Below, piece by piece: positions 1 through 52,137 of a stretch of 52,137 nt of DNA. Both the position numbers and the translations under genes were made by a program. The DNA is taken from NCBI GenBank assembly GCA_017539565.1, contig JAFYCS010000009.1, forward strand, positions 1-52,137. The letters are read 5' to 3'. Each line of letters starts with the position of its first letter. Position 1 is the first letter of the stretch. This DNA is from Lachnospiraceae bacterium. Lineage in GTDB: Bacteria; Bacillota; Clostridia; Lachnospirales; Lachnospiraceae. The notes under the pieces are model-generated. The model searched no databases and was not told the DNA's origin. It was given only the letters and a program-made list of their open reading frames with translations.

Positions 1-1
1 A

Positions 2-36
2 TGTCATTCTGAGGAGCAGAGCGACGAAGAATCTTT
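2..36 (+). repeat. Short dispersed hairpin repeat, copy 1 (upstream of argD)
   Basis: Starts TGTCATTCTGAGG and ends CGAAGAATCT. The inner arms ATTCT and AGAAT are complementary. It ends about 21 nt before the argD start codon. Six other sites in the window carry the same element (near 16742, 21397, 24639, 30502, 36824 and 41140). Confidence 0.8.
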
Positions 37-57
37 AAGAATTTGGAGGATAATTAC

Positions 58-1245
58 ATGAGTATCATGAGCGATTACATCGAGGAGGCCGAAGCGGTGC
101 TCCTCCATACATATAACCGTTATCAGGTGGTCTTTGACCATGGTGAGGGAGTATATCTTTACGACCTGGAAGGAAAGAAGTATCTGGACTTTGTATCCGG
201 TATAGCAGTGTTTGCGCTGGGATACGGGGTGAAGGAATACAATGATGCCGTAAAGGCACAGGTTGATAAGCTGCTCCACACATCCAATTATTATTATAAC
301 GTGCCTGCCATAGAGGCGGCTAAGGGCATCAAGAAGATATCCGGCATGGACCGTGTATTCTTCACCAACAGCGGTGCCGAGGCTGTGGAAGGTGCCATCA
401 AGACCGCACGTAAGTACGGTTTCTTAAAGGACGGACGTACAGATCACGAGATCATAGCCATGGAACACTCCTTCCACGGACGTACCATGGGCGCCCTGTC
501 CGTAACCGGAAAGAGAGCATATCGTGATGCTTTTGAGCCCATGATAGGCAACATACGTTTTGCGGAATACAATGATATAGACAGTGTTAAGGCATGCCTT
601 AATGATAAGACCATCGCCATTCTTTTGGAGACCGTACAGGGCGAAGGCGGAATACATCCCGCAGACGAAGCATTCCTTAAGGAACTGCGTAAGATCTGTG
701 ATGAGAGGGACATCCTCCTTATCCTTGATGAGATCCAGTGCGGCATGGGACGCAGCGGTGAATACTTTGCATGGCAGCGTTACGGCGTTAAGCCCGATGT
801 GATGACTGTTGCCAAGGCTCTTGGCTGCGGTGTGCCCGTAGGTGCTTTCCTTATGACGGAGAAAGTGGGACAGGCTTCGCTGGTTGCAGGCGACCATGGT
901 ACCACCTACGGCGGCAATCCTCTGGCAGGTGCGGCTATCTGCGCAGTGCTCAAACTGTTTGAGGAAAAGCATGTACTGGAGAACGTGCGCGAAGTGGGCG
1001 CTTATCTTTACGATGTACTCGAAGGCATTAAGGCAGAGCACTCTGATATAATCGATCACCGCGGTGTGGGCCTGATGCAGGGATTAGAATTTGACCATCC
1101 CGTAGCCGATATCATCAACAAGGCTCTTGATAAGGGACTGGTACTCATAAATGCGGGAACCAACATAATCCGTTTCCTTCCTTCTCTTGTTATCAGCAAG
1201 AAAGAAGTTGACGACATGGCCGCTATCCTTAAGGAGTGTATGTGA
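58..1245 (+). CDS. argD: Acetylornithine/class III aminotransferase
   Basis: A cytosolic PLP-dependent class III aminotransferase, most like acetylornithine aminotransferase of arginine synthesis. It shows the full-length fold of about 395 residues: NSGAEAVEGAIKTAR (cofactor phosphate region), HSFHGRTMG, LDEIQCGMGRSG, and the Schiff-base lysine in TVAKALGCGVPVGAF. The ATG at 58 is chosen because GGAGGA at 45-50 lies 7 nt upstream; the in-frame TTG at 43 overlaps that site. The stop overlaps the GTG start of the next gene (GTGA). No other arginine gene is visible, so a related activity such as succinylornithine or 4-aminobutyrate transamination cannot be excluded. The family call is firm, the exact substrate less so. 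Confidence 0.85.
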   Translation: MSIMSDYIEEAEAVLLHTYNRYQVVFDHGEGVYLYDLEGKKYLDFVSGIAVFALGYGVKEYNDAVKAQVDKLLHTSNYYYNVPAIEAAKGIKKISGMDRVFFTNSGAEAVEGAIKTARKYGFLKDGRTDHEIIAMEHSFHGRTMGALSVTGKRAYRDAFEPMIGNIRFAEYNDIDSVKACLNDKTIAILLETVQGEGGIHPADEAFLKELRKICDERDILLILDEIQCGMGRSGEYFAWQRYGVKPDVMTVAKALGCGVPVGAFLMTEKVGQASLVAGDHGTTYGGNPLAGAAICAVLKLFEEKHVLENVREVGAYLYDVLEGIKAEHSDIIDHRGVGLMQGLEFDHPVADIINKALDKGLVLINAGTNIIRFLPSLVISKKEVDDMAAILKECM

Positions 1246-2654
1246 AAAACTTAAGGGGCAGGACATGGCTTTATATCTTTCTGGTATCGGCCCTCTGCGT
1301 GGGGGCCTGGTATTTTTTGCGTCCGGAAGATGCGGGTATCCCGGGGATAGTGGCACCGGCAGCTAAGGCACCTACGCTGATCCTCTGGTATACCGATGAA
1401 GGGCTTACCGATTATCTTAACAGTGCCTGCGTGGCATATCAGGACGCAGAGGGCGTGAGAGTCGAGCCTGTTCTCAAGACCGGTCTGGAATACATCGAAG
1501 AGATATATGATGCATCGGTCGGGGAAGGGGAGATGCCGGATCTGTATATCGCCGGTACGGACTGCCTGGAAAAGGCAACCCTTGCGGGGCTTGCGCTTCC
1601 CGTCAACGATCCCGAAAACATAATGAACAGCTTTAATTATCCGCAGATAGCAATGGATGCGGTTACCTACAAGGGGAAGCAGGTTGCTTATCCCTTTTAT
1701 TACGATACGGCATTTCTGCTTTATAATTCCACCTATCTTTCACAGATGGCGGATGCAGAGCTCAGGAGCGAGCCTGTGGAAGGCGGAGAGGATGAAGAGG
1801 GTGAAGGCCGTACTTACGTTGCCGATGCGGGGATACCGGAAGGGTATACCGAGGAAAGCTGGAAAGAAGCTGTATCGGTACGTACGCAGGAACTGATCCC
1901 CAAGTCCATAGAGGACATCACCAGACTGGCTATGGAGCACGGTGCACCTGAAGGCATGGAGAATTTCTTCCTCTGGGATGTATCGGATATCTATTATAAT
2001 TATTTCTTTACGGGTGCATACATGAATGTCGGAGGTGTCTGCGGTGATGATGCGGACATGATGGACATCTGCAATGATGATACCATCCGCTGTATGACCA
2101 CATACCAGAACCTGCACCAGTTCTTCTCCATCGAATCAAAGGAGAGCAGCTACGAGAAAGTACTGCAGGATTTCCTTGACGGCAAGAGCCTGTTCACCAT
2201 AGTTACCACCGATGCGCTCTCTACCGTTGAGAGGGCATATGCGGACGGCGAGTTCAAATACGGTTACGGTGTTGCGGCGCTTCCCGGTGTAGATGCGGAC
2301 CATATCGCCAAAGGACTTTCTACTACCAGCTGTGTAGTTGTAAACGGTTTTTCGGAATATCCCGATGAGGCAAATCTGTTTGCCGAATATGTCATGTATG
2401 AATCTGCGGATACGCTTTACGACCGTACGGGCAAGATGCCCTGCATGGGCGGAGTTCAGGAAGAGAGTGCCGGTGCGAAGGATGTTGTGCGCGAGCTCTA
2501 TATGAACAGTGTATGCCTGCCCAAGCTCATGACACTCAGTAATTTCTGGGTGGAGCTGGAGCTCGTGTATACCCGCGTATGGGACGGCGCTGATCCCCAG
2601 GAGACCCTGAAGGCTTTTGCGGAACAGATGCAGGAGCAGATGAAGAAATTCTGA
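1242..2654 (+). CDS. Extracellular solute-binding protein, membrane-anchored
   Basis: Resembles type 1 extracellular solute-binding proteins that deliver sugars or oligosaccharides to ABC importers. There is a single N-terminal hydrophobic segment (WLYIFLVSALCVGAWYF, about residues 8-25). The Cys there lacks a good lipobox, so a signal anchor is more likely than a lipoprotein. The mature part begins with APTLILWYTDEGL, typical of the family's first strand; an acidic low-complexity insert (EPVEGGEDEEGEGR) lies near residue 180. GTG 1242 is chosen over GTG 1236 because AAGGAG at 1231-1236 is 5 nt upstream. It overlaps argD by 4 nt, so it is translationally coupled to it, an odd partnership. No permease or ATPase gene follows, so the transporter must be elsewhere. 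Confidence 0.7.
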   Translation: MKNLRGRTWLYIFLVSALCVGAWYFLRPEDAGIPGIVAPAAKAPTLILWYTDEGLTDYLNSACVAYQDAEGVRVEPVLKTGLEYIEEIYDASVGEGEMPDLYIAGTDCLEKATLAGLALPVNDPENIMNSFNYPQIAMDAVTYKGKQVAYPFYYDTAFLLYNSTYLSQMADAELRSEPVEGGEDEEGEGRTYVADAGIPEGYTEESWKEAVSVRTQELIPKSIEDITRLAMEHGAPEGMENFFLWDVSDIYYNYFFTGAYMNVGGVCGDDADMMDICNDDTIRCMTTYQNLHQFFSIESKESSYEKVLQDFLDGKSLFTIVTTDALSTVERAYADGEFKYGYGVAALPGVDADHIAKGLSTTSCVVVNGFSEYPDEANLFAEYVMYESADTLYDRTGKMPCMGGVQEESAGAKDVVRELYMNSVCLPKLMTLSNFWVELELVYTRVWDGADPQETLKAFAEQMQEQMKKF

Positions 2655-2663
2655 TATTTCCCC

Positions 2664-2692
2664 TTGAATGTTTCAGATTTATAGCATAGAAT
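2664..2692 (+). promoter_or_regulatory. Sigma-A type promoter for comEA
   Basis: TTGAAT at 2664-2669, a 17-nt spacer, TAGAAT at 2687-2692. Transcription would start near 2699, leaving a leader of about 57 nt that contains the hairpin at 2720-2747. Confidence 0.65.
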
Positions 2693-2719
2693 GATATTTG
2701 TGAGTGATCTCTGAGAAGG

Positions 2720-2747
2720 CCTTTTACCGTAATATTTACGTAAAAGG
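2720..2747 (+). promoter_or_regulatory. Leader hairpin masking the comEA ribosome site
   Basis: The arms CCTTTTA-(C)-CGTAA and TTACG-TAAAAGG form a 12-bp stem with one bulged C and a 3-nt loop (tat). The ribosome-binding sequence AAAAGGAG (2742-2749) lies mostly in the 3' arm, 6 nt before the ATG at 2756. No U tract follows, so it is not a terminator. The structure would hide the ribosome site unless opened. Confidence 0.6.
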
Positions 2748-2755
2748 AGCAGGTC

Positions 2756-3340
2756 ATGAAGAAAAATATCATATTAATTCTGTTACTGATGTTCATGGGC
2801 GTTTGCCCTGCCGGGTGCGGTTCCGCACAGGATTATATCAGCGAACAGCTTGAGCGGGCCGTGGAAGATGAGGGACAGAACGTATCTTTGGATGCGGCCG
2901 GGGGCGAATCTGCCGTGAATACGGCATACGTGCATATCAGCGGTGCTGTGGCCAGACCGGGGGTTTATTCACTGCCGGAGGGCAGCAGGCTTTTTGATGC
3001 AGTGGAGCTTGCCGGAGGGTTTGCAGCGGATGCAGATGAAGATTACCTGAACCTGGCGGCTGTCATAGAAGACGGAAGCAGGTATCATGTGCCCACGATA
3101 CAGGAAACGGAAGAGGGCAGTCTGCCCCAACAGCAGGGCACAGATAAACGCGTGGATATCAACCATGCGGGACTGGAAGAGCTGATGAGCCTTACAGGCA
3201 TTGGCGAAGGAAAGGCCAGGGCGATAATAGCCTACAGGGAGGAGCACGGCTCCTTTACATCAGCGGAGGATATCAAGAAGGTATCCGGCATAGGTGAAGG
3301 CACCTATAACAGGTTCAAAGATGATATAACAGCGCGCTAG
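2756..3340 (+). CDS. comEA: ComEA-type competence protein (SLBB plus helix-hairpin-helix), lipoprotein
   Basis: ComEA is the surface double-stranded-DNA receptor of transformation. This 194-residue protein has a lipoprotein signal (hydrophobic stretch ending PAGC, Cys about residue 21), where the classical protein is anchored by a transmembrane helix. It then has an SLBB domain (about 60-120, with HISGAVARPGVYSLPEGSR) and a C-terminal double helix-hairpin-helix DNA-binding domain (about 135-192: VDINHAGLEELMSLTGIGEG and IKKVSGIGEGTYNRF). It is separated from comEC by three genes. A hairpin sequesters its ribosome site, so translation may be conditional. The family call is strong; an active uptake system is inferred. 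Confidence 0.85.
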   Translation: MKKNIILILLLMFMGVCPAGCGSAQDYISEQLERAVEDEGQNVSLDAAGGESAVNTAYVHISGAVARPGVYSLPEGSRLFDAVELAGGFAADADEDYLNLAAVIEDGSRYHVPTIQETEEGSLPQQQGTDKRVDINHAGLEELMSLTGIGEGKARAIIAYREEHGSFTSAEDIKKVSGIGEGTYNRFKDDITAR

Positions 3341-3361
3341 CGCAGGAGGATTGAAGATAAA

Positions 3362-4054
3362 ATGGCAGAACGCATCCTTATAGTTGATGATGAAAAAGCT
3401 ATAGTTAAGGGACTTAAATACAGCATAGAGCAGGACGGCATGGAGACCGATGCAGCATATGACGGGGAAGAGGCACTTGAACTGGTACGTACCAATCATT
3501 ATGATCTGATACTGTTAGACATGATGCTTCCCAAGATAGACGGAATGGAAGTCTGCAGGCAGATAAGGGAATTTTCCGATGTGCCCATTATCTTCCTTAC
3601 CGCAAAGGGCACCGATATGGATAAGATCATGGGCTTTGAAAACGGAGCGGATGATTATATCGTAAAGCCTTTTAACATACTTGAAGTTAAGGCGAGGATC
3701 AAGGTGTTCGTACGCCGCGCACGCAAGAAGAGCGCGGAATCCGTCAGCAGCTCAAAAGTTATCGTGAACGGTGAGTTCAGATTTGATATAGAGAACAGAA
3801 GGCTTTTCGTTAACAACAGGGAGATCAATCTGACCACTAAAGAGTTTGATATATTGGAGCTTCTGGTTACCCATCCCGGCAAGGTGTACAGCAGGGATAA
3901 TCTGAAGGAGCTGGTATGGGGCAGCGAGTACAACGGCGATGCCCGTACGGTTGACGTGCATGTCAGAAGACTGCGCGAGAAGATCGAGGAAACTCCGGGA
4001 GCACCTAAATATGTCCAGACCAAGTGGGGATCCGGCTATTTCTATAAAGGATGA
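3362..4054 (+). CDS. OmpR/PhoB-family response regulator
   Basis: A DNA-binding response regulator, phosphorylated by the kinase encoded next. The receiver domain spans about residues 4-118, with acidic DD (9-10), phospho-acceptor Asp53 in LLDMMLPK, and the conserved Lys in FLTAKG. The C-terminal winged helix (about 128-228) has the typical LTTKEFDILELL and DVHVRRLREKIE segments. AGGAGG lies about 12 nt upstream of the ATG. The stop overlaps the kinase start (ATGA). Its place between comEA and comEC could suggest control of competence or envelope genes, but two-component genes of this type often control cell-wall functions, so the target is unknown. Confidence 0.92.
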   Translation: MAERILIVDDEKAIVKGLKYSIEQDGMETDAAYDGEEALELVRTNHYDLILLDMMLPKIDGMEVCRQIREFSDVPIIFLTAKGTDMDKIMGFENGADDYIVKPFNILEVKARIKVFVRRARKKSAESVSSSKVIVNGEFRFDIENRRLFVNNREINLTTKEFDILELLVTHPGKVYSRDNLKELVWGSEYNGDARTVDVHVRRLREKIEETPGAPKYVQTKWGSGYFYKG

Positions 4055-5487
4055 AAAGGTCAGAATATCTTAAGAGTTTCAGACTCCGAATCTTTCTGGT
4101 CATAGTTATAGCGGTATTGTTTTCTGCTACTGTCATGCGCGGGGCGGCGGGAGCCAACGTTAAGGAGCGTATGATAGAGCAGAGGATAATGGAGATGACG
4201 GAGCAGATCCGCATCACCGCCAGCCGCATGAAGAACTATGATTATTTTCATAATACTTCCTCAGAAGCTATAAATGCGCAGCTCTCACTGCTCTCGACGG
4301 TATACGAGGGTCGTATCCTCGTTATCGATCAGGGCTTCCGCGTGATAACCGATACCTATGATATCAGCCTTGGCAAGTACATGATAGGTGAAGAGGTTAT
4401 CCGCTGCTATTCGGGTGAGAGCGTGACGAACTACGATCAGGGCAGCCGTTATATCGAAGTGGCCGTGCCTGTTACGGAAAAGGATGTTGAGACCGGCGAG
4501 ACTGTTGTTGCCGGAGTCATACTGGCAAGTGCCACCACCGATGCCATATTCAGGACAACGGATGATATTTCCCGCCGTGGCTGGATACTTGAGATAATGC
4601 TGGTGGTCGTGATGATAGGCTTGGCAATGGGCGTGGCTGTCCTTATGGCCAGACCCTTCGAGCGCGTTACGAAGGCAATGGGCAGCGTGGTCAGCTTTGA
4701 AGAAGACCTGCCTGTCGTATCGGACTATAAAGAAACACAGGAGATCGTGGATGCTTTCCATAAGTTAAGGCAGCGTCTTAAGACCCTGGATGAGTCCAGA
4801 CAGGAATTCGTGAGCAATGTCTCCCATGAGCTGAAAACGCCCATCGCATCCATAAAGGTACTGGCGGATTCCCTTAATATGCAGGAGGATGCGCCCCTTG
4901 AGATGTATAAGGATTTCATGCAGGATATCAGTGCGGAAGTAGACCGTGAGAATGAGATAATCACCGATCTGCTGGAACTGGTGCGTATGGATAAAGGTGC
5001 CTCCGGCATGCATGTGGAGAACGTAAAGGTCAATGATCTGCTGGCCCAGATCACAAAGCGCCTGGGACCTCTGGCCAGAAAGAGCGAGGTCGATCTGATA
5101 CTGGAAAGCCGCAGGGAAGTGAATGCGGATATGGATGAGGTGAAGATGACCCAGGCCATAACCAATATCATCGAGAACGGTATCAAGTATAACAAGCATC
5201 CCGGCTGGGTAAGGATAACCCTGGATGCGGATCACCAGTTTATGAAGCTTACCATCAGCGATTCGGGCACCGGTATACCGGAGGCGGAATTAAGCCATAT
5301 ATTCGAGCGCTTTTACAGGGGCGATAAATCCCATTCAAAAGAGATAAGCGGTACCGGACTGGGACTGGCTATCACCAGAAAGACCATACTGCTGCACAGG
5401 GGATCCATAGATGTTTCCAGTACCCTGGGCGAAGGTACCACCTTTACCGTCAAACTTCCTTTGAGTTATATAAAGGAGGCGGGCTAA
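4051..5487 (+). CDS. Sensor histidine kinase (HAMP, HisKA, HATPase)
   Basis: The membrane kinase partner of the preceding regulator, 478 residues. Order: TM1 (about 11-31), an extracytoplasmic sensor region of about 145 residues, TM2 (about 177-198), HAMP linker, HisKA with His259 in FVSNVSHELKTPIASIK, and HATPase with N-box NIIENGIKYN, DSGTGIPE and GTGLGLAI. All catalytic motifs are intact. The start overlaps the upstream stop by 4 nt, with AAAGG directly before the ATG, so it is coupled to the regulator. The layout resembles WalK/PhoR-type kinases; the signal is unknown. Confidence 0.92.
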   Translation: MKRSEYLKSFRLRIFLVIVIAVLFSATVMRGAAGANVKERMIEQRIMEMTEQIRITASRMKNYDYFHNTSSEAINAQLSLLSTVYEGRILVIDQGFRVITDTYDISLGKYMIGEEVIRCYSGESVTNYDQGSRYIEVAVPVTEKDVETGETVVAGVILASATTDAIFRTTDDISRRGWILEIMLVVVMIGLAMGVAVLMARPFERVTKAMGSVVSFEEDLPVVSDYKETQEIVDAFHKLRQRLKTLDESRQEFVSNVSHELKTPIASIKVLADSLNMQEDAPLEMYKDFMQDISAEVDRENEIITDLLELVRMDKGASGMHVENVKVNDLLAQITKRLGPLARKSEVDLILESRREVNADMDEVKMTQAITNIIENGIKYNKHPGWVRITLDADHQFMKLTISDSGTGIPEAELSHIFERFYRGDKSHSKEISGTGLGLAITRKTILLHRGSIDVSSTLGEGTTFTVKLPLSYIKEAG

Positions 5488-5490
5488 GAC

Positions 5491-6411
5491 ATGAGAAGAT
5501 GCAGGATCTGTATTTTAATACTTATGATGCTGTGTGTGCTGGCAGGCTGCAGCGGCAGCGGGAAAGACAAGCCCATCAAGGAAGGGAGCTTCCGTATATA
5601 CTGCCTTAACCGCAATGAAACGGCTCTGGAATATGAGGATTATGCCGTAACGGGTACCGACAGGGAAAGCCTTATCCAGGAACTGATCACAGCGATGCGC
5701 AGCAACATGAAGGACAGCGATCACAAGGCTGCGCTTAAATTTGATTTTAATGTAATGGGCTGTGTCCTGGAAGGAGACCAGCTGGTGGTCAATGTCAGTG
5801 ATGAGTATTCACAGATGAGCCCTTCAAGGGAGATCTTAGTCAGGGCGGCACTGGTGCGCACCCTTACGCAGATCAACGGGGTCAATACCGTGAGTATCAC
5901 CGTTGACGACCTGCCTCTGATGGACAGGAGCGGAAGCTTTGTGGGAGCCATGACTGCGGAAAGCTTCGTCGATAACGAAGGTGCGGAGATAAATGCTTAT
6001 GACAAGGCTACTCTTCATCTGTACTTTGCAAACGAAAACGGTGATAAGCTGGTAGACTGCACCCGCAGCGTAATGTATAACACCAATCTCCCCATGGAGA
6101 GACTGGTGCTCGAAGAACTGATACAGGGGCCTGAAGCAGGGGAGGGTTATCCTGCCCTTAATCCGGCTACAAAGGTAATATCCGTAACGGTAACGGACGG
6201 AGTATGTTTTGTGAATCTGGACAGCACGTTTCTTGAAGGCGCCGGCAATGTTTCGGCGCAGGTCAGCATATATTCCATAGTCAATTCCCTTGCCGAACTC
6301 AGTACCGTACATAAGGTGCAGTTCCTGGTAAACGGTGAGGGCAATGTGATGTTCAGGGAGGTAATGGATCTGGAGCAGGAATTCTCCAGAAACCTTGATA
6401 TAATGGAGTGA
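5491..6411 (+). CDS. GerMN-domain lipoprotein
   Basis: A surface lipoprotein with signal MRRCRICILILMMLCVLAGC; the lipobox LAGC places lipidated Cys near residue 20. Two GerMN-like repeats follow (about 65-165 and 190-290). Typical features are QVVVNVSDEYS-like and CFVNLDSTFLEGAG strands and the IVNSLAELSTVHKVQFLVNGE helix-strand. GerMN proteins occur in spore germination and, beside two-component systems, as extracytoplasmic regulators (the LpqB arrangement). It starts 3 nt after the kinase stop, with AAAGGAGG inside the kinase gene, so it is probably an accessory sensor or envelope factor of that system. It is not by itself evidence of sporulation. Confidence 0.8.
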   Translation: MRRCRICILILMMLCVLAGCSGSGKDKPIKEGSFRIYCLNRNETALEYEDYAVTGTDRESLIQELITAMRSNMKDSDHKAALKFDFNVMGCVLEGDQLVVNVSDEYSQMSPSREILVRAALVRTLTQINGVNTVSITVDDLPLMDRSGSFVGAMTAESFVDNEGAEINAYDKATLHLYFANENGDKLVDCTRSVMYNTNLPMERLVLEELIQGPEAGEGYPALNPATKVISVTVTDGVCFVNLDSTFLEGAGNVSAQVSIYSIVNSLAELSTVHKVQFLVNGEGNVMFREVMDLEQEFSRNLDIME

Positions 6412-6426
6412 TAGAAGGAGCAGGGC

Positions 6427-8649
6427 ATGAAAAGACCTCTTCTCTGTGCCTGTCTTCTGTTCCTGTTATCCGCGGCGATGATAATCTATATATCGGGACC
6501 GCCGGATGAGTGCTACCGTGAAGGAAATGTCACGGTAAAGGGCACGGTAGAGAAAAAGGAACTGAAGAAGGATCTTAAGGTGTTCTACCTTAAGGATGTC
6601 GGCATCGCCGGCGAAGATACACAGACTGAAAACAAAGAATGCGGACTCATCTGCTATACCGATGGCTTTATGCCGCCTGTCGGCGCCAAAGTCACGGTGC
6701 GCGGCAGCATACGTTTATATTCCCCTGCGACCAATCCCGGGGAGTTTGATATGCGCAGGTATTATCTCTGCCTGGGATACGGCGGAAGGCTTGATGTAGA
6801 CAGCTGGGAGCTTGCGGGTATTCGGTACAGCGCGTGGAAAGAGGGGCTGTGGGAACTGCGCTGCAGCCTGGGAGAACTGTACGATAAGATGCTTGGTGAG
6901 GACGACAGCGCTGTTATGAAAGCAATGGTGCTGGGGGATAAGGGAGACCTGTCTGCGGAATTAAAGGATCTTTACCGGGCAAACGGCATATCCCATATAC
7001 TGGCTATCAGCGGGCTTCATATATCCATACTGGGAATGGGGCTTTATAAGCTGCTGAGGAAATCGGGAGTTCGGGTGCTTCCGGCAGCAGCTGCCGCGGT
7101 ATTTATCATGGTGAACTATGCGGTGCTGACCGGGGCGGGGACGTCGACGGTGAGGGCTGTCATGATGTTTTCCCTGATGGCGGTGGCGGATGTGGAACGC
7201 AGGTCTTATGACCTGCCCACTGCACTGGGGCTGTCCGCGGCAACTGCCGTGATGGGCAATCCGTATATACTGCTGACATCCTCCTTCTGGCTGTCCTATT
7301 CGGCAGTGGCGGGAGTGGCGGTATTCGGCCCGGCCCTCTGGGGAGAGCTGCGTGCGGATGATAAGCGTATCAGGAAGCTGCTGCAGGGCTTCGGGGCATC
7401 GGTGGCGGTAAGCATCTTTACGATGCCGCTAATCCTGGACTTTTATTATGAGATACCTGTATATTCGGTGCTGCTTAATCTTATCGTCATACCCCTTATG
7501 AGCATCCTGATGGTCGCCGGGCTCATCATGCTGCCCGTCGGGATGATATGGCTGCCGGCGGGAGTGGCGGCAGGGCTGCCGGTACATCTTATACTCAGGC
7601 TGTATTCGTTCCTGTGCGAGTCTGTCTCAAAGCTTCCCGGTCACACATATATAGCCGGGGCACCGCCGTTATGGAAGATGATACTTGTATATGCGGTATT
7701 CTTCATACTGATATTTGCGGATAAGCGTCTCATAAAGCGGCTGTTTAAGCTTAAAAGGGATGTGGAAGATCTTAAGCTGTGCATCGTCAAGCTGTGCGTG
7801 TGCTTTTTTGCGGTTGCCCTGCTGCTGGTAAACTTCCGGGGAGAGTTTAAACTGACCATGCTGGATGTGGGACAGGGTGACGGCTTCTGTATAGAGACTA
7901 AGAAGCTGAATATCATGATAGACGGCGGCAGCACCTCAAAGGACAAGCTGATGCAGTATCAGCTAAAGCCTTTCCTTAAATATGAGGGGATAGGAAGGGT
8001 AGACCTGTGGTTTGTTACGCATCCGGATACGGATCATTTATCGGGCCTCATGGATATGCTTAAGGATGAGGATTGTGAGATAAAGATAGGGGCCATAGTC
8101 CTGCCGGATGCTAAAGGCGCGGAAGAGGATTTTCATGAGCTTATAAGCCTTGCCCGGGGTAAGGATATCGACGTGTTTTACAACAGCGCAGGCAAAAAGC
8201 TTGAATTTGATGATCTGGGCGTTTTATGCCTTCATCCCGCGGCAGGATATGACTGCGAAGATGTCAATGAGTATTCCCAGATACTGGAGATAGTAAGCCC
8301 GGCCGGGTTTTCCGGCATATTTACCGGTGATGCCACTGTCGAGAGCGAGGCTGCGCTGCTTAACAGCCCTGTGCTTTCAATGCTTTCAAAGCCCTCCGGA
8401 GGCTATGACATCTTAAAACTCGGCCATCACGGCTCACATACATCCAGTTCGCAGGAGTTTCTTGACCTTATATCCCCCCGGATCGTCCTGGTGTCCTGCG
8501 GCGCGGACAATCCCTACGGCCATCCCCATAAGGAGGTCATGGAGCGCACAGCGGGTATGGGCTGCGCTGTGTATCGCACGGATCATGATGGCTGTATTAC
8601 GATAAGGGCTGCAGGAGGCAGATATGAGGTGAGCAGCTTTTGCCGCTGA
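6427..8649 (+). CDS. comEC: ComEC/Rec2 competence channel
   Basis: The polytopic membrane channel that brings single-stranded DNA into the cytoplasm, 740 residues. Order: N-terminal DUF4131 region (about 30-150), Competence domain with NGISHILAISGLHISILG near 190 and many membrane segments to about 460, then a metallo-beta-lactamase-like domain (about 475-740) with LDVGQGDGF, THPDTDHLSG, IFTGDA and LGHHGSHTSS, all nuclease-type metal ligands present. GAAGGAGC precedes the ATG. The last 30 codons (from ATGGGCTGC at 8557) have a diverged second version at 10955-11059, beyond the repeat arrays. The present 3' end may therefore have been exchanged when that element arrived. Confidence 0.93.
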   Translation: MKRPLLCACLLFLLSAAMIIYISGPPDECYREGNVTVKGTVEKKELKKDLKVFYLKDVGIAGEDTQTENKECGLICYTDGFMPPVGAKVTVRGSIRLYSPATNPGEFDMRRYYLCLGYGGRLDVDSWELAGIRYSAWKEGLWELRCSLGELYDKMLGEDDSAVMKAMVLGDKGDLSAELKDLYRANGISHILAISGLHISILGMGLYKLLRKSGVRVLPAAAAAVFIMVNYAVLTGAGTSTVRAVMMFSLMAVADVERRSYDLPTALGLSAATAVMGNPYILLTSSFWLSYSAVAGVAVFGPALWGELRADDKRIRKLLQGFGASVAVSIFTMPLILDFYYEIPVYSVLLNLIVIPLMSILMVAGLIMLPVGMIWLPAGVAAGLPVHLILRLYSFLCESVSKLPGHTYIAGAPPLWKMILVYAVFFILIFADKRLIKRLFKLKRDVEDLKLCIVKLCVCFFAVALLLVNFRGEFKLTMLDVGQGDGFCIETKKLNIMIDGGSTSKDKLMQYQLKPFLKYEGIGRVDLWFVTHPDTDHLSGLMDMLKDEDCEIKIGAIVLPDAKGAEEDFHELISLARGKDIDVFYNSAGKKLEFDDLGVLCLHPAAGYDCEDVNEYSQILEIVSPAGFSGIFTGDATVESEAALLNSPVLSMLSKPSGGYDILKLGHHGSHTSSSQEFLDLISPRIVLVSCGADNPYGHPHKEVMERTAGMGCAVYRTDHDGCITIRAAGGRYEVSSFCR

Positions 8650-8686
8650 CCGCGGAGGCGGGGGTGGCAGCTTAATTGAGGAAATT

Positions 8687-9677
8687 GGCTACCACAAGGC
8701 ACAAATGCAGGTGATGTGTTAGCCAAAGGTGTTGGAAAAGCAGCCTGAAGTAAGGGATTGGGCTAACACAAGTTGCGAAAACAGGGAATGTGTTAGCCAA
8801 AAGTGTTGGAAAAGCTGCTGGAAGATAGAGATTTGGCTAACACAAGTTGCAAAATGAAGGGATGTGTTAGCCAAAGGTGTTGGAAAATCAGCCTGAAGTC
8901 AGGGTATAGGCTACCACAAGTCACGAAATGAGGGAATGTGTTAGCCAAAGGTGTTGGAAAAGCAGCCTGAAGTCAGGGAACCGGCTACCACAAGTCACGA
9001 AAGCAGGTGATGTGTTAGCCGAGGGATCATGAAAAGCAGCCTGAAGTCAGGGAACCGGCTACCACAAGTCACGAAAGTAGGTGATTTGTTAACCAAAGGT
9101 GTTGGAAAAGCAGCCTGAAGTAAGGGAACCGGCTACCACAAGTCACGAAAGCAGGTGATGTGTTAGCCAAAGGATCAGGCAAAGCAGCCTGAAGTCAGGG
9201 TATAGGCTACCACAAGTCACGAAATGAGGGAATGTGTTAGCCAAAGGATCAGGCAAAGCAGCCTGAAGTTATGGTATAGGCTACCACAAGTCATGAAATG
9301 AGGGAATGTGTTAGCCAAAGGTGCTGGAAAAGTTACTTGAAGTAAGGGAACCGGCTATCACAAGTCACGAAAGTAGGTGATGTGTTAGCCGAGGGATCAT
9401 GAAAAGCAACCTGAAGTCAGGGAACCGGCTACCACAAGTCACGAAAGCAGGTGATGTGTTAGCTAAAGGATCAGAAAAAGCAGCCTGAAGTTATGGAATC
9501 GGCTACCACAAGTCACGAAAGCAGGTGATGTGTTAACCAAAGGCGCATGAAAAGCAGCCTGAAGTAAGGGAATCAGCTACCACAAGTTGCAAATGAAGGG
9601 ATGTGTTAGCCAAAGGCTAATGAAAAGTTACTTGAAGTCAGGGAACCGGCTACCACAAGTCACAAAAAGGAGGGACT
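8687..9677 (+). repeat. Tandem 74-bp hairpin repeat array A
   Basis: Thirteen full units and a half unit. Left arms (GGCTAMCACA) start at 8687, 8761, 8835, 8909, 8983, 9057, 9131, 9205, 9279, 9353, 9427, 9501, 9575 and 9648: twelve steps of exactly 74 and a last step of 73. Each full unit holds a left arm, about 18 nt, the inverse arm TGTGTTAGCC, then a 36-nt linker containing GCAGCCTGAAGT. Some left arms (GGCTACCACA) have one mismatch to the right arm. The last left arm runs directly into the ribosome site of the gene at 9678. Linkers are near-identical, so this is not a CRISPR. The 8650-8686 stretch before it holds nothing recognised. Confidence 0.93.
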
Positions 9678-10493
9678 ATGATAAAAGAAAAGGATATTTT
9701 AAGTGAAATCAATTGCCTGGAAAAGAGTCTGGAAAGAATATCGGCTGAAATAGAGATATTGAAAAAGGAATTTCCGGAGGGAGGAAGATTGCGTGCTGTC
9801 AGGCATGGCAAAGGGCATCAGTTTTTTCTTCGGAGATCAGGTGAAAGATCTAACGGGGAATATATTAAGAAAAAGGATATCAGGAAAGCTGAGATGCTGG
9901 CTCAGATTGAATATGATGAGAAACTGGTCACAGTGTTTCAGCAGGCTATAGAATCTTTTAAGAAATGTAAAGCAGCGGGAACTGATAGTATTTTTGAGGA
10001 AGTATTACAATCGATGGCTCCGGGGAAAAGAGAGCTTGTTGTAAAGCCTTATATTTCGGATCAGTGCTATTTGGAAAACTGGATGGCGCAGGAATATACA
10101 GGATTGGGATTCCGGGAGGGGAATCCTGAGTTTTATACACGTAAAGGACTCAGAGTCAGATCAAAGTCGGAGGTTATAATAGCAGATATGCTGGATGAAC
10201 TGAATGTTCCGTTTCTTTATGAGAAACCTCTTTGTCTGAAGCACGGAACGATATATCCGGATTTCACATTGCTGAATATAAAGGAACGTAAAGAGGTATA
10301 TTGGGAACATTTCGGAATGATGGATGATAGGGAATACCGGGATGATGCATTGATGAAGATAAGAGAGTATGAGGAAAATGATCTGTTTCAATATGATTCG
10401 GTAATATGGACTTTTGAAACTGGGAAGAACCCTCTGAATACCAGAGAGTTGCGTAAAATGATAAAAATATTGAGAACAAGACTTATGTCATGA
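9678..10493 (+). CDS. PD-(D/E)XK nuclease-like protein inside the repeat array
   Basis: A 271-residue protein of no named family that I recognise. Residues 1-95 are charged and helical, coiled-coil-like (ILSEINCLEKSLERISAEIEI). The C-terminal half has a PD-(D/E)XK pattern: Glu165 in RSKSEVIIADML, Asp195 in TIYPDFTLLN, Glu210 in VYWEHFGM, then a basic helix-rich end. The PDF...WEHFG form is known from helicase-associated and Vsr-like nuclease domains. The gene occupies the loop of one repeat unit: left arm at 9648, start 30 nt later with AAGGAGGG, and the matching right arm ATGTGTTAACC at 10525 shortly after the stop. This suggests the protein acts on, or moves with, the repeats. Nuclease fold is moderately supported; the role is inferred. 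Confidence 0.6.
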   Translation: MIKEKDILSEINCLEKSLERISAEIEILKKEFPEGGRLRAVRHGKGHQFFLRRSGERSNGEYIKKKDIRKAEMLAQIEYDEKLVTVFQQAIESFKKCKAAGTDSIFEEVLQSMAPGKRELVVKPYISDQCYLENWMAQEYTGLGFREGNPEFYTRKGLRVRSKSEVIIADMLDELNVPFLYEKPLCLKHGTIYPDFTLLNIKERKEVYWEHFGMMDDREYRDDALMKIREYEENDLFQYDSVIWTFETGKNPLNTRELRKMIKILRTRLMS

Positions 10494-10524
10494 TGGATAT
10501 GTTTTGTCGAAGTCGCCAATAGTA

Positions 10525-10954
10525 GATGTGTTAACCGGAAGCCCCGAGAGAAGCAGCCTGAAGATAGGGTATAGGCTAACACAAGTCGCGGAAAGGAGGG
10601 GATTTGTTAGCCAAAGTTCCGGGAGAAGCAGCCTGAAGATAGGGAATCGGCTAACACAAGTCGCGGAAAGGAGTGGATTTGTTAGCCAAAGTTCCGGGAG
10701 AAGCAGCCTGAAGATAGGGGATTGGCTACCACAAGTCGCGGAAAGGAGGGGATGTGTTAGCCAAAGTTCCGGGAAAAGCAGCCTGAAGATAGGGAATCGG
10801 CTACCACAAGTCACGAAAAGAAGGGATTTGTTAGCCGGAAGCCGCGGATATCAGGAGAGCAGCAGAGCCTGAGGCTACCACATGTCACGAAAGCAGGGTA
10901 TGTGTTAGTCAAAAGCCCCGGATAACCGGAGAAATGCAGCATCCGCGGCTAACC
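10525..10954 (+). repeat. Tandem 75-bp hairpin repeat array B
   Basis: Starts with the right arm ATGTGTTAACC (10525-10535) that completes the interrupted unit of array A. Left arms follow at 10574, 10649, 10724, 10799 and 10873 (three steps of 75, then 74). The linker reads AAAGTTCCGGGAGAAGCAGCC, a variant of array A's. The final partial arm GGCTAACC ends at 10954, where the comEC-like remnant begins. In one frame the repeats give an open stretch of a 25-residue repeating peptide, judged not to be a gene. Confidence 0.9.
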
Positions 10955-11059
10955 ATGGGCTGCACTGTATACCGTACGGATCATTCGGGCGCAGTTACCA
11001 TAAAAACCGCAAAAAGACGGCTAAACATCAGCGAGTTTTTCATTGAAAAGCACTTTTGA
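10955..11059 (+). pseudogene. Remnant of a comEC 3' end
   Basis: Reads MGCTVYRTDHSGAVTI... to a TGA at 11057-11059, matching the comEC C-terminus MGCAVYRTDHDGCITI... at 8557-8649. Many DNA differences are at third codon positions. The similarity starts exactly where the repeat array ends. No start or ribosome site of its own is needed; it looks like a displaced gene end. The -35 box of the next gene lies inside it. Confidence 0.8.
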
Positions 11060-11071
11060 TTGTGCTAAAAT
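11043..11071 (+). promoter_or_regulatory. Sigma-A promoter for the acidic lipoprotein gene
   Basis: TTGAAA at 11043-11048, a 17-nt spacer, TAAAAT at 11066-11071. It overlaps the end of the comEC remnant and drives the gene starting at 11106. Confidence 0.75.
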
Positions 11072-11105
11072 GTCACGGGTAAAGTTAAAGGAGGAGTTTT
11101 GGATT

Positions 11106-12389
11106 ATGAAAAAGAAGATAGCATTGATCATAACGGTTGTTCTGATGCTGGGTATCCTGGCAGGGTGCGGCAATGCGGCTTCACCTGTAAAGACATTCTG
11201 CACCAAGCTCACCAAGCTTGATTATGCAGGCATGTGTGAGTGCTTTGAAGAGGAGATGATGACCGAGGAGGACTTCACCCTCATGTACGACGATTTCTCA
11301 GAGATGGCACTGGATGACATCTTTAAGGAGCGTGCAAAGAATATCAAGTACACCATAGGCAAGGCTGTGCTTGAAGAGGATGATGACGAGTCTGCAACCG
11401 TAGAGGTTGTATTTACCTATGATGATTATTCCGCAAGCATCAAGCAGGCACTGGACCAGTTCTATAAAGAGTATTTTGAGGATGAAGATGATCTGGTCGA
11501 TGAAACAAGGCTTGCAGAACTGTTAAAGGAGCATTACACCAACGATACTCCCGCACGTAAGGAAGAGACCGTTGTATTCTATCTGGAGAAGCTTGAGGAT
11601 TCCAAAAAGTGGGTAGTATCTTATGATTTTGACATGCTGGAGCGTGTAGCTAATATCATCTCCTGCAATCTGATGGATACCTGGTATGATTATGACTATG
11701 ATTTTGAGGAGGATGATGAAGATGCATCCGTTCCCATCTATGATACCGATGGTAACGTGATCGCTTTTACCGACAGCTCAAAGGAATGGTTTGAAGACCT
11801 GACTGATGACCAGATAACCGAGGCTTTATCCGCAAACGGTATAGTACGTGATCCCAATGCGGATCTGAGCAATTACGATTATCTTTTCGAGTCCGATGAC
11901 GAAGATGAAGATGACTGGGACGATGAAGATGACTGGGACGATGAAGATGACTGGGATGACGAAGACTGGGAATCAGACGATGAGGACAGCGACTTCTATG
12001 ATGAGTGCATGGACCGCCTCTTTAATGTAGAGAGCAGCGGAACCCTCCTTATAAAGAATTATGTCCTTAACGATGTTGATGAGGATGAAGATTATTACAT
12101 CTTAACAGGTGATGTTTACGATATTGATCTATATGCAGAGTGGCTGTCCATAGTAAACAGCGTGCCTGATTTTGCCAACACCTATCCGGAAATATATGAG
12201 GATATGGATGACGGCCTTTACTGTGAGGAGATGGATGTGTATATTCCCAAGGATATGGCAGTATCCGGGATGTGGCCTTCCGGCTCCGGCATAAGCGATC
12301 TTATGAGCCTGATCAATTCCGGGCACGGCATCGCATATAGCGGTGAGATGGATGACGAGGCCGAGGCAGTATACGATACGAATTATTAA
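11106..12389 (+). CDS. Lipoprotein with Asp/Glu-rich repeats, function unknown
   Basis: A 427-residue exported lipoprotein: MKKKIALIITVVLMLGILAGC, lipobox LAGC. The ATG at 11106 is chosen because AAAGGAGGAG lies about 9 nt upstream; an upstream in-frame start would put a hydrophilic tail before the signal. The N-terminal part (SPVKTFCTKLTKLDYAGMCECF) resembles the small stress-type domains repeated in clostridial lipoproteins (DUF5105/DUF4878-like, a weak memory match). The middle has a very acidic stretch with a 6-residue repeat DDEDDW encoded by 18-bp direct repeats near 11905-11970. The acidic region may bind calcium or cell-wall cations; this is speculative. It has its own promoter. Confidence 0.75.
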   Translation: MKKKIALIITVVLMLGILAGCGNAASPVKTFCTKLTKLDYAGMCECFEEEMMTEEDFTLMYDDFSEMALDDIFKERAKNIKYTIGKAVLEEDDDESATVEVVFTYDDYSASIKQALDQFYKEYFEDEDDLVDETRLAELLKEHYTNDTPARKEETVVFYLEKLEDSKKWVVSYDFDMLERVANIISCNLMDTWYDYDYDFEEDDEDASVPIYDTDGNVIAFTDSSKEWFEDLTDDQITEALSANGIVRDPNADLSNYDYLFESDDEDEDDWDDEDDWDDEDDWDDEDWESDDEDSDFYDECMDRLFNVESSGTLLIKNYVLNDVDEDEDYYILTGDVYDIDLYAEWLSIVNSVPDFANTYPEIYEDMDDGLYCEEMDVYIPKDMAVSGMWPSGSGISDLMSLINSGHGIAYSGEMDDEAEAVYDTNY

Positions 12390-12469
12390 GTGATCCCGAA
12401 GGCTCCGGCCTCCCGGTGACACGGGATGCCTTAAGGAGCGAAGGATCATGACGGGGAAAGTATAGAGAA

Positions 12470-13666
12470 ATGAAAGATAACAGGAAGTTTGGGACAGGGA
12501 TCATAAACATGATCTTTGTTCTCGTCTTAGTGACGACTATGTTTTTTCAGCCTGAGCTGACACTTAAGACACAGGCGGGTGAAGGATACCACATATACAT
12601 AAACGTGATCGCCAACGTGGTGACGGTATATTACGACGGAGAACCCGTAAGGGCGATGATCACATCCACCGGTACGGCCACACCCCATTCCGGTACCTAC
12701 AACACATCTAACAAGTTTGACTGGGCAATCCTGAACGGGAACGTATATGGACAGTACTGCACCAGGATATATAAGGGCATACTGTTTCATTCCGTTCCTT
12801 ATACAGCCTATTATAATTATGGCAGTTTAAAGCACGGGCAGTTTGACCTTCTGGGAACGCCTGCGTCCATGGGCTGCATGCGTCTGTGTGTGGCTGATGC
12901 CAAATGGATCTATGACAATATTCCCGCTAACACACCGGTGACATTCTATTCGGACGAAGAGACTCCCAGTCCCATGGGTATGCCCTTTTCATGTAAGATA
13001 GACCGTTTCGGCGAATCTTTTTCGGGATGGGATCCCACGGATCTTAATAAGGATAATCCCTGGAATGCTTTTCTGGGTGATGCCTTTGATGCGGATTATT
13101 ATCTTGAGCACAATCCGGATCTGCAGGGACTGTTTCCCTGGACTCCTGTAAGCCTTAAGCTTCACTGGCTTACGGTAGGTATAGCCGAGGGCAGATGCGC
13201 AAGTAAGATATTTGAATTCAGCGCATATAAGAGAGTCCTTGATTACCGTTTCGGGAACAATAATTATGCGTACCTGGCATATTATAATCTGGTAGGTTAT
13301 AATGCACCGGTCGATAAGGCAACGGCTGAACAGAGGATGAAACCTTATGTCGGCATAGACATCAAAAAGGTGCTGGACTATGCGGAAGCTGAAATGTTTG
13401 AGCCTGCATATAAGCAGGCAGCAGCTGCAACACCTACGCCGACACCCAAGCCCACACCTACACCGAAGCCGACTAAAGTGCCCACACCTACGGCGGCACC
13501 TACACCGACGCCCGTTACTGAAGAGATCACGGATCCCGACCAGTTTGATGCGGTAGCATATGCAGACCGATATCCCGATCTTAAGGCAGCGTTCGGCTAC
13601 GATCCCGTTGCGTTGTGGAATCATTATGATACTATCGGAAGATATGAAGGCAGGGTACCTTATTAA
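12470..13666 (+). CDS. L,D-transpeptidase (YkuD) with C-terminal Pro-rich linker and repeat domains
   Basis: A secreted or membrane-tethered peptidoglycan L,D-transpeptidase, 398 residues. An N-terminal hydrophobic segment (about 12-28) is followed by a YkuD domain (about 40-165): strand HIYINVIANVVTVYYDGEPV, HSVPY histidine region, and catalytic Cys in TPASMGCMRL. Two related segments follow, DADYYLEHNPDLQGLF...HWLTVGIAEGR and DAVAYADRYPDLKAAFG...HYDTIGRYEGR. A Thr/Pro linker rich in PTPTPKP separates them. This repeated DL...H...G..EGR motif probably anchors the enzyme to the wall or a carbohydrate. The ribosome site before 12470 is weak. The 80 nt upstream hold an ATCCCG/CGGGAT inverted repeat without a U tract. 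Confidence 0.85.
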   Translation: MKDNRKFGTGIINMIFVLVLVTTMFFQPELTLKTQAGEGYHIYINVIANVVTVYYDGEPVRAMITSTGTATPHSGTYNTSNKFDWAILNGNVYGQYCTRIYKGILFHSVPYTAYYNYGSLKHGQFDLLGTPASMGCMRLCVADAKWIYDNIPANTPVTFYSDEETPSPMGMPFSCKIDRFGESFSGWDPTDLNKDNPWNAFLGDAFDADYYLEHNPDLQGLFPWTPVSLKLHWLTVGIAEGRCASKIFEFSAYKRVLDYRFGNNNYAYLAYYNLVGYNAPVDKATAEQRMKPYVGIDIKKVLDYAEAEMFEPAYKQAAAATPTPTPKPTPTPKPTKVPTPTAAPTPTPVTEEITDPDQFDAVAYADRYPDLKAAFGYDPVALWNHYDTIGRYEGRVPY

Positions 13667-13674
13667 GGCGGAAT

Positions 13675-14697
13675 ATGGCTGAAAAGAAGAGCGGTAAAAA
13701 AGATGAACCCTTTGTCGACTGGGTCGCGGAGGATATAAAGAGCGGAGAGTTCAAGAACATCTATCTGCTCTACGGCACAGAGAGCTATATGCTTAACTGG
13801 AGCCGCTCACGTCTGATAAAAGCACTTATCCCCGAAGCGGATGACATGAACTATTCCGTTTACGAGGATAAGAGTCTGGATCTGGAAAAGATCATCGATC
13901 AGGCAGACACAATGCCTTTCTTTGCGGACAGGCGTGTGCTGCTCATAAAAGACAGCGGGTATTTCAAGAACGCCAATGAGAGGCTTAAGAAGTACCTTCC
14001 CCAGCTGCCGCCCACCACGGTTATGGTATTCTGCGAAAAGGAAGTGCGTAAAGGCAAGGGTACCATATTCGATTATGTGAATACCAACGGCCGTGTTGTG
14101 GAATACACCACACTGGACCGTAAGGATATAGAAAGAAATGTCGTGGCCCTTTTAAGGCGCGAAGGACGCACGATGCAGCGTCCCACGTTTGAATATTTTA
14201 TCGACAGGGTAGGGCTGCAGATGCAGGATATCAGCATAGAGCTGGAGAAGCTTGTATGCTATACCGAAGGGCGCGAGATGATAAGCCGTGAGGATATAGA
14301 TGCGGTGGTAAGTCCCCGGCTTGAAGAGCACGTATTTGACCTGACAAACGCCATAGCTGAAAAGAAGCGCAGGACAGCGCTTGAAAAATATTACGAACTG
14401 ATGTCATTAAAGACCCAGCCTATGGGTATCATAGTCCTGCTGACCAGGCAGTTTAACCGTCTGATGCTGATCAAGAGCATGAGGTCGAAGGGACTTGGGG
14501 CCGATAGGATAGCCAAGAGCCTCGGGATAAGTGAAAGGGCGGTACCCGTCAATGAGAGACTGGCATCGCGCTTTACTATGGAAGAATTAAAGAGTGCCCT
14601 GGCAGACTGTGTGGATGCGGAAGAAGCGGTTAAGAGCGGCAGGATGAGCGACACATTAAGTCTTGAGACTTTAATTGTAAAATACGCATCAAATTAG
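13675..14697 (+). CDS. holA: DNA polymerase III delta subunit
   Basis: The clamp-loader delta subunit, 340 residues, cytosolic, at the replication fork. Recognisable features are the N-terminal NIYLLYGTESYMLNW, the DMNYSVYEDKSLDLEKI...TMPFFADRRVLLIKD segment, and the C-terminal helical domain with MSLKTQPMGIIVLLTRQFNRLMLIK. ATG follows AAGGCGGA closely, 8 nt after the transpeptidase stop. In many Firmicutes holA lies just downstream of comEC; here they are about 5 kb apart, which agrees with material having been inserted between them. Confidence 0.92.
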   Translation: MAEKKSGKKDEPFVDWVAEDIKSGEFKNIYLLYGTESYMLNWSRSRLIKALIPEADDMNYSVYEDKSLDLEKIIDQADTMPFFADRRVLLIKDSGYFKNANERLKKYLPQLPPTTVMVFCEKEVRKGKGTIFDYVNTNGRVVEYTTLDRKDIERNVVALLRREGRTMQRPTFEYFIDRVGLQMQDISIELEKLVCYTEGREMISREDIDAVVSPRLEEHVFDLTNAIAEKKRRTALEKYYELMSLKTQPMGIIVLLTRQFNRLMLIKSMRSKGLGADRIAKSLGISERAVPVNERLASRFTMEELKSALADCVDAEEAVKSGRMSDTLSLETLIVKYASN

Positions 14698-14725
14698 GAT
14701 CTTAATTAATAGGAGGTATCAAGAA

Positions 14726-16381
14726 ATGATAGAAAAGGTATTGCTGCTGGTCATATTCTTCGGCATCATGATCGCAGTAGGACTCTACTCAAGGAAGCAT
14801 TCAACGAACGTGAATGACTTCGTGCTGGGCGGACGTAAGGTGGGACCGTGGCTTACGGCTTTTGCTTTCGGTACTTCATACTTTTCTGCCGTGGTATTCG
14901 TGGGTTACGCAGGACAGTTCGGCTACAAATACGGTGTGGCTACTACCTGGATAGGTATAGGAAATGCCTTTATCGGTTCACTCCTTGCATGGGTAGTCCT
15001 GGGACGCCGTACAAGGATAATGACAAAGTTCCTGGATGCAAAGACCATGCCCGACTTCTTCGGCAAGCGTTATCATTCCAAGGCAATGCGTATAGTTGCG
15101 GCTGTCATTTCATTCGTATTCCTGATCCCCTATACATCTTCCGTATATAACGGTCTTTCCAGACTTTTCGGAATGGCATTCGATATCGATTATTCCGTTT
15201 GTGTTATCGCTATGGCAGGTCTTACCTGCGTATACGTTATCCTGGGCGGATACATGGCAACAGCCATCAACGACTTCATCCAGGGTATCATAATGATCTT
15301 CGGTATCATAGCCGTTATTGTTTCCATACTGAACGGACAGGGCGGGTTCCTTAATGCCCTCAAGGAGCTTTCCGTGATCCCTGCGGATCCCGCAGTTACG
15401 ACTCCGGCGCTTCAGGGAAGCCAGGGCCTTTTCACAAGCTTCTTCGGACCCGACCCCTTAAACCTTCTGGGTGTTGTGATCCTTACTTCACTGGGAACCT
15501 GGGGCCTTCCCCAGATGGTACAGAAATTCTATGCTATACGTGATGAGAAGGCAGTACAGACAGGTACCATCATCTCAACCGTATTCGCAGTTATCATTTC
15601 CTGCGGCTGCTATTTCCTTGGCGGCTTCGGAAGACTCTTTGACGATGTGGTAGCAAGGAATGACCAGGGCGGAGTGCTCTACGACAGCGTTATCCCTTCA
15701 ATGCTCTCAACCCTGCCGGATATCCTTATCGGCGTTGTGATCATGCTGGTGCTTTCCGCATCAATGTCAACCCTGGCATCACTGGTACTTACATCTTCAT
15801 CGACCATCACCATCGACCTTCTGAAGGACAATGTCATCAAGAAGATGGATGATAAGAAACAGCTTATAACCATGAGGATCTTCCTCATAATCTTTATCGT
15901 GCTTTCTGTAGTTATGGCTCTTAAGCCCCCTGCACTTATCGCACAGCTCATGGGTATCTCATGGGGCGCACTGGCAGGTGCATTTCTGGCTCCTTTCCTT
16001 TACGGCCTGTACTGGAAGGGCGTTACCCGTGCATCCGTATGGAGCTGCTTTGTTGTAGCTATCGGTATCACGGTACTTAACCTTTTCCCTGCTACCAAGT
16101 TCATCCAGAGCCCCATCAATGCAGGTGCCGCAGCGATGATCGCAGGCCTTATCGTAGTTCCCCTTGTAAGTCTCATCACTCCCAAGATGGAGGATGGCGA
16201 GATCAAATTCGTATTCGACTGCTACGAAGAAAAGCACATGGTAGAGCAGCGTTATGCACTGCCTTCTGAGGAAGGCATGAGCCCCGCAAAGGCTGCTGCA
16301 AAAGCTGCAAAGGCTGCTGAAGCAAACAACGGCAGCAGCAATCCTTCAGGCAGTTCTTCAAAGAAGAAAAAGAAGAAATAA
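14726..16381 (+). CDS. Sodium:solute symporter (SSS family)
   Basis: A cytoplasmic-membrane secondary transporter using the sodium gradient, 551 residues, about 13 hydrophobic segments. The N-terminus has the family pattern (SRKHSTNVNDFVLGGRKVGPWLTAF, then GTSYFSAVVFVGYAG). A central ASMSTLASLVLTSSSTITIDLL segment contains the Ser/Thr typical of a sodium site. The tail (about residues 515-551) is Ala/Ser/Lys-rich and ends KKKKKK, an unusual basic cytoplasmic end. AGGAGG lies about 9 nt before the ATG. The solute (proline, pantothenate, sialic acid or another) cannot be told from sequence alone. Confidence 0.88.
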   Translation: MIEKVLLLVIFFGIMIAVGLYSRKHSTNVNDFVLGGRKVGPWLTAFAFGTSYFSAVVFVGYAGQFGYKYGVATTWIGIGNAFIGSLLAWVVLGRRTRIMTKFLDAKTMPDFFGKRYHSKAMRIVAAVISFVFLIPYTSSVYNGLSRLFGMAFDIDYSVCVIAMAGLTCVYVILGGYMATAINDFIQGIIMIFGIIAVIVSILNGQGGFLNALKELSVIPADPAVTTPALQGSQGLFTSFFGPDPLNLLGVVILTSLGTWGLPQMVQKFYAIRDEKAVQTGTIISTVFAVIISCGCYFLGGFGRLFDDVVARNDQGGVLYDSVIPSMLSTLPDILIGVVIMLVLSASMSTLASLVLTSSSTITIDLLKDNVIKKMDDKKQLITMRIFLIIFIVLSVVMALKPPALIAQLMGISWGALAGAFLAPFLYGLYWKGVTRASVWSCFVVAIGITVLNLFPATKFIQSPINAGAAAMIAGLIVVPLVSLITPKMEDGEIKFVFDCYEEKHMVEQRYALPSEEGMSPAKAAAKAAKAAEANNGSSNPSGSSSKKKKKK

Positions 16382-16390
16382 GGAGGGCGT

Positions 16391-16627
16391 ATGGCAGATC
16401 CGAATGCACAGGTAAACCCGGCACTCATGGCTTTCCTTGATGCGGAAGAGCCTGCAGAGCAGCTGGAAGTGCTGCATCAGGTGCGTGAGCAGCTTGATGA
16501 GCGCAGCCTTACATCAATAGAGATGTCACTTGGGATGGAACCCCAGAAAGACAGCCCGGACGAGCGTATCGCCCGTATACGCAATACACTGAGTACACGA
16601 CTGAAGTACGAGAAGAAGAGATATTAA
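16391..16627 (+). CDS. Small hypothetical protein following the symporter gene
   Basis: A 78-residue soluble, helical, charged protein (MADPNAQVNPALMAFLDAEE...). It has no membrane segment or signal and I recognise no family. AGGAGGGCGT precedes the ATG, and the gap to the symporter stop is 9 nt, so the two are almost surely co-transcribed. A role in symporter regulation is possible from position only. Codon use looks like the neighbours. Confidence 0.7.
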   Translation: MADPNAQVNPALMAFLDAEEPAEQLEVLHQVREQLDERSLTSIEMSLGMEPQKDSPDERIARIRNTLSTRLKYEKKRY

Positions 16628-16741
16628 AGATTCATAGAGAAAGGGTCGCAAGACGATCTTCCCACCTTTTTAGCGGCATCAGGTACCTTCCGCGTTGCGG
16701 GTCCCTCCTAATGCCAAAAGGCGGGCCTCTTCTTGTGACAT
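16628..16741 (+). other. Intergenic stretch with inverted repeats before metF
   Basis: Contains an imperfect long inverted repeat: left arm near 16660-16679 (CCCACCTTTTT...GGCAT), right arm near 16711-16726 (ATGCCAAAAGGCGGG), with a smaller CCGC-GTT-GCGG stem inside. It does not match SAM-I, T-box or cobalamin riboswitch consensus that I can recall. It may be a structured leader or an old mobile sequence. Confidence 0.35.
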
Positions 16742-16770
16742 TGTCATCCTGAGCGAAGCGAAGGATCTTA
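16742..16770 (+). repeat. Short dispersed hairpin repeat, copy 2 (upstream of metF)
   Basis: Full-length copy starting TGTCATCCTGAGCG with arms ATCCT and AGGAT. It ends 20 nt before the metF start codon. Confidence 0.85.
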
Positions 16771-16790
16771 TTAGTAAAAGGAAACAGTAT

Positions 16791-17669
16791 ATGAAAATAT
16801 CAACAATACTTAATACCGGAATACCCACAGTATCCCTTGAGGTATTTCCGCCCAAGACCAGCGAAGTCTATGACAGCGTGGTAAAGTCCACCGGCGAAGT
16901 GGCTGCACTTAAGCCCGATTTCATGAGTGTGACTTACGGTGCTGCGGGATCCACAAGAAAGTATACTACCGACATTGCAGCCAATATCGAAAAGGCCGGA
17001 GTTACCGCCCTGGCACACCTTACCTGTGTCAATGCTTCAGAGGAGACCATCAGGGATCAGGTTGAGAGCCTTAAAGCGGTAGGCGTGGAAAACATCCTTG
17101 CTCTGCGCGGTGACCTTCCCGAAGGTGTGGAGAGCACCGATGAGTGGATCTACAAGCACGCCAGCGAGCTCATTCCGGTAATAAAGAAGTACGGGGATTT
17201 CTGCATCGGCGGAGCATGCTATCCGGAAAAGCATCCCGAGGCGGAAGACCTTAAGACCGATATCGCCAACATGAAGAAAAAGGTGGATGCGGGCTGTGAG
17301 TTCCTTACCACTCAGATGTTCTTCGACAATAATATCTTTTATAATTACTTATACCGTCTGCGTGACGCAGGCGTGATGGTACCTGTTATCGCGGGTATCA
17401 TGCCCGTTACCAATGCAAAGCAGATGGCAAGGATAATAAAGCTTTCCCAGGCGTTTATCCCCAGGCGTTATGTGGCGCTCTTAGACCGTTTCGGACATGA
17501 TCCGGCAGCCCTTAAGCAGGCGGCAATAGCTTATGCCACCGACCAGATCCTTGACCTGCTGGCCAACGGAGTGGATCACATCCATATCTATACTATGAAT
17601 AAGGCGGATGTGGCGGCAAAGATACAGGAGAACTTATCCGAGATAGTTCCCTCCTGTAAAAAGGCCTGA
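16791..17669 (+). CDS. metF: Methylenetetrahydrofolate reductase
   Basis: Flavoprotein reducing 5,10-methylene- to 5-methyl-tetrahydrofolate, the methyl donor for MetH encoded downstream. 292 residues, the normal bacterial length. Motifs: VSLEVFPPK near the N-terminus, FMSVTYGAAGSTRKYT, LRGDLPE (flavin/folate region) and DAGCEFLTTQMFFDN. The ATG at 16791 is chosen for the family N-terminus (MKISTILN) and AAAAGG just upstream; a longer in-frame start would read through the repeat. The next gene starts one base after its stop, so metF, the activation-domain gene and metH form an operon. Confidence 0.93.
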   Translation: MKISTILNTGIPTVSLEVFPPKTSEVYDSVVKSTGEVAALKPDFMSVTYGAAGSTRKYTTDIAANIEKAGVTALAHLTCVNASEETIRDQVESLKAVGVENILALRGDLPEGVESTDEWIYKHASELIPVIKKYGDFCIGGACYPEKHPEAEDLKTDIANMKKKVDAGCEFLTTQMFFDNNIFYNYLYRLRDAGVMVPVIAGIMPVTNAKQMARIIKLSQAFIPRRYVALLDRFGHDPAALKQAAIAYATDQILDLLANGVDHIHIYTMNKADVAAKIQENLSEIVPSCKKA

Positions 17670-17670
17670 G

Positions 17671-18285
17671 ATGGATAACACGGTACATACTTACATAGCT
17701 GATAATGCAGAACTGCTGATACCGGGCCGCGAGGTGGCCCGGTATTTAGGATACAGCCGTGAAGCGATACTGGCAGGGGATGAACTGATCGATGAAACAA
17801 TCAAAAAGGTCAGGACCTTTATGGCGGGAAAGGCTGTATACGGACGTTATCCCTTAAGTTTTTTTGATGATGACGGCATAGTGATGCCATACGGCAGGAT
17901 ACACAGTTCACAGCTGAGGGATAATCTTGAAGGATGTACGGAGATATACATCTTTGCGGCAACCATAGGTGCGGCTTTTGACAGGGAACTGACCCGTGCC
18001 AAAGTACGTTCCCTTGCGGATGCCGCCCTTCTGCAGGCGGCCGGAGCTGCTGCCATAGAAGCGGTGTGTGATGATCTGAACGAAAAGCTCGATGCAGAGG
18101 TACAGGCGGAAGGCCGGAAACTGCACAGGCGCTTCAGCCCCGGATACGGGGATTTTGATCTGGAGAATCAGAAGGGGCTGTTTGCAGTGCTCAACCCCTC
18201 TAAATATATAGGTCTGAGTTTGATGGATACACTTATCATGAGTCCCGAAAAATCGGTCAGTGCAGTCATAGGAGTTGAAGCATGA
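17671..18285 (+). CDS. Stand-alone methionine synthase activation-domain protein
   Basis: A 204-residue homologue of the C-terminal S-adenosylmethionine-binding reactivation domain of MetH. The signature RRFSPGYGDFDLENQ near residue 150 and TLIMSPEKSVSAVIGV at the end match that domain. In long enzymes it lies in the same chain and uses SAM and an electron donor to rescue oxidised cobalamin. Here it is a separate protein, while the metH product ends after its cobalamin domain. It sits one base after metF and overlaps the next gene by ATGA. Confidence 0.88.
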   Translation: MDNTVHTYIADNAELLIPGREVARYLGYSREAILAGDELIDETIKKVRTFMAGKAVYGRYPLSFFDDDGIVMPYGRIHSSQLRDNLEGCTEIYIFAATIGAAFDRELTRAKVRSLADAALLQAAGAAAIEAVCDDLNEKLDAEVQAEGRKLHRRFSPGYGDFDLENQKGLFAVLNPSKYIGLSLMDTLIMSPEKSVSAVIGVEA

Positions 18286-18893
18286 GTGTTTTTCTTTCGG
18301 AACAGAATCTGATCCTGATATACGCCCTGCTGATGATAGCGGCAGGTTTCATATGCTTCAGAGGCTACAGTGTATACAGGCTGGCACTGGCCATGATAGG
18401 GTTTGCGGTGGGTTTTTCCCGTGTGCAGCCGTATCTGGAGCTGTTAAAGCTCGATGAAGGGACCATACTTATCATACAGCTGGTGGCAGCTTTGGTATGC
18501 GCGGTCCTTGCCTGGAAGTTTTTGCGTATCGGCGTGTTCATCGCCGCATATCATTTTGCCCAGGATAATCTTTCTGCGGCTTTATCTGAAATGCTGGCCC
18601 AGAAGCTGGGGCTTCCCGAATTCGTATATCCGCTGTTTGCAATAGTCGCCGGCGCAGCCATTGCGTGGCTGATAGCCTGGCTTGTTATAAAATCCGAAAG
18701 GGTAGTGATAGTACTTATCACGTCGATCCTGGGTGCGTACGGAGCCGTGTATTTCCTGCGAAGCATATTGCCTCTGGTTCCTGCAGATATAGAAGCATTT
18801 GTTAATCTCCCCTCACTTGTGTGGATGGCTGCAGTAGCCCTTCTGGCACTGGCCGGTGTTTTTGCACAGGGGCTCTTCGGAAAAAGAAAGTAA
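18282..18893 (+). CDS. Small polytopic membrane protein (DUF4203/TMEM198-like)
   Basis: A 203-residue protein that is almost entirely membrane-spanning: about seven hydrophobic helices (for example LILIYALLMIAAGFICF, ILIIQLVAALVCAVLAWKFL, IVAGAAIAWLIAWLVI) and a basic end GKRK. It resembles DUF4203-type proteins, whose function is unknown. It is tightly coupled to the activation-domain gene (ATGA overlap) and lies 12 nt before metH. A link to methionine or cobalamin transport is possible, but only position supports it. Confidence 0.7.
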   Translation: MSVFLSEQNLILIYALLMIAAGFICFRGYSVYRLALAMIGFAVGFSRVQPYLELLKLDEGTILIIQLVAALVCAVLAWKFLRIGVFIAAYHFAQDNLSAALSEMLAQKLGLPEFVYPLFAIVAGAAIAWLIAWLVIKSERVVIVLITSILGAYGAVYFLRSILPLVPADIEAFVNLPSLVWMAAVALLALAGVFAQGLFGKRK

Positions 18894-18905
18894 AGAGGTA
18901 AATGC

Positions 18906-21407
18906 ATGAACATAGTTGAACATATAAAGAACGGTTTTACATATTTTGACGGAGGCTGCGGCACCATACTGCAGGCTGCGGGCCTTCAGCCAGGAGAGCT
19001 TCCCGAGCGCTGGAACATGGAGCATCCCGACGTTATACAGGGCATGCACTATGATTATCTTATGGCCGGGGTAAACATCTTAAAGACCAATACCTTCGGT
19101 GCAAATATAATGAAATTCCCCGGGGATGGCGAACTGGAAGGGATAATAAAAGCTGCGGTGGACAACGCTCGTGCTGCGATCAATGCAGTAGAGAGCTGTA
19201 CTCCGCTGCCCGGCAGGAGTGACGATTTTTCGAAGGCATCCGAAAAGCATTACGTATCACTTGACGTGGGACCTCTGGGAAAACTCTTAAAACCTCTGGG
19301 AGACCTGGATTTTGAAGATGCCTATGAGATTTTCTTAAAGACAGTAAAAGCAGGCATGGCCTGCGATGTGGACCTTATCCTCATCGAGACCATGAACGAT
19401 ATATACGAGGCCAAGGCTGCCATCCTTGCGGCAAAGGAGAGCGGACTGCCTGTTTTCCTTACCACTGCATATGATGAGAGCCATAAGCTCCTGACGGGTG
19501 CCGACCCCAGGACGGTGGTGGCAGTGGCGGAAGGTCTGGGAGTTGACGCACTGGGTGTCAACTGTTCACTGGGCCCCGATGAGATGATGGGTATAGTGGA
19601 TGAGCTGTGCGAATACGCCAGCGTACCCGTGATAGTCAATCCCAATGCGGGACTGCCCAGGACAGAGGGCGGAAAGACCGTATATGACGTGCTGCCCGAA
19701 GGCTTTGCAAAGTCCATGGAGCAGATCGCAGCCAAGGGTGCCAGGATACTGGGCGGCTGCTGCGGCACCACGCCTCCCCATATCGGTGCGATGATAGACA
19801 CCGTCAGGAAGATGACTCCGCTGCCTTTAAGTGAGAAGCAGCATACACTTATAACTTCCTATACCCATAGTGTGGAATTCGGCATACGTCCCATACTGAT
19901 AGGTGAGCGCATCAATCCTACGGGCAAAAAGCGTCTTAAGGAAGCGCTGCGCAATGATGATATGGATTACATCCTCCAGCAGGGACTGCTGCAGCAGGAC
20001 CAGCATGCAGATGTGCTTGATGTCAACGTGGGCCTGCCGGAGATAGACGAGCCGGAGATGATGATAAAGGCGGTAACGCAGCTGCAGGCCGTCTGTGATC
20101 TGCCGCTGCAGATAGATACCACCGATCCTGTCGCCATGGAGAGGGCGTTGCGCCGCTATAACGGCAAGCCCATGATCAATTCCGTAAACGGCAAGGAAGA
20201 AGTCATGAAGCAGGTATTCCCGCTGGCAAAGAAATACGGCGGTCTGGTGGTTGCACTTACGATTGATGAAGAAGGCATCCCCACCACTGCGGAGGGACGT
20301 CTTAAGATAGCACAGAATATCTATGCAAAGGCCGCAGAGTACGGCATTAAGAAAAAGGATATCATAGTCGATCCCCTGGCAATGAGCATCAGTGCGGAGC
20401 CGGATTCCGCAAAGATCACTCTGGATGCCCTTAAGCTTATCAGGGATGATGCGCAGGGACTCACAAGTCTTGGCGTATCAAATATATCCTTCGGCCTGCC
20501 CAAGCGTGATCTGGTCAACGGCATCTTCTTTACCATGGCCATGATGAACGGGCTGTCTGCAGCCATTATGAATCCCGGCTCCATGGAGATGATGAAGGCT
20601 TACCGTTCCTTCTGCGCCTTAAAGGCCCTGGATGAAAACTGCATGGAGTATATAGGCTTTACGGATGAATACGAAGCGGCTGTAGCTTCCGCTGTACCTG
20701 CAGCGTCATCCGGAGAGGCAAAGACTAAAGCTTCTTCAGCCGTAAGCTATGACGGCATAAAAGATGAAAGACTGATCCCTCTTGTGGATACCGTGGTAAA
20801 GGGACTTAAGGAAAAGGCAGGGGCTTTAACGGCAGAGCTTCTTTCTGCGGATGTTCCCGCGATGGATATAATCGACGGGGCGCTGATACCGGCCCTTGAT
20901 ATAGTCGGTAAAGGCTTCGAAGCCAAGAAGGTATTCCTGCCCCAGCTGCTCATGAGTGCGGATTCCGCTTCGGCTGCCTTTGAATCCATAAAGGAGAAGA
21001 TCGCGGCAGCAGGAGAGAAGCAGGAGAGCAAGGGCAGGCTGATACTTGCCACGGTCAAGGGAGATATCCATGATATCGGCAAGAATATAGTAAAGGTACT
21101 GCTGGAAAATTACGGTTTTGATGTTATCGACCTGGGCAAGGATGTTCCGCCGGAGCTGATAGTTGAGACCGCGATAAAAGAGAATATAAAGCTGGTGGGC
21201 TTAAGCGCCCTGATGACCACTACCGTTCCCGCAATGGAAGAGACCATCAAACAGCTTCATGAAAAATGGCCCGAATGTAAGACCTGCGTAGGAGGAGCGG
21301 TCATGACCCCCGAATACGCAAAGATGATACAGGCAGACCGCTATTGTAAGGACGCAATGGAAACCGTAAGATTCGCGGAGGAGTTTTTCGCTTCCATGTC
21401 ATCCTGA
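18906..21407 (+). CDS. metH: Cobalamin-dependent methionine synthase lacking the activation domain
   Basis: Transfers methyl from methyl-tetrahydrofolate through cobalamin to homocysteine. 833 residues: homocysteine methyltransferase domain (1-300, zinc cysteines in GVNCSLGP and GGCCGTTPPH), pterin-binding domain (about 320-590, IGERINPTGKKRLKEAL), cobalamin cap and Rossmann domain (about 620-830, with the cobalamin His in GDIHDIG). The roughly 350-residue reactivation domain is absent and is supplied by the gene at 17671. An Ala/Ser-rich linker precedes the cap. The last codons and stop (ATG TCA TCC TGA) are the beginning of a dispersed repeat, which suggests the repeat changed the gene's end. 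Confidence 0.93.
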   Translation: MNIVEHIKNGFTYFDGGCGTILQAAGLQPGELPERWNMEHPDVIQGMHYDYLMAGVNILKTNTFGANIMKFPGDGELEGIIKAAVDNARAAINAVESCTPLPGRSDDFSKASEKHYVSLDVGPLGKLLKPLGDLDFEDAYEIFLKTVKAGMACDVDLILIETMNDIYEAKAAILAAKESGLPVFLTTAYDESHKLLTGADPRTVVAVAEGLGVDALGVNCSLGPDEMMGIVDELCEYASVPVIVNPNAGLPRTEGGKTVYDVLPEGFAKSMEQIAAKGARILGGCCGTTPPHIGAMIDTVRKMTPLPLSEKQHTLITSYTHSVEFGIRPILIGERINPTGKKRLKEALRNDDMDYILQQGLLQQDQHADVLDVNVGLPEIDEPEMMIKAVTQLQAVCDLPLQIDTTDPVAMERALRRYNGKPMINSVNGKEEVMKQVFPLAKKYGGLVVALTIDEEGIPTTAEGRLKIAQNIYAKAAEYGIKKKDIIVDPLAMSISAEPDSAKITLDALKLIRDDAQGLTSLGVSNISFGLPKRDLVNGIFFTMAMMNGLSAAIMNPGSMEMMKAYRSFCALKALDENCMEYIGFTDEYEAAVASAVPAASSGEAKTKASSAVSYDGIKDERLIPLVDTVVKGLKEKAGALTAELLSADVPAMDIIDGALIPALDIVGKGFEAKKVFLPQLLMSADSASAAFESIKEKIAAAGEKQESKGRLILATVKGDIHDIGKNIVKVLLENYGFDVIDLGKDVPPELIVETAIKENIKLVGLSALMTTTVPAMEETIKQLHEKWPECKTCVGGAVMTPEYAKMIQADRYCKDAMETVRFAEEFFASMSS

Positions 21408-21425
21408 GCGAAGCGAAGGAGCTTA
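21397..21425 (+). repeat. Short dispersed hairpin repeat, copy 3 (overlaps metH stop)
   Basis: Starts TGTCATCCTGAGCG and ends AAGGAGCTTAA; one arm base differs (AGGAG instead of AGGAT). It supplies the metH stop codon and ends 17 nt before the next start. Confidence 0.85.
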
Positions 21426-21442
21426 ATAAGAAAGGTGCATCA

Positions 21443-22438
21443 ATGTTCTACATCATAATCAATCCTACCGCCCGTTCGGGGAAGGGTATGAAGATATGGC
21501 AGGAGCTGCGTAAAGAGCTGGATGATAAGCAGGTTGAGTACCGTTATTATTACACTGCCAAAGACCGTAAGGCCGGGACGATAGTAAAGTGTATCCTGAA
21601 CAAGGACAAAGGCACGGTAAACCTTATACTCCTTGGAGGTGACGGTACCGTAAACGAGACCGTAAACGGCATCGCGGCTGCGGGAGACAAGTGCTTTTCA
21701 AGGCTTAAACTCTGCTATATTCCTACCGGATCCGCCAGTGACCTGGCCAGGGCGTTAGAGCTTCCCGATGATCCCCTAAAGAGCCTTAAAAGGATACTGG
21801 CAGCAGGGGACGGACAGATGTCCTGGATGGACGGGGAACCTCCCGCCAGGGAGCGCCGCACCGATCTGGGCCTGCTCACCTATAATGAGGCCGAGCGTGA
21901 AGATATGAACGGACACAGGCGTTACTTTATCGTGAGCGCCGGTATAGGCTTTGATGCTGCGGTATGTGCTGAGGTAGCACGTTCCAGATTAAAGAAATTC
22001 TTTAACAAACTGGGGCTGGGGGGACTGGTCTACGGCTTTATCTGTTTAAAGGGCCTGCTGACGGCGCCCAAGGCAGACTGCAATATCTATATGGACGGAA
22101 AAAGAGTCTATCCTGCCCGTGACTGTATACTTGTGGCTGTGATGAACCATAAGTACCAGGGCGGCGGAGTGATGTTCGCACCGGAGGCGGACAGCACCGA
22201 CGGTGAGCTGGATCTGTGCTTTACCGACAGGATAAATAGGCGCAGGGTGCTGTTTGTATTTCCCAAAGCATACAGCGGCGATCATGTGGGGACTAAGGGC
22301 ATATGCATAGACAGGTCGTCAGAGGTGCGTATCACCTCATCACAGATGCTCTATGTGCATACCGACGGGGAAGTGACCACCAGGGCAATGGACATCAGTG
22401 CCAGATGCCTGGCAGGAAAACTGCGTCTGTTGGTATAG
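21443..22438 (+). CDS. Diacylglycerol kinase family lipid kinase
   Basis: A cytosolic, membrane-associating kinase of the DagK/YegS/sphingosine-kinase family, 331 residues. The N-terminal catalytic domain has IINPTARSGKG, the nucleotide motif LGGDGTVNETVNGI and IPTGSASDLARAL (with NDF replaced by SDL); the C-terminal beta domain has the APEADSTDGELDLCF pattern. Members phosphorylate diacylglycerol for phospholipid recycling or unknown lipids. AAAGGTG precedes the ATG. A second family member lies at 23737 beyond glyA; the two differ enough not to be a recent duplication. Confidence 0.87.
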   Translation: MFYIIINPTARSGKGMKIWQELRKELDDKQVEYRYYYTAKDRKAGTIVKCILNKDKGTVNLILLGGDGTVNETVNGIAAAGDKCFSRLKLCYIPTGSASDLARALELPDDPLKSLKRILAAGDGQMSWMDGEPPARERRTDLGLLTYNEAEREDMNGHRRYFIVSAGIGFDAAVCAEVARSRLKKFFNKLGLGGLVYGFICLKGLLTAPKADCNIYMDGKRVYPARDCILVAVMNHKYQGGGVMFAPEADSTDGELDLCFTDRINRRRVLFVFPKAYSGDHVGTKGICIDRSSEVRITSSQMLYVHTDGEVTTRAMDISARCLAGKLRLLV

Positions 22439-22455
22439 CGTAATAAAGATAAATA

Positions 22456-22464
22456 TGTTACAAT
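22456..22464 (+). promoter_or_regulatory. Possible extended -10 promoter for glyA
   Basis: TGTTACAAT gives an extended TGN plus TACAAT -10 element with no convincing -35 at normal spacing. It lies 30 nt before the glyA start in a small AT-rich gap. Confidence 0.45.
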
Positions 22465-22494
22465 AAACACAATATTTTTTAGGAGGAAAGACCA

Positions 22495-23733
22495 ATGTAT
22501 TCTATCGACGAATTAAAAGCTGTTGATCCCGATATAGCTCAGGCTATACAGGACGAGCAGGCAAGACAGAACAGCCATATCGAGCTCATCGCTTCCGAGA
22601 ACTGGGTGAGCCATGCGGTTATGGCAGCAATGGGCAGCGTTCTTACAAACAAGTATGCTGAGGGTTATCCCGGAAAGCGTTACTACGGCGGCTGCGATTG
22701 TGTTGACGTAGTTGAGACCCTGGCTATTGAGCGTGCAAAGGAACTCTTCGGATGCACTTATGCAAACGTTCAGCCCCACTCAGGTGCACAGGCTAACCTG
22801 GCTGTACAGTTCGCTATCTGCCAGCCCGGCGATACCATCATGGGTATGAACCTTGATCACGGCGGACATCTGACTCACGGCAGCCCGGTTAATATCTCCG
22901 GTACATACTTCAATATCGTACCTTACGGTGTTAACAATGACGGATTCATCGATTATGACGAGCTTGAGCGTATCGCAGTTGAGTGCAAGCCCAAGATGAT
23001 CATCGCAGGTGCTTCCGCTTATGCACGTACCATCGACTTCAAGAGATTCCGTGAAGTTGCGGATAAGGTAGGCGCAGTGCTGATGGTGGATATGGCTCAT
23101 ATCGCAGGTCTTGTTGCTACAGGCCTTCATCCTTCACCCATCCCTTATGCGGATGTAGTGACCACCACCACCCACAAGACCTTAAGAGGACCCAGAGGCG
23201 GTCTTATCTTATCAAGCGAAGAGAACGCTAAGAAGTATAAGTTCAACAAGGCTGTGTTCCCCGGCATCCAGGGCGGACCTCTTATGCATGTTATCGCAGC
23301 AAAGGCTGTATGCTTTAAAGAGGCTCTTTCCGATGACTTCAAGACATACTGCCAGGGTATCGTAGACAATGCACAGGCTCTTGCAAACGGACTGCTCAGC
23401 AGAGGCCTTAAGATAGTATCCGGCGGCACCGACAATCACCTGATGCTTCTTGACCTTACTTCATTCAACCTGACCGGTAAAGAGGTAGAGGCATGGATGG
23501 ATGCGGCTCATCTTACCGCAAACAAGAACACCATACCCAACGATCCCCAGAAGCCCAATGTTACCAGCGGTATCCGTCTGGGAACACCTTCCGTTACCAG
23601 CCGTGGCATGAACACCGCTGATATGGACAGGATCGCAGAGGCTATCTCCATCATCGTTAAGGAGAAGGAAGCAGGCATTCCCGCAGCAAAGGCAATCGTT
23701 GAGGAACTTACCGCAAAGTATCCTCTTAATTAA
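22495..23733 (+). CDS. glyA: Serine hydroxymethyltransferase
   Basis: PLP enzyme converting serine and tetrahydrofolate to glycine and 5,10-methylene-tetrahydrofolate, feeding MetF and MetH encoded upstream. 412 residues, normal length. Motifs: [30 protein letters not shown]-like [13 protein letters not shown], and the cofactor lysine in [20 protein letters not shown] lies about 10 nt before the ATG. Codon use looks strongly optimised, as in highly expressed genes. It probably has its own promoter. Confidence 0.96.
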
Positions 23734-23736
23734 GAG

Positions 23737-24630
23737 ATGGCATCGTATAAAAAACTTTTATTTATCGTAAATCCCCATGCGGGGATAAAGAAAAAGGACA
23801 GTGCGTTAAGCGACATCATACTTACTTTTTCCGATCATTATTACGAGACTATCGTGTGCTTCACCAGAGAGCCCGGAGACGCGGCTAATCTGGTGAAGGA
23901 GCACGTAGATGATGAGATCGACAGAGTGGTATGCATGGGCGGTGACGGTACCCTGAGCGAAGTCATTGCAGGACTTCGCAAATACAGCTGGGATAAACCA
24001 TTAGGATATATCCCGGCAGGGTCTACCAATGATTTCGCCGCCAGCTTAAAGCTGCCGTCTGATCCCGGAGAGGCTGCCGAATGTGTGATGAAAGGCAAGC
24101 CCCACCGGCTTGATATAGGAACATTTAACGGCAGGCAGTTTGTGTATACCGCTTCATGCGGGATATTTACACGTGCCTCCTATGATACGCCGCAGAGGAT
24201 AAAGAATGTGTTCGGCCATGCAGCGTATATTCTTGAAGGAATGAAGGAGCTTACCCAGATACGCTCCTGGCATATGCGTGTCGTAGTGGACGGACACGTG
24301 TATGAAGATAATTACCTCTTTGTGTCGGTGTGCAACACCTTTTCACTTGGAGGCGTGATGAGCCTTGGAAATGCAAATGTAAGCCTTTCTGATGGCTTTT
24401 TTGAACTGATGCTGATATCCATGCCCAGGGATCTGATTCAGCTTGGAGAGATCGTTCAGGCACTCCAGGAGCAGAAGTTCGATACTCCCCTGGTGCAGTT
24501 TATTAAAGTGGATCAGGTATCATTCTTCTGTGCGGAAAAGCCGGACTGGTCATTGGACGGCGAGAAGGCAGAGGGACTTGAAACAAACAAGATAGGCGTC
24601 ATTCCCGGAGGGGTCAGGATGTTTTACTAG
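23737..24630 (+). CDS. Diacylglycerol kinase family lipid kinase (second copy)
   Basis: A 297-residue YegS/BmrU-type lipid kinase. The catalytic motif is MGGDGTLSEVIAGL, with IPAGSTNDFAASLKLP (canonical NDF, unlike the copy at 21443) and the C-terminal SLSDGFFELMLI acidic metal site. It begins 3 nt after the glyA stop with no strong ribosome site, so translation is probably coupled to glyA. The substrate is not predictable. It is followed by two tandem copies of the dispersed repeat. Confidence 0.85.
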   Translation: MASYKKLLFIVNPHAGIKKKDSALSDIILTFSDHYYETIVCFTREPGDAANLVKEHVDDEIDRVVCMGGDGTLSEVIAGLRKYSWDKPLGYIPAGSTNDFAASLKLPSDPGEAAECVMKGKPHRLDIGTFNGRQFVYTASCGIFTRASYDTPQRIKNVFGHAAYILEGMKELTQIRSWHMRVVVDGHVYEDNYLFVSVCNTFSLGGVMSLGNANVSLSDGFFELMLISMPRDLIQLGEIVQALQEQKFDTPLVQFIKVDQVSFFCAEKPDWSLDGEKAEGLETNKIGVIPGGVRMFY

Positions 24631-24638
24631 CTATAGAA

Positions 24639-24690
24639 TGTCATCCTGAGCGCCGGATCAGTGTCATCCTGAGCGCAGCGAAGGATCTTA
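24639..24690 (+). repeat. Short dispersed hairpin repeat, copy 4 (shortened plus full unit)
   Basis: A shortened unit (24639-24660, arms ATCC/GGAT) followed by a full unit (24662-24690, arms ATCCT/AGGAT). It ends 13 nt before the next start codon. Confidence 0.85.
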
Positions 24691-24703
24691 TGGAGGGTTA
24701 CGT

Positions 24704-26299
24704 ATGAAGCTTACTTTTGTGGGTGCAGCTCATGAGGTTACAGGCAGCTGTCATTATCTGGAGGCGTGCGGAAAGCACATTCTGTTGGACTGCGGCATGG
24801 AGCAGGGCATTGATGTCTACGAGAACGTAGACATCCCCATAGAGGAGGGGCTTATAGATTATGTGCTTCTCTCACATGCACATATCGATCATTCGGGGCT
24901 TCTGCCCCTTATCTACGCCAGAGGCTTCAGAGGCCAGATAATGGCTACCGAAGCAACGGTGGATCTTTGCAGCATCATGCTGCGTGACTCAGCACACATA
25001 CAGATGCAGGAAGCAGAATGGAAGAACCGCAAGGCACAGCGAAGCGCGGCCAATGCGGTAGAGCCTTTATACACCATGGAAGATGCCATGGGTGCTATAC
25101 GCAGGCTGGTTCCGTTCGATTATGATGAGATATATGAGCTCTGTGACGGTATCAAATTCCGCTTTACGGATGTTGGACATCTCCTGGGCTCTGCAAGTAT
25201 AGAGATATGGATCACCGAAGGAAACGAAACGCGCAAGCTGGTATTCTCCGGTGACATAGGAAATAAAAAGGGAACCCTCATCCGTGAGCCCCAGTATGTT
25301 AAGGGTGCGGATTATGTCATCATGGAATCCACTTACGGAACCAGATATCATGATGAGAACCATCCCGATTATGTAGGCAATCTGGCAAAGCTCATTTCCG
25401 ATACCCTGGGCCGCGGCGGAAATCTGGTCATACCTTCCTTTGCCGTGGGCCGTACCCAGGAGATGCTGTATTATATACGTGAGATAAAGGCTAAGGGTCT
25501 TGTTACCAACGTGCCGGACTTCCCGGTATATGTGGACTCGCCTCTTGCGGTAGAAGCTACGGAGATCTTTAAGAAGAATCAGGCTGACTGTTTCTCGGGT
25601 GATGCACTCGAGCTGGTAAAGTCAGGGATCAATCCCCTTACTTTCCCGGGACTGCAGCTTTCCATCACAAGCGATGAATCAAAGCTGATAAACTTTGACA
25701 GTGAGCCCAAGGTTATCATCTCAGCATCAGGTATGTGTGATGCCGGCCGTATCAGACATCACTTAAAGCATAATCTGTGGCGCGAGGAATCTACCATACT
25801 CTTTGTCGGTTACCAGGCTGTGGGTACTCTGGGCCGCATTCTTATAGACGGAGAGAAGGAGATCAAGCTCTTTGGAGAACCCATCGAAGTCCGGGCTACC
25901 ATAGCGCAGCTCCCCGGTATGAGCGGACATGCCGATAAGGCCGGACTCATCGAGTGGATACAGAAGATAGGAGATAAGCCCAGGAAGGTATTCGTGGTAC
26001 ACGGCGATGAGGATAATGCTACGCTCTTTACCAAGTGTCTTAAAGATGAATACGGCTATGATGCATACGCTCCTTACAGTGGCTGCTCCTTTGATATGAT
26101 AACGGGTGAGTTCATCACCCAGACAGTGGGCATACCCAAAAAGAAGAAGGCGAAACGTCTTTCGGATGTATTCCAGCGGCTGCTGGCTGCAGGCCAGCGC
26201 CTGATCGCCGTTATCTACAAGAACGAAGGCGGCGCAAACAAAGACCTTGCCAAATTTGCGGATCAGATCAATTCGCTGTCCGATAAATGGGACAGATGA
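24704..26299 (+). CDS. Metallo-beta-lactamase/beta-CASP RNase-family protein
   Basis: A cytosolic zinc hydrolase of the beta-CASP group acting on RNA, 531 residues. Metal motifs: LSHAHIDHSGLLP (HxHxDH), VGHLLGSASI and FSGDIGN; the beta-CASP insert follows MESTYG (from about 205) with SFAVGRTQEMLYYI; the RMMBL end has LPGMSGHADKAGLIEW and VHGDE. The length exceeds the minimal YsnF/CPSF-like form by a basic C-terminal tail (KKKKAKRLSDVF...). GGAGGG precedes the ATG. Its stop overlaps the next gene, so it may head the operon of unknown genes that follows. Confidence 0.88.
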   Translation: MKLTFVGAAHEVTGSCHYLEACGKHILLDCGMEQGIDVYENVDIPIEEGLIDYVLLSHAHIDHSGLLPLIYARGFRGQIMATEATVDLCSIMLRDSAHIQMQEAEWKNRKAQRSAANAVEPLYTMEDAMGAIRRLVPFDYDEIYELCDGIKFRFTDVGHLLGSASIEIWITEGNETRKLVFSGDIGNKKGTLIREPQYVKGADYVIMESTYGTRYHDENHPDYVGNLAKLISDTLGRGGNLVIPSFAVGRTQEMLYYIREIKAKGLVTNVPDFPVYVDSPLAVEATEIFKKNQADCFSGDALELVKSGINPLTFPGLQLSITSDESKLINFDSEPKVIISASGMCDAGRIRHHLKHNLWREESTILFVGYQAVGTLGRILIDGEKEIKLFGEPIEVRATIAQLPGMSGHADKAGLIEWIQKIGDKPRKVFVVHGDEDNATLFTKCLKDEYGYDAYAPYSGCSFDMITGEFITQTVGIPKKKKAKRLSDVFQRLLAAGQRLIAVIYKNEGGANKDLAKFADQINSLSDKWDR

Positions 26300-27366
26300 T
26301 CAGCACGATAGACAAACTCCACATGGTCCGTTTTTACCATCTCTTTGGTAAAGACGGACCTTTGTGCGGCATTCTGGCATATTACCGGGATAAGACCGTC
26401 AATCTCTGCAGTGCGGACGCAGGTTTTAAAGAGCTTTTTGACCGTATAGCACAGGTATATGAGCGTGAATCGCAGTATTCCGATATCATTGCGGATGATG
26501 AGACAAGGCAGGTCCTTCAGGCGGCCAATGCTTTTTCCGAAGAATCTTTTGAAAAATGCTTAAGCAGTTATACTGAGCATAAGGCGCCAATGGTGGTGTC
26601 GAAGGCATTCAGCCATATCTATATACTACCGATCATAAAATATGTTTTAAAAACACTTTACAGAACAGATGCCGGTGACTTTTCTTTTGCGGATAAGCAA
26701 AGACACTGGTTTGGAAAAGGAGTGATCGATGCCCTGAATAAAGGGCAGGATCTGCATTTCCCGTATCAGATCATTACACATCCTGCGGAACTTTATGAGG
26801 TTACCCTGAGGGACGTACTGTCTGTGGGCAATACTCTTGAGCTGAAGATACTGTATGACGTTGACGGAGTTACGGTAAGTTATCACGATCATGAGCAGTC
26901 ATATAAAGGATACATCGATCTGCGGGTATTAAAGTATAATACGGTACTTAAGCATGTCCTTACACGAAAAGATGCAGTGATACTCAACGAGGAAACAGGC
27001 CTTTCGCCTGAGGAAGGTGTTTATCCGAAAGACCGTATCCTTAAGCTGACAGCTACGGAAAAGAACATCTGGAAGGCTTATAAACTGCCCTGGGGGGAGA
27101 CATTTTTTAGTGCGGAAAATGCCCTGACGGGATATCTGCTCTTTGATACGGAAGATGAGGGAATGGAGATAAATCATTGTACCTGTTTTCAGTATCTTAC
27201 GGACACAGATAAGGCGCGTGTCACTTTCGGAAAATATTCACTGCGTCTGTATGAACGTGAAGACATAACCGAACTGCATCTGCTTGATCCGGTACTGCCG
27301 GGATCGGGACGTTACAGGGAAAAATATTCGGGAAGAATTTACGGAGGAGATAAAAATGCCGGGTGA
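26296..27366 (+). CDS. Hypothetical protein heading the AAA+ operon
   Basis: No family recognised. A soluble protein of about 356 residues without signal or membrane segments. The middle has a two-layer-like alternation of strands and helices (TLELKILYDVDGVTVSYHDHEQS, YKGYIDLRVLKYN). The ATG at 26296 is preferred because it overlaps the upstream stop as ATGA; an in-frame ATG at 26287 is the alternative. Its 3' end overlaps the AAA+ gene by 11 nt. This spacing implies it works with the ATPase, perhaps as an adaptor or substrate-side factor; this is inference from position only. Confidence 0.7.
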   Translation: MISTIDKLHMVRFYHLFGKDGPLCGILAYYRDKTVNLCSADAGFKELFDRIAQVYERESQYSDIIADDETRQVLQAANAFSEESFEKCLSSYTEHKAPMVVSKAFSHIYILPIIKYVLKTLYRTDAGDFSFADKQRHWFGKGVIDALNKGQDLHFPYQIITHPAELYEVTLRDVLSVGNTLELKILYDVDGVTVSYHDHEQSYKGYIDLRVLKYNTVLKHVLTRKDAVILNEETGLSPEEGVYPKDRILKLTATEKNIWKAYKLPWGETFFSAENALTGYLLFDTEDEGMEINHCTCFQYLTDTDKARVTFGKYSLRLYEREDITELHLLDPVLPGSGRYREKYSGRIYGGDKNAG

Positions 27367-29626
27367 TTATTTAAATGCGGGAAAGGCAGTCACTGTAAGA
27401 AAGCTTAATAAGATCATAGATGATCTGAAGAGCGATATGGGAAAACAGTTCCTGCGTTCCGATGAACTGCAGGAGATAATTGACAGCCTGGAACGGATAA
27501 AAAGAGGCACGGAAGAGCCTAAGATAAAACCTCTTGCCCTGTATCTTGATATGATCGATATGATACGCAAACAGGCTTCCCTTCCAAGTAATGTTCCGGG
27601 GCTGATACATAATGCGGAGGACGTATATAACGCCCTGTTTTTATTTGATGAGAATACGCCGGAATTTGAAAAGACGGTGGAAGTGTTTAAGGTACTGGCG
27701 GGAGATAACGGTCTTGTGATGAGGGGCTTCTTTTATCCATATCTTTTTGCCGCTTTCTCAGATAAGATATCATATCTTACGCTGGTACAGGTGATCAGCA
27801 GGCAGCGCAATGCGCTTAAGATCTTTGATGCGATCAAAACCCATGCAATGGAAGTACGTCCTTATATCATAGATGAGGGGGCTTTTCTTACTTACCTTCT
27901 TAACATGGTGAGCAGGCTGGTCAATGAAAGCCCTGATTCATACGGAGCATTTCTTGATAACGAGCTTTGGAAGATGCAGCGCAGTAACGGTGTATATGAT
28001 ATCGATCCCGTGCGACTGGCGCAGGTTGAGAAGAACGTACAGAAAGCAGCGCTCACTGTGGAAAGCGGAAAGAACGTTCTTGATACGCTGGAATTAAAGA
28101 GCCGTGAGATGGAACGCGTAGCAGGCGAGATAGAGGAGCGTTCGAAAGAGACCGCACGTACTACAGAGCTTTATCTGGATACAAAAGTAAAGAGTGCGGT
28201 GGAAAGCATCGAAGCGAAGCTTAAGGAATATGAGGCTCAGCAGAAGGAATCCATCCATCTTGAAAAAGAAGTTTTCTTAAAACAGCTCTTTTCGGAAGCG
28301 GAGACGGAGCTTGGAAAATACAAAGCCCTGGCTAAGACCGTAACGGGTTCGGCTGCGGCAGAGATCAATTCTTTGAGCAGGGAAGCAGATGATGTGATCC
28401 GCCGTATCAGGCAGGCGTCGGATACGGATGAGAGGCTGCGTGATCAGACGAAAAAGCTTAAGGAGGATACGGAACTGCTTGAGAGGATCGCTAAGCTGCA
28501 GGTGCTTAACGACAGCATGATAGAGAGGCTTGGGAAGATCAATGAATCTGCGGAAGCTGAGGAGGTATCTTCCGGGAAGGCAGAGGCTGCAGCGGAGGAT
28601 CTGTCTCCGGCAGTATCTGCTGTGGATATGGCAGCTGCGCAGTCATCAGCTAGTCCTGCGGCGGTTGCGGCAAGCGCTGTAAAGACTGTGCGCCCCATAC
28701 CTTCCGTCAATCCTCTGCTGGACCGTAATGTTCCGTTTAAGGAGCGTTTTGCCATAGCAATGAAGGAAAAAGAACGCAGGATCGCACAGGGAGAGCTCTT
28801 CCATGAAATGTTTGATGATGTGCTTACTGCAGTGATTGAAGAGGTAAACCCTTATCTTATCGGACCTTCAGGCTGCGGAAAGACATATATGGTGCAGCAG
28901 ATAGGTGATCTGCTTAACGTGGATCTTTCTGATATAGGATATATCAATGAGGAATATGATATCTTAGGATACGTTACCGCCATGGGTGAATACAGCGAAT
29001 CGAATTTCTACCGCCTGTATAAATACGGCGGCATAGCCTTCTGCGACGAGCTGGATAACGGTAACAGCAAGGCTACGGTAAAGCTTAATTCATTTCTCTC
29101 AAACCATGTCCATGCAAGCTACTGCTTCCCCGGAGGCGAGAAGGTTGAAAAGCATCCCAACTTCCGCGTGGTGGCAGCAGGAAATACGGACGGAAACGGA
29201 GCAGATATCAATTACAATACCAGAGAGCGCATAGAAGAATCTGTGCAGCAGCGTATGATACCGATATATGTCGGTTATGATAACCGCGTGGAGCAGGCTA
29301 TACTCAGGGATTATCCTGACTGGTTTGAATTTGCCTGCGCATTCCGTTATGCCACCGACCGCTGGAAAGAAGTGAGCGGTATCCCGGCGCAGGGTATCTT
29401 TACCACCAGGGATGCATTCCGCATACGCCAGTATATGGATAACGGAAGCTTCACTCCGGTTAAGATAATGAATTATGAATTTGTCCAAACAAAGGAACCG
29501 GAATACCTGGCATTCTTAAAGGATGAAATCGAAAAGCGCCTTAAGAAGGATTCGGAAAGCTATGGTATCTGGCAACTGTTTGCGTCGGAAGTTGACCGTG
29601 TAAGGAGATCGGGAAGAAAAGGATAA
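27356..29626 (+). CDS. MoxR-like AAA+ ATPase with long N-terminal coiled coil
   Basis: A 756-residue cytosolic ATPase. The N-terminal third is helical, then a coiled coil (about 225-395, charged heptads such as ELKSREMERVAGEIEERSKE), an Ala/Ser-rich linker (about 405-450) and a C-terminal AAA module: Walker A GPSGCGKTYM near 503, Walker B GGIAFCDELDNG near 560, sensor region VVAAGNTDGNGADINYNTRERIEES near 605. The AAA sequence is of the AAA_5/MoxR chaperone type that remodels partner complexes. GGAGGAGA precedes ATG 27356; upstream in-frame starts lie inside the previous gene. A MoxR ATPase with a long coiled coil and the partners encoded next is unusual. Confidence 0.82.
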   Translation: MPGDYLNAGKAVTVRKLNKIIDDLKSDMGKQFLRSDELQEIIDSLERIKRGTEEPKIKPLALYLDMIDMIRKQASLPSNVPGLIHNAEDVYNALFLFDENTPEFEKTVEVFKVLAGDNGLVMRGFFYPYLFAAFSDKISYLTLVQVISRQRNALKIFDAIKTHAMEVRPYIIDEGAFLTYLLNMVSRLVNESPDSYGAFLDNELWKMQRSNGVYDIDPVRLAQVEKNVQKAALTVESGKNVLDTLELKSREMERVAGEIEERSKETARTTELYLDTKVKSAVESIEAKLKEYEAQQKESIHLEKEVFLKQLFSEAETELGKYKALAKTVTGSAAAEINSLSREADDVIRRIRQASDTDERLRDQTKKLKEDTELLERIAKLQVLNDSMIERLGKINESAEAEEVSSGKAEAAAEDLSPAVSAVDMAAAQSSASPAAVAASAVKTVRPIPSVNPLLDRNVPFKERFAIAMKEKERRIAQGELFHEMFDDVLTAVIEEVNPYLIGPSGCGKTYMVQQIGDLLNVDLSDIGYINEEYDILGYVTAMGEYSESNFYRLYKYGGIAFCDELDNGNSKATVKLNSFLSNHVHASYCFPGGEKVEKHPNFRVVAAGNTDGNGADINYNTRERIEESVQQRMIPIYVGYDNRVEQAILRDYPDWFEFACAFRYATDRWKEVSGIPAQGIFTTRDAFRIRQYMDNGSFTPVKIMNYEFVQTKEPEYLAFLKDEIEKRLKKDSESYGIWQLFASEVDRVRRSGRKG

Positions 29627-30516
29627 TGAAGCTTAAGCCCGTCATGTTTAATGACGAAAATGAAATATACAGTATTTACCGTATCGATTTCCACTCCCTT
29701 ACGGATCTGGAACTGTTCCTTTCTGCGGGGCCCAGCATAAACAAGGAGATCTTTCCTACCCAGAAGAGTAAAGTGCTTCCCGAAGATTTTGCGGGGGCAC
29801 CGCTGGAAGATGCCATAAGATACTGCCACGGCGGCTATGACAGGGATCTTGACCTGTTCCTTAAGCTGAAAAAAGAACTGGAGAATACGTACAGAAAACC
29901 GGTAAAGCTGCGAAGGAGTGTTCCGGCTGTTGTGGGCTCACGCCCCCATGTTCCCAACTTTGTGGCAGGAACGCCCAAGACCATGTGGCGTCTGGACCGG
30001 GCAAGAGAAAAGAAGTTCATAGACGTTTATATCAATCTGGTATACAGCGGCTTTACGACTGAGGAGCAGATACGTAACAGGGGCATCCTTACCCTTAACA
30101 TGATAAACCTTTTTGAGCAGAATGACATCGCGGTGAATCTGAAGGCCTTTGAAGCGAGCTTCGTGAAGAACGAGATCTTCATTGCCGATGTGAGCTTAAA
30201 GAGACCGGGCCAGGTGCTTAACGTGGGCAAATGCTATTATCCGCTGTGCGGAAAGGAATTCGTACGAAGGATACTTTTAAGGGTAAAGGAATCCATGCCC
30301 TTTAAGCAGAAGTGGAGTGTGGGATACGGCAGCGGCCTTCCCGTGGATCTCTTAAAGAAGGTGCTGAACATAGGGGATAACAAGATCCTCATACGTTCAC
30401 CACTGGAGATGGGCCTTAAAGGAAAGAATATTTTTGAGGATGCTGATATCTTTTTTGAGCAGCTGCATCTTAGCGATAATATATATGTGCCGCAGAATAT
30501 ACGTCATTCTGGGTAA
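29626..30516 (+). CDS. Possible degenerate VWA-type (DUF7192-like) partner of the AAA+ ATPase
   Basis: A 296-residue soluble protein. The central GSRPHVPNFVAGTPKTM and the alternating strand-helix run FIDVYINLVYSG / ILTLNMINLFEQND / IAVNLKAFEA / EFVRRILLRVKESMP recall DUF7192-type proteins, which look like von Willebrand A folds without the metal site. This is from memory and is tentative. MoxR ATPases are often paired with VWA proteins, which supports the guess. ATG overlaps the upstream stop by one base (TAATG), with AAAAGGA before it. The last residues HSG and the stop come from a dispersed repeat (copy 5), so the native C-terminus may have been altered. Confidence 0.6.
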   Translation: MKLKPVMFNDENEIYSIYRIDFHSLTDLELFLSAGPSINKEIFPTQKSKVLPEDFAGAPLEDAIRYCHGGYDRDLDLFLKLKKELENTYRKPVKLRRSVPAVVGSRPHVPNFVAGTPKTMWRLDRAREKKFIDVYINLVYSGFTTEEQIRNRGILTLNMINLFEQNDIAVNLKAFEASFVKNEIFIADVSLKRPGQVLNVGKCYYPLCGKEFVRRILLRVKESMPFKQKWSVGYGSGLPVDLLKKVLNIGDNKILIRSPLEMGLKGKNIFEDADIFFEQLHLSDNIYVPQNIRHSG

Positions 30517-30530
30517 GCGAAGAATCTTTA
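30502..30530 (+). repeat. Short dispersed hairpin repeat, copy 5 (overlaps the stop at 30516)
   Basis: Starts CGTCATTCTGGG and ends GAAGAATCTTT; arms ATTCT and AGAAT pair. It supplies the stop TAA of the upstream gene and ends 25 nt before the next start. Confidence 0.8.
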
Positions 30531-30555
30531 CGAAGATTATTATAAGGAACAACAC

Positions 30556-31197
30556 ATGAGCCAAAAAGAATTTTCTACTCTTACGGATATATTGAATCAC
30601 GGACTCGGAAGCCAGAACCGGCTTGCGGAGCTTAATAAGCTTGTCTCCGAACGTATAAAAAATATAGATCATCATAAGCTTCATGACATGATCAACGAGC
30701 TTCTTTCAATAGCCGAAGAACCTGAGCTTAATAAGATGACGGATAAAGAAAAGCGCCTGGATGAATTAAACAGCAGTTTCTCCGATATCCGTATTGAGAT
30801 CCTGAAGGAGGCAGAGCTTTTCCGGGCCCTGCGTATGACTAATGATGCATATATCTCACGCCTGGATGAAGAGCTTAGTGAGGCGGAAGAGTATCTTGAA
30901 AAGCCTGCAGATAAAGACCTGGCAGATGCTTATACCGGATATGATATCATGCAGAAGAGGGCTCAGGAACTTAAGCTTACAAGGAGTGTTGCCTTAAGCT
31001 TTTCAAAACAGATCAGCTTATCGGCAGATAATCTGACATCTCTTTCTGACCGTGTATGGAATGTGCAGATGAACCTTATCCCGCTGCTGCGTGGAATGAT
31101 CTCCGCAGAGACCTTAAAGATCATGAGGGATGAGCTGAATATGCTCTTTAAGGAACCGTCGGAAAACCGGGAGGATGGTCTTCCGGTTTATGTATAA
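30556..31197 (+). CDS. TelA-like (toxic anion resistance family) short helical protein
   Basis: A 213-residue all-helical protein. The C-terminal part (KRAQELKLTRSVALSFSKQIS...NVQMNLIPLLRG, about 132-185) matches the TelA/KlaA signature, in which a DLxLSR-type helix, a PQI turn and an IPLW/LPL helix recur. Normal TelA proteins are 350-400 residues, so this is a shortened relative. TelA appears in tellurite and Ter-type stress systems, often with VWA and ATPase genes. AAGGA precedes ATG. It is downstream of the AAA+ and VWA-like genes on the same strand, which suggests a shared complex. Confidence 0.6.
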   Translation: MSQKEFSTLTDILNHGLGSQNRLAELNKLVSERIKNIDHHKLHDMINELLSIAEEPELNKMTDKEKRLDELNSSFSDIRIEILKEAELFRALRMTNDAYISRLDEELSEAEEYLEKPADKDLADAYTGYDIMQKRAQELKLTRSVALSFSKQISLSADNLTSLSDRVWNVQMNLIPLLRGMISAETLKIMRDELNMLFKEPSENREDGLPVYV

Positions 31198-31225
31198 AAA
31201 GAACCGGCTGAAGTTACCGGGCAGA

Positions 31226-31254
31226 TTGCAGATCATTTGCGAAATGCTTATAAT
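31226..31254 (+). promoter_or_regulatory. Sigma-A promoter for the lipoprotein gene
   Basis: TTGCAG at 31226-31231, a 17-nt spacer, TATAAT at 31249-31254. The ATG at 31288 follows with a good AAGGAGG site. Confidence 0.75.
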
Positions 31255-31287
31255 AAAAATTGATGATATGCAGGAAGGAGGCGCAGT

Positions 31288-31734
31288 ATGAAAAAAGCAT
31301 ATTTGCTCATAGGGCTTATACTTGTGCTTTCCCTTTCATGCTGCGGGAAAACACAGCAGGCTCCTGCGGGGAGCGTTGATCCTAAACCTGCTGTTTCACA
31401 GGAGTCTCCGGTATCCGATCAGGCTTCAGTGTCTGCTGATGATCCGGTCTTCTATGGCGAAACGGCATTTTGGATCAAAAAAGGTGATGAGATCTCTGTT
31501 AATCTGGGATCTCTTGAGTATTATGATGCGCTGGATAGTGTCTGTGTGCGTAACATAAAGACGCAGGATGAAGTAAAACTCCCGGTGTCTGAGGAATTTA
31601 AGTATACGGCTGAAGAAGACGGGGCTTATTATGTTTATGCTGTCACGGTCGACGGCAAATGCGTTGACCTGTCGAAAACAATCGATGCCCCGCTCAAAAT
31701 ATCGACAGACAGCAGCGGTTTCATAGGATTATGA
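31288..31734 (+). CDS. Small lipoprotein, function unknown
   Basis: A 148-residue exported protein with signal MKKAYLLIGLILVLSLSCC; the lipobox gives a lipidated Cys near residue 18-19 (SLSCC). A Ser/Pro-rich spacer (about 22-55) is followed by one compact domain of strands ending in SSGFIGL (YYVYAVTVDGKCVDLS). The fold may be Ig-like; no family recognised. GAAGGAGGCGC lies before the ATG, and it has a strong promoter of its own, so it can be expressed apart from the AAA+ genes. Confidence 0.7.
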   Translation: MKKAYLLIGLILVLSLSCCGKTQQAPAGSVDPKPAVSQESPVSDQASVSADDPVFYGETAFWIKKGDEISVNLGSLEYYDALDSVCVRNIKTQDEVKLPVSEEFKYTAEEDGAYYVYAVTVDGKCVDLSKTIDAPLKISTDSSGFIGL

Positions 31735-31856
31735 AAATGAACAATGAGGCAACGGAAGCGCAAAGGCAGGGTTAAGATCTGTCATCTGTAAGCCGATATA
31801 TTATAGTAGTGTTTTCAGAAAAGGATTTCAGTGGTTTCTACATGGAGGTAGAGAGC

Positions 31857-32918
31857 ATGATAGGGATTCAGTGGACATCTGCATATCAGCAGATAAATTC
31901 AATATGGCAGAAGAAAACAACGGGAAAGGACCGGGCAGCTAAGACTGTGCCCGGTTTTTCTGATATCTCCGAAAAGTTGGATGCGGATAAAGCAAAGCAG
32001 GAACAGAGGATGCGCGAAATGTTAAGAGAACTTAAGCGCAGCTCCCGGAATGATCAGAATCCCTATTCTGCCACAACACAGGATAAGAAGAACGGCTTCC
32101 TTGAACTTTCAGGTTCTCCCGAGGCTGATAAAGAAGAGGAAGAAAAAAAGAATAAGCCTGTAAACTATAACAGTAAGGAAGTGGAGAGCAAGATACAGCA
32201 GGCTAAGAATTCCACGGGGGCTGCCCAGGCTGTGATATCGGCGAAAAGAAAAGTGCTTGAAGTGAAGCGTAAGATATCGGCAGGGGAGGGTGATCCTGAG
32301 GAGCTGCAGCTTGCCCTTACCCACGCCAGGCGCATGGAGCTTGTAGCCAGAAAGAAAAAGAACCATCTCGAAATGGAGGAACTGGCCCGCATCACGCAGA
32401 AAAGGGATGAGAGGGCAGATAAAGAAGAGGAGGCTGCGCAGGAGCTTAAGAGTTCTGTTGTGTCCGCAGATGAGGAAAAGATCAGCAGACGTGAAGATAA
32501 GATCTTTGACGAGCGGCAGAAGATAATCTCTGATGCAGTGGATGAATTCAATGAAAATCCCGGAGGGCTTTCCGATAAGATGCTTTCCGACATGAATAAG
32601 ATGATAGCCGAATTCGGAGAGGATGAGCTTAAGGAACTGGAAGAGGCCATGGAGATGCTTGAGGATATGGAGATCATCAATCCCCATATGAGTAAGGAGG
32701 ATCTGGAAGATCTTAAAAGAAAACACAGGGCCTCAGAGGAGAAGGCTATGGTAAAAGCCGATATGGATTATCTTAAAGGCATGATAAAGCACCAAATGGA
32801 TAAAGGGCCGGAAGGTTTTAAGATGGAGCCGGTAAGCGCACCGGTAAGCACTACGGCAGCCGTTTCCGTGCCGGATATGTCTGCGGCAGGTTGCGTATCG
32901 ATAGATGTGCAGGTATGA
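31857..32918 (+). CDS. Highly charged coiled-coil protein, function unknown
   Basis: A 353-residue soluble protein dominated by charged helices: residues about 35-65 (KQEQRMREMLRELKRS), 100-215 (KRKVLEVKRKISAGEGDPEELQLALTHARRMELVARKKK) and 215-310 (EDELKELEEAMEMLEDME). The segment around KRKISAGEGDPEELQLAL resembles conserved unnamed proteins that I associate with Lachnospiraceae. ATG 31857 is chosen because GGAGG lies 8 nt before it; an upstream GTG has no such site. A weak -10 (TATTAT/TATAGT near 31796) suggests its own promoter. It may be a scaffold related to the operon upstream. Confidence 0.7.
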   Translation: MIGIQWTSAYQQINSIWQKKTTGKDRAAKTVPGFSDISEKLDADKAKQEQRMREMLRELKRSSRNDQNPYSATTQDKKNGFLELSGSPEADKEEEEKKNKPVNYNSKEVESKIQQAKNSTGAAQAVISAKRKVLEVKRKISAGEGDPEELQLALTHARRMELVARKKKNHLEMEELARITQKRDERADKEEEAAQELKSSVVSADEEKISRREDKIFDERQKIISDAVDEFNENPGGLSDKMLSDMNKMIAEFGEDELKELEEAMEMLEDMEIINPHMSKEDLEDLKRKHRASEEKAMVKADMDYLKGMIKHQMDKGPEGFKMEPVSAPVSTTAAVSVPDMSAAGCVSIDVQV

Positions 32919-33024
32919 TGCTGTTCTTTTGCCTGCTTGCGGAAATCTTCGTGAGGTTGTATCTTATTATGTAACAACACCGGCTGTGGCATAAGTATTC
33001 TATTAACCTTTGGAGGATAGTTAA

Positions 33025-34059
33025 ATGAAGAATGTGACATTGGGCAGGACCGGGATTACAGTACCGCAGAACGGATTCGGCGCATTGCCGGTGCAGAGGG
33101 TATCTGTAGAAGAAGCAGTAAAGCTTCTCAGAAAAGCCTATGCAGGGGGTATGCGCTTTTTTGATACCGCAAGGGCATACAGTGACAGTGAGATAAAGGT
33201 GGGAGCTGCCTTCGGCGACGGATATATTGACAGGAAGGACATAATCATCGCCACCAAGACTGCGGCTAAAAAGCCGGAGGATTTTTGGAAGGATCTGGAA
33301 ACTTCCCTTAATAATCTTAAGACAGATTATATCGATATCTATCAGTTCCATATGATGGGAGAATGCTGGAAGCCCGGCCAGGATAACGGCATGTATGAAT
33401 GCATGCTCAAGGCTAAAGAGCAGGGAAAGATCAGGCATATAAGCGGTACAGCCCACAAGCTTGGTGTAGCCAGGGAGATAGTTGAGTCGGGGCTTTATGA
33501 TACGCTTCAGTATCCCATAAGTTATCTTGCAGATGATAAAGAGATAGAACTGATACATCTCTGTAATGAAAAGAACGTGGGACTTATCTGTATGAAAGGA
33601 CTGGCCGGCGGGCTTATCAGCAATTCAAGGGCCGCGCAGGCTTTCATATCACAGTTCGATGGAGCAGTGCCCATTTGGGGCATACAGAGGGAGAGCGAAC
33701 TGGATGAGTGGCTTTCCTACATGGATGATACCCCTGTGATGGATGAGGAGATAAAAGCCTTTATCAAAAAAGAGCAGGATGAGCTTAAGGGTGAATTCTG
33801 CCGCGGCTGTGGTTACTGCATGCCCTGCACCGTAGGCATACAGATCAACCAGTGCAACCGCATGAGCCTTATGCTGCGTCGTGCGCCTTCGCAGGGCTGG
33901 CTATCCGAATACTGGCAGGCCGAGATGCAAAAGGCGGAGAAGTGCATAAGCTGCGGAGCCTGCCTTCCCAAGTGCCCTTACGGACTGAATATACCTAAGC
34001 TGTTAAAGAAGAATATAGAGGATTACCGTGAGGTTTTAGCCGGTAACCGGAAGGTTTAA
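33025..34059 (+). CDS. Aldo/keto reductase with C-terminal 4Fe-4S ferredoxin domain
   Basis: A 344-residue cytosolic oxidoreductase. The barrel (about 1-270) shows RTGITVPQNGFG, FDTARAYSDSE (catalytic Asp/Tyr), KTAAKK and QFHMMGE. The C-terminal part has two cysteine clusters, CRGCGYCMPC near 253 and CISCGACLPKCPYG near 312, as in clostridial iron-sulfur aldo/keto reductases that pass electrons from ferredoxin-like carriers. GGAGGATAG precedes the ATG. The natural substrate is unknown. Single gene. Confidence 0.9.
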   Translation: MKNVTLGRTGITVPQNGFGALPVQRVSVEEAVKLLRKAYAGGMRFFDTARAYSDSEIKVGAAFGDGYIDRKDIIIATKTAAKKPEDFWKDLETSLNNLKTDYIDIYQFHMMGECWKPGQDNGMYECMLKAKEQGKIRHISGTAHKLGVAREIVESGLYDTLQYPISYLADDKEIELIHLCNEKNVGLICMKGLAGGLISNSRAAQAFISQFDGAVPIWGIQRESELDEWLSYMDDTPVMDEEIKAFIKKEQDELKGEFCRGCGYCMPCTVGIQINQCNRMSLMLRRAPSQGWLSEYWQAEMQKAEKCISCGACLPKCPYGLNIPKLLKKNIEDYREVLAGNRKV

Positions 34060-34082
34060 GGCTTTTATTACAAAACTGTAAT

Positions 34083-34112
34083 TTGATTGTGTTTTATAGG
34101 ATATGCTATACT
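34083..34112 (+). promoter_or_regulatory. Sigma-A promoter with extended -10 for the permease gene
   Basis: TTGATT at 34083-34088, an 18-nt spacer, TATACT at 34107-34112 preceded by TGC (extended -10). The ribosome site GAGGAGAGG and the ATG at 34135 follow. Confidence 0.75.
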
Positions 34113-34134
34113 TTTCGCATAGAGGAGAGGCAGC

Positions 34135-36813
34135 ATGTCCTATTATTTTCACTTAGCATTTAAATATATCAGACACAACAAGGCGCGGACCGCATATTCG
34201 GTGCTTGGGATCGCGCTGACTTTTGTATTATGCTTCTGCATTCTTACCATGGGCTTTTCGGCCTGGGATTACAGTTTTTATACGGATTATCAGGCAAATC
34301 CCTATGAACTTATCTATATCCCGCTGGATGAAAATAATAAAGAGATCAGTTACACTCCGCAGATGATAAATGCATTAAAGCATCTGCCGGAGGATGCTGC
34401 TGTAGAAGAAGTGCGCATAAACGGAATGCGGAGTAACCGCCTTGTGCTGACAGATCAGCTGAGTCTGGGGGAAAGCTACAGTTTTAAGATCAAACTTAAA
34501 GATACCGGTAATCTGCAAAAGAGCGCCGACATGCTGGGAAAGAAATACGGTTTTGAACTGAAGGTGATAAGCACGGCGGCAGCGTATTTAGGGCAGGGAG
34601 ATACGGAGAGTGATGCTCTCGTAAATTTCGTTATAATGCTTGCGGCGACTTTTATCGGCGGTTTTTCGGTAATGATACTGAGAAATACGATGATGATAGC
34701 CGTTACCGAGAGAGGAAAGGATTTCGGACTGCTGCGCTGCGTAGGCATGTCGGATGGCCAGCACCGTATACTGCTTTTTACGGAAGGCATCATAATGAGC
34801 ATCTTTGCATCGGTTGTGGGTATGGGCTTCGGATTCTGGTTGCTTAAGCTCATAGAACCCTGGCTGATAAAGAGTCTGGGGCTCGCATCAGCCTTCAGCT
34901 TCGGTTTTTATCCCAAGGCGGCAGTTTATACGACCATTCTGTGCATAGGCGTTACTCTGTTTTCGATGCTTGAGCCTGCCAGACTCTGCGCACAGGTATC
35001 ACCGCTTGAGGCGCTGCACGGCGTGCTTGCAAAGGAGCTCACTTTGGGCAGGGCCATCATGCTTCTGGCAGGGAAAATTACCGGAGGTAATAAAAAGAAA
35101 CGTAAAAGCAGAAAAAGTCTGGCTGAGAGGATCTTCGGCGCTCCCGGATTCTATGCTGATAAGAATCTTATGCGCGGAAAAGGAAAGGGAGTGGTGGTTT
35201 TCGTATCCATGCTTTTTTCGGTTTTCCTTCTGCTTACCCTGCCGTCCTTTACTGATACATATACGGCGACTCTCAGGGGCCTGCTAAGAGATATGCATAC
35301 GGAGTATACCGAATATCTGTATATGGCTAAGGATGACGGGCCGGATGTAGTATATGACCCGGAGAAAAATGAAAAACTGCGTGAAGCTGTTATGAAGCGG
35401 GATAAGGTTAAGGATTGCTTCTGGTTGAGCATGTGCGCCTGCGATCTGAAACAGGGCTCGATCTATTCCTGTGATGACAGATTAAATGAATATACAGCCG
35501 GCGGAGAAATCGATACGGTGTATGAGCTGGGCTGTGTAAAGGAAGATATGGAAAAAGAAAAGCCTTATCTTCTGGAAGGAGAGATAGATTATGAGCGTAT
35601 GCTGGCGGAAGGGGGAGTGCTCCTCTGTGATATAAGCCCTTCGGATGAGAGCGGAAAAAGGAAGACAGATTATAAGGCAGGGGATATCATAGAGACTGTC
35701 AGCACCGAAGGCGCACTTATGGCAAAGGAGGCGTTTTGCGATGCCGTTGCCATAGTTTCGGAGAGACATGGCATGGAGGCCTGGACGGAAAAAAACAATG
35801 AGATAGTATACTTTGAGGGAGGAGAAAAGAAGAGCAGGAAAACTGAGCCGGGCAAAAGTACCAGTCTTCTTTCGCAGCTTGTTAAACATGGCACGGAAGA
35901 TACGGAGTTTTATCCTCTGCAGGATGAATTGTTTACCGAGCTTGCTAAGGCAGGGTACGATTGCAGAGAATATCTTGTTGAAAACAGTGTAAGGATGACA
36001 GATGTGCTGGGGGCGCTTAAGAGACTGATGTTTGAGAGAGGCATGAAGGAGCAGCATAAGATATTCGGTATCTTAAAGAGTGAGGTGTGTACGGGCTGCA
36101 GGATGGACTTGATAAGGAAAGAGTGGGAAAGGGATCGATACATAAGACTGGTAATGCCTATGGAACTGCTGATGGAAAGGACGGAGAAAGCAGTTGAAGC
36201 TATGGGATCAACTGTTACAGCCTTTGATACGAACCGTGATCTTGATATTCTTACTTATCGCAGTCTTGATATACCGCAATCCCTGAATCTGGCAGTGGCC
36301 CGGGATATGGAGATACTGGATGATAATTTAAGAGGATTTGGTGATTCACACGGCCTGTGGTATTATAATCTTTATGAGATGGACGGTGCGGATTATTTCG
36401 AAACCGTAAACATGCTGAATGTTTATAAGGTGATCAGCACGCTGCTGGGCAGCTTTATCCTGGCTATCTGCATGACGCAGATACTGAATACATTGCAGGC
36501 GGATATGCGCATACGGCGCAAAGAGCTTTGGCTTTATGACATGGTCGGCATGGATCCGGCCCAGAGGATAAAGATGATGCTGATAGAGCATGGCTTTGGG
36601 GCAGTATCATCATGCATTATGGGCGCAGTTTTAAGTTTTATCTTCTGCTATATCATGCTTGACAGGATACTTAACGTAGACGGCAGTCTGGTATTCAGCT
36701 GGCCCGTGATAACTGCGGTATTGATAATCGCCGCGATACTGGGGATAATACTGATGGTTAATCTCTTTGAGGTAAGACGGATATACAATACTGAGCGTCC
36801 CCGGTCATCATAA
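34135..36813 (+). CDS. FtsX-family ABC transporter permease without adjacent ATPase
   Basis: An 892-residue membrane protein with the duplicated FtsX layout. TM1 (about 18-40), FtsX helices (about 160-300), a second N-terminal-type TM near 350-375, a long extracytoplasmic region (about 380-755), and the last three membrane helices (about 760-880, ending in VNLFEVRRIY). This architecture is that of MacB/BceB-like permeases that act in export, peptide sensing or resistance with a cytoplasmic ATPase. No ATPase gene is next to it. It has its own promoter. The long acidic ectodomain suggests a peptide or envelope substrate; the role is unknown. Confidence 0.8.
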   Translation: MSYYFHLAFKYIRHNKARTAYSVLGIALTFVLCFCILTMGFSAWDYSFYTDYQANPYELIYIPLDENNKEISYTPQMINALKHLPEDAAVEEVRINGMRSNRLVLTDQLSLGESYSFKIKLKDTGNLQKSADMLGKKYGFELKVISTAAAYLGQGDTESDALVNFVIMLAATFIGGFSVMILRNTMMIAVTERGKDFGLLRCVGMSDGQHRILLFTEGIIMSIFASVVGMGFGFWLLKLIEPWLIKSLGLASAFSFGFYPKAAVYTTILCIGVTLFSMLEPARLCAQVSPLEALHGVLAKELTLGRAIMLLAGKITGGNKKKRKSRKSLAERIFGAPGFYADKNLMRGKGKGVVVFVSMLFSVFLLLTLPSFTDTYTATLRGLLRDMHTEYTEYLYMAKDDGPDVVYDPEKNEKLREAVMKRDKVKDCFWLSMCACDLKQGSIYSCDDRLNEYTAGGEIDTVYELGCVKEDMEKEKPYLLEGEIDYERMLAEGGVLLCDISPSDESGKRKTDYKAGDIIETVSTEGALMAKEAFCDAVAIVSERHGMEAWTEKNNEIVYFEGGEKKSRKTEPGKSTSLLSQLVKHGTEDTEFYPLQDELFTELAKAGYDCREYLVENSVRMTDVLGALKRLMFERGMKEQHKIFGILKSEVCTGCRMDLIRKEWERDRYIRLVMPMELLMERTEKAVEAMGSTVTAFDTNRDLDILTYRSLDIPQSLNLAVARDMEILDDNLRGFGDSHGLWYYNLYEMDGADYFETVNMLNVYKVISTLLGSFILAICMTQILNTLQADMRIRRKELWLYDMVGMDPAQRIKMMLIEHGFGAVSSCIMGAVLSFIFCYIMLDRILNVDGSLVFSWPVITAVLIIAAILGIILMVNLFEVRRIYNTERPRSS

Positions 36814-36823
36814 GTAACGGCTT

Positions 36824-36846
36824 TGTCATCCTGAGCGAAGGATCTT
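36824..36846 (+). repeat. Short dispersed hairpin repeat, copy 6 (shortened)
   Basis: TGTCATCCTGAGCGAAGGAT form with arms ATCCT/AGGAT and a shortened loop. It ends 27 nt before the sce7726-like start codon. Confidence 0.8.
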
Positions 36847-36873
36847 GAATACCTTGATGTATTAACAAATATA

Positions 36874-37470
36874 ATGACTGAAGAAAACGATAATAAAAAC
36901 ATACTCCGTGATAAGGACATCCGCGAGCCGCTATTCGAATATCTGGAGGAGACCTGCGGCAAGGTACGCATACTTGAAGAAAAGGTGATAGGCCGTGTGC
37001 GTGCGGATGTAGTGATGGTCACGCCGGGACTTATATACGGTATTGAGATCAAATCCGATGCGGATACCTACGCAAGGCTTGAGAAACAGGTTAAGTATTA
37101 CAATTGGTATTACGACCGCAATATCATCGTGGTGGGTTCAAAGCATGCACTTCATGTAAAGGAACATGTACCGGACTGGTGGGGCATCATATCAGCAGAG
37201 CGTGATGAAAAGGGCAGGCTGGACTTTTATGAGATACGCAAAGCAGATGTGAATCCCAGGGTCAAGGATCACCGCAAGATCACGATACTCTGGAGATCGG
37301 AGCTTGCCCATCTGCAGGAACTTAACAAACTCCCCAAGTACCGCAACAAGAGTAAGGACTATGTACGTAAGCTTTTGCTTGAACGCGTAGATGCGGATAA
37401 ACTATGGGTCCAGGCTACAGAGGAATTGTTTGAGCGTGATTACAGCAAGTACCGTAAGGATGAAGATTGA
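36874..37470 (+). CDS. sce7726-like PD-(D/E)XK family protein
   Basis: A 198-residue protein of the sce7726 type, a restriction-nuclease-fold family found near defence loci. Catalytic-looking residues: Asp45 in RVRADVVMVTPGLIYG, then Glu58 and Lys60 in IEIKSDADTY; the following helix has the family RLEKQVKYYNWYYDRN. No clear ribosome site precedes the ATG, apart from the dispersed repeat. The C-terminus ends SKYRKDED. It is followed at once by hairpin array C and a 67-residue gene. A degraded copy of the segment ends (SKYSKDEE) lies at 45733, showing that this locus exists in two places. Confidence 0.72.
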   Translation: MTEENDNKNILRDKDIREPLFEYLEETCGKVRILEEKVIGRVRADVVMVTPGLIYGIEIKSDADTYARLEKQVKYYNWYYDRNIIVVGSKHALHVKEHVPDWWGIISAERDEKGRLDFYEIRKADVNPRVKDHRKITILWRSELAHLQELNKLPKYRNKSKDYVRKLLLERVDADKLWVQATEELFERDYSKYRKDED

Positions 37471-37497
37471 TCAAGTATGCCGGATCATTGTATCGGT

Positions 37498-37732
37498 TGC
37501 TAACATAAAGGCCTAAAACGAATGATGTGTTAGCCCGGTGACCCTGAAAATGTCCGGGACAGAGACCGGGCGGCTAACACAAAGATCAAAAATAGAGGAT
37601 GTGTTAGCCAAAAGAGCCTAAAAAAGGGTCCAATCAGATGCTTGGCGGCTAACACAAAGCTTGAAAATAGAGAATGCGTTAGCCCAATGAGCATAGAAAG
37701 GGTCCAATCAGATGCATAGCAGCTACCACAAA
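37498..37732 (+). repeat. Hairpin repeat array C, related to arrays A and B
   Basis: Left arms near 37498 (TTGCTAACAT, degraded), 37572 (GGCTAACACA), 37647 (GGCTAACACA) and 37721 (AGCTACCACA); right arms TGTGTTAGCC at 37526-37535 and 37600-37609, TGCGTTAGCC at 37675-37684. Spacing is 74-75 nt, as in arrays A and B, though the linkers differ (AAAGGGTCCAATCAGATGC). The last unit has no right arm. It occupies most of the 37471-37771 gap between the sce7726-like gene and the 67-residue gene. Confidence 0.88.
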
Positions 37733-37771
37733 GGTCTGAACAGGGGAATATTTCAGTAAAGGAGAACACAA

Positions 37772-37975
37772 ATGGATGTAAATGAATTAGTCGATATGAT
37801 AGACAATAAAATGAACAGCGGCGTGAGCAGGCTTTCCGTAGGTTTTTCAGAGGATCTGAATACCGGAGTAAAGAAGGAAAGCTATCATCACGGCCGCTGC
37901 GATGTGGGCAGCCCCTGGGCCAAGGGCACGGTTTCAAACTGCGACGTGATCGACACCCAGGACGATCAATCATAA
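37772..37975 (+). CDS. Small conserved-looking protein after array C
   Basis: A 67-residue soluble protein, MDVNELVDMIDNKMNSG at the start and HHGRCDVGSPWAKG at the end, family not recognised. AAAGGAG lies 7 nt before the ATG. The beginning of its gene (GTAAATGAATTAGT) recurs in the remnant near 45766, next to a similar terminator, so gene and terminator travel together. The two Cys, two His and short length could suit a metal-binding or toxin-antitoxin-type protein; there is no direct evidence. Confidence 0.65.
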   Translation: MDVNELVDMIDNKMNSGVSRLSVGFSEDLNTGVKKESYHHGRCDVGSPWAKGTVSNCDVIDTQDDQS

Positions 37976-37986
37976 GCAGCTGCACT

Positions 37987-38024
37987 AAGGCCCGGGCTCA
38001 TTGCTTCCAGGGCCTTTTGTTTTC
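37987..38024. terminator. Terminator between the 67-residue gene and the flavoprotein gene
   Basis: Stem AAGGCCC (37987-37993) and GGGCCTT (38010-38016), then TTGTTTT. It lies at the end of the plus-strand gene and overlaps the last codons of the minus-strand flavoprotein gene. Its counterpart at 45785 has a paired base change. Confidence 0.75.
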
Positions 38025-38717
38025 CAGCCAGCCGTTGGCTTTCCAGTATTTATAATCGGTGTATTCAGGATCTGCCTTTCCCAGAGATGTCTGCAGCATA
38101 CGTACGGCATAGAATTTAAGCTTAACGGAAAGCTTTGAATGGGCGGGGCGGCTGTAATCTATTCTTTTCATTGATGCGGCCAGGGTCTTTAATTTGCCGG
38201 TCATCTTTTCTCTTTTGTTTTCGGGTATTTTATCCCAGCGTACTTCGCTCATAAGCTTGAAGGTACTTACATTTATCTTGCTTATACCCCACCAGGAGAG
38301 ACTGTCTTTTATATCCTTTGCCGTAGAAGTTTCACCTGCCCCCAGGCACTGGGTTATGATCACAGCGCGTTTTCCGAACATTTCCCCGGCGGGACGGTGG
38401 GGCATCCATCTGTAAGCAAAGTGATCCAGCATAGCCTTCATGGCACCCGTGGTGTGAAATACATATGCAGGGGAGGTGAATACCAGCAGGTCGGCTTCCA
38501 GCAGGGCTTTTTCGATCTCCTGTACGCAGGCGGCATCCTTACAGAGCGTGGGATCCTTTGATATGCAAGCCGTGCAGCCTGTGCAGAATCCCGGTCCATC
38601 CTTAGGAAGATAGAATTCTGTTATTTCTGCATTGTCTTTGAAGGGCTCAAGGAAAGCTTCTTTCAAACGGTAGGTAACGCCGTGTTTTTCAGTTGCATTT
38701 ATAACCGTGATCTTCAT
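37998..38717 (-). CDS. Flavodoxin-family NAD(P)H-dependent oxidoreductase
   Basis: A 239-residue cytosolic flavoprotein of the NADPH-dependent FMN-reductase/flavodoxin superfamily. N-terminal strand MKITVINATEKHGVTYRLKEAF, Cys-rich loop GFCTGCTACISKDPTLC, and the flavin-loop SPAYVFHTTGAMKAMLDHFAY. The C-terminus ENKRPWKQ is typical of the family. Its start overlaps the TetR stop by 4 nt, so both belong to one minus-strand operon, probably repressed by that regulator and induced by an unknown electrophile or drug. It faces the 67-residue gene across a shared terminator. Confidence 0.85.
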   Translation of the reverse strand: MKITVINATEKHGVTYRLKEAFLEPFKDNAEITEFYLPKDGPGFCTGCTACISKDPTLCKDAACVQEIEKALLEADLLVFTSPAYVFHTTGAMKAMLDHFAYRWMPHRPAGEMFGKRAVIITQCLGAGETSTAKDIKDSLSWWGISKINVSTFKLMSEVRWDKIPENKREKMTGKLKTLAASMKRIDYSRPAHSKLSVKLKFYAVRMLQTSLGKADPEYTDYKYWKANGWLENKRPWKQ

Positions 38718-39334
38718 TTCTTTTTCCTCCCGTATAGTTTGTTAAAGATCCTTATGTGGTCTTCCAGTGTCTTTAAAGCTTCCGGCTCCCGTTCCGGTTC
38801 ACAATCGCAGATGCTTAAAAGGAAATAGATGGGGGCGTAGAAGTGCAGTGTCATGATGGGGATATCATCGGTCTTAAGCACCCCTTGCTGCACCATCAAT
38901 CCCAGCAGCATGCCCTGGTAGGAGAGCGGATCGTCCGCATATTGTTTCAGGTAGGTCCTTGCCAGCTCTTTGTCATGGAACTGTTCGATGGTGAGCATTT
39001 TGCGGAAGCGTCTGGTGTAATCGTCATGCAGATAGTATCTGAACAGATCCAGCCCAAGCTTTACCAGAGCGTCTTCGGAAATATCCTTGTATATGGCCGC
39101 GTCGGCGGCTGCATCATTTCCCTTTATGTTGAGGCTCTCCGCTTCCTTTAAGAATCTGCTGTTCATCTCTTCTATGATCGCATCAAAGATGGCCTGCTTG
39201 TTTTTGTAATGCTTGTAAAGCGAAGGGGCTTTTATTCCCACGCGCTCTGCGATGTCACCTACAAAAACATTTGCATAGCCTTTTTCCGAAAAGAGGGTCA
39301 GGGCTTCATCAAGTATCCTTTCTTTTGTATTCAT
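38714..39334 (-). CDS. TetR-family transcriptional regulator
   Basis: A 206-residue repressor. The N-terminal helix-turn-helix (about residues 3-50) reads RILDEALTLFSEKGYANVFVGDIAERVGIKAPSLYKHYKNK; the rest is a ligand-binding helical domain. The ATG at 39334 is chosen because GAGGAGG lies about 6 nt upstream on the minus strand; an earlier in-frame ATG has no such site. It probably represses its own promoter at the two palindromes in 39355-39396 and controls the coupled flavoprotein gene. The ligand is unknown. Confidence 0.9.
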   Translation of the reverse strand: MNTKERILDEALTLFSEKGYANVFVGDIAERVGIKAPSLYKHYKNKQAIFDAIIEEMNSRFLKEAESLNIKGNDAAADAAIYKDISEDALVKLGLDLFRYYLHDDYTRRFRKMLTIEQFHDKELARTYLKQYADDPLSYQGMLLGLMVQQGVLKTDDIPIMTLHFYAPIYFLLSICDCEPEREPEALKTLEDHIRIFNKLYGRKKK

Positions 39335-39354
39335 AAATATCCTCCTCACAAGTG

Positions 39355-39402
39355 GCTAATTTGGATTAGCTAAAGTATAGGCTAATTTGAATTAGCTGTC
39401 AA
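39355..39402 (-). promoter_or_regulatory. TetR-operon promoter with two palindromic operators
   Basis: On the minus strand, TTGACA (39397-39402), a 17-nt spacer and TATACT (39374-39379). Two 16-bp inverted repeats, GCTAATTTGGATTAGC (39355-39370) and GCTAATTTGAATTAGC (39381-39396), are centred 26 bp apart. One occupies the spacer and the other lies just after the -10, a layout that suits repression by the adjacent TetR protein. Confidence 0.8.
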
Positions 39403-39474
39403 GTAAAAAATGATTTCCGAATCAGACGCTCTATGATAAAATCAGAATCGGACAATAAAAAAGGAGATAAGTTT

Positions 39475-40425
39475 ATGTCGGATATAAGAGACCGCGGAGT
39501 TATAGATATCACAATGGTCGAAGATGATAAGTTCGTGCTTGTTATCATAGACGATATTGAATGGACTGCGTCGACGAGGCAGCAGCATGCCAGGATGCTT
39601 CAGGATAAGCTTAATGATTATCTGGGATATGTGGCCAGCGGCCAGGCTAATGAGGCGCAGCCCGGGCTTCGTCCCGTGATACGCGTAATATCCCAGTATT
39701 CTTACAGCAAATACTGCATTGATTTCCTTGAGAGAGTTAAGGCCTTTGTAAAGGATAAGGACGATATCTGCGATCTGGAGTGGACACATGCAGAGGAGGA
39801 CGGGCCCTTTGAAGACGGTTTCAGCGATGAGCCGGTCTTTGACATAGAGAAGGTCTATCCCCGTCTTAAAAAGAACTGGTCGGATAAACCGCTTGAGAGT
39901 GTGCAGCTTCTGGCGGCATCTACCGGCTCCTCTGATTACGGCGATAATGTGATAATGCTCAGGATCATGGATAGCTATATAGGCATGTTTGTAATGGATG
40001 CAGGGGATATGTATTCCATCCTGACCTACGATATGCTTCCCGAAGGTATGAGCGTTGAAGAGCTGCAGGATAAGGCTTTTACAAATCTTATAAGGGATAC
40101 AAAGTATCAGAGCTGTGAGTCGAAAGAGCCCGGGATATCGGGCATCATCGCAGGCGGCAATTTTGAAGCGGAGAGTCTGTACCTGACTGATATCTGGCGG
40201 AGCATAGCAGATGAGTTTGATGATGATGTGGCTATCTGCGTGCCTACAAAAGATATAGTATATTACACTAAAGCCGACGATAAGAAGCTTTGCCGGAAAA
40301 TGACAGAGATGGCAGAAGACATGTTCAGAACAAATGAAATGAATACGCCCTATCTGCTTTTCAGCAGGGATATATTGCGGTATTCGCGAAAAGAAAACAG
40401 ACTCATCATCGAAGGAAAATACTGA
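39475..40425 (+). CDS. DUF6572-like protein with DUF1444-like C-terminus
   Basis: A 316-residue soluble protein. The N-terminus (RDRGVIDITMVEDDKFVLVIIDDIEWTASTRQQHARMLQDKLNDYL, about 3-50) matches DUF6572, a family of unknown role. The C-terminal half (about 140-310, DNVIMLRIMDSYIGMFVMDAG and DVAICVPTKDIVYYTKADDKK) resembles DUF1444-type domains (tentative). ATG 39475 is chosen because AAGGAGAT lies close upstream; an upstream ATG at 39433 lacks a site. A long antisense frame over the whole gene is a shadow. Single gene, lying between the TetR promoter and the MarR gene. Confidence 0.65.
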   Translation: MSDIRDRGVIDITMVEDDKFVLVIIDDIEWTASTRQQHARMLQDKLNDYLGYVASGQANEAQPGLRPVIRVISQYSYSKYCIDFLERVKAFVKDKDDICDLEWTHAEEDGPFEDGFSDEPVFDIEKVYPRLKKNWSDKPLESVQLLAASTGSSDYGDNVIMLRIMDSYIGMFVMDAGDMYSILTYDMLPEGMSVEELQDKAFTNLIRDTKYQSCESKEPGISGIIAGGNFEAESLYLTDIWRSIADEFDDDVAICVPTKDIVYYTKADDKKLCRKMTEMAEDMFRTNEMNTPYLLFSRDILRYSRKENRLIIEGKY

Positions 40426-40437
40426 GGACAAAAAGTA

Positions 40438-40481
40438 TTGACAAAATAATACTTCGAGTGTAGAATTAAATTACTTCGAAG
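40438..40481 (+). promoter_or_regulatory. marR promoter with repeated TACTTCGA operator
   Basis: TTGACA at 40438-40443, a 17-nt spacer, TAGAAT at 40461-40466. TACTTCGAG (40450-40458) lies in the spacer and TACTTCGAA (40472-40480) just downstream, 22 nt apart. Self-repression by the MarR product is likely. Confidence 0.75.
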
Positions 40482-40505
40482 GAAGAAATAATTGCGGGAG
40501 CGTAT

Positions 40506-41003
40506 ATGGATCTGAATCCGGAAGGAATGTCGCAGGAGACATTCGGCATGGTTACAAACTACATAGAGGAGGTTAAGGAACTCTTATCCACGGAGATCTG
40601 GGAGAACATCTTTCTGGATTGTACCAAGAACGAAGTCCTGATCTTCTGGCTCCTGTACAGAAAGAGCGAAGTGAACATGAGCGAGATCGCAGAGTACATA
40701 CATGTACCGCTCAATACCGCAACCGGCGTTGTGGGAAGGATGGAAAAGAACGGCCTGCTTGAGAGATACCGCAGCGCGGAAGATAAGAGAGTGGTGCTGA
40801 TCCGCTTCAGCGAAAGGGGAAGAGTCCAGTTCCAGAAGCTTTTCAACGAGATAATGTACTATGTGGTGCAGGTGATGGGCACCCTCACCCGGGAAGAAAC
40901 GGCGCTCTTCGGAAAGATGATGGTAAAGGTGATAGACGTACTTAAGCAGGAGCGAAAGAAGGAAGAGACAGCAAAGAAAGTCAGAAAGATCACGATCGAG
41001 TGA
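40506..41003 (+). CDS. MarR-family transcriptional regulator
   Basis: A 165-residue winged-helix regulator. The recognition region is VNMSEIAEYIHVPLNTATGVVGRMEKNGLLERY, followed by the wing SAEDKRVVLIRFSERG; the flanking helices give dimerisation. GGGAG lies about 7 nt before the ATG. TACTTCGA boxes in its own promoter recur before the first arsA-like gene (41238), so it probably controls that group. The basic C-terminal tail (ERKKEETAKKVRKITIE) is longer than usual. The inducer is unknown. Confidence 0.9.
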   Translation: MDLNPEGMSQETFGMVTNYIEEVKELLSTEIWENIFLDCTKNEVLIFWLLYRKSEVNMSEIAEYIHVPLNTATGVVGRMEKNGLLERYRSAEDKRVVLIRFSERGRVQFQKLFNEIMYYVVQVMGTLTREETALFGKMMVKVIDVLKQERKKEETAKKVRKITIE

Positions 41004-41062
41004 AGTACCGTACCGGATGGGAGCCGCGGTCGTACTGAAATGATAATGATGTCGTACCGGGC

Positions 41063-41172
41063 GTAAGCCGGGGGTGTATTGAAAATATAATAATGTCATT
41101 CTGAGGTTGTAAGCCGGGGGTGTATTGAAAGTATAATAATGTCATTCTGAGGGCGTAAGCCCGAAGAATCTT
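41063..41172 (+). repeat. 46-bp tandem repeat made around the dispersed element, copy 7
   Basis: GTAAGCC starts at 41063 and 41109, and again as GTAAGC at 41155, a period of 46. Each full unit includes GGGGGTGTATTGAAA and an incomplete TGTCATTCTGAGG; the last unit finishes the dispersed hairpin with AGAATCTT (41140-41172). The 41004-41286 gap otherwise holds only the box at 41238. Confidence 0.75.
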
Positions 41173-41237
41173 GAAAGATTATATGTATAGATAAAAGAAT
41201 ACTGGCAGCCGATAAGGCTGCTAAATATACACACAAA

Positions 41238-41246
41238 TACTTCGAG
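41238..41246 (+). promoter_or_regulatory. MarR-type box before the first ArsA-like gene
   Basis: TACTTCGAG matches the two boxes in the marR promoter. It lies 40 nt before the start at 41287. No clear -35/-10 pair was found beside it. Confidence 0.5.
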
Positions 41247-41286
41247 AACGGAACTATTCATAAACGGAAATATAAAGGAGGACAAT

Positions 41287-42453
41287 ATGAGCAGGATCTA
41301 TATTTTTACGGGAAAAGGCGGAGTGGGAAAGAGCAGCGTGGCTGCGGCACACGCATATAAAAGCGCAAAGGAGGGAAAGAAAACTCTGCTTGTCAGCACT
41401 GATATGGCCCACAATCTGGGGGATCTGTTTGAGCATAAGCTGGGAAAAGAAGCGGAGGAGGTATTACCGAACCTGTCCCTCTATGAGATAGACCCGGAAT
41501 ACGTTATGCAGAATGATTTCGCATATATTGTGGATTATATCGGCAGACTGCTTTCCGATGCCGGGGGCATGAGTATTTCGGACCTGGGGATGATACCGGG
41601 AATGGAGGAGCTTTTCTCCCTGCTTAAGATAGCGGACATATACAAAGAAGAGACCTACGAGCGCATCATTGTTGACTGTGCGCCTACAGGCGAAACCTTA
41701 TCGCTGCTTAAATTCCCGGAACTGCTGTCCTGGTATATGGAAAAACTCTTCCCCATCGGAAAGATCGGCGTGCGGCTGCTGGCTCCGGTATCCAAGGCGG
41801 TGTTCAAGGTCGAGATGCCCAACAAGACAGCGATGAATGATATCGAAAAGATCTACCTTAAACTTGCCGAGTTGCAGGAACTGTTAAAGGACAGGGATGT
41901 CAGCAGCATCAGGATCGTGACCACGCCGGAGAAGATGGTGGTGGAAGAGACCAAGCGCAATTACATGTACATGAACCTGTACGATTTCAATGTGGACGGG
42001 CTGTATATAAACCGCATACTCCCGGCAGACATAGGCAATGAGTTCTTTGACAGATGGATAGTCCTCCAGAGGGAATACATCGATACCCTGAAAGAATGCT
42101 TCAGTGCGCTGCCCATCTGCGAGATCCCCTGGTACGACGAAGAGGTACGCGGCGAGGCGGCCATCAGAAGGATAGCGGATAACGTACTGGCGGATAAGGA
42201 AGTATTTGGAAAGCGCATAATAAAAGACCGTGAAAGCTTTACTCAGAATGAAAAGGGATACCAGCTTGAAGTATTTGCTCCCTGTGCCGATAAGGCGGAC
42301 ATCGATCTCTATCAGGCATCAACGGATATAGTCATAAAGATAGGCAATTTCAAACGTAACATTCCGCTTCCAAACAGCCTGCGAAGCTATAATGTGACGA
42401 GCGCAAAACTGGAGGATGGCAGGCTGCGCATCCAATTTGAACAGGAAAAATGA
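41287..42453 (+). CDS. ArsA/Get3-family ATPase, first copy
   Basis: A 388-residue cytosolic ATPase of the ArsA/Get3/MinD class. Deviant P-loop GKGGVGKSSVAAA near residue 9, STDMAHNLGDLF, switch II DCAPTGETLSLLKFP (ArsA/Get3 usually DTAPTGHT), and a C-terminal small beta domain (about 320-385) of the HSP20-like ArsA type. The family moves oxyanions with ArsB or inserts tail-anchored proteins; no arsB, acr3 or arsR is nearby. AAAGGAGG precedes the ATG. The paralogue at 42905 and a small protein between them form one operon. Function is open. Confidence 0.85.
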   Translation: MSRIYIFTGKGGVGKSSVAAAHAYKSAKEGKKTLLVSTDMAHNLGDLFEHKLGKEAEEVLPNLSLYEIDPEYVMQNDFAYIVDYIGRLLSDAGGMSISDLGMIPGMEELFSLLKIADIYKEETYERIIVDCAPTGETLSLLKFPELLSWYMEKLFPIGKIGVRLLAPVSKAVFKVEMPNKTAMNDIEKIYLKLAELQELLKDRDVSSIRIVTTPEKMVVEETKRNYMYMNLYDFNVDGLYINRILPADIGNEFFDRWIVLQREYIDTLKECFSALPICEIPWYDEEVRGEAAIRRIADNVLADKEVFGKRIIKDRESFTQNEKGYQLEVFAPCADKADIDLYQASTDIVIKIGNFKRNIPLPNSLRSYNVTSAKLEDGRLRIQFEQEK

Positions 42454-42519
42454 GGACAGAAGGACCGTCCCCGCGTCCTCACAGGAAAATGAGGACAGAA
42501 GGACCGTCCCCGCGTCCTC
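42452..42519 (+). repeat. Tandem duplicate of a GAGGAC...GTCCTC hairpin
   Basis: Two identical 29-nt copies (42452-42480 and 42491-42519), 39 nt apart; each starts GAGGACAGAAGGACC and ends CGCGTCCTC, with GAGGAC/GTCCTC arms. The first copy overlaps the stop of the ArsA-like gene. The arrangement looks like a slip duplication of 39 nt including ACAGGAAAA. Confidence 0.85.
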
Positions 42520-42540
42520 AAGAGAATGGAGGTATTAAGC

Positions 42541-42783
42541 ATGAACAAAGATATGATAAACAGATTGAAAACCGCGGCAGGCTATCAGAAAAAAGCCATA
42601 CTGGCGCTGCTCCCGGAGAGCACAGCGTCTCATTTGGAAGTGATAGGAAAAGAAATGAAGCAGATGTTTGCAGAGCTGATGATAAATGGCATAGCCGGTG
42701 CCGCAAAGCAGGATAAAGATACCACGGCGCAGGAGGATAAAGCACCCGTGGCAAGGGGAGCAAAGAAAGTAGATATAGACTGA
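42541..42783 (+). CDS. Small helical protein between the two ArsA-like genes
   Basis: 80 residues, MNKDMINRLKTAAGYQKKAI at the start, with an amphipathic helix and an acidic-basic tail (DTTAQEDKAPVARGAKKVDID). No family recognised; no signal or membrane segment. ATG 42541 is chosen because GGAGG lies 8 nt upstream. It may be a subunit or client of the ATPase pair. The next 80 nt hold only the tiny frame at 42864. Confidence 0.65.
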   Translation: MNKDMINRLKTAAGYQKKAILALLPESTASHLEVIGKEMKQMFAELMINGIAGAAKQDKDTTAQEDKAPVARGAKKVDID

Positions 42784-42863
42784 CGGCGCTTAAGGGAAAG
42801 CGTGGATAAGGATATCACAAGGTCACGAATAGAAGCTCCCGGTCAGGGAGGGGGCAGATACAA

Positions 42864-42908
42864 ATGAAGCTCAGTGTGTTTATGATCAGGAAAGGATGTG
42901 CATTATGA
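42864..42908 (+). CDS. Candidate 14-residue leader peptide before the second ArsA-like gene
   Basis: MKLSVFMIRKGCAL, too short for normal gene finders. GGGAGGGGG lies about 9 nt upstream, and its stop overlaps the next start (ATGA). It could couple or regulate translation of the ATPase. The Cys near its end is a possible sensor; this is speculative. Confidence 0.35.
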   Translation: MKLSVFMIRKGCAL

Positions 42909-44062
42909 GAGTGATAATATATACGGGAAAAGGCGGAGTAGGAAAGACCAGCATGGCATGCGCCAGCGCGTGTAAGATAGCGGAGTCCGGAAAGAAGGTG
43001 CTGGTAATGAGCACGGATCCGGCTCACAGCCTGGGGGATTCCTTTGGCGTAAAGATAGGCAGGGAGGAAACAAAGCTTTCAGATAATCTTTATGCCATGG
43101 AGATCGATACCGTATACGAAAGTGAGAAAAGCTGGGGCAGCATCAAAGATTATATCAAAAACCTCCTTACGGCCAAGGGCAGCGGCGGCGGTATCGAAGT
43201 GGAAGAACTGCTGGTATTTCCGGGGCTTGAGGAGCTTTTCTCTATGTTTAAGATCCTGGAGGTGGTGGAGAGCGGTGAGTTCGATACGGTTATCGTAGAC
43301 TGCGCGCCCACAGGTGAAACGCTGGCGCTCCTTAAATATCCCGAAAGGCTTTCGGGACTCATCAGGAAAGTGCTGCCAATGGAGCGGACTCTGGTAAAGA
43401 CCGGCGGCAAGCTGATCGAGGGTATCATGAAAGTGCCCATGCCGGAGGATAATGTATTTGATGATATTGAGTATCTGATGGATAAGATGGAGCGCCTGCA
43501 GAAGCTGATGCTTGATAAGAGCGTGGTGAGCCTGCGCGTGGTCACTACTCCCGAGAAGATAGTGATCAGCGAGGCGAAGCGTAACTTTACCTGCCTGTGT
43601 CTTTATCATTACAATGTGGATGCCGTGATCGTAAATCATATCTATCCCGAGAGGGCCATGGAAGGGTATTTCAGTAAATGGCAGAAGCTGCAGGAAGATG
43701 CCCTTAATGAGATAAAAGAATCCTTCAGTGAAGTACCGCGCTTTTATGTGGAGCTGCAGGATGGGGAGATCCGTACCATGGAAGTGCTTAAGGATGTAGG
43801 AGATAAGATCTTCGGTGACTTCGATCCTTCGGCTGTTTTGTTTGAAAAGGAGATCTACAGTGTGGATACAGAAAACTCAGCGCTGCGTATATATCTTCCC
43901 TTTGCGGATAAAGAAGAGCTGCGCCTTGAGCAGGATAAGAATGAGCTGATCTTGGGCGTTAAGAACGAAAGCCGTAAATTCCCTGTTCCCCGGGAGTTCG
44001 CAGGCCTTGATATAGCTTCGGCGAAGTTCGCAGACGGGTACTTAAACATAAAGTTTATGTGA
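42905..44062 (+). CDS. ArsA/Get3-family ATPase, second copy
   Basis: A 385-residue paralogue of the gene at 41287. P-loop GKGGVGKTSMACA, STDPAHSLGDSFG, DCAPTGETLALLKYP and a C-terminal HSP20-like beta domain (ENSALRIYLPFADKEELRL...). ATG 42905 is chosen over 42896 because GGAAAGG lies 9 nt upstream. Two different copies in one operon suggest a heterodimer or two clients, as in chlorobial/clostridial ArsA pairs; the bacterial-type switch residue Glu (where classical ArsA has His) is present in both. No metal-binding Cys triad of arsenite ArsA was noticed, so arsenite transport is doubtful. Confidence 0.85.
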   Translation: MRVIIYTGKGGVGKTSMACASACKIAESGKKVLVMSTDPAHSLGDSFGVKIGREETKLSDNLYAMEIDTVYESEKSWGSIKDYIKNLLTAKGSGGGIEVEELLVFPGLEELFSMFKILEVVESGEFDTVIVDCAPTGETLALLKYPERLSGLIRKVLPMERTLVKTGGKLIEGIMKVPMPEDNVFDDIEYLMDKMERLQKLMLDKSVVSLRVVTTPEKIVISEAKRNFTCLCLYHYNVDAVIVNHIYPERAMEGYFSKWQKLQEDALNEIKESFSEVPRFYVELQDGEIRTMEVLKDVGDKIFGDFDPSAVLFEKEIYSVDTENSALRIYLPFADKEELRLEQDKNELILGVKNESRKFPVPREFAGLDIASAKFADGYLNIKFM

Positions 44063-44066
44063 GAGC

Positions 44067-44090
44067 GGCGGCTCCACAGGCCGCCCTTTA
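44067..44090 (+). terminator. Possible weak terminator after the ArsA-like operon
   Basis: Stem GGCGGC (44067-44072) and GCCGCC (44080-44085) with a 7-nt loop, then CTTTAT. The U tract is poor. Confidence 0.45.
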
Positions 44091-44142
44091 TATGTTAAAA
44101 TAAAAAAGCATAGTATCGGTCCGGCATGTGGAGGAAACACGG

Positions 44143-45732
44143 ATGGGACTGTTTTTTAATCCGGGAAACAAGAATTTTGAAGTATACAGAAATGACACTT
44201 ATATCGACAAGTCCGGAATGATCGGGCTTGTGAACGCAACTCTTGGGAAAAAAGATAAGCTTTCCTGCGTAAGCCGTCCCAGGCGTTTTGGAAAAACCTA
44301 TGCAGCCGCCATGCTGGTGGCTTATTATGATAAGAGCTGTGATTCATCTGCGCTTTTTAAGGATCTTTCCATTGCGTCAGATGCTGATTATGAAAAGCAT
44401 CGAAATAAATATAACGTGATGTATCTGGATATGACTTATTTCCGCTCGCAGTGCGGAGGGCGGGATGAACTGATAAGGTATACGCAGAAGGAACTGATCG
44501 ATGAACTGTGTGAGATGTATCCGAAATACGTAGATAAAGACATGTCTCTTCCCAAAGCATTGGAGAGTGTAGTGGATAACGATGGTTCACAATATATAGC
44601 TGTAATTGACGAATGGGATGCGCCGATCCGCGATGCTAAAGCTACTGAGGAACAGAAGCATGATTATCTGGATTTTTTGTGTGGATTTTTTAAGAATACT
44701 GCTATTACAAATAAAGTATTTGCCGGAGCCTATATGACGGGGATACTCCCGATCAAAAAAGATGGGAGCCAGTCGGCTATATCGGAGTTTAAAGAGTATT
44801 CGATACTTGACCCGGAGGAGTTTGCACCTTATATAGGTTTTACTGAAGAGGAGGTTCGAAAACTCTGTGAAGACAGAGATCTTGATTTTGAAACCATGAA
44901 GCGATGGTATGACGGATACCGTCTGCCCGGCGTCGGGGAGATATACAATTCGAATTCCGTTATGATGGCCGCCAGGGCCGGAAAGTATAAATCATATTGG
45001 CAGGTATCATCGGCAGCGGACAGCCTTATCCAATACCTGAACATGGATTTTGACGGTCTGGGCGCAGACGCGGATGCGCTGATAAACGGGTATTCGATTA
45101 CTGTTAATACTACGCTGTTTAAGAACGATATGTCTGAGCTCTATTCAAGGGATGATGTGATCACGCTGCTGATACATTTTGGTTATCTCTGCTATGATCC
45201 GGATGATGGCTCGGCCCATGTGCCGAATCTGGAGATACGGCTGGAGTATGAGAATGCCATACGCAGGATAACCCATGTGGAGACAATGCGCAGGGTAAAG
45301 GAGAGTGATGAACTGTTTAAAGCCACGGAGGATATGGATGCTGAGAAGGTGGCACGTATCATTCAGGGAGTACATGATCGTGAATGCTCTCCCAGGCATT
45401 ATAATCGCGAGGAGAGCCTGCGAAGCGTGATCAAGCTGGCCTATTATACCTATAGGGATTATTACACACAGCTTGAAGAGGTGGGCGGAGGCACCGGCTT
45501 TGCAGATATGGTATTTATCCCCCGCAGGGCAGCGAGGCGCTCCATACTGATCATAGAGTTAAAGAGGGACGATACACCTGAGAATGCCATAAAACAGATA
45601 AGGGACAGAGGCTATGCCCTGCCCTATGAGAGCCGGGATGAGGATATACTGCTGATCGGAGTAACCTATGATTCAAAGGATCCGAAGAAGACTCATCATT
45701 GCCTCATAGAGGAGTACATGCCGGAGGAGTAA
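44143..45732 (+). CDS. AAA-ATPase-like protein with C-terminal PD-(D/E)XK domain (DUF1703 type)
   Basis: A protein of about 529 residues belonging to the large AAA-ATPase-like/PDDEXK_9 family common in gut Firmicutes and Bacteroidetes. N-terminal NTPase (NDTYIDKSGMIGLVN, P-loop variant RPRRFGKTYAAAML near 45, IDEWDAPI Walker B near 160) and a C-terminal nuclease-fold domain (about 430-525: GTGFADMVFIPRR, IIELKRDDTPE, AIKQIRDRGY). ATG 44143 is chosen because GGAGGA lies 7 nt upstream. These proteins look mobile and defence-related; the true function is unknown. The downstream remnant of the sce7726 locus begins right after its stop. Confidence 0.85.
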   Translation: MGLFFNPGNKNFEVYRNDTYIDKSGMIGLVNATLGKKDKLSCVSRPRRFGKTYAAAMLVAYYDKSCDSSALFKDLSIASDADYEKHRNKYNVMYLDMTYFRSQCGGRDELIRYTQKELIDELCEMYPKYVDKDMSLPKALESVVDNDGSQYIAVIDEWDAPIRDAKATEEQKHDYLDFLCGFFKNTAITNKVFAGAYMTGILPIKKDGSQSAISEFKEYSILDPEEFAPYIGFTEEEVRKLCEDRDLDFETMKRWYDGYRLPGVGEIYNSNSVMMAARAGKYKSYWQVSSAADSLIQYLNMDFDGLGADADALINGYSITVNTTLFKNDMSELYSRDDVITLLIHFGYLCYDPDDGSAHVPNLEIRLEYENAIRRITHVETMRRVKESDELFKATEDMDAEKVARIIQGVHDRECSPRHYNREESLRSVIKLAYYTYRDYYTQLEEVGGGTGFADMVFIPRRAARRSILIIELKRDDTPENAIKQIRDRGYALPYESRDEDILLIGVTYDSKDPKKTHHCLIEEYMPEE

Positions 45733-45784
45733 GATAGCAAATACAGTAAGGATGAAGAGTGACAGGTGTAAATGAATTAGTGTT
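45733..45784 (+). pseudogene. Remnant of an sce7726 plus 67-residue-gene locus
   Basis: Directly after the stop, in frame, comes DSKYSKDEE-stop, matching the end SKYRKDED of the gene at 36874 (27 nt with 3 differences). Next, TGTAAATGAATTAGT equals the start of the 67-residue gene at 37772. Everything between is deleted. A similar terminator follows at once. Confidence 0.7.
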
Positions 45785-45822
45785 AAGCCCCGGAATCATT
45801 GGCTCCAGGGGCTTTTGTTTTC
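45785..45822. terminator. Terminator related to the one at 37987
   Basis: Stem AAGCCCC (45785-45791) and GGGGCTT (45808-45814), then TTGTTTT. Compared with 37987 the fourth stem pair changed from G-C to C-G, so the stem is conserved. It also forms the 3' end of the minus-strand frame at 45796. Confidence 0.75.
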
Positions 45823-45933
45823 CGCAAGCGTGCATACCGCTTCGCGATCAAATCCCAGTTCCGTAAAGAACTTTTGGGGAATAGTAAACTGGCGCTTGGA
45901 TGTTATGGTCACTTTCTTTTGCTCGGGAGCCAT
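45796..45933 (-). pseudogene. Truncated AbrB/SpoVT-like gene
   Basis: A 45-residue frame, MAPEQKKVTITSKRQFTIPQ at the start then KFFTELGFDREAVCTLAEN: the swapped-hairpin DNA-binding domain of AbrB-type regulators and antitoxins. The expected continuation is missing; the last residues KSPWSQ are encoded by the terminator. No good ribosome site precedes the start. It is probably a non-functional remnant fused to the terminator. The 45934-46029 stretch beyond holds nothing recognised. Confidence 0.65.
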
Positions 45934-46029
45934 TGCTACAGCTGGCATAATTAATTTGAAAAATACTCTGGAAATCTTATATATATAAGATCATACAAAA
46001 TGGTGCATGTTATATAGTGTGTGGATCAT

Positions 46030-47436
46030 CTAGGGAGGTGGAGAGGGGGAGTAATTTTCAAATGACGATGGCTGCCTTATAATGTTACCAACAGAATCAC
46101 GCAGTATAGGAATTGAAACTGTGGTTTTATATATACTATTATCCGTTTCTTGGAAATAGATACCATTGTATTTGCTGACTATTTCTTTTACATTTAGCAG
46201 GCCGTAACCATGTATGAGTTGATCAGAACCCTTTTTAATATTCGAATTTTGGATACAAGGATTTTCAATATGAAGAACGAAAAAACGTTGTTTTGTTTTA
46301 ATCTGAAGCTGTATGATGCGGTTATTAGGAGTTCCTTCCCGGGCATTTATATATGAATTGGTTGCATTAAACGAGTTGTCGAGTAAATTACCCAATATGA
46401 TACAAAGATCATAATCACATAGAGGAATATCTCCGGAATCTATACCTATATTTATTTCAAAAGTTATATCTTTTTCTTTTAGGGCAGCATCATAGTTTGA
46501 AATAAGGCTGTCAATTACCAGGTTTCCTGTGTTAACACGCAAAAGCCGGTTTTCTATTTCCGTGCTGTTTGAGTTTATAAAGTCTATTATTCGTTCATAG
46601 TCTTTTTCTTTAGCACAGGATAGAATATAGTTGTTAAAACGTTTCATTTCGTGGATTATACGTCGGCCTTCTTTATAAGAGTGTGATATTTTTTCGTAAT
46701 TCGCCGACTGAAAATCGAGTTGCTTTTTTTGCATACGAAGCTGCTCTTCAATTAATGATAGTCTTGACAGATCCTTGAGAAGAAGAAAATTCACAATGTT
46801 AAGAATCAGGATGACTGTAAAGAAGATAAGAAGAGCTTTTTCATTACCATCGTTACCGGTAAGATCATGAAAATGAGAAAATTGAAGTGTTATTATGATA
46901 GAGAATAATGGAGTCGAAAATGATAGTAAGAGATGACGTAGAGATGCTCCGTAGATGTGATTATGCTCGAGTGAATTGAGTTTTTTAAAAGGAAGAGATC
47001 CTAATAGCGTAATGATTATACATAGAATCAAGCCGCTGGTTATCATTACATAAGAATCCTGAGCTATTCCAATAGTTTTACTAAAGTTCGGAATTAGCGT
47101 ATACAATAAAGCGGCGGACATAAATTCTGACACAACGGAAAGAGAATAATAAAGTAGACTGAAAAGGATCTTCTGAAAAATCGCTTCAGTACGATAGAAT
47201 GCAGTTAAAATAAAAGTAACTGAAATATTGAATGTTAATGAAAGTAAAATTTTGGCTGTTGAATAAAATCCACTACTGATTATGCTGTAGCTTAGTAACA
47301 CCAATGCAGATATACAGGAAGCAATCCAAAACCAATAACGCTTAACACGATCGTTTCTGGCCATAACGTAATCGAAAAAAGCTCCACGTAACAGAATATT
47401 AAGTATACTTGAGATTATACAAAGTAAATAATACAT
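46030..47436 (-). CDS. AgrC-like sensor histidine kinase (GHKL type)
   Basis: A 468-residue membrane kinase, the likely peptide receptor of an Agr system. About six to seven N-terminal membrane helices (residues 1-225), a coiled region (LIEEQLRMQKKQLDFQ), phospho-acceptor His in RRIIHEMKRFNNYI, and the GHKL ATPase: N-box ILGNLLDNSFNA and G-box HGYGLLNVKEIV. It is the last gene of the minus-strand set agrB, regulator, kinase; the gap to the regulator is 10 nt. The Pro-rich end SPSPPP is unusual. The region is AT-rich, unlike most of the window, which suggests acquisition. Confidence 0.87.
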   Translation of the reverse strand: MYYLLCIISSILNILLRGAFFDYVMARNDRVKRYWFWIASCISALVLLSYSIISSGFYSTAKILLSLTFNISVTFILTAFYRTEAIFQKILFSLLYYSLSVVSEFMSAALLYTLIPNFSKTIGIAQDSYVMITSGLILCIIITLLGSLPFKKLNSLEHNHIYGASLRHLLLSFSTPLFSIIITLQFSHFHDLTGNDGNEKALLIFFTVILILNIVNFLLLKDLSRLSLIEEQLRMQKKQLDFQSANYEKISHSYKEGRRIIHEMKRFNNYILSCAKEKDYERIIDFINSNSTEIENRLLRVNTGNLVIDSLISNYDAALKEKDITFEINIGIDSGDIPLCDYDLCIILGNLLDNSFNATNSYINAREGTPNNRIIQLQIKTKQRFFVLHIENPCIQNSNIKKGSDQLIHGYGLLNVKEIVSKYNGIYFQETDNSIYKTTVSIPILRDSVGNIIRQPSSFENYSPSPPP

Positions 47437-47446
47437 ATAACAATTC

Positions 47447-48190
47447 CTATATGATAAGAATACTTTTAGAAAACTGCTCTATAAACTGTTTTCTAAAATG
47501 ACGACTTATCTCGATATATTCAAGATTGCTTAATTGAAGAGAATTATGCGTAAATTGTATAACGTGTCTCATGTTTACAAGACAGTTTTTATTAGCAAAA
47601 ACAAAGTGCTGGTCTTTTAAAGTTTCTCCGAGAGTGTATATATTTCTACCTGATTCGACATATTCATGATCGGAAGTGCAAAAAGATATTAGATCCCGCT
47701 TTCCAATAAAAGAACTAATACAAATTATATCGGCGATTCTTAGGAGGTTCCATTGATCAGGACCGGTTTTAACGCGCATTAAAGCGGAATCATGAGATAT
47801 TCCCTGAATGATAGTATCCATTACACTGTGAAAACGCTCGTAAGAGATATTTTTATCAAGATACTGGGATGCCTGAACATCAAAGCTCATCTGCATGTAG
47901 GCAGGATAATTGCTGATGTATATTAACCGGACATCATTATCAGGAATATTGCGAATAGCTTTAGCGGTATCGATTCCGTTTTTGGGGATACCGTTAACAG
48001 GCATCTCTACATCAAGAAAAATGATATCATATACTCCGGGAGAAGTATATGATCTTAACAGATCATCGGGATTATTGAATACGCTTTTTGAGAATTCTAT
48101 TCCTGTATCAATACAATAGTTTTCAAGAAGTCTGTTAATACATTCAATACCTTCTTTTTCATCATCACATATAGCGGTCTTTAGAATCAT
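47447..48190 (-). CDS. AgrA-like LytTR response regulator
   Basis: A 247-residue regulator with an N-terminal receiver (acidic DD at 9-10, phospho-acceptor Asp60 in DIIFLDVEMP) and a C-terminal LytTR DNA-binding domain (about 145-245). It should be phosphorylated by the adjacent kinase and activate promoters through direct repeats. Its start lies inside the end of agrB, a 26-nt overlap. The obvious target is the divergent agrD promoter near 49001, which has a poor -35 as activator-dependent promoters often do. Confidence 0.88.
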   Translation of the reverse strand: MILKTAICDDEKEGIECINRLLENYCIDTGIEFSKSVFNNPDDLLRSYTSPGVYDIIFLDVEMPVNGIPKNGIDTAKAIRNIPDNDVRLIYISNYPAYMQMSFDVQASQYLDKNISYERFHSVMDTIIQGISHDSALMRVKTGPDQWNLLRIADIICISSFIGKRDLISFCTSDHEYVESGRNIYTLGETLKDQHFVFANKNCLVNMRHVIQFTHNSLQLSNLEYIEISRHFRKQFIEQFSKSILII

Positions 48191-48773
48191 GTGCTTGCTC
48201 TCTTATGTTTTGTATATATCCGATGATCGAACTTATACATACGATTATAACACTTAAAGTTATAGTGACAAGATATTTTTTGTGATTTGTTATAAGGCAT
48301 AACAAAACAAATACTGTTATGAAAATGAAAGAGATACCACACTTATGATGTAAACGTATTTTTTTGGAGTCAGAAAGTGGCTTGTTTTTATGTGAAATCG
48401 GTGACAGGTACCAAATAATTAGGCTACAGATAATATATATTAAAGTACACGGCATAATAGAAATAAACTTATATAATAAGGGAGACAGTATAATTGTAAT
48501 AATGCTTATCCCATATGAAAAAAGAATACAAAGCTTTTTCGATGGAGCGTGTGCACCTCCACCAAAGGTTCTCAGAGTCATAGTGCATATCAGATAGATC
48601 AAGGAAACAACAGGTTCACTGCGTATTATTCCGAAGAGAAGGATTATTACAACAAATATAACCTGAGACAATAGTTGATCTAAGCAGTATATATAAATGT
48701 TTTTAGTTTTTAAATCTATAATCCCCGCTTTATACATAGTTTCTGTTATTGAAGCGCAGATTCTTTCTATCAT
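48165..48773 (-). CDS. agrB: AgrB-type peptide-processing membrane protease
   Basis: A membrane cysteine protease that cleaves and cyclises the AgrD precursor. With the start at 48773 it has 202 residues, the normal AgrB size, and the catalytic pair falls at His75 and Cys82 in RTFGGGAHAPSKKLC, two residues off the classical His77/Cys84. Several membrane helices surround it. GGAG lies 11 nt upstream on the minus strand. A longer frame exists to 48956, but its extra N-terminus lacks AgrB character. It heads the agrB-regulator-kinase operon. agrD is not beside it on the same strand, which is unusual. Confidence 0.88.
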   Translation of the reverse strand: MIERICASITETMYKAGIIDLKTKNIYIYCLDQLLSQVIFVVIILLFGIIRSEPVVSLIYLICTMTLRTFGGGAHAPSKKLCILFSYGISIITIILSPLLYKFISIMPCTLIYIICSLIIWYLSPISHKNKPLSDSKKIRLHHKCGISFIFITVFVLLCLITNHKKYLVTITLSVIIVCISSIIGYIQNIREQAHDSKDRYM

Positions 48774-49050
48774 GGTTATCTTGTCTCCAGCAAAATGATT
48801 AAGAAAAAAGTCAATCCTGAGCATTGGTTTATCTGTATTTACATTATAATACGATAGGAACAGGATAATAGTATTCCCACAAAAAGTGCATTTTGATATA
48901 CAAAAAAAGCAGATGATAAAGTCTTTTGCTGATTTTGTGCATAAATTGTATGGCAAAAAGCAATTTTTGCTGTAGCTTAAGCAAAACGAATAGGATGTGT
49001 TATTATCGGTATATCAGATACTGAAATATTGGTGAAAGGAGGTAAGCATT
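48774..49050. promoter_or_regulatory. Divergent agrB/agrD control region
   Basis: The 277-nt AT-rich gap between divergent agrB and agrD. On the plus strand TATTAT (49001-49006) is a good -10, with only TAAGCA at -35 distance. An AGCAA...TTGCT inverted repeat near 48959-48971 and the palindrome GCTTAAGC (48975-48982) lie at the -35 region and could be regulator sites. No certain minus-strand promoter was found. Confidence 0.4.
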
Positions 49051-49224
49051 ATGATCAGCAGAATAAAAATGTTAATCTTGAGTCATGCGGCGTCTGTATG
49101 TGCGTTAGTAGCATTAGTTGCTCCACTGATTTCTCAGGATTGCCAGGGGCTCTGGTTTCAGCAGGTTGAGCCGGAAGGGCTGGAAGAATTTGCAGAATAC
49201 GCAAAGAAAAAAAGCTTTAAGTGA
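49051..49224 (+). CDS. agrD: AgrD-like cyclic autoinducer precursor peptide
   Basis: A 57-residue peptide, overlooked because of its size. AAAGGAGG lies 8 nt before ATG. It has a hydrophobic N-terminal segment (MLILSHAASVCALVALVAPL), a central Cys31 in SQDCQGLWFQQ, and an acidic end (VEPEGLEEFAEYAKKK). Clostridial precursors have the order Cys-Leu-Trp-Phe-Thr followed by HQPEEP; here CQGLWF is followed by QQVEPEG, so the thiolactone ring is probably formed from Cys31 to Phe36. It is encoded opposite to agrB and starts the plus-strand run with the secreted protein and the membrane protein. Confidence 0.8.
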   Translation: MISRIKMLILSHAASVCALVALVAPLISQDCQGLWFQQVEPEGLEEFAEYAKKKSFK

Positions 49225-49275
49225 ATTATTGTCTAGAAATGTTTAATGAAATTTAAAGAAAGGAAGGGGCTAAAA

Positions 49276-49920
49276 ATGCACATAACAAAACACATTTTGA
49301 GTTTTATTGTAGCAGCAGGGTTGATGGGAAACGTATTACAGCCTTTTTCTGTGGATGCTCATGATGATGAGGATGTTTCGAAAGTAATATGCACTGATAA
49401 AGCGGTATATTTAGGCACGCAGCAAACAGAACTCAAGTATTCAGATTCTAATGGATACTATATAGAGAGGAATGTCGATCAGGGTGTTGAGATAACGATT
49501 CTTGGTTATGGTGATTATAAGCTTGCATATAATCCGGCTGATCATGGATACTATCTTTTTGCAACAGAGGATATTACATCCATTGACATCGCCAATGCGA
49601 ATTTGACTGAATTACCCATAGGCAATTCGAGAGATGGCTCTTTTGAGAATCCCACAACAGTTGTCCACAAACAAGTAGGTAATCTCACAATATACGGTGT
49701 ATGGTGGGGTGGTTTGCTTCAGAATACAGGTATTGTTGATAGTGTAGCATCAGTTGTGATTGCAACATCATTTAATTCTCAAGGACGCGCAAGCGTCTAT
49801 ACGGGTTATGGCGGATCATGGCATTATAGTGATTGGGAAAACAAAGATGTTCGTGCTGATGTAATTGCTGGGACTGGAATAACCGGAAACCTGGCAAAGT
49901 GGGATCTTAGAGCATTATAG
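49276..49920 (+). CDS. Secreted protein, candidate bacteriocin (lactococcin 972-like, tentative)
   Basis: A 214-residue exported protein. Signal peptide about residues 1-28 (HILSFIVAAGLMGNVLQPFSVDA), then an acidic mature N-terminus HDDED. The C-terminal 80 residues (YGVWWGGLLQNTG..., GYGGSWHYSDW, TGNLAKWDLRAL) are Gly/Trp-rich and loosely recall lactococcin 972-type bacteriocins, which are usually smaller. ATG 49276 is chosen because GGAAGGGG lies 6 nt upstream. The following gene belongs to a family found with such bacteriocins, which supports the guess. It lies 51 nt after agrD and ends at a strong terminator. Confidence 0.55.
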   Translation: MHITKHILSFIVAAGLMGNVLQPFSVDAHDDEDVSKVICTDKAVYLGTQQTELKYSDSNGYYIERNVDQGVEITILGYGDYKLAYNPADHGYYLFATEDITSIDIANANLTELPIGNSRDGSFENPTTVVHKQVGNLTIYGVWWGGLLQNTGIVDSVASVVIATSFNSQGRASVYTGYGGSWHYSDWENKDVRADVIAGTGITGNLAKWDLRAL

Positions 49921-49927
49921 ATTTACA

Positions 49928-49962
49928 GGAGAACCATTGGATAAATGGTTCTCCATTTTGTT
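49928..49962 (+). terminator. Strong rho-independent terminator
   Basis: Stem GGAGAACCATT (49928-49938) and AATGGTTCTCC (49944-49954), perfect over 11 bp, loop 5 nt, followed by ATTTTGTTTTTTT. It ends the agrD-secreted-protein unit. Confidence 0.93.
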
Positions 49963-49989
49963 TTTTTATAATGGATACGAGGGATTGTC

Positions 49990-51846
49990 GTGAAAAAAAG
50001 AGAGTATATAATTATAATTATCCAGGTAGTTGTATTGATTTTAATTAGCAATAGTCTTTTTTTGCATTATAAAATGTTGCGATTCACATATATTGATAAA
50101 ACAGACGTATCTATATCTTTTGCATCAGGGGATAGTGTTGATAGCTTTATTGATTGGTTGAATCAGGAAAATTTGGCTGCCGTAAAAACATTCAATCGGT
50201 CAGACAAGGAAATGGATATTTATTTGAGTAATCTGACATATTCATCTGATATTAGAATGATAAAAGGGAGAATTCCGGTTAAAGAGGAATACTTAAGTAA
50301 TGTTAAACATGATGATCCTAAGCAATGCGGACTTATTAAACCGTTATTACCGAATTACTCTGTTAGGATATATGAATTAAAAGAAGGTATTAGTATTGAT
50401 GTGTATGAAATGTATACTATTAATACAGATGACGAAAACATTCTAAGAAGAATGCAAAGTGAACTTTCTAAGAAGGGGGTTTCTATAAGTCTAAATTCGG
50501 ATCAGATAAGAGTTTCAAATCTAATTGCGTTGATATCTACGTACTCGAGGTATCAGATTATACTGACTGTGTTGTTTTTTCTTAGTGTAATCTTGACCTT
50601 TGTATCGATAATAGCTATAGAACATGATTATAAGGCAAAGCGTAAAGCTAAAAAGACTGGACCAGTATATAAATGCTCTATTATTATAAGTATATTAATG
50701 TTGACAACTACATTTATGTGTACTCTTTCTTATTTACCAACATTATATAATGAATACAAAACAGCTGCTTATAATAATAAACAATTTCAGCCATTAAACA
50801 ATATATACAGGTTAGGAATAAATGATATAGGAGAAGCCTCATCTTTGGAATTTGAAATGGAGCTATATGAACCTGCTCTAAAATTATACAATTACCTTTC
50901 CGAAAACAATACTGCTTTTTTTGTTGATGCAGACTATTTAAAAGCCATAGAGTATTACAATGCAGATGTTCCTTTAAATGGACTTGTTAATGATGGTTAC
51001 AGAACGCATATTACAGTTGGGGCGAATTATTTTAAGCGAAACCCTATTAATACTATAAAGGGTAATAGTGTTTTAGACGAAATAATTTTATCTGACAATA
51101 CTCTTAATGTTATAGTGCCGGAAAAATATACAGCGCTTTCAGATGAGCTTGAACAATATTTTCTGGAATTATTCGATTTTCGCAAAAACCAGATATATAA
51201 TAATGTATATCAGGATATAGATCCTGAGAACAGTTACAATGCATCATCCGATCCATTAAAGGTTAATATGATTTATACCCAAAATGATCAATCATATTTT
51301 TTGTTTTCTCCTATAATATGTAAAAATAGTGGTAATAGTATAACTGATCCGGTAGTTGTTGTTTTTACAAATAATGTACATCCAAGTAGCATGTTGTCAA
51401 AAATGACTAGATGCTTTTACTTTGAGTATAATGATGAAAAGTCAATCAATGATTATTTGTATGGTATAACAGAAACCCAAAACTTTGTTTATCCTATTTC
51501 CATAAGCAATGAAGCATTGGAGAGCCTAAATGTTAACAGGAATAATTTTATATATTGTATATGTATTCTATTAACCCTTGCATTAAATTATTCGTCTGTA
51601 TCAAGTGTATTAAAAGAGAACATAAATTATCATACATGCGAAGATGGCAGTATAAGATATTCAATAGCAGGGGGTGTAATTCTATTTATTCTGTCTTTAA
51701 TATCAATGATAGTTTACAATTTGATTATATACAGAGTTTTGAGAAGTTTTACTATGAGACTATCTGTAGAGATGTTTATACTTATGGTTATCATTATTAT
51801 GCTATACAGTATAATACCGGCTAGACGTCATTCTTCTAATGCATGA
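49990..51846 (+). CDS. Bacteriocin-associated integral membrane protein (DUF1430/putative immunity)
   Basis: A 618-residue membrane protein of the FtsX-like shape seen in bacteriocin-associated integral membrane proteins (TIGR01654/DUF1430). One TM at 5-27, an extracytoplasmic domain to about 185, TM pair about 188-245, a second ectodomain, and C-terminal helices (about 515-612, with FIYCICILLTLALNYS and AGGVILFILSLISMIVYNLI). GTG start with GAGGG upstream. Proteins of this family accompany lactococcin 972-type genes and probably give immunity or export with an ATPase, which is not in the window. The sequence is AT-rich, as in the agr genes. Confidence 0.65.
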   Translation: MKKREYIIIIIQVVVLILISNSLFLHYKMLRFTYIDKTDVSISFASGDSVDSFIDWLNQENLAAVKTFNRSDKEMDIYLSNLTYSSDIRMIKGRIPVKEEYLSNVKHDDPKQCGLIKPLLPNYSVRIYELKEGISIDVYEMYTINTDDENILRRMQSELSKKGVSISLNSDQIRVSNLIALISTYSRYQIILTVLFFLSVILTFVSIIAIEHDYKAKRKAKKTGPVYKCSIIISILMLTTTFMCTLSYLPTLYNEYKTAAYNNKQFQPLNNIYRLGINDIGEASSLEFEMELYEPALKLYNYLSENNTAFFVDADYLKAIEYYNADVPLNGLVNDGYRTHITVGANYFKRNPINTIKGNSVLDEIILSDNTLNVIVPEKYTALSDELEQYFLELFDFRKNQIYNNVYQDIDPENSYNASSDPLKVNMIYTQNDQSYFLFSPIICKNSGNSITDPVVVVFTNNVHPSSMLSKMTRCFYFEYNDEKSINDYLYGITETQNFVYPISISNEALESLNVNRNNFIYCICILLTLALNYSSVSSVLKENINYHTCEDGSIRYSIAGGVILFILSLISMIVYNLIIYRVLRSFTMRLSVEMFILMVIIIMLYSIIPARRHSSNA

Positions 51847-52137
51847 CTTGCATTTGATCCGGTCAGTATTACAGATAACTGGATTTACGAAGAATATGAA
51901 GATCTGCGGCTGATGCGCAACAGTTTCTTTACCAGAGAAATGAATAATGACGGATATAAAAATAGAGCAATCAAAGTAGAGAGAGGTGATACGAAATATG
52001 ATGAACAGGGCGGAGTTATTATTGTTATCATGAAAGTTGATAACAGACTTTATAGTGAAGATGATCTGCAGTCACCTGAATTTATGCAGATGACAGATGA
52101 TCTAAAGGAAAAGCTTGATGAATACTTGGATGATGTA
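51847..52137 (+). pseudogene. Unidentified reading frame without a start, open to the window end
   Basis: The frame runs directly on from the stop at 51846: FDPVSITDNWIYEEYEDLRL, RNSFFTREMNNDGYKN, then VIIVIMKVDNRLYSEDDL. The acidic composition looks coding, but the possible ATG codons (51928, 51943, 52033) have no ribosome site. It may be a gene that lost its 5' end when the AT-rich cassette was inserted, or one with a missed start. It continues beyond the window, and no family was recognised. Confidence 0.45.

Follow-up and report, generated by a model that had tools for sequence, protein, structure and literature searches.

To our knowledge, a dedicated enzyme has been identified for few families of short interspersed repeats in bacteria, the most familiar case relying on HUH transposases. 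Tandem repeats found directly upstream of a nuclease gene characterize ToxIN, a type III toxin-antitoxin system in which the ToxI repeats are RNA pseudoknots of ~36 nt and ToxN is not of restriction-like fold. In the REPIN/RAYT system (REP doublets with REP-associated tyrosine transposases, TnpA-REP), inverted pairs of a short word are found in extragenic DNA; one genome can have several groups of words, every group close to a gene of its own, with some ordered tandem clusters beside that gene and some tandem arrays opposite in orientation in two parts of the chromosome (PMC3116915). TIGR-Tas loci resemble the locus described here in that a tandem array lies beside a gene, with sequences that vary by locus (PMC12045711). 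Each TIGR unit is made of an edge repeat, a 9-nt spacer, a loop repeat and a further 9-nt spacer, gives rise to 36-nt RNAs and is associated with Nop-domain proteins.

The locus analysed here is found in a Lachnospiraceae bacterium (GCA_017539565.1, contig JAFYCS010000009.1, positions 1 to 52,137, forward strand), and this whole stretch of 52,137 nt is referred to as the window and its genome as G000. The following features were identified:

6427 to 8649, + strand: comEC, with the nuclease gene downstream
8687 to 9611, + strand: upstream array of 13 full units (10-bp arm, loop of mostly 18 bp, 10-bp arm, spacer of ~36 bp; period 74)
9648 to 9657, + strand: unpaired (fourteenth) left arm GGCTACCACA, immediately 5' of the gene
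9678 to 10493, + strand: nuclease gene, an open reading frame of 271 aa with homologues
9678 to 10112, + strand: N-terminal half, residues 1-145 (AlphaFold2 model)
10113 to 10490, + strand: C-terminal PD-(D/E)XK nuclease domain, residues 146-271 (profiles, AlphaFold2 model and fold matches)
10527 to 10536, + strand: right arm TGTGTTAACC, 3' of the gene
10574 to 10910, + strand: downstream array of 5 full units, period 74-75
10946 to 11038, + strand: apparent leftover of an ancestral comEC 3' end
37498 to 37730, + strand: orphan array with the same arm word, 3 units plus a lone left arm, 74-75 bp period

The word GGCTAACACA, at no more than one mismatch, occurs 43 times in the window versus 2.4 expected occurrences and a maximum of 6 in 100 shuffles. 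The word search placed left arms at 8687, 8761, 8835, 8909, 8983, 9057, 9131, 9205, 9279, 9353, 9427 and 9501, the thirteenth (9575-9584, two mismatches) being read directly in the sequence, and each right arm begins 27-29 bp downstream of the start of its left arm. The downstream units start at 10574, 10649, 10724, 10799 and 10873, and TRF reported 13.4 copies of period 74 across 8679-9667 and, across 10544-10951, periods of 75 and 74. These data confirm the sequence-only reading that had preceded this analysis, which counted 13 full units before the gene and five after it. Its placement of the gene between a left and a right arm also holds locally, the right arm starting at 10527 and not at 10526, and AAAAAGGAGGG, similar to the loop sequence, stands before the ATG. 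The small array at 37498-37730, absent from that reading, has degenerate first and last arms, loops and spacers that differ, and no adjoining family gene.

The 271-aa protein is the founding member of an as yet unnamed family from gut-type bacteria, found mainly in Lachnospiraceae, in which a helix-hairpin-helix N-terminal half is joined to a PD-(D/E)XK (restriction-like) nuclease. At least 556 relatives were recovered in one scan, with full length checked for part of them, and the distribution is patchy, several members being found in some genomes. In the AlphaFold2 model (mean pLDDT 91.6), the N-terminal half comprises a helix (4-29), a beta-hairpin (37-52) and a long helix (65-111). In the nuclease domain, E165 is found on helix 163-174, D195 directly before strand 196-200 and E210 in strand 205-212, which corresponds to the acidic residues on helix A and strands 2 and 3 that define the PD-(D/E)XK core. 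K163, E165, D195, E210, H211, G213 and Y220 are invariant in 38 members; in their alignment the (D/E)XK lysine is missing, E210-H211 being followed by a variable residue, and the invariant K163 might act as its substitute. The nuclease fold, already proposed from the letters, is supported by profile matches and by fold searches on the model. In a viral library, the C-terminal domain matched a phage Holliday-junction resolvase (rank 1), DUF2726 proteins, phage homing endonucleases and a Vsr-named protein, and the PDB matches, all with E above 0.001, include DrdV, the R2 retrotransposon endonuclease, OkrAI and MunI. This fold is common to Vsr, EDxHD homing endonuclease, DUF2726 and TnsA-like domains and to phage Holliday-junction resolvases, and the window's nuclease domain is, we assume, linked to the EDxHD enzymes. 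We know of no description of the N-terminal half or of the array for any of these proteins.

The N-terminal half, presumed to be the arm-binding and oligomerisation part, matched no known DNA-binding family in Pfam. Its nearest fold match was prefoldin, a weak one (E 1.4-2.0, three chains named prefoldin, TM-score by target >0.5), and a guess from secondary structure that it was an integrase-type sheet DNA-binding domain was dropped, given the empty Pfam result and this weak prefoldin match. Reading the gene as part of a plasmid or phage element was also dropped, in view of few and mostly partial matches: 9 of 72,556 plasmid records (none of the nine over 80% of the protein), 2 of 50,697 phage records (one of them short and unannotated, 91% coverage) and ten viral contigs, in the nuclease domain only.

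The association between gene and repeats extends to the family. Upstream tandem palindrome arrays (score ≥4) were found at 77 of 112 testable homologues versus 4 of 120 control windows, two of these four being the nuclease family's own arrays. This outcome favours the sequence-only reading, which repeat-free homologue flanks would have refuted. A looser criterion raised the count to 85 of 112, the strict one leaving 35 of 112 without an array, and a later homologue set had arrays at 4 of 9. Before counting, seven relatives restricted to the nuclease domain (L046, L065-L070) were dropped, proteins with identical last 120 residues were counted once, and five members with <160 bp upstream were left out of the array counts. 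The expectation that homologues would be flanked by the same arms stood only in part: inverted-repeat arrays do flank them, but GGCTAACACA is not general, each lineage having its own arm sequence and period. The position of the gene exactly in the loop of one unit is likewise seen in the window, and possibly in G031, the nearest relative, and L129, but is not general. In fact, 28 of 69 arrays end in an apparently unpaired left arm (periods of 53 and 63 bp leave the phase ambiguous), and only four of these 28 have their first partner arm within ~160 bp past the gene (L129, 19 bp; G000, 35 bp; L164, 92 bp; G031, 156 bp), which led to the rejection of a gene-in-loop rule; in several members whose sequence was read in its entirety, a complete array comes before the gene. 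A duplicated flank was also discarded as a general mark of insertion, since upstream and downstream flanks matched at only 8 of 84 loci (0 when flanks were swapped between loci), several of them array against array. Such matches were mainly of this type in G000, G031 and L149; the matches outside arrays were of comEC ends for G000 and G029 and of a 32-bp repeat for L150, with L055, L125 and L147 unassigned to type.

The array periods fall near 53, 63, 74 and 84 bp, i.e., in steps of one helical turn, the mode being 52-54, 62-64, 71-75 or 84 bp in 75 of 77 arrays once 6 of 83 arrays with modes <45 bp were excluded from the helical test. The helical periodicity was R=0.85 at 10.5 bp (null maximum 0.38) and R=0.79 for 23 clusters at 45% identity (null 0/20,000); the test was not significant with the 6 clusters obtained at 40% identity (1576/20,000). 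Additionally, the period is inherited together with the protein, its changes on the protein tree numbering 19 versus 39.3 when shuffled (0/200). In this tree, 85 of 111 rows have a period label, those of L054, L118, L143, L145 and L150 being set by hand and L063 being labelled 74 despite a 42-bp lag. Arm similarity correlates weakly with protein identity (rho 0.10-0.12), tracking the N-part slightly better than the C-part. When arrays of one genome are compared, identity is 91-95% for arms, 46-53% for loops and 33-36% for spacers, the arm value being inflated because units were found by their arms. Inside an array, loops and spacers are diverged copies (mean 55-67% identical in G000 and G031), and a GAAA core is more frequent in module centres (0.38) than in spacers (0.14; p=0.0003).

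Some of the words also recur elsewhere in the genomes that hold the gene. Palindromes of GGCTANCACA number 20 in G000, 30 in G031 and 5, 2, 1 and 1 in G001, G013, G029 and G007, with none in the other 22 of the 28 genus genomes searched. Of the genomes carrying a homologue of ≥50% identity, 5 of 6 have such palindromes, compared with 1 of the 22 remaining genomes (Fisher p=0.0004). The own word of G007 has 21 copies on five contigs, in 62-bp steps, and 0 in 17 other genomes; the four orphan pieces of G007 are all at contig ends and alike in pairs, and may represent as few as two arrays. In the complete genome AC2031, the word of its array is found 40 times, spread over 11 places and mostly at 73-bp intervals, with a single copy in one of ten other genomes; all 11 places are within 0.87 Mb of the inferred origin at ~1.7 Mb, and the A-rich loop strand is on the leading strand at 11 of 11. 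The word of C18, the second homologue of the window's genome, has 5 copies in its own array only and no orphan. Three of the four words searched genome-wide recur in arrays away from the gene, with the period of their own genome, and these three are rare or absent in other tested genomes without a close homologue. Unit presence and number also differ between species with 97-98% identical RlmB: the array at rlmB counts 6 units in G000, a single one in G001 and 0 in G020 and G026. At two sites, units present in G000 are fewer or absent in close relatives, with no intermediate seen, and no target-site duplication was found at the orphan sites examined.

These findings point to an unreported repeat-and-nuclease system composed of the nuclease family and its recurring phased arrays. 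The sequence-only reading had already suggested such a possible system, with the repeats as putative substrate, binding site or mobility end of the protein; the linkage supports this suggestion and widens it to a family. On balance, gene and arrays probably form one system, in which the protein would bind the phased palindromes and probably drive their amplification, working in a manner similar to REPIN/RAYT. The comparisons show the linkage, the inheritance of period and, weakly, of arm along with the protein, the helical quantisation, arms conserved against drifting loops and spacers, and unit presence and number that vary among close species. We infer from these that the protein binds directly and as a dimer of the geometry given below, that it cuts, and that it has a causal part in amplification. 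The N-terminal half would recognise the ~10-bp arm, and the nuclease domain may act at the middle of the ~38-bp palindrome, where the GAAA core recurs. Two subunits would occupy the two arms of one unit, and the whole-turn spacing of neighbouring units would bring the bound proteins to one DNA face. Arrays elsewhere with the same arms and period would be sites of the same protein, and arrays could arise and grow by unit duplication, probably promoted by cutting or nicking by the protein followed by repair, comparable to the dependence of REPINs on their RAYT. That one cell tolerates dozens of putative cut sites is a point that needs explanation.

The likeness to REP elements noted from the sequence extends to short palindromic words in inverted pairs, scattered between genes across the same genome as the nuclease gene, for three of four words and not for that of C18. 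However, the enzyme is of the PD-(D/E)XK type rather than an HUH/Y1 transposase: no HUH (Y1) domain appeared in Pfam, NCBIfam or PHROGs scans, one member matching an IS110 model at 0.073. Units are also mainly in helically phased arrays, with tens of units per genome, and the GGCTAACACA word does not follow a GTAG/CGTC tag rule, GTAG being found at 3 and CGTC at 1 of 117 units within 8 bp outside the arms on either strand. If true, this would be an independent invention based on a restriction-like nuclease and helix-locked repeat spacing, with a physical model that can be tested directly.

A more ambitious version, which we advance tentatively and hold to be possible, comprises several hundred two-domain nucleases, many beside a record of their own recognition sequence, in which the N half would read the arm and the nuclease would dimerise and cut at the GAAA core common to the units, in the manner of a natural zinc-finger-nuclease pair. 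Specificity would drift fast under a constant architecture, and arrays would amplify themselves via cut and repair. In that case, a protein-to-site code could be read directly from genomes. As the presumed sites of most tested genes adjoin the genes themselves, numerous pairs of protein and site are available for learning how specificity changes.

Alternatively, a chromosome-organising or regulatory factor could act on phased sites (parS/matS-like or autoregulatory), the nuclease being secondary and the arrays spreading by ordinary duplication. Helical phasing, arms conserved in trans and arrays upstream of their own gene agree with this, as does the origin-proximal, polar placement in AC2031, a post hoc observation in one genome whose polarity leading-strand A-richness alone could produce. 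It is nevertheless rather unlikely, since the invariance of E165, D195, E210 and H211 in 38 members argues that catalysis matters, and the variation in unit presence and number among species with nearly identical RlmB is unlike a core chromosome function.

It is unlikely that the arrays act as RNA, i.e., as transcribed hairpins (10-bp stem, 18-nt loop) bound or processed by the protein, as in type III toxin-antitoxin systems or guide-RNA arrays. Although one unit from each of 22 arrays folds alone as a hairpin, and arrays are intergenic and directly upstream of the gene, with the A-rich loop strand on the leading strand at all 11 places in AC2031, whole-turn spacing has no obvious reason in flexible RNA and no Rfam family reached the gathering score in 8400-11300. 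Changes in the arms affect one side alone in 96 cells, against 4 with compensation (arm conservation in this tally is also inflated, the units having been located via their arms), a recurrent C-T mismatch at arm position 6 being kept, and arms as RNA stems were abandoned as the main reading, compensation being nearly absent. An inner stem, by which several units seem to extend the hairpin into the loop, was also rejected, as loop halves swapped between arrays did as well in 189 of 2000 trials. ToxIN differs from the present repeats, which occur at other places of the genome too and show helical phasing; this phasing argues against a type III RNA antitoxin. In contrast to TIGR-Tas, units are mostly 53-84 bp, without the alternating 8-12-nt repeats and 9-nt spacers of the 36-nt unit or a set of distinct spacers, and no Nop domain was found among the 50 listed of 199 fold matches or in Pfam at E≤0.1. 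Unlike CRISPR, unrelated acquired spacers are absent, loops and spacers being diverged copies.

A defence nuclease using the arrays as self-marking or decoy sites is quite unlikely. Its domain has relatives in candidate phage-defence proteins, as the nuclease domain matches PADLOC PDC-S68 C-termini at 1e-26 and the HEAT_CxxC_PD-DEXK profile at E≤0.1 in 27 of 38 members, and the patchy distribution, variable arms, paralogues and comEC-adjoining position of 26 distinct members agree with such a role. However, the match is limited to the nuclease domain (PDC-S68 profiles are ~1200 positions long), and a full-length member was seen on none of the nine plasmid records and on one short unannotated phage record. 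We know of no array for PDC-S68 or HEAT_CxxC_PD-DEXK proteins. Finally, that the gene is a passenger among common intergenic repeats is very improbable and largely contradicted: orphan arrays without an adjoining gene exist, and palindromes of the GGCTAACACA word persist singly in G007 and as two copies in G013, two genomes with arrays built on different words, but control windows rarely hold arrays, the period tracks the protein tree, and the three words that occur genome-wide are those of each genome's nuclease array, the other tested genomes having few copies of them or none.

The phased arrays may also explain contig breaks in Lachnospiraceae assemblies. Additionally, many family copies lie beside comEC, which encodes the DNA-uptake channel, and this raises the question of why. 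Downstream of comEC lie the gene of the window, those of 20 other distinct members (47-83% identical) and those of 5 members of the 53-bp class, a total of 26 distinct members. Among 30 comEC loci, 26 lack the gene, and none of the 24 of these with enough downstream sequence scored >13; all four with the nuclease gene have an array, with lag scores of 25-331. In the window, 10955-11003 repeats 8557-8605 at 76%, as an apparent remnant of the ancestral comEC 3' end.

The inverted-repeat units described in the sequence-only reading, thirteen before the gene and five after it, were borne out by repeat mapping and by counts of the arm word, which occurs 43 times in the window at up to one mismatch, against 2.4 expected and a maximum of 6 in 100 shuffles. 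Each unit consists of a 10-bp arm, a loop of 18 bp (17 bp in one upstream unit and 19 bp in three downstream units), the arm again in inverted form and a spacer of roughly 36 bp, giving a period of 74 bp, or 75 bp in part of the downstream array. The gene and an orphan array, which uses the same arms away from any gene of the family, lie as follows.

9678-10493, open reading frame of the nuclease
37498-37730, smaller orphan array with the same arm word, ending in a lone left arm

A small open reading frame (37772-37975, 67 codons) follows the orphan array, again with an arm just before a gene, and further short tandem repeats unrelated to the arms were found at 41032-41177 (46-bp units) and 42441-42520 (39-bp units).

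The palindrome arrays are linked to the gene. The 700 bp upstream of each homologue were scored for 8-mers repeated at the same period as their inverse; the set comprised 117 distinct homologues, seven nuclease-domain-only relatives having been dropped beforehand, and 112 were scored after removal of five with less than 160 bp upstream. Ten shuffles were beaten by 85 of the 112, against 10 of 120 control windows drawn from 60 comEC and rlmB loci. When a score of at least 4 was demanded in addition, the counts were 77/112 and 4/120, so the expected enrichment of such arrays over chance in the flanks of homologues was found; two of the four control windows, at score 4, are the family's own arrays at comEC, the gene directly upstream of the window's array. 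In a later set of members, an array was present in four of nine. A comparison at comEC itself covered 30 loci out of 35 genomes of the genus: all four loci with the gene carry an array, with lag scores from 25 up to 331. Among the 26 without it, 24 had enough downstream sequence; none of these went beyond a lag score of 13, and three slightly exceeded their own shuffles. In one of these 24, G001, the only 155 bp available downstream of comEC hold a single palindrome, and the homologue of that genome begins another contig. Many homologues lie near contig ends, as would be expected if the arrays break assemblies. The 74-bp class and the 53-bp class each have members directly downstream of comEC (26 distinct loci in all), with a possible link to DNA uptake.

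The same words recur elsewhere in the genomes. In the window's genome (G000), the window's word was found at C29, C36 (twice), C55, C57 and C110, with steps of 74-75 bp and one of 69. Between six such places identity is 93-95% in arms, 53% in loops and 36% in spacers, and between seven places in G031 it is 91-94%, 46-49% and 33%, respectively, with arm identity favoured in both comparisons, since units were located via their arms. The palindrome was present in six of the 28 genomes searched (of 35 in the genus), with 20 copies in G000, 30 in G031, 5 in G001, 2 in G013 and 1 each in G029 and G007, and the reversed control pattern was absent from all 28. The word occurs in 5/6 genomes with a homologue at least 50% identical versus 1/22 others (p=0.0004), the exception, G021, having an array of its own with another word. 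The array of G007 also uses a different word, at a 62-bp period; this word forms 21 palindromes on five contigs in 62-bp steps, with two double steps (123 and 124), and was absent from 17 other genomes, the reversed control occurring once, in G007. The four G007 pieces not adjoining the gene may represent two arrays, since they lie at contig ends and are alike in pairs. In AC2031, a strain with a single-contig genome, its own word forms 40 palindromes spread over 11 places, most steps being 73 bp; among ten other genomes a single copy was found in one, and the reversed control gave one, in G001. A few AC2031 steps measure 93 bp, about two turns above 73. In one genome with six paralogues, three adjoin arrays with three different words and periods of about 63, 52 and 74, and no array was found at the other three. 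Counting against recognition in trans, the word of the second G000 homologue (C18, with a 53-bp array) forms five exact palindromes, all within its own array.

Close species differ in these arrays. Downstream of rlmB, six units are present in G000 and one in G001, with flanks alignable on both sides, and none in G026 and G020, whose RlmB proteins are 98% and 97% identical to that of G000; these two share a terminator-like stem with G000 there, followed by a different gene. At the C110 site, four units in G000 correspond to none in G026 and G031; G020 carries other sequence, and the G001 contig is too short.

Arm words vary among members (GGCTAACACA, GGCAATAA, GGCTGTAAT, TGCAGTCAC, TCGCTGTCA and others), including those adjoining comEC. 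Mean arm similarity is about 1.6 between proteins 30-40% identical, 2.6 between those 50-60% identical and 4.6 when identity exceeds 80%; in ranks the correlation is weak (0.10; 7 of 500 permutations as high), and by protein part 1 of 500 permutations was as high for the N-terminal and 10 for the C-terminal half. The period is co-inherited with the protein, its class changing 19 times on the protein tree versus 39.3 when shuffled (0/200 as low; 85 labelled rows, five set by hand). The modal period falls within 45-90 bp in 77 of 83 arrays, the six with modes below 45 bp being left out of the helical test, and 75 of the 77 modes lie at 52-54, 62-64, 71-75 or 84 bp, the remaining two at 46 and 60. 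Phase concentration at 10.5 bp reaches 0.85, where 2000 null draws gave at most 0.38, and is 0.79 with one value per 45%-identity cluster (23 clusters; 0/20,000 random); at 40% identity, with six clusters only, the test was not significant. Spacings about one turn apart are mixed within some arrays (62/53 in locus L058, 64/55 in L062, 63/73 in L129, 94/84 in L125). In the 53, 63 and 74 classes the distance from arm to arm is about 28 bp, where the arm order nearer 28 was chosen, a choice unambiguous only at longer periods; on this order, the spacer alone absorbs the helical steps. In 72 arrays, the motif GAAA/TTTC occurs at the centre of 38% of modules versus 14% of spacers (p=0.0003).

The helical phasing speaks for double-stranded DNA rather than RNA. 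Among arm changes in 108 distinct units, 96 are one-sided versus 4 compensated, and an inner stem within the loop was not significant. The orientation of the arrays is not neutral: at 11/11 places in AC2031 the loop strand rich in A coincides with the leading strand. Every one of these places lies in the half of the chromosome nearer the origin, no more than 0.87 Mb from its inferred position near 1.7 Mb (taken from GC skew together with the direction of genes at 20 sampled points). This was given little weight, since a single genome is involved and A-richness is usual in leading strands.

The 271-residue protein had no above-cut-off Pfam match, no Pfam or NCBIfam family was common to more than one of 38 members scanned, and the family profile gave no match to PDB sequences at E≤1. 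Residues 152-264 are matched by PADLOC profiles PDC-S68 (best 1e-26), and invariant columns in the alignment of 38 members include R161, S162, K163, E165, E182, D195, F196, E210, H211, G213, Y220 and E247. The AlphaFold2 model built from this alignment (mean pLDDT 91.6, pTM 0.66) predicts a helix (4-29), a beta-hairpin (37-52), a helix (65-111) and then an alpha/beta domain, in which E165, D195 and E210 are positioned as in PD-(D/E)XK enzymes. Foldseek returned restriction-like enzymes from the PDB (DrdV, R2 endonuclease, OkrAI, MunI; 0/199 matches at E≤0.001) and, among viral models, a Holliday-junction resolvase, DUF2726 proteins and homing endonucleases (3/718 at E≤0.001); the helix-hairpin-helix half weakly resembles prefoldin.

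A homologue is present in 26 of 98 genomes (own, genus, family, order), including full-length ones in G087, from a different family of the same order. A scan of named genome contigs gave at least 556 relatives, and of the 80 kept, 63 bear Lachnospiraceae titles, other titles being Clostridiales, Eubacterium, Eubacteriaceae, Bacillota, Thermoflexaceae, Roseburia, Pseudobutyrivibrio, Saccharofermentans and Treponema. In a phylum sample of 398 genomes, 15 had matches at E≤1e-10: five full-length, all from the window's own family (one genome with six copies), and ten mainly in the nuclease part, one starting at profile position 75 and one at 103. Six proteins of one genome, G066 (L046, L065-L069), match mainly in the nuclease domain and have a different N-terminal half; their upstream repeat signal is weak at L046 and L065, and at the other four it does not exceed shuffles.

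Most likely, a dimer of the protein would bind both arms of each unit, the bound units would lie along the same side of the DNA, and the nuclease, acting at the core, would promote duplication and spread of units. Binding of the arms is strongly suggested, and cutting and amplification by the protein are suggested with moderate strength. The nearest known system is REPIN/RAYT (PMC3116915), and the present system works alike but falls outside REPIN/RAYT, as the enzyme class differed when tested and the present units do not match the REPIN/RAYT tags. TIGR-Tas (PMC12045711) was a further system compared. Among the matches listed from open PMC literature, there was no account of this nuclease family or of palindrome arrays with a restriction-like nuclease.

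The comEC 3' end occurs twice in the window, at 8557-8605 and 10955-11003. Since a remnant beyond the array (10946-11038) is similar to the comEC end of G026, a relative with an empty site, the in-frame end that precedes the array is apparently not ancestral and looks imported. The cassette may have arrived with a foreign comEC end, most simply via recombination. A similar duplicated piece was observed in G029 (L023). At L150, a locus in a record titled Treponema sp., a 32-bp direct repeat (97% identical) lies on both sides of the gene region and is possibly the mark of a recent transfer.
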